Virus record (IMG/VR): IMGVR_UViG_3300025120_000370
Coordinates: 1-28,946 of that record
DNA: 28,946 nt
Direction: 5' to 3' (one strand)
DNA from: a virus
Shown here: positions 1 to 28,946 of the stretch, in pieces
How the letters are laid out: each line of letters begins with the position of its first letter
How positions within the stretch are numbered: the stretch's first letter is position 1
Translations under genes and position numbers: made by a program
The notes under the pieces: model-generated
What the model was told of the DNA's origin: nothing
Databases searched by the model: none
Seen by the model: the letters and a program-made list of their open reading frames with translations, nothing else

Positions 1-164
1 TCTTAGGGATTGGAGCAACTGTACAGAATGTAAAGACAGTGATCACATCTACTGGTATTCCAATAGCTTGGTTTGGAGTTATGAGTGAAACAATGATTGC
101 TATTGTATCATTTTACTTTGGTGGCTCATTAGCTAAATTTAGAAATCCTTACAACTCAAAGTAA
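1..164 (+). CDS. C-terminal end of a holin-like small membrane protein (5' partial)
   Basis: An open frame enters from the left edge (first full codon at 3) and stops with TAA at 162-164, giving about 53 residues. A run of hydrophobic residues (IAWFGVMSETMIAIVSFYFG) forms one likely membrane segment, followed by a short basic, polar tail ending in NPYNSK. A membrane segment ending in SFYFG plus a short charged tail is common in small phage holins, and a lysis gene beside the structural arm would fit. The N-terminal part is outside the window, so topology and the number of membrane segments cannot be judged. Holin is an inference from composition and context. It could be another small phage membrane protein. 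Confidence 0.55.
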   Translation, partial: LGIGATVQNVKTVITSTGIPIAWFGVMSETMIAIVSFYFGGSLAKFRNPYNSK

Positions 165-185
165 GAATTCTCTAAGTTCCTTATA

Positions 186-213
186 GGGAGGTCTTAGGAT
201 CTCCCTTCTAGTT
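186..213 (+). terminator. Hairpin between the holin-like gene and nrdJ
   Basis: An 8-bp stem with a TTAG loop occupies 186-205 (GGGAGGTC / GATCTCCC, with one G-U pair), followed by a modestly T-rich stretch. It lies in the only real gap of the left part of the window (165-243). The weak T-tract makes a partial terminator or an mRNA-stabilising 3' structure as likely as a full terminator. The rest of the gap holds the nrdJ ribosome binding site (GAGG at 234-237) and no promoter that I recognise. Confidence 0.5.
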
Positions 214-243
214 AATTTAAATAATAATATCACGAGGATATAA

Positions 244-1995
244 ATGAGAAACATAACCTATGAGGGGCCATCTACACCTTTATCAGAAGAATTAGATGCA
301 ATGAAATACAGACAGAAAGGAGAGACTTTCGATGGTAAGGTTAAGAGACTTGCTCGTTCCTTGTGTGATGGTACAGAACATCAATGGATTCTAGAGGATA
401 TCTTTGGTAACATGAGATTCCTTCCAGCTGGTAGAGTGCAATCTGCTATGGGAGCCGACAAGTTAGTTACTGCTTATAATTGTTTTGTTTCAGGGGAGAT
501 TAAAGATAGCATGGATTCTATTATGGATCGTGCTAAAGAAGCAGCAGAAACTATGAGAAGAGGGGGAGGTATTGGTTATGATTTCTCTAAAGTACGCCCT
601 AAGGGAAATACAATCAAATCCTTGGAGAGTCAAGCATCTGGGCCTATTTCTTTTATGTCTATCTTTGATGCGGTATGTCAAACAATCAGTAGCAGTGGTC
701 ACAGGCGTGGTGCTCAAATGGGTGTCTTACGTATTGACCACCCAGATATTGTTGACTTCATTACTGCTAAACGTAACTCTGATAAGCTTACTGGTTTTAA
801 CATATCTCTAGGAATTACAGACAAGTTTATGGAAGCGTTATCTAAAGAAGATGATAGCTTTGATCTTATCTTTGAAGGGATTGTACATGAGACTGTATCA
901 GCAAATGAGATATGGAATTTAGCAATGGAGTCTACATGGGATTGGGCAGAGCCTGGAGTTTTGTTTATTGACCGAATTAAAGAAATGAATAACCTATATT
1001 ACTGTGAAGACATTAGTGCTACTAACCCATGCGGAGAGCAGCCACTACCACCCTACGGTGCTTGTCTCTTAGGTTCATTTAACCTAACAAAGTATTTAAT
1101 AGGTGATACTGGTAACTACACATTTAACTTCGAACAGTTTAAAGAAGATATCCCACACGTAGTACGTGCTCAAGATAACGTAGTTGATAGAACTATCTAC
1201 CCATTACGAGAGCAAGAAGATGAAGCAAAGAATAAACGTAGGATGGGATTAGGAATTACAGGTCTTGCAAATGCTGGTGAAATGCTAGGGTTTGAGTATG
1301 GGTCTAAGCCGTTCTTAAGGTGGATGGAAAAAGTGTTTGCTTGTTTAAGGGACAACACTTATTACGCATCAGCTAAACTTGCAGAAGAAAAGGGAGCATT
1401 CCCACTCTATCGTGAAGAGTACCTTAAGGGTAACTTCATACGTACTCTACCCTCATTTGTACAGAAGGAGATTAGAAAGCATGGTATTCGAAATTCACAC
1501 CTCACATCAATCGCACCTACGGGAACCATCTCTCTCGTGGCAGATAATGTCAGTGGAGGAATTGAACCAGTGTTTTCACATTCATATCAGCGCACCATCC
1601 AGACTTTTGACGGACCACGTTATGAAGACGTTAAGGACTATGCCTTTGCTAAAGGAGTCTCAGGACGAAAGGCAGATGACATTTCAGTTTACGAACACTT
1701 AGCTGTTTTAACTTTAGCTCAACACTACATTGATAGTGCTTGTTCTAAAACCTGTAATGTAGGGGATGATGTCACATATGAAGATTTCAAACGTGTTTAC
1801 GAAACGGCATGGAAAGAGGGAGCCAAGGGCTGTACCACATTTAGGCTCTCAGGTCGGAGGTACGGAATCCTCAATGAGGCCGTGGAAGAAAAAGAGACGT
1901 CAACGAGCGAGACTCAAAGTCCTTCAGAGGAAAGTATTGAGAAAGCGGAGGCGTGTTTTTTTGACCCAAATACTGGGCAGCGTGAATGCGCTTAA
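244..1995 (+). CDS. nrdJ: Adenosylcobalamin-dependent (class II) ribonucleotide reductase
   Basis: Reduces ribonucleotides to deoxyribonucleotides for phage DNA synthesis using coenzyme B12, so it needs no separate radical-generating subunit. Visible motifs are the class II signature GGGIGYDFSKVRPKG (107-121), the catalytic NPCGEQ with Asn261, Cys263 and Glu265, the phosphate-binding PTGTIS (425-430), and the redox-active pair Cys80 and Cys274. The C-terminal tail has Cys571 and Cys582, ten residues apart, probably the shuttle pair that is re-reduced by thioredoxin or glutaredoxin. No ATP-cone is present. At 583 aa it is short, like other phage class II enzymes. ATG start with GAGG six bases upstream. 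It sits at the head of the tail-gene operon rather than with the replication genes. Its likely redox partner, the glutaredoxin gene, is on the opposite arm (27300-27521). Confidence 0.96.
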   Translation: MRNITYEGPSTPLSEELDAMKYRQKGETFDGKVKRLARSLCDGTEHQWILEDIFGNMRFLPAGRVQSAMGADKLVTAYNCFVSGEIKDSMDSIMDRAKEAAETMRRGGGIGYDFSKVRPKGNTIKSLESQASGPISFMSIFDAVCQTISSSGHRRGAQMGVLRIDHPDIVDFITAKRNSDKLTGFNISLGITDKFMEALSKEDDSFDLIFEGIVHETVSANEIWNLAMESTWDWAEPGVLFIDRIKEMNNLYYCEDISATNPCGEQPLPPYGACLLGSFNLTKYLIGDTGNYTFNFEQFKEDIPHVVRAQDNVVDRTIYPLREQEDEAKNKRRMGLGITGLANAGEMLGFEYGSKPFLRWMEKVFACLRDNTYYASAKLAEEKGAFPLYREEYLKGNFIRTLPSFVQKEIRKHGIRNSHLTSIAPTGTISLVADNVSGGIEPVFSHSYQRTIQTFDGPRYEDVKDYAFAKGVSGRKADDISVYEHLAVLTLAQHYIDSACSKTCNVGDDVTYEDFKRVYETAWKEGAKGCTTFRLSGRRYGILNEAVEEKETSTSETQSPSEESIEKAEACFFDPNTGQRECA

Positions 1996-2022
1996 ATTGT
2001 TAGACTAATATAGGAGGTAGCG

Positions 2023-3783
2023 ATGCCACAACAGATTATACCAATCACAGACCTTGCATCTGCAGGGCTTGTGTTAGATACTCCAGCAGTGTCGCTACCC
2101 CCAAATGTATTTTCAAATGTTAACAATGTTCGTTTTAGAAATGGGTCTATTAAAAGGTTTCCCTCAGAGGTAACTAAACTATCTTCGTTAACAAATGTAA
2201 AGTACATAGCCTATTGGCCTTCAACAGTTGGTGATAGGTATGTAGTTATTACAGACAACAGCACGACTTGTACTTTCATTGTTTATGATAGTTCTTTTAA
2301 TGTAGTTAGTGGTGTTGGTGGTGCATACCCCGTTGGTAATGTTTCTGGTGGGACTTGGCAGCACACTCTATTTAATGGTGGTTATCATATTATATTTAAC
2401 AATGGTAACTCTACCCCCGTATTTTTACAAGATGATATAACAACAGTCACTCAACTTCCAGGATGGGATTCCTATGCTGTAGAAGAAGAGATGACTTCCT
2501 TTGAGCATGATGGATCTGCAGGTGCTAAGATAGTAAAAAACTCTGTCTTTGTGGCCCCTACTGGTGGTGCTAGTATATCTATTAAGATAACAGCACTCCC
2601 TAGGAATATGTCATCTCCAATTCACACAGAAACAGTTACAATAAATGCATCTGGTACAATATCTCCTGATGCTACATTAGCTAACATAGGTACAATATCA
2701 TCTGTTAACTTCTCATCTAATCAATTTAGTTTCACACCAGACACATCGTCAGGTGGTACAGTGTATAAAGTGGCTGTACAAACAGCACCTATTTCTGCAG
2801 TAACTTGTGGAGTTCTAAGATCTTATGGTAATCTTTTAGTTGCAGGTAATCTGAAAGAAACAGGTGGACGTACTCTCACAGGTACTATAAGAACATCTGA
2901 TGTTGCCCCTCCAGGATCTATCCCTGAGAATTGGAATCCTTTTAAGAATGGTGCTAACACAGCAGACGAGTTTATACTTGCATCTACAGGTACAATTCAA
3001 GACATGGCAGAGATGCAAGGTGTTATGTATGTATATACAGACTCATCTATACACTCTATACAACAGACAAGTTCACCTGCTGTTCCATTTCAAATAGCAA
3101 CTGTAACAGACAACTATGGTGTAAACAATATTGATGGTGTTCTTGAAGTAGATGGAAAACACATTGTATATGGCAGTAATGATTGCTATGCTTTTGGAGG
3201 ACATCCAGGATCTATATCTTCAATATCTGGTGGTAGAGTTAGAAGTTTCTTTAGGAATGGTACAACAATAAAAATTGTAAGATTTAATAAATATGATGAA
3301 CTTTGGTTTTGGTCTACTGCTGGTATATATGTTTGGAACTATCGTAATAACGTGTGGACAAAAAGAGATTTACCTACAGGAACTATTTCTGCTAATGCTT
3401 CAAGAAGTGATTTACTTTATGCTGCACCTACTAAAGTCGTAGGGGTAGATGGTACTGCGTTTATGGATGGTGCATTTCTTGAGCGTCAACGATTAGCATT
3501 GACACCTGAGTTTGATACTGAGAGTGTAGCTGGTATGGTTCTGCTATTTGATGGTCCTTCTAAAGCAACTATTTCTTATGATGGTACAGACAAGGTTGGA
3601 CAATCTGTAGACTACGCATCTAAACCTGCCTTAAACTTTGACACAACTTTGAATTACAAAGCAGATGTTAGGTTTAATGGTAGATTTTTAAATTATAAAA
3701 TTACAAATCAAACTGGTGAAGTAACCTTAGATTGGGATCTCTCAGGATATCAAATAGAATTAAGTAAAGGAGGATTCAAGTAA
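2023..3783 (+). CDS. Tail hub/nozzle-like structural protein (beta-rich)
   Basis: A 586-aa protein with a strong AGGAGG (2012-2017) ribosome site. The N-terminal segment (DLASAGLVLDTPAVSLPP, then NVNNVRFRNGSIKRFP) follows the pattern seen at the start of podovirus tail proteins related to T7 gp12 nozzle or P22 gp10 hub: a short targeting strand, then a sentence-like 'variables with a given gain' strand. The remainder is rich in Gly, Thr, Ser, Tyr and Trp, with repeated short beta strands (for example LWFWSTAGIYVWNYRNNVW near residues 427-445), compatible with a beta-propeller. There are no catalytic motifs. It precedes the fibre gene, as expected for the tail tip or hub to which fibres attach. 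The class of protein is inferred from pattern and context, and the exact T7 or P22 equivalence is uncertain. Confidence 0.65.
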   Translation: MPQQIIPITDLASAGLVLDTPAVSLPPNVFSNVNNVRFRNGSIKRFPSEVTKLSSLTNVKYIAYWPSTVGDRYVVITDNSTTCTFIVYDSSFNVVSGVGGAYPVGNVSGGTWQHTLFNGGYHIIFNNGNSTPVFLQDDITTVTQLPGWDSYAVEEEMTSFEHDGSAGAKIVKNSVFVAPTGGASISIKITALPRNMSSPIHTETVTINASGTISPDATLANIGTISSVNFSSNQFSFTPDTSSGGTVYKVAVQTAPISAVTCGVLRSYGNLLVAGNLKETGGRTLTGTIRTSDVAPPGSIPENWNPFKNGANTADEFILASTGTIQDMAEMQGVMYVYTDSSIHSIQQTSSPAVPFQIATVTDNYGVNNIDGVLEVDGKHIVYGSNDCYAFGGHPGSISSISGGRVRSFFRNGTTIKIVRFNKYDELWFWSTAGIYVWNYRNNVWTKRDLPTGTISANASRSDLLYAAPTKVVGVDGTAFMDGAFLERQRLALTPEFDTESVAGMVLLFDGPSKATISYDGTDKVGQSVDYASKPALNFDTTLNYKADVRFNGRFLNYKITNQTGEVTLDWDLSGYQIELSKGGFK

Positions 3784-5927
3784 TGTCTATAATAAGACCA
3801 CCCTACACAGGTGATATTGTTTTAGATTCTTGGACAAATCAAATAACTCAACATTTAAATATGGGTTTAATTCCAGGAGTTAATACACCTTCTGGTTCTG
3901 ATGGATCTGGACCTAATGGTAATACTATAATTTACTTGTATCAAAAAACGGCTAGTTCTTCTGCACCAGCTGCACCTACATCTGTTTCTTATGATTATTC
4001 AGACATAGATAATGTTACAATAACTGCTAATGGTGGTTGGACTAGTGCTGTACCTGCAACTAATTTAAAATATTTATGGGTTACTTTTAGATATGTTTCA
4101 AAATTAATAGACACTATTACAGGTTCTAATACATGGAACACACCAGTTTTATTATCTTCTAATGGAGACAATGGGGTTGATGGCACTGACGGAACTGATG
4201 GTACTGACGGAACTAATGGTACTAACGGAACTAATGGTACTAATGGAACTGATGGTGCTACAGGATCACCTGCACCTAGGTTTGAAAGTAGAAGAGTTTA
4301 TCTTGCTTTTACCCCTACTGATGTTAATGGTACTGACGTACCTGCAACTCCTACTGCAGTGTTAACTTGGTCAACAGGAAATGTAGTAGTAAGCCCAAAT
4401 ACTTGGAACGAAGTTCCTCCTACTAAAGTAATTAACTCTGCAGTAAATATTTATTTTTCTGATTTTTTATTTGTAGACACTTCAGGAACATCTACTACTT
4501 CTTCTGATACAGGGACTACTTCAAAAAAAGGAACTTCTTTTTCAGGAGTAGTGTCTTTTGTTGGTGATGACTTTACCTTAGATGGGGCAACTGTAACTAA
4601 TATTGACGGAGGTAATATAACTACGGACAGTATTAAAACAGACCAAATAGATGTTGATGATCATTTACTATTGGCAGGAAATAATTCTGGTATACTTGGA
4701 GGAAGAAGTTCTATTTCTTCTTACAAAGAAGCAGGTGTTTATATTGGTCGTGAACTTCGCCCTTCAGTAATGGGCGTATCTGGAATGTATTTTGGTCGTG
4801 AGTATCTAATAGTAACAACAGGTACTACTAACTTTGTAACATATGGAGCAGCATCTAATACAGTAGGTGAACGGTTTATTTATAATGGAGCTTCAGGCTT
4901 AACAGGGAATGGCACAATTCAACAAATTGGATTTGAAGTAAGTCACAGTTCTGTTAATGGATTATTACAACTTGAAGGAATTATACATAATGAAAACGAT
5001 GGTTTAAGAATATTTAATCCAGAGTTAATTTCTGGAGGTAATGTAATTAATGGGGTTGATACAAAAACGTCTTCAGGTACTACACTTCTTGGAACAGGAG
5101 CATCTATTGGAACAATAACTTTAAGTGCTATAGGTGGTGGAGGTGGTGGAGGCTATGGCCTTGAAAACTATACAGGTAGTGGAAGTGGTGGTACAGGCGG
5201 CACTACTACAGTAAAACTTAGAACAGGTTCTGCAAGTGGCACCGTAGTAGCTACTTTAACAGCAACAGGTGCAACAGGTGGATTAAATGCGCCTACTCTT
5301 TCTCAACAAGGAGGTCTTGCTGGTGCAGCTTCAGAGTTTGGGCCTGGTGGGGCTTATGTTACTCAAGGTGTTGCTGCAAATCCTGCCCCTAGCACTAGTT
5401 ATGGAGCAGGTGGAGGAGGTGCTGGAGGTGACAGTCAAGGCTTCTTTGGTCAAGATGGTGCTGGTGGTTCAGGTGGCTCTGCTGCAATTAAACAAACATT
5501 AGAATATGATGCAACTAGCATTACTGCTAATATCTATTTAGAAATTGTATCTATTGGTGCAGGTGGTACTGGTGGGACTGGTGGTAGTAGAAATGGTGGT
5601 AATGGAGCCTCTGGTGTTGTTCAACACACTGCTCTTATGGGTTCTACTGTGTCAAAAGAAGTTTCAGACCTAGCTTTAAGTAAATGGAATAATATTGGAG
5701 CTTATGCGTGGCTAACTACAGGTCAAACTAGTTTTACTAAGTTAGTTCCTAACTCAATAATTGCTGGAACAAGTTTATTTCCTGCTGGATTTAGAACTGG
5801 CGGTCAAGGTTCACATTCTGCGGTTAATGCTAGTTATGATGCTACTGCTTTAACTGGAACTTGGAGAGTAATGTGTGCAACTAACTATACTGGTATTCAA
5901 GCTGGATTATTTGTGAGGGTTACATAA
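3783..5927 (+). CDS. Tail fibre / receptor-binding protein with collagen-like and glycine-rich regions
   Basis: A 714-aa protein whose ATG overlaps the stop of the preceding gene (TAATG). Visible regions in order: an N-terminal beta domain with TIIYLYQKTASSSAPAAP (about 49-66), a module common in phage tail-fibre and tail-tip proteins; twelve Gly-X-Y triplets (residues 128-163), a collagen-like trimeric stalk; a segment with repeated hydrophobic strands including TDQIDVDDHLLLAGN (about 287-301); a strongly glycine-rich region (about 450-615) similar in composition to polyglycine adhesin tips; and a C-terminal beta domain. It probably binds the host surface receptor. The adjacent downstream gene encodes a tail-assembly chaperone, which supports the fibre call. 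The glycine-rich end is likely the host-range determinant. Confidence 0.83.
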   Translation: MSIIRPPYTGDIVLDSWTNQITQHLNMGLIPGVNTPSGSDGSGPNGNTIIYLYQKTASSSAPAAPTSVSYDYSDIDNVTITANGGWTSAVPATNLKYLWVTFRYVSKLIDTITGSNTWNTPVLLSSNGDNGVDGTDGTDGTDGTNGTNGTNGTNGTDGATGSPAPRFESRRVYLAFTPTDVNGTDVPATPTAVLTWSTGNVVVSPNTWNEVPPTKVINSAVNIYFSDFLFVDTSGTSTTSSDTGTTSKKGTSFSGVVSFVGDDFTLDGATVTNIDGGNITTDSIKTDQIDVDDHLLLAGNNSGILGGRSSISSYKEAGVYIGRELRPSVMGVSGMYFGREYLIVTTGTTNFVTYGAASNTVGERFIYNGASGLTGNGTIQQIGFEVSHSSVNGLLQLEGIIHNENDGLRIFNPELISGGNVINGVDTKTSSGTTLLGTGASIGTITLSAIGGGGGGGYGLENYTGSGSGGTGGTTTVKLRTGSASGTVVATLTATGATGGLNAPTLSQQGGLAGAASEFGPGGAYVTQGVAANPAPSTSYGAGGGGAGGDSQGFFGQDGAGGSGGSAAIKQTLEYDATSITANIYLEIVSIGAGGTGGTGGSRNGGNGASGVVQHTALMGSTVSKEVSDLALSKWNNIGAYAWLTTGQTSFTKLVPNSIIAGTSLFPAGFRTGGQGSHSAVNASYDATALTGTWRVMCATNYTGIQAGLFVRVT
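4164..4271 (+). repeat. Tandem 9-bp repeats coding for collagen-like Gly-X-Y triplets
   Basis: Twelve consecutive Gly-X-Y codon triplets, eight of them (4182-4253) being GTD or GTN encoded by near-identical 9-bp units of the form GGN-ACN-GAY/AAY. Unit number can change by slippage without shifting the frame, so stalk length may vary between relatives. Confidence 0.9.
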
Positions 5928-6322
5928 TGGAATATAGAAATGCAAAATATGTAACAGAAACATCTATTGAATGTGAAATTAATCATCTTACTTTAGGGTG
6001 GATACCATATGGTATTGCTGACCATGAAACTGATCCTTATGCAATATCATTAAATTTAATTTTAAAAAGTTCTATGGAAATTAATAATGATGTTGAAGCT
6101 TACTCTGCTCCTAGTGATGAAGTGTTAAGTTTAAACATTAGAGCACAAAGAGACAACATACTAGGAACTGTAGTAGATCCTGTAGTAAGTAATCCATTAA
6201 GGTGGTCAGATATGTCTTCTGAAAAACAAGAGGAGTGGAGAGTTTATAGACAAGCTCTCTTAAACATACCAGAGTCTTCTGGTTTCCCTAGTAATGTAAC
6301 ATGGCCCACTCCCCCAGAATAA
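5927..6322 (+). CDS. Tail fibre assembly / tail assembly chaperone-like protein
   Basis: A 131-aa protein whose start abuts the fibre gene's stop (TAATG), with GAGGG just upstream. The C-terminal third has the signature seen in phage tail-assembly chaperone proteins: RAQRDNIL (73-80), then RWSDMSSEKQEEWRVYRQAL with an aromatic-rich amphipathic helix, then the terminal FPSNVTWPTPPE. In such families this end contacts the fibre tip during folding and may be released afterwards. Its position directly after the fibre fits a dedicated fibre chaperone. The N-terminal half is not recognisable and is probably matched to this fibre. Confidence 0.75.
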   Translation: MEYRNAKYVTETSIECEINHLTLGWIPYGIADHETDPYAISLNLILKSSMEINNDVEAYSAPSDEVLSLNIRAQRDNILGTVVDPVVSNPLRWSDMSSEKQEEWRVYRQALLNIPESSGFPSNVTWPTPPE

Positions 6323-6332
6323 GGAATACACA

Positions 6333-6725
6333 ATGAGAATACTAAGCGGCCCTGAGTTGGCTGATCAATGGCATATTATAAAGCCACAGATAGAAGAAGC
6401 CATAGTGCATGGTAGTGGTGTTGTTACATCTCATGGGTTGTTTTTACAATGTCTAGGCGCAGTAGGTCAATGCTGGGTTCGAGATGAGGGTGGTGTTTGT
6501 ATAACTCGCTTTGAAGAAATAGAAGGTAGAAAACAGTTAGCTGTAGTTGCCTGTACATCTCCAGGATGGTTCTCTCATGGACCAGAGTTATTAAAGATAC
6601 TGGAAGAATTCGCACGTTCTACTAACTGCAAAAGAACTGTAGTGTATGGACGTAAAGGATGGGCTAAAGCCCTCAAAAAATATGGATATCGTGAGCCGTT
6701 TATAACGCTCATTAAGGAGGTTTAA
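6333..6725 (+). CDS. T7 gp13-like small protein with probable GNAT-like fold
   Basis: A 130-aa protein with an AAGGA ribosome site. It has the alternating pattern of a small acetyltransferase-like fold: an N-terminal helix, a strand pair around QCWVRDEGGVCITRF, a central strand RKQLAVVAC, a helix GPELLKILEEFARSTNC, and a final strand-helix-strand in which GWAKALKKYGYREP resembles the end of GNAT proteins. The acetyl-CoA P-loop is not clear. It lies between the tail genes and the first ejection proteins, the position of T7 gene 13, whose product is also a small GNAT-like protein needed for particle assembly. The equivalence rests on length, position and C-terminal pattern. Enzymatic activity is not implied. 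Confidence 0.55.
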   Translation: MRILSGPELADQWHIIKPQIEEAIVHGSGVVTSHGLFLQCLGAVGQCWVRDEGGVCITRFEEIEGRKQLAVVACTSPGWFSHGPELLKILEEFARSTNCKRTVVYGRKGWAKALKKYGYREPFITLIKEV

Positions 6726-6727
6726 TT

Positions 6728-7414
6728 ATGGGCGGTGGTGGAAATTCACAAACAGCAACAACAGAGTTACCAGCGTGGGCAAAGCCTTACGTTGAAAGTA
6801 GTCTAGGAAGTGCTGTAGATTTATACAAATCAGGGGCATATGAAAATGTAGCTGGGATGACTCCAGAACAGATAACTGCTTTTGAAAGACAGAAAGAACT
6901 AGCTGGTTCTGGTGGTGTGTACGATCAAGTTGCAGCTGATAGCTATGGAGCTACTCAAGCCTATAGAGATGCAGCTTCTGGCTCTGGTTTGTTTGGTGCA
7001 GATGCATTAGGTCAACAGACTAAAGCCATGAAAGATTCTATTGGTACAGCTGTTGGTGATATACTAGGTCAACAACGAGGACAGTTTTCTCGTTTAGGAA
7101 ACTTAGGTGGTGCTAGAGCACAACAATCTATGGACTCATCTGCTATGAAAGTAGGTGGTGATATGGCAGCTGCAGAACTAGCTAATAGACGATCAGCAGC
7201 CCTATCAGGTGCTGGTGGTGTACTGGGTGCAGGTAATACTTTACAACAGCAGTTTGGTGCTGGTGCTAACACACTAGGTCAAGTAGGTACAGCTATCCAA
7301 CAACAAAATCAAAACGAAGGTGATGCTGCTTATCAAGGAGTTCAAAGACTATTTGGTCTTTATGGATCTCCAGCAATAGGAAGTACTTCTACAAGAACAG
7401 GTGGAGGAAAGTAA
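6728..7414 (+). CDS. Internal virion / ejection protein, T7 gp14-like position
   Basis: A 228-aa protein rich in Ala, Gly and Gln, with a strong AAGGAGG ribosome site and only two bases after the previous gene. The N-terminus MGGGGNSQT followed by ELPAWAKPYVE is a pattern seen in many podovirus internal proteins. The middle is a long helical stretch with small residues (about 105-190), including QQRGQFSRLGNLGGARAQQS. It has no membrane segment or enzyme motif. It lies first in a run of five probable ejection proteins, where T7 encodes gp14, which forms the outer-membrane part of the DNA conduit. The function is inferred from composition and gene order. Confidence 0.6.
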   Translation: MGGGGNSQTATTELPAWAKPYVESSLGSAVDLYKSGAYENVAGMTPEQITAFERQKELAGSGGVYDQVAADSYGATQAYRDAASGSGLFGADALGQQTKAMKDSIGTAVGDILGQQRGQFSRLGNLGGARAQQSMDSSAMKVGGDMAAAELANRRSAALSGAGGVLGAGNTLQQQFGAGANTLGQVGTAIQQQNQNEGDAAYQGVQRLFGLYGSPAIGSTSTRTGGGK

Positions 7415-8259
7415 TGCAACGTATTATACAAAAGTATCAGGAAGGTGGTACAGTGCAACCTGTAACTGCTACTGGATTACCAGCTGGGGGTAATGCTGCT
7501 TCTGCTATTGCTAACTATATGATGGGGCCAATGTCAGCTAACGCTACAACTTTATCTTATACTGGTGGTGGTGAAGGGGTTCCTGATTACCACGCATTAG
7601 CTTTAGAACAAAAGAAACTTAGAGAAGCTGCTGCGTTAGTTGAACTTCAATCTCAAATTGCAAATGCAGGCAGTACATCTTCTGGTCAAGATAAGATGGA
7701 AGAAAGGAATCTTCCTGGAGGTGACTTATATAAACCAACTTACAATGAATATTATGATGACAGTGCTGGTTATGATTATTCAGGTAACGATGATTCTTTT
7801 CAAGGTTATACAAGTGTTAGGGAACCACTTTTTTCTGGTGGTGGTGCAGATGGTAAAGGTAACTTTGGTAAAGTTGGTGATTTTTTTGGTGGATTAAAAG
7901 ACAAAGTGTTTGGTAGTAATATGGGTGGACCTATAGGATACAATGTAGGAAGCATGAAGAAACCTGTAGGATACAATATGGGTACTCTAAATGGACCTAT
8001 AGGATACAACGTAGGTGGTGTTAGCCAAGTTGCTAGGACCATGTTACCTGAAGAACAGATACAACAACGTCAAATGCAACAGGCTCAGTTCTCTCAAGGT
8101 CAAGGACCGTTAGCAGAAATTGGAAATGCACTAGGTTTAAAAGTTGCTGGTAAAGGTGTAGATAAAGCAATGGAAAAAATGGCTGGTAATGCAGCAATGG
8201 CAGTTGCTATGAAATCAATACCTGTAGTCGGACCATTTTTAGCAGCACTCTTTGGATAA
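7414..8259 (+). CDS. Putative internal virion protein with 11-residue repeats
   Basis: A 281-aa protein of no recognised family. ATG overlaps the previous stop (TAATG) and is preceded by GGAGG. Residues 172-204 are three tandem 11-residue repeats built on GPIGYNVG/KPVGYNMG, encoded by three 33-bp DNA repeats. Residues 60-90 are a helical, Gln/Ala-rich segment, and 110-150 is rich in Asp, Tyr and Gly. The last 22 residues (about 260-281) are a small-residue hydrophobic helix ending PVVGPFLAALFG that could touch a membrane. The NMGG motif at 169-172 recurs three times in the next protein, suggesting that the two act together or share ancestry. It is probably ejected with the DNA, and its function is unknown. 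Confidence 0.55.
   Translation: MQRIIQKYQEGGTVQPVTATGLPAGGNAASAIANYMMGPMSANATTLSYTGGGEGVPDYHALALEQKKLREAAALVELQSQIANAGSTSSGQDKMEERNLPGGDLYKPTYNEYYDDSAGYDYSGNDDSFQGYTSVREPLFSGGGADGKGNFGKVGDFFGGLKDKVFGSNMGGPIGYNVGSMKKPVGYNMGTLNGPIGYNVGGVSQVARTMLPEEQIQQRQMQQAQFSQGQGPLAEIGNALGLKVAGKGVDKAMEKMAGNAAMAVAMKSIPVVGPFLAALFG
7927..8025 (+). repeat. Three tandem 33-bp in-frame repeats
   Basis: Three consecutive 33-bp units at 7927-7959, 7960-7992 and 7993-8025, each containing a CCT-(A/G)TA-GGA-TAC-AA core and coding for an 11-residue unit (PIGYNVG or PVGYNMG plus linker). Units 1 and 3 are most alike, which points to duplication within the gene. Confidence 0.9.
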
Positions 8260-8272
8260 TTAGGAGAACAAC

Positions 8273-11200
8273 ATGATTGATAAAACAGATCCAACTAATA
8301 GGGATACTGTACCTGCTATGCTTACTCCTGGAGAATTTGTATTAAACAAAGAAGCAACAGAAATGTATGGTCCTATAATACAACAAATGAATAACAATGG
8401 TTTACAACAGCGTTCCGCAGAAAACAAAGCTATGGAAGCTAACATGGGTGGTGGTGTTAAGTATTACAATGATGGTAGTGAAAAACCAGTAAGTTCTTAT
8501 AAGTTTGAACCAACCATGAAAAAGTTAGTTCAAGATTTAATGAAAGATTTTGGACTTACTAAACTTCAAGCTTCTGCTATGGCTGGTAATCTTGGTTGGG
8601 AATCTGATAACTTTAAGGGTATGCAAGAATACAATCCTATTGTTAAAGGAAGTAAAGGCGGTTATGGTTTTGCTCAATGGACAGGTCCAAGGAGAGAGAT
8701 GTTTGAAGAGTGGTCAAAATCTAATAACTTAGACCCTTCATCTTATGATGCTAATTATGGATTTTTAAAATTTGAGTTATCAAATTCAAATGATGAAATA
8801 GGAAACATGGGTGTAAATACTATAGATCAATTAAAAAAATCTAACGATTTAAACGAAGCAACATCAATAGTTATGAACACTTATTTAAAACCTAAAATAC
8901 CCCACGAAGATAAACGTCAAAGTCGTAGTCAATCTGTTTTTGATTTATTTAAATCTGACAATAACAATGAAGTTGTTACATCTGTTCGGCCCCAAACAAG
9001 ACCTGAATCAATTCCAAAAGAATCACAACCTGTTGTTATGGAACAACCACCAGCTGCACTACCTAATCCTACAGGATACGGTGGTTATACACCTCAACAA
9101 TTCCTTGACGAAGCTGGAAGAATAAATACAACAACCACAGTTCCTAGTATGGAACAAGCTCCACCAATGATGCAAGAATTCATAGCCCCTCTTCCCAATG
9201 CTGGCGCTGACGCTAGTTTTGGCAGTGCTTTTAAAGAAGCTCGTGGTCGAATGGGTGCAGGTCAAGTCTTTGACTATGGAGGAAAACAATACACAACAAA
9301 TTTTGCAGAGGAAGAAGATATGATGACTGCTAATATGGGAGGCAAGGCTTGTTCTTGCGGCAAAAAGAAAGTGTGTGATTGTGGTTTAAGTATGACATAT
9401 GCTAACATGGGTGGTGATATTCCAGCGCAGTATTTAAATATTGGGGATTTTGTAAGAAATCTTATAAGTCCTTTTTATCAAAAAGAAGATAAGAAATATT
9501 TAGGATATGGAACAGAAGCATACCCTTATGATACAGTAGCTACTTATCCATCATTCACTGCTCCAGGAGATCAAGGAATGGACATGGGATCTATGACTCA
9601 ATCTAATAATAATACAGTTCCAAATTACACACCAGTTCCTTCAAGTTTTAATTCATTACAAAACAGAGCAGAGGGTTTACAAAATAATAATAATGTTCCA
9701 GAATTACAAAATTATACAATGCCTACGGGGATACCCCCTGCATTATTACCAAAGGTTAATTCAGATCAATCAATACTAGATGGATCTTCTGACAGTGTAA
9801 AGGATGCACAAAGGATGATGATGTTAAACAATCCTATGCCTAACATTTTACCTGTACCTGATGGTAATCCAACCTCACTTGCTCCACCTTCTGTAGATTT
9901 TCTACCTATGAAAGAATCTTTTAAAGGTGTCAGTATTCCAAGGAGTGAACAGGACGCTGAAAGAATGATGGGTATTAACAACCCAATGTCTGTACCACAA
10001 AGTGTACAAGATTCTCAAAGAATGATTGACATTAATGCTGACAATGGATTTATCCCCAAGCCTAATATAGACGTTCCAGTAGAACAGGTTTCCACAGAAG
10101 CTGAAGCTGCAGCTGAAAGAATTAGTGAAGAGATAAGTGATTTAAGGTTAAGGATGTCAGTTATGCCTTCAGGTTCTGAAATGAGAGCTATACTTCAAAC
10201 TCAAGTAGATCAAAAGTTAGGTCAAATAGCGTCTATGGGTCAAGATTTAAATTCAACTACACTACCTGTACCTAAACAAACAGGTGTTAACACTGGATTA
10301 ATTAACGCTAAAACAGAATTAGAGGCAGCTAATTTAAATTTACAAAAAGCTAAAACTCCTGAGGATATTCAAATAGCCGCTAATGAAATTGCTGCTGCAG
10401 AACTTAAAGTAGAAAACAATGCAACGATTCCTGAAATACAAACAAGTATGATAACTAAAGCAAACACAGAATCTTTGCAATCTAGACGGAATTTACTTTC
10501 TTCTATTGACAATCAAATTAATAACTCAAATAACCCTAGGGTTATTGCAGCCCTTAATGAAAAAAGGAAAGTAATTCAAGCAGACATTAAAGATCTTGAT
10601 ACTGATTTAATGTTAGAAGAGGGTGGTGTAAATGTTCTTGGAGAAAGGGGAAGAAGATCTCCGTACTTACAGTATGGTGATATAGTTCAATCTAGAATTG
10701 ATGCTCTTGAAAAATCTACAGAACCTGAAGGATCTCCTTCTAATAATACTAACAACACTACTAACAACACTACTACTGCACAAACAGATAGTGAGTCTAT
10801 AGAAAGTCTTGGTAATCAAATAGCTAAAGAAACCAAGAATGCACCTCAAGTTACAGAAGCCAAGGGTCTATTGTCCTCTGTGTTTGGAGATCTCTTTGAT
10901 AGTAAAGAACTTATGAGGGCTGCTATTATGTATCTTGGTGGTCGTGCTACAGGTATGTCTGGTAATCAAGCTCTTGCATTTGCAGGTAAAACCTACTTAT
11001 CTAGGGAAGAAGCAAATGATACAGCTATGAAAAAGCATATTAATAAACTTATTACAGATGGTGACTATACAACTGCATCTATTAAATTGTATAAAGAAAC
11101 AGGAGACATAGATGTATTGCAACTTAAAGGTGCTACTTATGTAGATCTTGGAGAAACTAAAACTTACTATCCTATTAGTGGTAAGATGAAAGGTGTTGCT

Positions 11201-11980
11201 GTTCAAGCTAGAAAAGTTAAAGGCAGTGATGGCAGTATAAAATGGCAAGGTCAAAATGGTCAATTCTTATCTTTAAATAAATATCATACTGATATAAATA
11301 GATCTAAGTCGAGACCAAGATCAGCTATTAATGCAGAAGTAGATCAAGTACAAAAACTGTTTATTAGTCTTAGAGATGATTATGGAACAGTTAAAACAGC
11401 ACAAGGTGGTGAATCTGCTGTTTATAGAACTAGATTAAATCCAAGACTTGTTGGTGAAAAAACTGTTGACTGGGCTATGTCAAATAACATTCCACCTTAT
11501 GCTGTTGGTGAAGTTTTAGAAGGTGCTTACAAGAGAGCTTTAGCTGATGCAGCAAGAGAAAACAAACCTTTAATAGCTGAATCTATTGATGGCTATCTTC
11601 ATAGTCAATGGATACAAATGTCTGCTGGTGATGTCACAGACTTTATGACAGGCGATGAAAAGAATCCTAAACCTATTGAAACTACTGCAGTCAATGAATG
11701 GGTTGGTGGTATAAAATCAAAAGTATCGGCCGTTAATCCAAAAGAATTTGAAGGTATGAATGATATAGTATTTTCTACTTTCTTAAGAGAGTCTAAATTA
11801 ACTGACAGCTATCACAATACTGAAGCTAATGGTGGTATTTCTTTAAAAGACAGACAGAGATATATTAGGAGGGCTAATGCACAAACCCCACCTATTAGTG
11901 GTTATATGTTATATATGCAAGAGAATGTTGCAAAAGAATATCGTCTGTTGCTTGACAAAAGAAATCAGGTAATGAGTTAA
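8273..11980 (+). CDS. Large ejection protein with N-terminal tail-lysozyme domain and Cys cluster
   Basis: A 1235-aa protein with an AGGAG ribosome site. Residues 13-27 contain VPAMLTPGEFVLNKEA, a motif frequent in phage structural proteins. Residues about 78-226 form a phage tail-lysozyme-type domain: ASAMAGNLGWESDNF with probable catalytic Glu110, and GGYGFAQWTGPRR (129-141). It would cut peptidoglycan during DNA entry, as the transglycosylase domain of T7 gp16 does. Residues 360-371 are CSCGKKKVCDCG, a probable metal-binding CxC-x5-CxC cluster flanked by NMGG motifs at 354 and 378. Residues about 620-860 are helical and Asn/Gln-rich, and from about 865 a globular region (LLSSVFGDLFDSKELMRAA) leads to the C-terminus, for which I see no function. 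It is part of the ejection block. Confidence 0.75.
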   Translation: MIDKTDPTNRDTVPAMLTPGEFVLNKEATEMYGPIIQQMNNNGLQQRSAENKAMEANMGGGVKYYNDGSEKPVSSYKFEPTMKKLVQDLMKDFGLTKLQASAMAGNLGWESDNFKGMQEYNPIVKGSKGGYGFAQWTGPRREMFEEWSKSNNLDPSSYDANYGFLKFELSNSNDEIGNMGVNTIDQLKKSNDLNEATSIVMNTYLKPKIPHEDKRQSRSQSVFDLFKSDNNNEVVTSVRPQTRPESIPKESQPVVMEQPPAALPNPTGYGGYTPQQFLDEAGRINTTTTVPSMEQAPPMMQEFIAPLPNAGADASFGSAFKEARGRMGAGQVFDYGGKQYTTNFAEEEDMMTANMGGKACSCGKKKVCDCGLSMTYANMGGDIPAQYLNIGDFVRNLISPFYQKEDKKYLGYGTEAYPYDTVATYPSFTAPGDQGMDMGSMTQSNNNTVPNYTPVPSSFNSLQNRAEGLQNNNNVPELQNYTMPTGIPPALLPKVNSDQSILDGSSDSVKDAQRMMMLNNPMPNILPVPDGNPTSLAPPSVDFLPMKESFKGVSIPRSEQDAERMMGINNPMSVPQSVQDSQRMIDINADNGFIPKPNIDVPVEQVSTEAEAAAERISEEISDLRLRMSVMPSGSEMRAILQTQVDQKLGQIASMGQDLNSTTLPVPKQTGVNTGLINAKTELEAANLNLQKAKTPEDIQIAANEIAAAELKVENNATIPEIQTSMITKANTESLQSRRNLLSSIDNQINNSNNPRVIAALNEKRKVIQADIKDLDTDLMLEEGGVNVLGERGRRSPYLQYGDIVQSRIDALEKSTEPEGSPSNNTNNTTNNTTTAQTDSESIESLGNQIAKETKNAPQVTEAKGLLSSVFGDLFDSKELMRAAIMYLGGRATGMSGNQALAFAGKTYLSREEANDTAMKKHINKLITDGDYTTASIKLYKETGDIDVLQLKGATYVDLGETKTYYPISGKMKGVAVQARKVKGSDGSIKWQGQNGQFLSLNKYHTDINRSKSRPRSAINAEVDQVQKLFISLRDDYGTVKTAQGGESAVYRTRLNPRLVGEKTVDWAMSNNIPPYAVGEVLEGAYKRALADAARENKPLIAESIDGYLHSQWIQMSAGDVTDFMTGDEKNPKPIETTAVNEWVGGIKSKVSAVNPKEFEGMNDIVFSTFLRESKLTDSYHNTEANGGISLKDRQRYIRRANAQTPPISGYMLYMQENVAKEYRLLLDKRNQVMS

Positions 11981-11997
11981 ATTAAAAGGAGATTAGT

Positions 11998-14900
11998 ATG
12001 GGACTATTGGACGAAGCTGTTGAGTACAGCCCTAAGAATTTAGGATCATCAGATAATTTCTTTATTGATGCAGATACAATATCAAATGCAGATGGGTCTG
12101 AAAGATATAGACTTGCTGGTTTTGATGCTGCAGAAGTTGAGAAAATAATTGATGGTGAGTTCAAACAAGGAACTGCTGGTGGTGCAAGATCTACTGACAT
12201 AGTTTCAAATCTTGCTAACAAGGAGGGGTTTACTAATATAAAACCTCTCCTTAATCCTGACGGAACTTTTAAGGAAGATGTTTATGGTCGTAAGTTAGTA
12301 GACCTTACAAACGAAAAGGGTGAAAGTTTTAATCAATCTCTTTTAAACTCTGGTGCATTTGACCCTAATGCATATAGCAGTTCTGATTCAATAGGTCTTG
12401 CAAGAATTTATCAAGCTCAAAAAGATGAACGTTTAGAATCAGGTGGGTCTTTAAATGCATTTGATAATGCAGCGTTTGATATTGAGTCTGCTGAAAGATC
12501 TGAAGGTGCAAAAGCATTAGGCTTTAAGAAAACATTAGAAACAGAAAAAGAACGAGCTCAATACATAGATTACTTTGAATCTAAAGGTATGTCTCGTGAA
12601 GAAGCTACTTACGAAATGGATAAGTACTTTAACTATGGTGTTGAACGAAGACGCAGTGATGTTGATATAAATTTTAATTCATTAAACCCATTTACTGATT
12701 CTTGGGAACAGGGGTGGACTAGTGTAGGTGAAGCTGCCTATGGTGTCGCTGAAATGTTTGGTGCTAAAACAGGCAATGAAGGCTTAGAAAATTGGGGTCA
12801 AGAAGGCATAGAAAAACAACGAAGTAAGCTTTCAAACTATGGGAATATAATTAATAGCTATAAAGATATTAACAGTGTAGGTTCGGCTTTTGAATACTTA
12901 GGAAGCACTATGGCTATGTCACTACCTTACATGGCAGCTACAGCTGCTGCTACTGTAGCAGCCCCTGCAACATATGGAGCATCTTTTTCTGTACCAGTTG
13001 CTATTTTTACAGGTATGACTTGGAATGAAATGGAAGGGGATAATGATAGTAAGTCAGCATCTTTAGCTATTGGCGCTGGTGTTGCAATGACTGTCTTAGA
13101 TCGAATAGGTATAAAAGGTTTAGGTGGTTTTGCTGCAAAAAATCCAGCTAAAACATTACAAGAAGCAGCTAATAAATATGCTAAAGAAAGAGCCATAAGT
13201 CAAGCAGAAGCTGGAGTAGTTGTAAAGCAAGCAACAGATAGAGTAATCGCAGAATTTGCAGAAAAAGTTGAGAGTTTAGCTAAAGAGCAATTAGCAGGTA
13301 AAGCTACTGCTAAACGTATTGCACAACGAATTGGTACTGGTTCTGTAGCAGAAGGACTTACTGAGGTAGGTCAAGAAACTGTAGGGTACTTAGCAGCTGT
13401 TCAAGGTTCAGATAAAATATTTGATTATCAAGAATTCCAAGAACGACTAGCTAATGCTGCTGTTGCAGGTAGTGCATTAGGTGCTACTTTCTCTGTTCCA
13501 GGAACTGTTAAAGATCAATTAAGTTGGATGGATGCAGCTGCAAGGTTTGGGGAACCTGCTTCTCCATCTGAAATAGAAGAGTATGCTAGAATAGAAATTT
13601 TAAATAACAGAAATAAACCAGAGTATAAAGGTAAAGTTAGAACTGTAAGTCAAGTACTTTCAGATGTAGACTCTGAGATGAATGCAGATAGTGCATACAC
13701 TGCTTTAGCTGATCGTGCTACTATGCACAAAAATTCAAACAAAGAAAAAAGTTTTTTAGATAGAGCATCAACATCTGTTATGAATGTATCTAACTTGTGG
13801 CAAGCATCTGTTACTAATGCTATCCCAAAGTCAGTGTTAGATAAGTCTTCTTCAGCAAGAGCACTTGCATCAATACTAGGTGGAACACTTACACCTTTAC
13901 ATGGTGGCTCTGGGATGGAAGCTGCACAACATCATTTAGTTACTGCATATAAAAATCAAGTGTCAGATCCTAAAAGATTTTATAAAGAGTTTGGTTTAAA
14001 AAGTGTGTTCGGTGTGTTTAAATCTTCAGATAAAGCTAGGATTAGTGATGAGATTTATTCAGTTATTAGAGGTGGTAAAAAAGGTAGGTATCAAAAAGGT
14101 AAATTTATAGCAGACCCTGAAGGTAAAGCAAGAGAGTTTTTAACTAAGGGTGAATTTGATCCTAAGAAAGTACCAGTAGACTTACCAAATAGAGCACTTA
14201 TTGTTAACTTAGGAACTCAATTAAAAGAATTAAGTAAAGTAATGAGAGATGATCAAGTAGCAGCTGGAGCTAAAATGGGAGATCTTTCAAATTATTTAGG
14301 AAGATATAAAGCTTTAAATAAAACTGAGATATATAAAAATCAAGCAGAGTTTAAAAAATTATTAATGACTAAACTTGGTAAACAAAATATGTCTGCTGCT
14401 CAAGCTCAAAAAATTACAGATGAAATTATAGATAATCCATTAGTCAACGATCTTGGGGATGCTCTTGCCTCTAATGTAGGATCATTAAATCCGTCATCTC
14501 ATAAACAAAGAACAGTAAATCTTTCAGAGAACACTGATTTTGACAAGTTCTTTGAAAGAGATATATTCGCTAATGTGGCTACGGCTGCTAAAGCAGCTGC
14601 AAGATACTCTGTTCAAATGCAATACGTAGGTAAAGATGGGTCTAAGATTGCTCATTTGCTTAAGAAAATGGAGAAAGAAGGGGTATCAAAGGAAGAAGTT
14701 AACAGGGTAGCCTCAGATGTATCTGACATACTAGAAGCAATGTCTGGTAACTACAACAGACCTAAGACACAAGCAGGTAAAAAGTTAATGAGGTTCCAGA
14801 AAAACGTAATGTTCTGGATGACATTATCTGCACTGCCACTTGCTACATTTTCCTCATTACCAGAAATGGCTATGACTCAAAGTGCCTTAACTAACGATCA

Positions 14901-16059
14901 AATCTTTGGAAAGAATGGAAGTATAAAATCTTTTGCTTCAGAGTTTGCTGCTTCTTTTATTCCTCAATTTAAAAAAGTTGAAAACAATACAGACGAAGAG
15001 ATACTTAAAGTAGTGACAAGAAGTAAAGGTCAAGAGAAAATGTCTGAGGTTGGTATGTATCAATGGGAAGTTGGTGCTGCTACTACAACTGGTGTTAGTG
15101 AAATACATGATGGTCGTAGGAACACTATGGAATTATTCTTCAAGGCTATTGGTTTAACACAATGGACTGACTACACTCGTGCTATTCGTGCTGCTATGGC
15201 GTATGATTTTATAAAAATAAATTCTGAGATTGTTGCTATGAGAAACTTAGGTTTCACTAAAGCAACTAGGGAAGCACAAGAAGCTGAACAGAAACTTAGA
15301 AGTTTAGGTATACCTGTAGAACAATTTGCAGAGATGATGTATCAAGTAGATCTTTATGGTCCAGATGCATTAAACAATGACCCTAAGAAGATTCAACTGT
15401 GGGAAACTACAATGAAGGAAGCTACGTTTAATTTTATTAATCAAGCTATCCCACTTCCAGGAGCCGCTAACAGACCTTTAATCTATCAAGATCCTAGGTT
15501 TGCTTTGTTCACACAGTTCCAAGGTTTTATATCTACATTTACAGCCAATCAAATACCTAGGTTATGGAATGATTATATTAAACGTGGTACACCAACCATG
15601 AGGTACAATACGTTTGTACTTATGTCTACTATGATTGCTATGGGTTTCTTAACACAGGCAATGAAAGATGCTATTAAATTTGAAGATGATGATGACGAAG
15701 GTACATTAGGTAATCCATATCTAGATACACCAGAATATATTAGGCGTGGTGTTATGTCTTCAGGACTCTTAGGAACAAGCGAAAGAATTGTAGATTTATT
15801 TGCACCTATCTATGGACAAAGATCCAGTGGTATGGGAGATTGGATTTACAATCAAGCGGCTGGCGAAAGTCCAACACTAGGTTACGTTGGTAGGCTAGGC
15901 GATGCCGCATTGAATGTTGCTAAAGGTGACTTTGAGAAAGCAATATACCAAGGGTTAAAATCAGCCCCAGGAGTTGCACCATTTACAGATACAAACAAAA
16001 GCATAGCTAGTTTTGTAACTGGTGGTGGTTGGAACTACAAAGATAACGAGGAGAACTAG
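11998..16059 (+). CDS. Very large ejection protein with N-terminal SNase-like nuclease domain
   Basis: A 1353-aa protein with AAGGAG upstream. Residues about 20-125 match the staphylococcal nuclease fold: IDADT (23-27; Asp26 and Thr27 equal SNase Asp21/Thr22), YRLAGFDAAE (37-46; Arg38, Asp43, Glu46 equal Arg35, Asp40, Glu43) and DVYGRKL (94-100; Arg98 equals Arg87). Every residue known to be needed for SNase catalysis is therefore present. Further on there are hydrophobic, Ala-rich stretches around 300-335 and 355-380, near 938-955 (MFWMTLSALPLATFSSLPEM) and near 1205-1220 (FVLMSTMIAMGFLTQAM), compatible with membrane insertion. The C-terminal region (NPYLDTPEYIRRGVMSSG, then SERIVDLFAPIYGQRSSG) has the style of large phage internal proteins. 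It probably forms the inner-membrane conduit while carrying a nuclease. The nuclease target is unknown. Confidence 0.75.
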   Translation: MGLLDEAVEYSPKNLGSSDNFFIDADTISNADGSERYRLAGFDAAEVEKIIDGEFKQGTAGGARSTDIVSNLANKEGFTNIKPLLNPDGTFKEDVYGRKLVDLTNEKGESFNQSLLNSGAFDPNAYSSSDSIGLARIYQAQKDERLESGGSLNAFDNAAFDIESAERSEGAKALGFKKTLETEKERAQYIDYFESKGMSREEATYEMDKYFNYGVERRRSDVDINFNSLNPFTDSWEQGWTSVGEAAYGVAEMFGAKTGNEGLENWGQEGIEKQRSKLSNYGNIINSYKDINSVGSAFEYLGSTMAMSLPYMAATAAATVAAPATYGASFSVPVAIFTGMTWNEMEGDNDSKSASLAIGAGVAMTVLDRIGIKGLGGFAAKNPAKTLQEAANKYAKERAISQAEAGVVVKQATDRVIAEFAEKVESLAKEQLAGKATAKRIAQRIGTGSVAEGLTEVGQETVGYLAAVQGSDKIFDYQEFQERLANAAVAGSALGATFSVPGTVKDQLSWMDAAARFGEPASPSEIEEYARIEILNNRNKPEYKGKVRTVSQVLSDVDSEMNADSAYTALADRATMHKNSNKEKSFLDRASTSVMNVSNLWQASVTNAIPKSVLDKSSSARALASILGGTLTPLHGGSGMEAAQHHLVTAYKNQVSDPKRFYKEFGLKSVFGVFKSSDKARISDEIYSVIRGGKKGRYQKGKFIADPEGKAREFLTKGEFDPKKVPVDLPNRALIVNLGTQLKELSKVMRDDQVAAGAKMGDLSNYLGRYKALNKTEIYKNQAEFKKLLMTKLGKQNMSAAQAQKITDEIIDNPLVNDLGDALASNVGSLNPSSHKQRTVNLSENTDFDKFFERDIFANVATAAKAAARYSVQMQYVGKDGSKIAHLLKKMEKEGVSKEEVNRVASDVSDILEAMSGNYNRPKTQAGKKLMRFQKNVMFWMTLSALPLATFSSLPEMAMTQSALTNDQIFGKNGSIKSFASEFAASFIPQFKKVENNTDEEILKVVTRSKGQEKMSEVGMYQWEVGAATTTGVSEIHDGRRNTMELFFKAIGLTQWTDYTRAIRAAMAYDFIKINSEIVAMRNLGFTKATREAQEAEQKLRSLGIPVEQFAEMMYQVDLYGPDALNNDPKKIQLWETTMKEATFNFINQAIPLPGAANRPLIYQDPRFALFTQFQGFISTFTANQIPRLWNDYIKRGTPTMRYNTFVLMSTMIAMGFLTQAMKDAIKFEDDDDEGTLGNPYLDTPEYIRRGVMSSGLLGTSERIVDLFAPIYGQRSSGMGDWIYNQAAGESPTLGYVGRLGDAALNVAKGDFEKAIYQGLKSAPGVAPFTDTNKSIASFVTGGGWNYKDNEEN

Positions 16060-16061
16060 TA

Positions 16062-19000
16062 ATGGCACTAGAATATGCACGTAACTTATCAGCAGTTGAA
16101 AACAAAGACAATAAATTAGATGTAGGTCTTATAGAGACAGCTACTTCAGGTAAAGGGTTATTAGCAGAAGCTTCTGAAATAATTCCTGGAAGTGCTGCAA
16201 CTGTTGGAGGTCCACAACGTTCTTTTAAAACTATATCACAAGATCGTATTATAGAGATTCAAGATAAAGATCTTACAGATGAAGAGATAGAACAGAGGAA
16301 TCAAGAAGCTGGTAGAGTATCTAGTATACGTGAGGCACAAAGTGGTTTATCTCCAGATTTAAATTATGATTATCAAGAAAACATTACAAAGCCAAATTTT
16401 AAAAACTTAGATACCGATGGTGGTATACTTAGCAGAGCTACTCAATTTGCTAACGCTACGACTCAAGGAAACTTTGGATTAAATTTAGCCATTGATAATA
16501 ATCTTTCTGGTATAGCTCCAGAATCTAGAGCTTCTATTAAAAATTTTAAAGGTCCAGATTTAACTACAGGATTTCGTTCTGTTTTTGATGGACAAAAAGC
16601 TAATGTCCTTCAAGCAATAAGTGCTGCGGATGGTGTTGTAATGTCTGAAGGAACAGGGTCTGGTAAGATAAATATATCTGTTCCTAATCCTGTTTACTCA
16701 CAAGTTATGAGTGCTGCAACAGAACACGTTCTTATGAATTCTTTTGCTGGAACAAATGCTGAAGTTGATCCTTATAAAGAGTTTATAGAATCAAAAAAAA
16801 GTTTACTTCCTACTAATAAAAAAGCACAATCTATGCAACTAAAAGAAGTAAGCGATGAAACTAATAATGCACAACTAGGTCAACTTATTCATTTAACTTA
16901 TTTAAGACTGTTGAGAGATAGACTTTTAAATGAAAATGGAGATAGGATACGTAGTGATCCTAAATATCAACAGCTTAGTTTGGATTCCCCTAACCCACTT
17001 ACACTTGAAGAATCTGAAGTTTTAGGTAAAGCAGCTAAAGAAATTTGGACAGATAATAATAGAGATCTTGTTGATAAAATAAAAGTAAAAACAGGTGTTG
17101 GTCCAAAGACACAAAATAAATATATATTAACTCCTAGGGGTGAGAATGTATTATCTCAAGGGCAAAAAGCACGTTCTTTATTGTTCCCCTCTACAATAGT
17201 TAAACCATTAAGATCTCCCAATGGTTTTTCTAATACTGATATGGGTAAGAATAAACTTAAAAAAATTCAAGGTAAATCTATTGGACAAAGAGCAGGAAGT
17301 GAAATAGATCAAGCAATAGAAAACTTAGAGAGTGTAGGTAGCAGGGTTAATAGTCGTAGGGCTAAAATAGCTTTGAGTACTTTGCTTCCTATATTAGCTT
17401 CTAATGTAGACTCTCCTCGTAGTTGGGTAGATGAGATGTATAATATTGGTAATCAAAAACTAGATATGTTTAACGCTTCTAAAAAATTAGAAGAAATAAA
17501 AATGGCTAGTGGTGAGATTGATACCCTACCATTAGATAAACGCTATAAACCTTTAGAAGAACTTGAAGGATTAAGAAATAAATTAGCTCAAGAACTTAGA
17601 GCTTTAGCTGAAGTCCGTGAAGGAGTTTTCTATTCAACTTATGCTATTCAAGGGTTTCAAGGACGATTAACTCCTCAACAAACATATGTTAACTCTACTA
17701 CATCAAAGCTTGTTAGGTTTGTAACTAGCGCAGTGTTACCTGCATTTGTAAAGCGTGGTAACAGGCAAGATTTAAACTTACGTCAGATGTATGCTAAAGC
17801 ATTATTAACAAACACAGAAGGTAAAAACATTGGTGATCCATTATTACCCGATGCAAGAGAATCTCTTCTTACAAAAGATACAGGTACTTTGTACAGTAGG
17901 GGTAAACGTTTAAGGCAAGCTTTAGAAATGACAGATGCTGAGTATGAAACAATTTCTCAAGCTATGGTAGATAAGATACCTATAAACTCTTCTAATTTTC
18001 CTAAGTTTGGAGGGTTAAATTTAGATCCAGTTGCTGATGAAGATTTAATATCTATTATAAATAAACAGGGGGAAGATGGTGCAGCATTTATAGACGCATC
18101 AATAGACTTTGCAAATTATATAGATCATTTTAACAGTGACACCACTAAACCATTTGAGTCTTACCTTAATGCGTACATGGATGGTAAAACTAATGGACCT
18201 GCAACTCAAGGTATGCAAATGGGAGATGAAAGAGTAGCGTATAAAACAGGAGTTTTAAGGAAGTCAGAAAACAAAACCCAATTACTAGATAATGGGGATC
18301 TTAGAAATGAACTTATGGATCATGCTAAAAGAAATATTTTACAAAATCCATTTACAATATCTGAAGACAATCCTGAATGGCTCAATGCTATTGAAACTGT
18401 AGCCTCTGAACTTTACAATGATAAAGATTTAGCTAAAATAGTTATAATGACTTACGGGTATGGTAAAGAACTTGGTGGTAGTTTTGCTGCTACTTTTAGA
18501 GAGTTAGTTGAATTAAAAAGAGCAACTGCTGAAAGAGAATCAAAAGAATTTCGTGGAGAATCTTCTGATGAGTTTACATTATTAAGGGCTATTAGAGTTC
18601 TTGATGCTAATGATATGAAACAATCTCTAACACTAATGAGGAAAAAATATGAAGAATCTTTAGAGGATTTAATGTCAGAATTAGGTATAGAAAGTAGGTC
18701 ATTAATGAGGGCTGTGGCTGGAGCGACAGCTGTTATGGATGTTTCTTTTCAATTTGAACTTCCAAATGGCATGACATCTTTTATAGGTAAGTCAGTGTCT
18801 GATGGTTATGATAACAAGTATCAGTACTCTATACAACGTGGTCAACAATATGATCTTGGGCTTGAAGAAAAACTTCAAAAAGCTATAGAAAATAATAATC
18901 AATCACAGATAGATGATTATCAACGTAGGATAGCTAATGAAAAGAATAGAGTTCTTGGAAAAAGAGATACTACTATGGTTTATGCGTGGAAAAATAGAGA

Positions 19001-19838
19001 AACTGGTTCAGCTTTTAGAGATCGTGATGGTCAATTAATCCCAGGAGATTGGGCTTACGGAGGAGCACCTGTTGTTCCTATACAAGCTGTGGATGCTGCT
19101 ACTGTTACAAAAAGTGTTACTGGAAAATCTTGGCAATCTTTAATGAAAGCATCTCAAGGATACCCTTTCATACATACAATCTATGATGCATTTAAAGTGG
19201 ATGCTAACGGATATGATGTTGTTCTCAGAGAAGTTAATACTAACTGGATGAAGATTAATAATGATTGGAATTATTTAGAAGAAGCTTTAAAATCTTTAGA
19301 GAAATCTGAAGCTGAGTTTAAAGAGATGACCAAAGACATGAAAGATTCTGATGTTCTTAGCCCAAGTCAAAGTGCTTATATGAATTGGATGTTAACTTTA
19401 CAAGATCCTGTAGCTAATGATGAAGCTAATCTGTCAGATGAAGAAATAAAAGCATTGGAAAAATTAAGTAAAGATGAAGATCCAGAAAAAGTTCTTTCTA
19501 ATTTTAGAAATCGAATGATTAAATTTAATCCTAGTTTAAAATCAGACAGTGCAACTAAGTCTTATCCAATAATAGATATTGAAAAAACTTTAATTGAACG
19601 TATGCGTAGAGTTGGTTATGATGTTTTTAATCCACCAAGTCAACCTACTTTTAGACAATTAAAAGAATTTAAATCAATAGTTCAAACTAATTCGGCTATT
19701 AAAGAAAGACTTAAAAGAGCAATATATAAAACTAATAAGAAGAAAAGTGAATTGAATAAGTTAATGCGACAAGAATCAGAACTTATGTATACTGATCCTC
19801 AAGGATATACTTACCCTCTTCAATACTACACACACTAA
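16062..19838 (+). CDS. Putative virion-packaged single-subunit RNA polymerase (ejected)
   Basis: A 1258-aa protein, the last gene of the ejection block, two bases after its neighbour and with GAGGAG upstream. Residues about 510-1100 carry the motifs of T7-superfamily RNA polymerases. QGFQGRLTP (530-538) corresponds to T7 DWRGRVY. MDGKTNGPATQG (706-717) is motif A, with Asp707 equal to T7 Asp537. KIVIMTYGYGKE (792-803) is motif B, with Lys792, Thr797, Tyr800 and Gly801 equal to T7 Lys631, Thr636, Tyr639 and Gly640. ELPNGM lies near 900 (T7 TPDGF), and PIQAVDAATV (1006-1015) matches T7 NFVHSQDGSHL. IYDAFKVD (1040-1047) is motif C, with Asp1042 equal to Asp812. Known relatives packaged in virions are the N4 vRNAP and crAss-like polymerases, which are far larger. 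Gene position implies injection with the DNA. The first 500 residues are unrecognised and may hold virion-binding and promoter-reading parts. Confidence 0.8.
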   Translation: MALEYARNLSAVENKDNKLDVGLIETATSGKGLLAEASEIIPGSAATVGGPQRSFKTISQDRIIEIQDKDLTDEEIEQRNQEAGRVSSIREAQSGLSPDLNYDYQENITKPNFKNLDTDGGILSRATQFANATTQGNFGLNLAIDNNLSGIAPESRASIKNFKGPDLTTGFRSVFDGQKANVLQAISAADGVVMSEGTGSGKINISVPNPVYSQVMSAATEHVLMNSFAGTNAEVDPYKEFIESKKSLLPTNKKAQSMQLKEVSDETNNAQLGQLIHLTYLRLLRDRLLNENGDRIRSDPKYQQLSLDSPNPLTLEESEVLGKAAKEIWTDNNRDLVDKIKVKTGVGPKTQNKYILTPRGENVLSQGQKARSLLFPSTIVKPLRSPNGFSNTDMGKNKLKKIQGKSIGQRAGSEIDQAIENLESVGSRVNSRRAKIALSTLLPILASNVDSPRSWVDEMYNIGNQKLDMFNASKKLEEIKMASGEIDTLPLDKRYKPLEELEGLRNKLAQELRALAEVREGVFYSTYAIQGFQGRLTPQQTYVNSTTSKLVRFVTSAVLPAFVKRGNRQDLNLRQMYAKALLTNTEGKNIGDPLLPDARESLLTKDTGTLYSRGKRLRQALEMTDAEYETISQAMVDKIPINSSNFPKFGGLNLDPVADEDLISIINKQGEDGAAFIDASIDFANYIDHFNSDTTKPFESYLNAYMDGKTNGPATQGMQMGDERVAYKTGVLRKSENKTQLLDNGDLRNELMDHAKRNILQNPFTISEDNPEWLNAIETVASELYNDKDLAKIVIMTYGYGKELGGSFAATFRELVELKRATAERESKEFRGESSDEFTLLRAIRVLDANDMKQSLTLMRKKYEESLEDLMSELGIESRSLMRAVAGATAVMDVSFQFELPNGMTSFIGKSVSDGYDNKYQYSIQRGQQYDLGLEEKLQKAIENNNQSQIDDYQRRIANEKNRVLGKRDTTMVYAWKNRETGSAFRDRDGQLIPGDWAYGGAPVVPIQAVDAATVTKSVTGKSWQSLMKASQGYPFIHTIYDAFKVDANGYDVVLREVNTNWMKINNDWNYLEEALKSLEKSEAEFKEMTKDMKDSDVLSPSQSAYMNWMLTLQDPVANDEANLSDEEIKALEKLSKDEDPEKVLSNFRNRMIKFNPSLKSDSATKSYPIIDIEKTLIERMRRVGYDVFNPPSQPTFRQLKEFKSIVQTNSAIKERLKRAIYKTNKKKSELNKLMRQESELMYTDPQGYTYPLQYYTH

Positions 19839-19843
19839 AAAAT

Positions 19844-19880
19844 AACCCCCAAGAGAACCACTATGGTTTCCTTGGGGGTT
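19844..19880. terminator. Bidirectional rho-independent terminator between convergent arms
   Basis: A long near-perfect hairpin: a 10-bp outer stem AACCCCCAAG / CTTGGGGGTT, one A-C mismatch, then an inner stem (GAACC / GGTTT with one G-U) and a small ACTAT loop. On the plus strand it is followed by TTTTTAATTTTT. On the minus strand the complement of AAAAAATAA gives a T-rich tail. It lies in the 50-bp gap between the stops of the two convergent operons and would stop transcription from both sides. Confidence 0.93.
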
Positions 19881-19888
19881 TTTAATTT

Positions 19889-20170
19889 TTATTTAAGCAT
19901 ACCTCTTTTAGCAAGAAGTGTTTTGTATTCTTTTATTTGATCTTGTTTACGTGCCTTAGCTTGTTTCTCATCTATTACATTATTAGCAAGATCTTCGGCA
20001 ATACCTATGTCTATTATCCTAGGCATAAGTTCTGGAGTATAAGCCAGACTTTCATCTAAGGTTGTGTTAGTTAATGAGTTAGTGTTCCAATCATTGATAA
20101 ACTCATCATCATCAACTTGCACACCTCTTAATGCTAAGTGGTTATACGATTTACGCGAAGAAGTAATCAC
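19889..20170 (-). CDS. Hypothetical protein at the end of the early arm
   Basis: A small charged, soluble protein of about 93 residues with no recognised family. It overlaps the 3' end of the RNA polymerase gene. The open frame reaches back to a TTG at 20179, but the ribosome site (AAAGGAG, complement of 20181-20187) ends only one base before that codon. The in-frame GTG at 20168-20170 is about ten bases from GGAG and is the better start, giving a 20-bp overlap with the polymerase gene. The C-terminal third is a Lys/Gln-rich helix (EKQAKARKQDQIKEYKTLL). No cysteines or membrane segments. As the last gene before the terminator it is co-transcribed with the polymerase. The function is unknown. 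Confidence 0.7.
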   Translation of the reverse strand: MITSSRKSYNHLALRGVQVDDDEFINDWNTNSLTNTTLDESLAYTPELMPRIIDIGIAEDLANNVIDEKQAKARKQDQIKEYKTLLAKRGMLK

Positions 20171-22445
20171 TGTTTTCAATCTCCTTTATATCTAAGTTGC
20201 CAAGTGTGGGTTGTTCCACATCATCTTCAGCATCTGTTATGAAGTTACGTATAACTTCAAAATAATTATCACAGTCATACATACGTATGAACACTTGTTT
20301 AGTTAAGCTTAGTAGTTTATCTACATCACTTGCATGGGTACTGAAGCTATCATGTACGGCTGCAAAGCAACCATCCCAACTAGACACTACGAGAGCCATA
20401 TGACTAGCATCCATAGAATGAATGTAGTTAGGTGACATTCCACACACAAACCCTCTACGATCAGGCATACGTGTAGGTACTAGGGCTACGTGGGTTACTT
20501 GACCTGTCTTATTACCATAGCCTTTGATACGTCCTCTAGCTTTCCTGTCTTGCATTATCCATTTCTCATAGACAACATTGAAACCTGAAGGAGTACCCCA
20601 TACTATTTTATCCACACCCTTACCATGTTTAAGGTTTGTTGTGAATTCTTTTAGTTTAATAACAGTATCATTGAGTTCTATAAGATCATCATCAGTCTTG
20701 AAGTTCTTCTTCATTAACTCATCACGTTTTTGTGACAACTCTCTGTACTCTCCATTAGCTTCGTAACCATCTAGGTCTACTTTAACATGGGTTCCTAGTT
20801 GGTACATAGCTAAGTCTTGCAAGTAACGCATAGTAGATAGGGGGCCAGGACATACCTTATCGATAGCTTTTATGAGAAGCTTTGATAGTTTAGTACAATC
20901 GTCCTGTGTTATCCCATACTCTGTGTGGTAGTCTTCAGACTTACAATCAAAGAACATATTCTCAGCGATCTTCTTAGAACCTGCTGAGTATGCCCTAGTC
21001 ATTGAGCCACGTTTAGATATGCCTTTGCGTATACTTTTCATAGGCATACTTGCTAAGATAGATTTTAATCTGTCATCTTTACAGATGTTAATCATCTCTT
21101 TAGCAGTTTGAACATAGAAATCTTTCTGTATTTCTCCAGGAATTAGACCTACTAGATCTCCTGTTTGTTCATCTTTTGAGATAGCACCTAAGTGTTGCCA
21201 TCCATTGTTACTACCATCAATAGGTATAGGCAGTGAAGTCATGTGTATCCTGTTGTCTTTGAATGCACAGTCAAACTCATACCATTCAACACAAGCAGCA
21301 AGGAAAGATACTTTCTTCTCTGCATCGTTAGAGAACTGTAAGTTCATACCTGCATCAACTATCTCTTCCATGTACTGATTAGTCCACTCAATGCGATCTT
21401 CTAGTGTCATTTTGTCAACAGATATATTATCTAATCCCTCACTTTCAAGGTGAGTTCTATAGTCTGCTGTACACCAATCAGGTATCTCATCAAGTCCATA
21501 AGACATATTAAATACGGATGCAGTGTGTATTGCTAACCACTGTAGTCCACCTTCAGTCATTGGCTTTGAATGATAAAACTTAAACAATCCCCTAGCTAGA
21601 TCAGACCCTTGGAAGTTCATAAAACTTTCACAGTAATACAATCTACTTCTGTAGTCTGCATCTATATACTGATAGAACTTCTCTAGCTCTGATAACTTAC
21701 GTGCTTTCTCTGATATAAAAGCCCACTCTACCATCTTACTTCTACGTTTAAGTTCTTTGGCATCGTTATCTAGTACAGGTTCTTGAGATACAAACAGATC
21801 TTTGTTAGCTACCATAGCCTCAAATACAGGAGTATTAATTTTCCATTCTGTTTGTTGCAATTTATTTATTGCTTGTACCCAAGGGGCATAGGGATCTAAG
21901 TAGTCTCCTTCTAAGCTACCTTTAATTACTGGTCTGTTTACACCATTAATATTTTGAAACATCTTATTGATATCTTTAGGTTTCTTTGTTGTAGTTGCAG
22001 CTAATGGAAAGCTATCTCCCCTATCTGGAATGACACCAAGTTCATACCAACGAGGAGAAGCTGACACAACATGACAACTGTTTCTTGTTTTAGCATACGA
22101 TAAGTCTATGAACTTTAAATTATATAAAGCTTCTATGAACAAATCACCTATAGATACCTGAGAGCCCCAAGGTAGGGGCTCCCTATCTAACTCTTTACCA
22201 ACACTTTGACCTATCTTGGTAGACGCATTGGTCAATGTTGTAGTCCCTGCTGGACTAGAACTAGTGTCTTTTGTAAATTGCATCTGTAGTATTGAGATGC
22301 TTTTAAGAACGTACTCTTCCATACGTTCACTATAGTTAACTGATAGCCTCAGTAAGAGCCCTGCAAGATGGGGTCTTCTACGTGCTGGACTAACAGCATC
22401 TACCCTAGTTACAAGGTAGTCAACTATCTCTTGGAGTGCTGACAT
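20151..22445 (-). CDS. T7-type single-subunit DNA-directed RNA polymerase
   Basis: Phage RNA polymerase expected to transcribe middle and late genes. Motifs visible in the 764 residues: IDADYRSRLY (261-270, the DxxGR motif with Ser267 in place of Gly), motif A IDGSNNGWQH (Asp410), motif B SKRGSMTRAYS (Lys478, Tyr486; Ser487 in place of the usual Gly), GTPSGF (617-622, the TPDGF equivalent), NYIHSMDASH (673-682), and motif C AAVHDSF (Asp699). The C-terminus ends DYFFA, the conserved foot of this family (T7 ends DFAFA). It is about 120 residues shorter than T7 RNA polymerase (883 aa), mainly in the N-terminal domain, so promoter recognition may differ. ATG start with AGGAG five bases upstream. 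It lies near the promoter-distal end of the early arm and starts eight bases after the helicase gene. Confidence 0.96.
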   Translation of the reverse strand: MSALQEIVDYLVTRVDAVSPARRRPHLAGLLLRLSVNYSERMEEYVLKSISILQMQFTKDTSSSPAGTTTLTNASTKIGQSVGKELDREPLPWGSQVSIGDLFIEALYNLKFIDLSYAKTRNSCHVVSASPRWYELGVIPDRGDSFPLAATTTKKPKDINKMFQNINGVNRPVIKGSLEGDYLDPYAPWVQAINKLQQTEWKINTPVFEAMVANKDLFVSQEPVLDNDAKELKRRSKMVEWAFISEKARKLSELEKFYQYIDADYRSRLYYCESFMNFQGSDLARGLFKFYHSKPMTEGGLQWLAIHTASVFNMSYGLDEIPDWCTADYRTHLESEGLDNISVDKMTLEDRIEWTNQYMEEIVDAGMNLQFSNDAEKKVSFLAACVEWYEFDCAFKDNRIHMTSLPIPIDGSNNGWQHLGAISKDEQTGDLVGLIPGEIQKDFYVQTAKEMINICKDDRLKSILASMPMKSIRKGISKRGSMTRAYSAGSKKIAENMFFDCKSEDYHTEYGITQDDCTKLSKLLIKAIDKVCPGPLSTMRYLQDLAMYQLGTHVKVDLDGYEANGEYRELSQKRDELMKKNFKTDDDLIELNDTVIKLKEFTTNLKHGKGVDKIVWGTPSGFNVVYEKWIMQDRKARGRIKGYGNKTGQVTHVALVPTRMPDRRGFVCGMSPNYIHSMDASHMALVVSSWDGCFAAVHDSFSTHASDVDKLLSLTKQVFIRMYDCDNYFEVIRNFITDAEDDVEQPTLGNLDIKEIENSDYFFA
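20181..20187 (-). promoter_or_regulatory. Ribosome binding site deciding the start of the last early gene
   Basis: AAAGGAG on the minus strand inside the 3' end of the RNA polymerase gene. It is too close to the TTG at 20177-20179 (one base) but about ten bases from the in-frame GTG at 20168-20170, which is therefore favoured. Confidence 0.6.
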
Positions 22446-22453
22446 ATATTCTC

Positions 22454-24082
22454 CTATGTGGTTATATAATCAAATCCTTCTTGTATTTCAACAAGTCTTG
22501 TAGTGTTAGGGTCATATGATGCAGACCCAGCATCCCCAGTTTTACCTGTGAACCTAGACTTAAGTACTCTAAATGTAACTGTGTTACGTTCATAGTCATC
22601 TTCTGCTACTAGGTTCCTAGAGAATGCAATGATATCAAATGAGATCTGTTTGATAGAACCAGACCCTTTAATGTCATCTATGGATGCAATGTTACCATCC
22701 TCAAAGGCTCTACCACCCTGTGCCTTACGCAAGTGTGAGATCAAACCTAGCCATATGTTATGTCGTTTGACTATCTTAAGTAAGTCTGACATGAACTTGT
22801 CAATAGCTTCATTACCTGTCAGTCCATCATTACCTTCTGACACAGCAATAGTGATGTGGTCTAGTACAAGATACTTACAACCCATAAGAGCCATGTATTC
22901 TATCTTATCTACTAGGCTATCATCACCTACAGAACCTTGATGATCTAAGAGGACGAGTCTTTCATCTCCAAATACTTTATCAAAACCCTGTCTAAGCTCG
23001 TTTTCTGATGGCTGTGAATCCTCATTAAGAGGTTTCTTGATTGCCATACCGATAAACTTCTCTGCCGTGTCTCCAACGCTCTCCTCCAAACTGATAAGCC
23101 CAATCCTATCATCGGTCTTTGATAAGAGATCCAAGATAATCTCTTTGATAACAGTAGATTTACCACTACCAGTTCCAGAAGTGAATAGAGTAATCTCACC
23201 ATGTCTAATCCCCTTTAGCTTTGCGTTCAAACCACTGAGGCATTTAGGGTATGGAACACATTCTACATTTTGACGTTGCATAAATTGATCCCAGATAGGT
23301 TGACCAGTAACGATACCTGATGGGTTCCAACTCTGTGCATTCCATATGCATTCTATCAGTGTCTTCCAACCATGCTTTGTTAGTGTATCATTAGCGTCAT
23401 TCTCTGGGAGCTTTGCGACCTTTGCTTTTCCTGGTTTGATCATCTTACCTAGGAAGTTTGTCATCTTCTGACCAGCCTCATCTTGATCCATCATAATTAT
23501 AACAGTCTTGAATGAGTTTATCCAATCCCTTTGAGCCAAAGCACAAGAGGTAGAAGAAGAAGAAGGCACACCGACAACAGAATAACTACGTCCGTATTTC
23601 TCTCTGTACGCTTGGGCAACTGACATGGTGTCGATTGCACCCTCACAGATGACCAACGTAAATCCTGAAGTTGCTTGTCTTTGTCCAAATAATTCGACAT
23701 TCTTAAAGTCTCCATAAGTTCTAAAGGTCTTTGGTAACTTACGTTCTTGGTAGGCTGCAATGTTACCATCAACTGTCCAAGGATAGTAGTGTGCTTCTGG
23801 TTTCCCATTCACATCTACAGACATTTTAACATCGAAGTAGTCTACAACTTCTTGTGATATTCCACGAGAAGTCAGAGGATAACTTCGATACTCTTTTATA
23901 TCTTCAAGTAGAGGATCAAACATATTATCCACTACATTATCATCGTCTATTAGATCATTCATTGTGTTACTACTTTCTTTAAATACTGTTTTCCCACATG
24001 AGAAACAGTGTGTTCTTGGATTATCATCATTGTATATATGGTTTGCATCAGAGCTACCACAACTTTCACAATTTGTCTTCAC
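22454..24082 (-). CDS. T7 gp4-like primase-helicase
   Basis: Bifunctional replication enzyme that unwinds the fork as a hexamer and makes RNA primers. An N-terminal zinc ribbon has Cys5, Cys8, Cys26 and Cys29. The TOPRIM primase core has VICEGAID (Glu147) and MMDQDEAG (Asp199, Asp201). The RecA-like helicase has Walker A SGTGSGKST (302-310), a catalytic ISLEES segment (330-335), Walker B KYLVLDH (403-409) and a probable arginine finger region near SRFTGKTG (509-516). At 542 aa the length is close to T7 gp4 (566). The start is GTG at 24080-24082 with AAAGGG upstream. It lies between the resolvase and RNA polymerase genes in the replication operon. Confidence 0.96.
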   Translation of the reverse strand: MKTNCESCGSSDANHIYNDDNPRTHCFSCGKTVFKESSNTMNDLIDDDNVVDNMFDPLLEDIKEYRSYPLTSRGISQEVVDYFDVKMSVDVNGKPEAHYYPWTVDGNIAAYQERKLPKTFRTYGDFKNVELFGQRQATSGFTLVICEGAIDTMSVAQAYREKYGRSYSVVGVPSSSSTSCALAQRDWINSFKTVIIMMDQDEAGQKMTNFLGKMIKPGKAKVAKLPENDANDTLTKHGWKTLIECIWNAQSWNPSGIVTGQPIWDQFMQRQNVECVPYPKCLSGLNAKLKGIRHGEITLFTSGTGSGKSTVIKEIILDLLSKTDDRIGLISLEESVGDTAEKFIGMAIKKPLNEDSQPSENELRQGFDKVFGDERLVLLDHQGSVGDDSLVDKIEYMALMGCKYLVLDHITIAVSEGNDGLTGNEAIDKFMSDLLKIVKRHNIWLGLISHLRKAQGGRAFEDGNIASIDDIKGSGSIKQISFDIIAFSRNLVAEDDYERNTVTFRVLKSRFTGKTGDAGSASYDPNTTRLVEIQEGFDYITT

Positions 24083-24118
24083 CAGAAATCCCTTTCTTCT
24101 TTTATATCTCTATTGTTG

Positions 24119-24511
24119 TTACGTTTCTTTCGAGTCTTCGAGTGCTTTGAATCCCACTTCAAGTTCTTTTGTTTCTGCAATTCTAACCCAGAGGTACTCT
24201 CCTCCTCGCTTGACTCGATCTCTTTGTAAGATGATACCTTGGACAGTTTTGTCATTGAACTCCTCAAATATACTTTGGTATGTATCTAGTAATGGTTTAA
24301 TTATATTGTCTAAATCAGATGCTCTGTTAGATAACCCAGCATAGACTATAAATAGAACTGGCTTGTCTTGAAAGGGCCACTCAGCCCCCATAAGAATCAA
24401 TGCCATCTCTTCTTGAAACTGTTTATAATCAGCTGTCTTGAAGGTTGTTCTGTTCTTCCGAACAAACATCCTGTTTGCTGATATTGGTTTCATTTGAAAC
24501 AGAGTTTCCAT
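24119..24511 (-). CDS. RusA-type Holliday junction resolvase
   Basis: A 130-aa protein that would cut branched DNA formed during replication and recombination, clearing it before packaging. It plays the part that endonuclease I (gp3) plays in T7. The family pattern is clear: N-terminal PISANRMFVRKN (9-20), then the acidic cluster ASDLDNIIKPLLDTY with Asp66 and Asp68 plus Lys72, and a later NDKTV with Asp87. These match the catalytic Asp70/Asp72/Asp91 of E. coli RusA. ATG start with GGAG seven bases upstream. Its first 83 bases overlap the tail of the HNH gene in another frame. Confidence 0.88.
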   Translation of the reverse strand: METLFQMKPISANRMFVRKNRTTFKTADYKQFQEEMALILMGAEWPFQDKPVLFIVYAGLSNRASDLDNIIKPLLDTYQSIFEEFNDKTVQGIILQRDRVKRGGEYLWVRIAETKELEVGFKALEDSKET

Positions 24512-24782
24512 CTCTTCTCTCCGCTGTTCTGATAGCGTGACAGTTATGGCATACCACTTCTGTCTTAACTATCTCTTCTAGGATTGCACCTATATCCCTG
24601 TCCCATGATATCATACGAGCAACATTATGAAGTTTCTCATATTCAGGTAGGTGATCAAAGGCTAAAGCATCTGGATGTTTGTTGTATCCACAATCAGTAC
24701 ACCCTATATCAGTCTTTAGTATTCCTATAAACTGACGCTTGTTCTTTCGACTTATGCTCTTCAATTTGTTTCTTAATGTCAT
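24429..24782 (-). CDS. HNH endonuclease wedged between exonuclease and resolvase genes
   Basis: A 117-aa protein with a zinc-binding HNH domain: CTDC (28-31), AFDHLPEYEKLHN with Asp43 and His44, and VVCHNCHAIRTAERR (77-90) with Cys78, Cys81 and His82. This is the small phage HNH type that typically also contains KRQFI before the first CxxC. It is either a free-standing homing endonuclease or a nuclease that helps degrade DNA. Both ends overlap neighbours in other frames: residues 1-25 overlie the end of the exonuclease gene (74 bp), and residues 91-117, outside the HNH core, overlie the start of rusA (83 bp). The ATG has only a weak ribosome site (GGGAAG), so a start slightly downstream (TTG codon 7) is possible. 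Confidence 0.82.
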   Translation of the reverse strand: MTLRNKLKSISRKNKRQFIGILKTDIGCTDCGYNKHPDALAFDHLPEYEKLHNVARMISWDRDIGAILEEIVKTEVVCHNCHAIRTAERRDGNSVSNETNISKQDVCSEEQNNLQDS

Positions 24783-25458
24783 CTAATTCTTCCCAAGAAG
24801 TTATCATTGTTAGTAGACGCTTGGCAACGTCAGGATCTCCAGCTTTGTTTGCTCGCCAAGCAGCTCGCACCCTATTCCACCTGCGTTGCATAGGTACTCC
24901 AGATAGAAGCTTCTCTGCTTTCTTAGGGCCAATTCCTTTGATTCCAGGAATGTTATCAGACCTATCACCAGTGAGACATTGAAGCATAAGCTTAAGATTA
25001 GCAGTGTCTTCAGAAATCTCTGTGATTTCTTTCTTGACAAAGTTGTAGTGGGTGCCTTTGATTTGGAGGAGATCCTTGTCAATTCCAGCCACTGTATACT
25101 CCTGATTAGCAGTTCTGCACTCATTAGCCCAAATACTAACAAGATCATCAGCTTCCATATCGTCAGCCATGACAGCACTGTGCTTATCAACCATGTAATT
25201 ATGTCCATAGTTCAAAGCCTCCTTTACATCCTTATCTAGTTCTTTTCTAGTGGATTTATAATCAGGATATATTTCTTTCCTGAAATTACCACGACCTTTA
25301 ACAGCTACAAGAAAGCTATCAGAACCACAGTTCTGTTGTATCTCTCTCATAGTGTTGTCGATACCTACTCTAATATCTTTTTGCTTCTTAGTGACACAAG
25401 CCATTCGGAAGTAAATAGAGTCGGCATCCACAAGTATTACTGCATTATCAGTGAACAT
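24709..25458 (-). CDS. 5'-3' exonuclease (FEN family, T7 gp6-like)
   Basis: Removes RNA primers and resects host or phage DNA from 5' ends. The metal-binding acidic residues of flap nucleases are visible in order: VDADS (Asp11, Asp13), YPDYKSTR (64-71, helical arch), EADD (Glu102, Asp104, Asp105), GIDKD (Asp127, Asp129) and TGDRSDN (Asp165, Asp168). A helix-3-turn-helix IPGIKGIGPKKAEKLL (170-185) follows and binds the DNA downstream. Length 249 aa, shorter than T7 gp6 (about 300). Its start overlaps the DNA polymerase stop by 11 bp, with AGGAG twelve bases upstream, so translation is probably coupled. Confidence 0.93.
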   Translation of the reverse strand: MFTDNAVILVDADSIYFRMACVTKKQKDIRVGIDNTMREIQQNCGSDSFLVAVKGRGNFRKEIYPDYKSTRKELDKDVKEALNYGHNYMVDKHSAVMADDMEADDLVSIWANECRTANQEYTVAGIDKDLLQIKGTHYNFVKKEITEISEDTANLKLMLQCLTGDRSDNIPGIKGIGPKKAEKLLSGVPMQRRWNRVRAAWRANKAGDPDVAKRLLTMITSWEELDDIKKQIEEHKSKEQASVYRNTKD

Positions 25459-27286
25459 CTGCGTAACTTTCTCCTATTACATAATTACCACCATCCATAC
25501 AAGTTACTCCAAAGAGTTCTGGACCAGCGGCAAATGATTCTTTAAGAATTTCCCCAACACGTTTAGCATCATCAGGGTGTGATTGAAATGCCATCTCGTC
25601 ATGGTAAAACAAACGAGGTTCAGCACGTAGCTTTTCTTCTTTGATCTTATCCCAAGCCCACATTAGTGCAGCCTTACAGGTTACACCTTCTGCTGCTTGG
25701 AGTAAATAGTTTAGGGTTTGATGACCAGACCCACAGAATACAGGGCGTCCATCAAGGGCAGGAAACCATCCATCACCTTGTGCGTTAGATGTTTTGTTCC
25801 ATATACCTAGAAGTTTCTTCTTAAGTTCTTCCAAACCTTTGATACCTTTAGAGAAGTTAACGCGTGATTTACGACCTACTTCACTGTTGGATTTACCTGT
25901 AAGGACTTGTCCCAACTTAGCATCACCAGCACCAAAAAGATAAGCATATAGATACCCTTTGGCGATACCCCTACTGCATCCCAAAGCATCAGCGTTGCGT
26001 TGATGTTGGTCCCCATAACGTACTTCATTAGTGAAATCATCGTTCCCAACGTAATGACAAAGACCACGTAACTGATTACCAGCTGAGTCAGCACCGACAA
26101 TAACAGTTCCTGGATCAGGCTTAAGCATTCCACGAATCTCTTTACCCCAAGGTGTCTCAATGCCAGGAAGATTTGCAATAACTTCGTGACGGACCCTGAA
26201 GGTAGGAGTACCGATAGTCCACATATTACCATGAAGTCTCTTATCATCTTCATTCTCCACTCGTTCTACCCAGCCTTCCATGAGAGATGCTTTGTGGCGC
26301 AGTACATAGTACTCATCTACCATTAGTCCAACTTCTCCTAGTTTACTTAGGGATGATGTTGTTAGTTTAGGTCCAGTAGTTATCCACTCACGACCTACTT
26401 TCTTTCTGTTGTACTCATCGGGTTTCCATCCGATTGTTCCCAACCAATCCTTGACCGCTTCTTGCGATCCAAGTTTAGCTTGTTCCTTAGTAGTTCGTTG
26501 GAAACAAAACTTTGGCCCTGCGAGATGTGTGTCTTCGACATTGACTTCCGTTTCAAAATATTCACTAAGGAGTTTGGCAGTAGTCGCTGTGTATGTACCA
26601 TTCTTCTTGTACTTAGGGTTCTTAGGTTCTTTATCTATGAACACAACTTTTGTACCCATCTGGGGTTCTATTGTGTTAGATATTTCAGCCATGCGTTGTT
26701 GCATAGTACCTAATAATTCCTTAGCTTCCTCCATGTTGAAGTACCAGCCTTTTGTTTTACAGAAAGCATTGAACTTGGCTGTTTCATGTTCAGCTTTCAT
26801 ACCCAATTTAATCTTTGGATTGTATGCAGCTACCTTCTTGTACTCTATTAGTAGCTCATTGTACACATCAACATTAACTTTAACATCTTGTACACAATAT
26901 CGGAGCATCTCTCTTGAGTATGCATCCCACCCATCTTCATATGTGATCTTGCTGTTTCCAAGGTTCTCACCCCAACCTGCTAGACCATGACGATGACCAC
27001 GCTTGTACCTCAAGACCTGAGACATTACCCACGTATCATGTAAGCGTTTCTCATTGAGGGTAGTGCCACATAGCTTGTCTACTACCACATTATCAAAACC
27101 AATAATGTTATGGCCCACTAGAAGCTCTGCGTTCTGCAAGAGTGCAGCCCCATCAGCGATAGAACCATGTAGGTTGTCGTGATCAGAGAACTTGTAGATC
27201 TGTTTAGTGTCTAAGTTTTGTGCAACGATCATCCAGATAGTGTCTGGAGTTAGACCATTACATTCTATATCATAACATAGGCGCAT
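25448..27286 (-). CDS. Family A DNA polymerase, T7 gp5-like
   Basis: Replicative polymerase with 3'-5' proofreading, 612 aa. Exonuclease motifs: YDIECNG (Asp6, Glu8), NIIGFD (Asp65) and CVQDVKV (Asp134), so proofreading looks intact. Polymerase motif A is VGADSAGNQLR (Asp400). Motif B is RGIAKGYLYAYLFGAG with Arg439, Lys443 and Tyr447. Motif C is FYHDEMA (Asp563, Glu564). Tyr447 aligns with T7 Tyr526 / E. coli Phe762. The next conserved tyrosine (T7 Tyr530, E. coli Tyr766) is Phe451 here. It is shorter than T7 gp5 (704), and no DnaJ-like insertion is present. ATG with AAAGGA upstream, 13 bases after the glutaredoxin stop. Confidence 0.97.
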   Translation of the reverse strand: MRLCYDIECNGLTPDTIWMIVAQNLDTKQIYKFSDHDNLHGSIADGAALLQNAELLVGHNIIGFDNVVVDKLCGTTLNEKRLHDTWVMSQVLRYKRGHRHGLAGWGENLGNSKITYEDGWDAYSREMLRYCVQDVKVNVDVYNELLIEYKKVAAYNPKIKLGMKAEHETAKFNAFCKTKGWYFNMEEAKELLGTMQQRMAEISNTIEPQMGTKVVFIDKEPKNPKYKKNGTYTATTAKLLSEYFETEVNVEDTHLAGPKFCFQRTTKEQAKLGSQEAVKDWLGTIGWKPDEYNRKKVGREWITTGPKLTTSSLSKLGEVGLMVDEYYVLRHKASLMEGWVERVENEDDKRLHGNMWTIGTPTFRVRHEVIANLPGIETPWGKEIRGMLKPDPGTVIVGADSAGNQLRGLCHYVGNDDFTNEVRYGDQHQRNADALGCSRGIAKGYLYAYLFGAGDAKLGQVLTGKSNSEVGRKSRVNFSKGIKGLEELKKKLLGIWNKTSNAQGDGWFPALDGRPVFCGSGHQTLNYLLQAAEGVTCKAALMWAWDKIKEEKLRAEPRLFYHDEMAFQSHPDDAKRVGEILKESFAAGPELFGVTCMDGGNYVIGESYADVH

Positions 27287-27299
27287 GATGCGTCCTTTC

Positions 27300-27521
27300 T
27301 TATTTGTTTAAGTACATCTTTAAGTCATTATACCCACCAACTAAATCATCTTTATAGTAAATGATAGGTACAGTATTCATTAAAGATCTTTTCATTATAC
27401 GTTTCCCAGTTTCGGGTTGGAGATCTATAGCATATTCGGTAAAGCCCTTACCTGTTTCTCTAAGAAGTTCTTTTGCCTTATCGCAGAATGGACAGTTAGC
27501 TATGCTATAAATTTCATACAT
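27300..27521 (-). CDS. Glutaredoxin
   Basis: A 73-aa single-domain glutaredoxin. The active site is CPFC (Cys10, Cys13). The cis-proline segment TVPIIYY and the GGYNDLKMYL ending, with the Gly-Gly of the glutathione-binding loop, are present. It probably re-reduces the C-terminal cysteines of the phage's class II ribonucleotide reductase, whose gene is on the other arm. Its ATG overlaps the stop of the coiled-coil gene (TAATG), and AAAGGAG lies eight bases upstream. Confidence 0.93.
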   Translation of the reverse strand: MYEIYSIANCPFCDKAKELLRETGKGFTEYAIDLQPETGKRIMKRSLMNTVPIIYYKDDLVGGYNDLKMYLNK

Positions 27522-27697
27522 TATTTGAACTCCTTTACATCTATATCCGTTATTGGATCGTTTACTTTATTAACTACTGATTGTAATTCTTCCAGTTTGT
27601 TCTCTAAATCTGTTAGTTCTTTACTGATTGCAAAGAGTTCTTCTTCTTTGTTATCTATCTCACGTTGCAGATTCTCTATTTCTCCAACCATACTCAT
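27521..27697 (-). CDS. 58-aa coiled-coil microprotein
   Basis: A short gene joined to both neighbours: its ATG overlaps the thyX stop (ATGA, 27694-27697) and its TAA overlaps the glutaredoxin ATG (TAATG). The product is almost entirely one heptad-patterned helix: hydrophobic positions Ile7, Leu10, Ile14, Leu21, Ile24, Leu28, Leu31, Leu35 and Leu38 lie in a Glu/Lys-rich sequence, with a short non-helical tail (NDPITDIDVKEFK). It probably forms a dimeric coiled coil. Such small coiled coils are common in phage nucleotide-metabolism operons, often of unknown role. The function is unknown, but the tight coupling on both sides shows it is a real gene. Confidence 0.78.
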   Translation of the reverse strand: MSMVGEIENLQREIDNKEEELFAISKELTDLENKLEELQSVVNKVNDPITDIDVKEFK

Positions 27698-28374
27698 TTG
27701 ACCACCATCAATTCATTCCAAGATGTTGGAAACAGTTCATACATAACTGTGTCAATTTGTTCAGCAACTTGTCGTGTTTCCTCTTGTGTGTCAGGGGCTA
27801 CACGAAGTCTGCACATATCTGCAAAGGCATCAATACTACCAGACCAGTACCATTCGGTAAGAGTGTTAACAGGCAGCACAAACCTAGCTTGTTCTTCACA
27901 GACACCCATAGCTAGTAAGTACTTGTATTGTTTAGCAGATTCTATACCTTGGTGCCTAACAACTTCTTTAATCATGTGTTGGTCTTCTATACTCTCATCA
28001 GATCCTTGTTTCTTATCTAATGATTTACTCCTGAAGTCAACAGGTTCATAGAACTCAGGCTCATTGTCCACATACCTGCGGCTGATCTCATTCCACCTTA
28101 AGAATTTATGTTTAACAAGTTGTCTTGCCACTGCAATGGGAGCTTTTACATGGAATGATGCAAAGGCATGACCAAAAGGTGACATATGTTTATGTTTTGC
28201 AAGGTATGCTATTAGTTTCTTATCACGAGGTGCTAGTACACCTCTGCCACCTTTGCCATCATATAGTCCATCTTCTTGACCATTCCACGTACTTTTCTTG
28301 CCGAAACTAACCCTTGCAGCATTAACTACTGACAGATCAGTTCCCATGTGGTCAATATAAGTCGCTATTATCAT
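27694..28374 (-). CDS. thyX: Flavin-dependent thymidylate synthase
   Basis: Makes dTMP from dUMP using FAD and methylene-tetrahydrofolate. Motifs: AARVSFGKKS (19-28), HKHMSPFGHA (61-70) with the conserved histidines, then KHKFLRWNEISRRY (88-101). The last matches the ThyX motif RHRx7S but with lysines at both arginine places (Lys88-His89-Lys90, Ser98). NEPEFYEP follows, as in phage ThyX proteins. 226 aa, the usual length. ATG with AAAGG seven bases upstream. It overlaps the preceding small gene by 23 bp. With nrdJ and glutaredoxin it makes up a deoxynucleotide supply set. Confidence 0.94.
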   Translation of the reverse strand: MIIATYIDHMGTDLSVVNAARVSFGKKSTWNGQEDGLYDGKGGRGVLAPRDKKLIAYLAKHKHMSPFGHAFASFHVKAPIAVARQLVKHKFLRWNEISRRYVDNEPEFYEPVDFRSKSLDKKQGSDESIEDQHMIKEVVRHQGIESAKQYKYLLAMGVCEEQARFVLPVNTLTEWYWSGSIDAFADMCRLRVAPDTQEETRQVAEQIDTVMYELFPTSWNELMVVK

Positions 28375-28549
28375 TTATAAACCTTTCTATATCTACTTTT
28401 ACACAAAAGACAGCTGTGCCATTGTTCTGTTTCATTACTTGAGCACGAGATTCTGCTATTTTACATTGATCTTCTTTTGTAAAAGAGCCTAATTGGTAGT
28501 GTTCTACTTGTAATCCTGATAGTAATTGCATCCACATTAGTATCCACAT
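28352..28549 (-). CDS. Small exported or membrane-anchored protein with two cysteines
   Basis: A 65-aa protein with no firm family. It begins with a hydrophobic run MWILMWMQLLSGL that could be an uncleaved signal anchor. A short domain with Cys29 (KEDQCKIAESRAQVMK) and Cys49 (GTAVFCVKVDIE) follows, a spacing seen in many small phage proteins where the pair may form a disulfide outside the cytoplasm. Its ATG overlaps the stop of the DUF1127 gene (TAATG), with AAGGA nine bases upstream. It overlaps thyX at its 3' end by 23 bp. The function is unknown. Envelope location is inferred. Confidence 0.7.
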   Translation of the reverse strand: MWILMWMQLLSGLQVEHYQLGSFTKEDQCKIAESRAQVMKQNNGTAVFCVKVDIERFINDNSDLY

Positions 28550-28749
28550 TATTTATCTTCCTTACTTTTTGGATTATCCCTTACTAATCTGTGAAAATCA
28601 ATGATACTTCTAGCAATTTCTTCTATTTGAGATCTATTTATCCCTATATCTTTAAGTTCATGGTCATTTAACATATGAAGTTCACGTATTGTGGCATTCA
28701 TGTTTGCTCTTTTTCGTATTAATTCTGCTACATCTTTAATCCAACTCAT
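28549..28749 (-). CDS. DUF1127-family small protein (YjiS-like)
   Basis: A 66-aa protein. The conserved DUF1127 pattern is clear: ATIRELHMLNDHELKDIGIN then RSQIEEIAR, matching the family consensus of TIREL, L.D.EL.DIG and R..I...A. These small helical, Arg-rich proteins are abundant in Alphaproteobacteria, and some act as RNA-binding or stress and nutrient regulators. The open frame extends to an ATG at 28761, but GAGG (complement of 28756-28759) lies six bases before the ATG at 28747-28749 and overlaps the upstream one, so the downstream start is chosen. A gene of host-like type in a phage early region suggests a role in host takeover or RNA handling, which is inference. Confidence 0.85.
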   Translation of the reverse strand: MSWIKDVAELIRKRANMNATIRELHMLNDHELKDIGINRSQIEEIARSIIDFHRLVRDNPKSKEDK

Positions 28750-28927
28750 ATAATACCTCATACACTCGTTTATCTACATGACTTTTGTAAGTTGTGTCCA
28801 TATTCTTATCATTACATTTTGCATATACGATTTGTTTAAATTCTAATGGAGTACTAAAGTCACCTAAAAAGTAGACATCTCTAATAATCTCATCTATTTC
28901 TGTTTCTATTCTTTTAAACGCACCCAT
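28736..28927 (-). CDS. Small hypothetical early protein
   Basis: A 63-aa charged protein of no recognised family, the first complete gene of the minus arm in this window. The N-terminal half is an acidic, hydrophobic helix (KRIETEIDEIIRDVYFLGDF). It has one cysteine (in VYAKCND) and no membrane segment. ATG with AAGGA nine bases upstream. Its 3' end overlaps the start of the DUF1127 gene by 14 bp, so the two are likely translationally coupled. Early-region position suggests a host-interaction role, but no function can be assigned. Confidence 0.6.
   Translation of the reverse strand: MGAFKRIETEIDEIIRDVYFLGDFSTPLEFKQIVYAKCNDKNMDTTYKSHVDKRVYEVLYELD
28756..28759 (-). promoter_or_regulatory. Ribosome binding site deciding the DUF1127 start
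   Basis: GAGG on the minus strand, six bases before the ATG at 28747-28749. It overlaps the alternative upstream ATG (28759-28761), which has no good site of its own. Confidence 0.7.
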
Positions 28928-28946
28928 TAGGTGTATTCCTTTATAG

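Follow-up and report, generated by a model that had tools for sequence, protein, structure and literature searches.

The DNA analysed here, hereafter called the window, is the whole of a 28,946-base virus record. It contains three consecutive giant genes, whose products are 1235, 1353 and 1258 aa long, together with ribonucleotide reductase and tail genes, and its opposite strand encodes a T7-like RNA polymerase, a primase/helicase, an exonuclease and a DNA polymerase (Table 1). The ribonucleotide reductase large-subunit gene (244-1995, +) lies before the tail genes, and its product, at 583 aa, is below the length of the family profile. The nearest isolate to the window is Roseobacter phage CRP-7, a podovirus, in which the gene order around the giant genes is identical and the hydrolase-bearing neighbour has the same place in the giant-gene block. 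The 1353-aa reading frame, and every residue that an earlier sequence-only reading of this DNA had cited in it, are present in the sequence.

Table 1. Features of the giant-gene locus, in coordinates of the window. SNase, staphylococcal nuclease.
Feature	Position	Strand	Basis or remark
AGGAGA ribosome-binding site	11987..11992	+	5 nt upstream of the ATG; read from sequence
1353-aa giant virion/ejection-type protein with SNase-like domain	11998..16059	+	ORF, ATG start; phrog_6958; LUZ24/tf-type core
SNase-like domain, residues 17-122	12046..12363	+	AlphaFold, fold searches, PDB profile, PF00565, conservation
Metal-site residues D24 and D26 (SNase D19 and D21)	12067..12075	+	no variation among 16 non-identical proteins
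R38, counterpart of catalytic R35	12109..12111	+	residue invariant, codons vary
D43, counterpart of metal ligand D40	12124..12126	+	Asp in the window; Asn/Glu in some relatives
E46, counterpart of general base E43	12133..12135	+	invariant
R98, counterpart of catalytic R87	12289..12291	+	invariant, given a one-residue insertion in some relatives
Linker, residues 123-228, fast-evolving	12364..12681	+	11-14% identity to the CRP-7 clade
Core, residues 229-1326, common to LUZ24/tf-type virion proteins	12682..15975	+	hhalign 99.9, E=4e-36
Upstream giant protein, Phage_lysozyme2 at residues 81-226	8273..11980	+	Pfam E=3.5e-21
Downstream giant protein, candidate T7-type RNA polymerase motifs A, B and C	16062..19838	+	conserved motif columns; phrog_414

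The sequence-only reading had placed an intact SNase-like domain at residues 20-125 of the 1353-aa protein. We confirmed that the domain at this N-terminus is a real observation; its place was given correctly, and residues 17-122 describe its bounds better. D26, T27, R38, D43, E46 and R98 align with SNase D21, T22, R35, D40, E43 and R87, as had been proposed, and the R-x4-D-x2-E spacing is exact. Relatives, numbered below with the prefix L, were gathered from viral contigs and complemented with CRP-7, giving a conservation set of 16 non-identical full-length proteins whose overall identity falls to about 20-21%. Within this set 12 of the 104 domain columns are invariant, and D24, D26, R38, E46 and R98 are among them, so that five of the six functional positions fall in invariant columns (hypergeometric P=5e-5, with columns treated as independent and relatedness ignored). 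The codons of R38 and R98 differ among the relatives (AGA/AGG/CGN) while Arg is unchanged, implying that it is the residue itself that is preserved. Arg38, Glu46 and Arg98, the residues on which the sequence-only reading had staked its claim, are thus kept in all relatives. The word "intact" was slightly too strong: although most catalytic counterparts are invariant, including D26 (D21) among the carboxylates that bind metal in SNase, D43 (D40), an Asp in the window, is replaced in three related lineages, by Asn in L007 and L015/L023 and by Glu in L008/L017. The T22 counterpart is Ser in one relative. In close pairs the head had a dN/dS of 0.03-0.30 and the core one of 0.06-0.22. All members have an acidic domain, with a pI of 4.4-5.1, unlike the S. 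aureus nuclease, which is a basic protein.

A profile built from 15 sequences matched thermonuclease chains of the PDB along the full length of the domain (E=0.0012 to 0.0099). The designed proteins 6tji and 5leb, which also appeared among the top-scoring chains, were discounted, being made of repeated units for which many weak repeats are summed. When PF00565 was searched in six frames of the window, its single match fell on the SNase-like domain (12268-12360, E=0.0046). The score was 12.2-12.3 bits, and 13.5 in the best relative, while the curated Pfam cut-off is 21 bits; therefore we call the domain SNase-like and do not file it as a PF00565 member. In L022 and L024 the match spans most of the model (E about 0.001-0.003), again below the curated cut-off, and the other 15 records searched gave no PF00565 match. 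Residues 34-123 of the window protein also matched phrog_452, an endonuclease family (E=0.0014), and a search of Pfam and NCBIfam with the full-length 1353-aa protein found no nuclease. Neither the N-terminus of the window protein nor the diverged N-terminus of L024 gave a tblastn match in the phage collection, a scan of the genome collection with the whole 1353-aa protein found no relative, and CRP-7 was recovered solely by a full-length query.

The SNase-like fold that the sequence-only reading had expected of a structure prediction was found in AlphaFold models of two divergent members. The mean pLDDT was 66 for the window domain, with core blocks near 80, and 63 for the domain of L027, about 27% identical to that of the window, with core blocks of 76-87; overall confidence is moderate and lowest in the loop after E46. 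The order of elements in both models is that of SNase (beta strands-alpha-beta-beta-alpha). Foldseek against the PDB placed staphylococcal nuclease at the top for the window model (ranks 1-27) and for the L027 model (ranks 1-6). Because this nuclease has hundreds of PDB entries the length of such lists is inflated, and the weight of the fold argument is carried by rank, register and residues in these models. Alignment to SNase by VIA-align gave Z 6.7 for the window (89 residues, 3.9 A) and Z 7.9 for L027 (105 residues, 3.1 A), where a Z under 8 is by itself not decisive. The best match of a structure search in a viral library was a 1368-aa protein, the same length as CRP-7 gp34. Considering all these lines, we are nearly certain that the domain has an SNase-like fold homologous to SNase.

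The rest of the 1353-aa protein is that of a virion protein. It matches phrog_6958, a family of virion structural proteins (E=2.6e-24; 9 of 13 members match), and hhalign aligned residues 229-1326 with the large virion protein of the Pseudomonas phages tf and JB8 and of a Vibrio phage (probability 99.9, E=4e-36). The N-terminal position of the nuclease-like domain on a giant virion protein thus stands, and the label "ejection protein" given by the sequence-only reading is supported by the gene neighbourhood and by this homology of the core, the latter being what suggests a place in the virion. In the tf, JB8 and Vibrio phage proteins the homologous part starts about 46 residues from the N-terminus, which leaves no room for an SNase head, and this makes the SNase-like head an add-on at the N-terminus, outside the core. 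It was retained in every relative whose N-terminus was available, and against the CRP-7 clade no other part of the protein is as well conserved: identity is 32-33% in the head, 20-22% in the core and 11-14% in the linker.

The upstream giant protein carries a peptidoglycan hydrolase near its N-terminus, and this hydrolase belongs to four Pfam types among the relatives: Phage_lysozyme2 in the window, T4-type Phage_lysozyme in L012, L014 and L024, SLT in L017 and L021, and Pesticin-type in CRP-7 and L027 (the comparison of hydrolase heads took in L012, L014, L017, L021, L024, L027 and L002). It is striking that the upstream hydrolase heads are swapped among relatives while the SNase head is always kept. 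In the downstream 1258-aa protein the invariant columns QGFQGR, DGKT (D707), K792 with Y800-G801, and YD (D1042) would fit the motifs of T7-type RNA polymerases, and six of the nine members of its family matched phrog_414, an RNA polymerase family (best E=5.8e-6). Comparison of the 1258-aa protein by hhalign with the T7-like RNA polymerase encoded elsewhere by this phage gave no significant alignment (probability 0.1), and a PDB search with the profile of the 1258-aa protein brought up no polymerase. The case for a polymerase therefore depends on the motifs and phrog_414; possibly the protein is a virion-packaged polymerase in a non-N4 phage. The window has a second, ordinary T7-like RNA polymerase (20151-22445, -) besides the 1258-aa protein (16062-19838, +).

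How might such a domain be used? We slightly favour a reading in which the N-terminal 120 residues would form an SNase-like, metal-dependent, sequence-nonspecific nuclease head, as predicted from its residues, on an LUZ24/tf-type ejection protein, latent in the capsid, ejected ahead of the DNA and cutting outside the DNA conduit. In the capsid the 1353-aa protein would be one of three giant ejection proteins, bearing a peptidoglycan hydrolase head, a nuclease head and an RNA polymerase, and the nuclease head would stay latent within the virion. The protein would leave before the DNA and reach the periplasm and inner membrane; there the head would fold and cut nucleic acid outside the conduit, namely DNA of the host or of competitors near the point of entry. 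As possible targets the sequence-only reading had named the host chromosome and rival DNA, or an action in the periplasm. The genome of the phage itself may be spared by passing inside the channel, by the head being unfolded or masked in the virion, by a metal or partner met only after ejection, or by several of these. The parts of this reading differ in strength. Delivery of the 1353-aa protein into the host is likely, as judged by analogy with T7, P22 and N4, whose internal proteins exit first and form a channel across the envelope (PMC8954989, PMC12633501). Catalytic competence of the head is probable, and that its target would be DNA other than the phage's own is a tentative suggestion, at best close to an even chance.

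Several points speak against this reading: the PF00565 cut-off was missed, the D40 counterpart varies, pLDDT is moderate and the domain is acidic. The sparing of the phage's own genome is a further, real constraint. A marine virion is surrounded by about 10 mM Ca2+. When SNase was packaged in T4 heads, the packaged DNA was cut upon addition of Ca2+ (PMC3012670). Taken together, these two facts imply that the head must be inactive in the virion, masked or unfolded, or else need another ion or trigger, and they make the question of how the incoming genome is spared, which the sequence-only reading had raised, sharper than it was put there. Were the head active with Ca2+ inside the capsid, the genome of a virion in seawater should be cut by it, which counts against the explanation that we prefer. 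MAG_5040, a relative of SNase, is inhibited by Ca2+ and depends on Mg2+ (PMC3585158). As a speculation, such an inhibition would fit silence in seawater, although Mg2+ is plentiful there as well.

The simplest escape from self-damage would be that the domain is no longer catalytic and has a structural or DNA-contacting role in the ejection protein. Eukaryotic Tudor-SN proteins contain SNase-fold domains without activity, and both the variable D40 counterpart and the acidity of the domain would agree with such a loss. However, the counterparts of R35, E43, R87, D19 and D21 stay invariant down to about 20% overall identity, where only 12 of 104 columns do so, and an acidic surface speaks against plain DNA binding; we regard loss of catalysis as unlikely. 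It is far harder to maintain that the domain is not kin to SNase at all but a small beta-barrel of other origin in which R-x4-D-x2-E arose by chance. The Pfam cut-off was never passed and model confidence is moderate, but the models of two divergent members, the in-register profile matches and the invariant catalytic columns leave this reading, already disfavoured, with very little probability.

If the nuclease is active, it may instead act on the phage's own entering DNA, for example by making a nick in its leading end or trimming it, which would let a co-ejected RNA polymerase load on a single-stranded template. The next gene encodes the giant protein with T7-type RNA polymerase motifs, the N4 virion RNA polymerase accepts denatured DNA as a template in vitro but not native DNA (PMC12633501), and universal retention of the SNase head against swapped hydrolases suits a core role in entry. 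Yet SNase enzymes are nonspecific, so tight control would be needed, and the polymerase assignment of the neighbour consists of motifs and a weak family match; we consider such processing rather improbable. A wider scheme, to which we give equally little credence, would be a three-enzyme ejection machine with hydrolase, SNase and single-subunit RNA polymerase on separate giant proteins, in which a fixed and essential nuclease head would act on the DNA of the phage as it enters, or on that of rivals, and would be activated after ejection by a change of metal or by refolding. An extracellular role, or one at adsorption, in which DNA or RNA around the receptor would be cleared away, has a point in its favour in the Ca2+ of seawater, which would switch on an SNase, and another in the SNase domain on the tail-hub protein of the Bacillus element BtI1 (PMC2147016). 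The core, however, is kin to LUZ24/tf-type podovirus virion proteins in internal-protein position and not to tail-surface proteins, and we hold this to be quite improbable.

Compared with staphylococcal nuclease/thermonuclease (PF00565), the window domain has the same order of elements, the D19/D21/R35/E43/R87 positions and the R-x4-D-x2-E spacing; unlike it, the domain is fused to a giant virion protein, is acidic, varies at the D40 position and stays below the Pfam cut-off. The closest described counterpart is CRP-7 gp34 (MK613349, QBQ72827.1, annotated as hypothetical), about 22% identical overall to the window protein and sharing its architecture and residues, and CRP-7 was the only isolate found with the SNase-like domain; the main text of the CRP-7 paper (PMC6918029) contains no words beginning with "nuclease" and leaves a nuclease domain unmentioned. 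The LUZ24/tf-type large virion protein (tf_51; phrog_6958) is homologous to the core, its common part beginning near residue 229 of the window protein, and lacks the SNase-like head. T7 gp16 and other podovirus ejection proteins are likewise large internal proteins with an N-terminal enzyme head, although the head of T7 is a peptidoglycan hydrolase, which in the window sits on the neighbouring protein; the likeness to gp16 is one of architecture. The BtI1 tail-hub protein (PMC2147016) is a virion-type protein that likewise begins with an SNase domain, but it belongs to a contractile-tailed Bacillus phage-like element, where the SNase was read as occupying the place of the tail lysozyme, and is not a podovirus ejection protein. 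T4 heads with packaged SNase (PMC3012670) contain SNase and genome in one capsid, as is proposed for the window protein, but by engineering. Our literature search, in a library that covers a minority of subscription papers, brought up no account of an ejection or tape-measure protein bearing a nuclease apart from the BtI1 hub. SNase on a phage hub and the swapping of enzyme heads are thus already known, the latter as mosaic swapping of enzyme domains between ejection proteins (PMC8954989), and in the same library we found no paper describing a nuclease head on a podovirus ejection protein. In the usual picture, internal virion proteins build channels and have at most a wall-cutting or transcribing activity. 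If our preferred reading is true, a DNA-cutting enzyme would travel packed with and ahead of the genome, its head kept while the wall-cutting head swaps, and the conserved nuclease head raises a testable question, namely how the phage avoids cutting its own genome.

Among the relatives, L012 (6001-10011) and L011/L020 are about 95% identical in DNA from about residue 200 onward and strongly diverged upstream, and the junction marks a recombination boundary near the linker that follows the SNase-like head. We considered whether this pair reflects a shuffling of the domain like that of polymorphic toxins and rejected it, as a sliding comparison showed divergence through all the upstream genes covered. 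Since the diverged tract spans upstream genes, it represents ordinary mosaicism with a boundary near the linker and not an exchange of the domain only. In L018 (6001-6864) the homologous ORF ends after 287 aa while the match runs on to 10069, by a frameshift or a sequencing error in that contig.

Follow-up and report, generated by a model that had tools for sequence, protein, structure and literature searches.

The window analyzed here, a 28,946-base IMG/VR marine virus record that is itself a fragment, raises the question of whether a phage that encodes a classical T7-type RNA polymerase (RNAP) carries a second, cryptic RNAP in its ejection block. A late block on the plus strand contains genes for ribonucleotide reductase and for tail and structural proteins, as well as three large ORFs (products of 1235, 1353 and 1258 aa), and on the minus strand lie replication genes and the T7-type RNAP (20151..22445, minus strand; 764 aa, 12 cysteines), which matches PF00940 with E 2e-54. 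The first of the three large proteins (8273..11980, plus strand; 1235 aa) is a virion protein with a phage tail lysozyme domain (PF18013). The next (11998..16059, plus strand; 1353 aa, no cysteines) is a large ejection/internal virion protein that matches virion structural proteins from the phages tf and KPP25 (phrog_6958). After a gap of only 2 nt follows the gene in question (16062..19838, plus strand; 1258 aa, ATG start, no cysteines), whose product is referred to here as vRNAP, for a putative compact virion-type single-subunit RNA polymerase (ssRNAP). The initial annotation had placed it at the end of an operon of ejected proteins, and the gene is indeed the final one of the late/ejection block, convergent with the T7-type RNAP gene.

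Searches with the single sequence were of little help. Neither Pfam nor the PDB returned an RNAP match for the 1258-aa protein, PHROG returned only a weak match, and tblastn on phages gave nothing usable. OSK, NADAR and similar weak Pfam matches to the ORF were judged to be chance. Relatives were sought by locus as well as by similarity: a search with the neighbouring T7-type RNAP gathered 80 loci, about fifty of which encode a homologue beside the RNAP (24–43% identical to the query, near-identical copies excepted), and a second scan with the family alignment yielded further loci, where the convergent T7-type RNAP was present in all 73 that were read. Full-length homologues span 1116–1385 aa, and 37 dereplicated relatives in the same gene position are mostly 22–43% identical to the query. 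The protein diverges fast, with 31–41% identity where the T7-type RNAP shows 86–88%. PHROG 414, annotated as 'RNA polymerase', matches 19 of 26 family members (best 4e-7) and 'virion RNA polymerase' matches one, while a PDB profile search with the family alignment gave no RNAP match.

The residues expected of an ssRNAP occur in the ORF at exactly the positions that the initial annotation had given. GFQGR (residues 531–535; 17652..17666, plus strand) is the counterpart of T7 DxxGR and N4 TxxGR; motif A has Asp707 (18180..18182, plus strand) in DGKTNGPA, for which N4 has DGVTNGPI; motif B runs from Lys792 to Gly801 as K-x7-YG (18435..18464, plus strand) and includes Thr797 and Tyr800; PIQAVDAATV occupies residues 1006–1015; and motif C has Asp1042 (19185..19187, plus strand) in IYDAF. 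Among 26 full-length relatives 34 positions are invariant, and among the 37 dereplicated ones 27 of the 1258 remain so, with the same seven residues retained in both sets (R535, D707, G708, K792, M796, G801 and D1042). The claim that both metal-binding aspartates and the ribose-selecting tyrosine are kept is upheld (D707 and D1042 in 37/37; residue 800 Tyr in 36, Phe in one), and the loss of key residues in relatives that would have spoken against a polymerase was not seen, R535, K792 and the two aspartates being invariant throughout. Residue 1011 is Asp in 36 of the 37 and Glu in the other. Judged from sequence, the motif set in this ORF is more than chance would supply.

Other residues singled out by the initial annotation fared less uniformly. 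At the first T/DxxGR place the window protein does have Gly531, and relatives have G, S, A or N, neither Asp nor Thr. Tyr1041, noted as replacing T7 His811, follows a family rule (Tyr in 34, Phe in two, His in one), and the N4 counterpart is Phe (F950, mini-vRNAP numbering). Lys788 is present at the place of T7 Arg627 as described, but it is no family trait: 32 of the 37 relatives have Arg, as T7 does, and Lys is confined to a few members. The LPNG segment did not hold up as a core motif, since the segment as such is not conserved and most relatives have P-x-G or similar.

The fold was predicted with AlphaFold for residues 95–1258, using only the family's own 26-sequence alignment and no templates, and the resulting model was confident, with a pLDDT of 81.6 and a pTM of 0.81. 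All 50 of the 50 best PDB matches found for it by Foldseek are ssRNAPs (T7, mitochondrial and N4), so that the polymerase fold on which the initial annotation had staked its proposal was recovered. The match to T7 had E 6e-15 and that to N4 mini-vRNAP E 2e-13, the latter with the highest TM-score among the 50 best (0.43); TM-scores versus known RNAPs were modest overall, at 0.35–0.43 of the query. Matches in a viral structure library were likewise mostly RNAPs and vRNAPs.

Relation to the N4 enzyme was assessed by aligning the family profile with a profile of eleven N4-type mini-vRNAPs (hhalign), which gave P 94–96% and E 1e-7 to 1.7e-9. The register places Arg535 on N4 Arg424 and Asp707 on N4 Asp559 (mini-vRNAP numbering), with DGKTNGP opposite DGVTNGP. 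Controls, i.e., the T7-type RNAPs of the same phages, the family of the 1353-aa protein, DNA polymerases and column-shuffled N4 profiles, gave only E 0.02 to 0.9. By this comparison of predicted proteins, the family profile is closest to the N4 virion RNAP and not to the neighbouring T7-type RNAP, and the aromatic residue preceding the motif C Asp (Tyr here, Phe in N4, His in T7) likewise points to an N4 relation. The similarity resides in residues about 200–720. Because residues 715–1130 alone, behind motif A, were not significant against the N4 profile, the evidence for motifs B and C consists of the fold and the invariant residues; behind motif A, the case rests on these and on the related A7 family (E 6e-7). 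The proposal of a cryptic second RNAP in the ejection block is thus borne out by the motifs, the relatives, the model and the N4 profile match, and RNAP identity is supported as far as computation on sequences and predicted structures allows, with catalysis inferred.

Packaging and injection of vRNAP are inferred from its position at the end of the ejection block, its lack of cysteines and its linkage to the ejection cassette. As to position, the N4 vRNAP gene is likewise last, behind the ejection proteins. Cysteines are absent from 23 of 26 aligned family members, with one each in the other three, and there are none in the 3500 aa of N4 vRNAP or in the protein of the CRP-7 type (see below); the T7-type RNAPs in the same genomes have 7–13 and the window's intracellular enzymes 2–12. 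Linkage is seen in the clade of Roseobacter phage CRP-7, where the gene in this slot varies in step with the neighbouring ejection protein rather than with genes for replication. Between contigs L012 and L220 the RNAP proteins are 100% identical over 819 aa and the DNA is 98.9% identical over 4.2 kb up to the slot, but their slot proteins have no BLAST similarity and their ejection proteins are 21% identical. In contig G014, the flanking DNA matches CRP-7, with 85% identity along 4.4 kb to one side and 91% along 0.4 kb to the other, and between these flanks gp32–gp35 are absent, replaced or only distantly similar. Assembly chimeras are unlikely, because each allele group was found on several independent contigs. 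The slot alleles chain by profile (X1–X2, E 3e-8; X2–X3, 1e-24; window family–X1, 3e-7), and in ten divergent A7 alleles, down to 17% identity, the catalytic Asp, Lys, Tyr, Gly and Asp are all invariant.

Two repeated elements bear on which polymerase would transcribe which genes. TTCTCTAAGTTCCTTATAGRGAR occurs in about five copies in each of four near-complete relatives (G001–G004, 57–60 kb), 31–40 nt 5′ of the terminase gene, 73 nt 5′ of that for ribonucleotide reductase and at the early junction, and it resembles the T7 promoter, TATAGGGA. The window has a copy of this type, TTCTCTAAGTTCCTTATAGGGAGG, at 168..191 on the plus strand, 52 nt 5′ of the first gene of the late block. The element is assigned to the T7-type RNAP: its reading as a possible vRNAP hairpin, in the orientation CTATAAGGAACTTA, was dropped because the complement is T7-promoter-like (TATAGGGA) and sits before the late genes TerL and RNR. 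At the early junction of G001, sigma-70-like sites were fewer than in shuffled sequence (2 vs 8.2).

The second element is a hairpin, AATCCGACCACAGGGGTCGGATT, present in 16 copies in G001–G004, four per genome, and located a short way past the window's right end. It has a 9-bp stem and a loop ACRGG, followed by TTTAAAAAGA, and its folding energy as single-stranded DNA is about -8 to -9 kcal/mol. The core does not vary, and covariation falls in the outer stem, with two-sided changes in five of the nine pairs; 14 two-sided cells were counted versus 3.0 in shuffles (0 of 500), and slid controls lose the signal. N4 early promoters are hairpins in which some stem bases are constant and others freely variable (PMC4496689), and we found matching hairpins at N4 positions 95, 564 and 4553. 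The loops differ in size, 5 nt in the window's clade versus 3 nt in N4 promoters, and neither CRP-7 nor the clades with 55% RNAP identity yielded a copy of the element. By analogy with N4 vRNAP, we hypothesize that these hairpins may be the vRNAP promoters of the window's clade, a function that is unproven. Only slightly short of an even chance has to be allowed for their being transcription terminators or RNA-level elements instead, given that covariation cannot separate DNA from RNA and that a loose terminator pattern fits one copy within the region scanned. Most copies, however, lack a T run directly behind the stem, all 16 are on the early strand, many of them 54–72 nt before a gene, no Rfam family matches them, and their constant core with a variable outer stem agrees with the N4 promoter description (PMC4496689).

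Taken together, we consider it very probable that vRNAP is a compact ssRNAP of the N4 virion-RNAP lineage that is made late, packaged and injected, and that starts early transcription. In this scheme the T7-type RNAP would drive the structural operon, so that vRNAP is made late and packaged as one of the ejection proteins; on entering a new cell with the DNA, it would make the first transcripts from the early region, among them the gene of the T7-type RNAP, starting, by hypothesis, in the window's clade at the four covarying hairpins; and the T7-type RNAP would then transcribe the late operon, with the vRNAP gene included. Computation has shown the ssRNAP fold, the catalytic set, the N4 relation, the gene position, the absence of cysteines and the T7-like late promoter element; early transcription, as well as catalysis, packaging and injection, is inferred.

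Rival readings were weighed as well. An ejection protein that has a polymerase-derived fold, is no longer an enzyme and only helps to build the DNA-entry channel would also be encoded inside an ejection cassette and could diverge this fast, and in the CRP-7 branch the motif B Lys is indeed replaced by Arg. Such a protein would not be expected from the conservation, in which the metal-binding Asp pair, the motif B Lys and Gly and the GR Arg belong to the few positions that are invariant in all 37 relatives, and the Asp, Lys, Tyr and Asp persist even in the very divergent A7 alleles; because exactly the catalytic residues stay invariant, a dead fold is disfavoured, and we give it very little credence. 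We think it just as improbable that the enzyme is active and remains unpackaged, as a second intracellular RNAP made late. Virion proteomics is missing, and expression from the late operon is itself deduced from the order of genes and the 168–191 promoter, which leaves that arrangement conceivable; the lack of cysteines, however, is the signature of N4 vRNAP and not of the window's intracellular enzymes, the position in the ejection block is that of N4, and the gene is swapped together with the neighbouring ejection protein rather than with replication genes.

The main task of a packaged RNAP might also be genome entry powered by transcription, the role that T7 RNAP has for T7 DNA, with little promoter specificity, rather than the choice of early genes. 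Very divergent vRNAP alleles in near-identical backbones would be hard to understand if each needed its own promoters elsewhere in the genome, and this keeps genome pulling in consideration as an unlikely reading; the covarying, constant-core hairpins before early genes look site-specific, albeit they were found only in the window's clade. Initiation of early transcription by an injected vRNAP remains the interpretation that we prefer.

A cultured phage may encode a more distant form of the protein. In Roseobacter phage CRP-7, gp33 (QBQ72826.1, hypothetical, 1235 aa) is syntenic with vRNAP, lying between the T7-type RNAP and gp34, a homologous ejection protein. Like the window vRNAP it has no cysteines, and it has motif-like residues R497, D678, Y774, G775 and D979; unlike the window family, it has Arg766 at the motif B Lys place. 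BLAST between the window vRNAP and gp33 found nothing, and a profile links gp33 only weakly to an allele group (E 0.002). The fold of the CRP-7 type is left open because AlphaFold gave no confident model (pLDDT 41). We regard gp33 as probably a more divergent member of the compact vRNAP family. In the CRP-7 paper, ORF30 is the sole ORF named as an RNA polymerase (PMC6918029).

The window protein resembles N4 vRNAP (gp50; its polymerase domain, mini-vRNAP, spans residues 998–2103) in its ssRNAP fold, the DGxTNGP motif A, the lack of cysteines, the aromatic residue before the motif C Asp and its place as last gene of the late/ejection block. It differs in having about 1258 aa without the giant flanking domains of the 3500-aa N4 protein and in replacing the Thr of TxxGR by Gly, and its partner RNAP is a single chain of 764 aa whereas that of N4 is a heterodimer. 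T7-type RNAPs of the Autographiviridae share the fold and the catalytic residues and gave the best Foldseek E-values, but their profile similarity was not significant, and the window phage holds a separate, genuine T7-type RNAP (PF00940) besides vRNAP. The protein is predicted to function in the manner of the gp50 polymerase domain and to have a common origin with it, yet it lacks the size and domains that define gp50.

N4-type vRNAPs have been described as giant proteins (2842–3820 aa) with extra domains, almost always including a metallopeptidase-like one (PMC10654107, PMC5512222), and their occurrence has been held to be restricted to N4-like phages, with a fusion to other domains in nearly every case (PMC12633501, PMC5512222). 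In StenR_269, DES1 and some Zobellviridae, putative vRNAPs are large late proteins, proposed on the grounds of their size, helix content and absence of cysteines, with AlphaFold models of low confidence (PMC10747016). The 2023 IMG/VR survey dropped proteins below 2500 aa (PMC10654107), and because of this cutoff a compact kind would be overlooked. No earlier description of a compact vRNAP family was found in the literature searched, which left most subscription papers and bioRxiv preprints out of scope; two roseophage papers (PMC12629253, PMC11288001) were set aside as they concern other phage groups. Relative to the literature found, what is new is a vRNAP that is compact, standalone, outside Schitoviridae and part of an ejection cassette exchanged among phages whose RNAP genes are nearly identical. 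In a much reduced version, the N4-like virion-RNAP strategy seems widespread among ocean phages. The fuller proposition, that of a separate compact vRNAP lineage outside Schitoviridae that is widespread in marine podophages, has its own hairpin promoters and is swapped in the ejection cassette among near-identical replication backbones, with alleles that BLAST cannot recognize as related, stands in our view at even odds.

Such an enzyme would be a small one for work on polymerase passage through a phage tail, and CRP-7 is a cultured phage in which to test the proposal. Rifampicin-resistant early transcription is predicted in marine phages, with two promoter classes to be mapped, and swapped ejection cassettes that carry a polymerase prompt the question of how promoters go on being recognized. 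As to the wider kinship of these phages, several features of Schitoviridae are lacking: the genome of the window phage is about 58 kb (longest related contigs, 57–60 kb) and those of Schitoviridae are near 70–75 kb. The N4-type major capsid feature is not met, with phrog_1357 in N4 and phrog_1328 in the relative G001; for the portal, direct BLAST was weak, and N4 and G001 both match phrog_1216.

The gene for the predicted compact virion RNA polymerase (vRNAP; window 16062-19838) is among the fastest-changing long genes in the set comprising the window and four near-complete relative genomes (G001-G004). Between the window and these relatives, vRNAP retains 31-39% identity; in the same comparison, identity was 86-88% for the separate classical T7-type RNA polymerase (RNAP), 90-95% for DNA polymerase and 89-94% for RNR. 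Phages with RNAPs up to 100% identical exchange the entire ejection cassette, which comprises vRNAP and either one or two of the large ejection proteins, as observed in comparisons of contigs L012 and L220, of L213 and L214, and of a CRP-7-clade contig (G014; L241, L242) with the cultured Roseobacter phage CRP-7 (L240). The phage group mixes lineages: the 1353-aa large ejection protein (window 11998-16059, +) is similar to LUZ24-like, KPP25-like and Vibrio podophage structural proteins, and the relatives' portal shares one PHROG with the N4 portal.

In CRP-7 gp33 (L005:15985-19692), a probable, more divergent vRNAP-family member, Arg766 occupies the motif B Lys position and Lys762 lies four residues earlier; possibly, the two basic residues have been exchanged. 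One relative (L086:12619-16677, -) carries Phe at the equivalent of the ribose-selecting Tyr800, the site of the Y639F substitution that makes sugar selection by the T7 enzyme less strict.

A covarying hairpin element, arranged as AATCCGACC-ACRGG-GGTCGGATT-TAAAAAGA, occurs four times per genome on the early strand (L100:15562-15611, L101:983-1032, L106:6215-6264 and 13 more), and is a candidate promoter class. A T7-like late promoter lies at window 168-191, with approximately five copies per genome in relatives. The divergent early/late junction (L100:13690-14320, with counterparts in G002-G004) contains many imperfect direct repeats, e.g., CTCTCAGTATCT, and is possibly an origin of replication.
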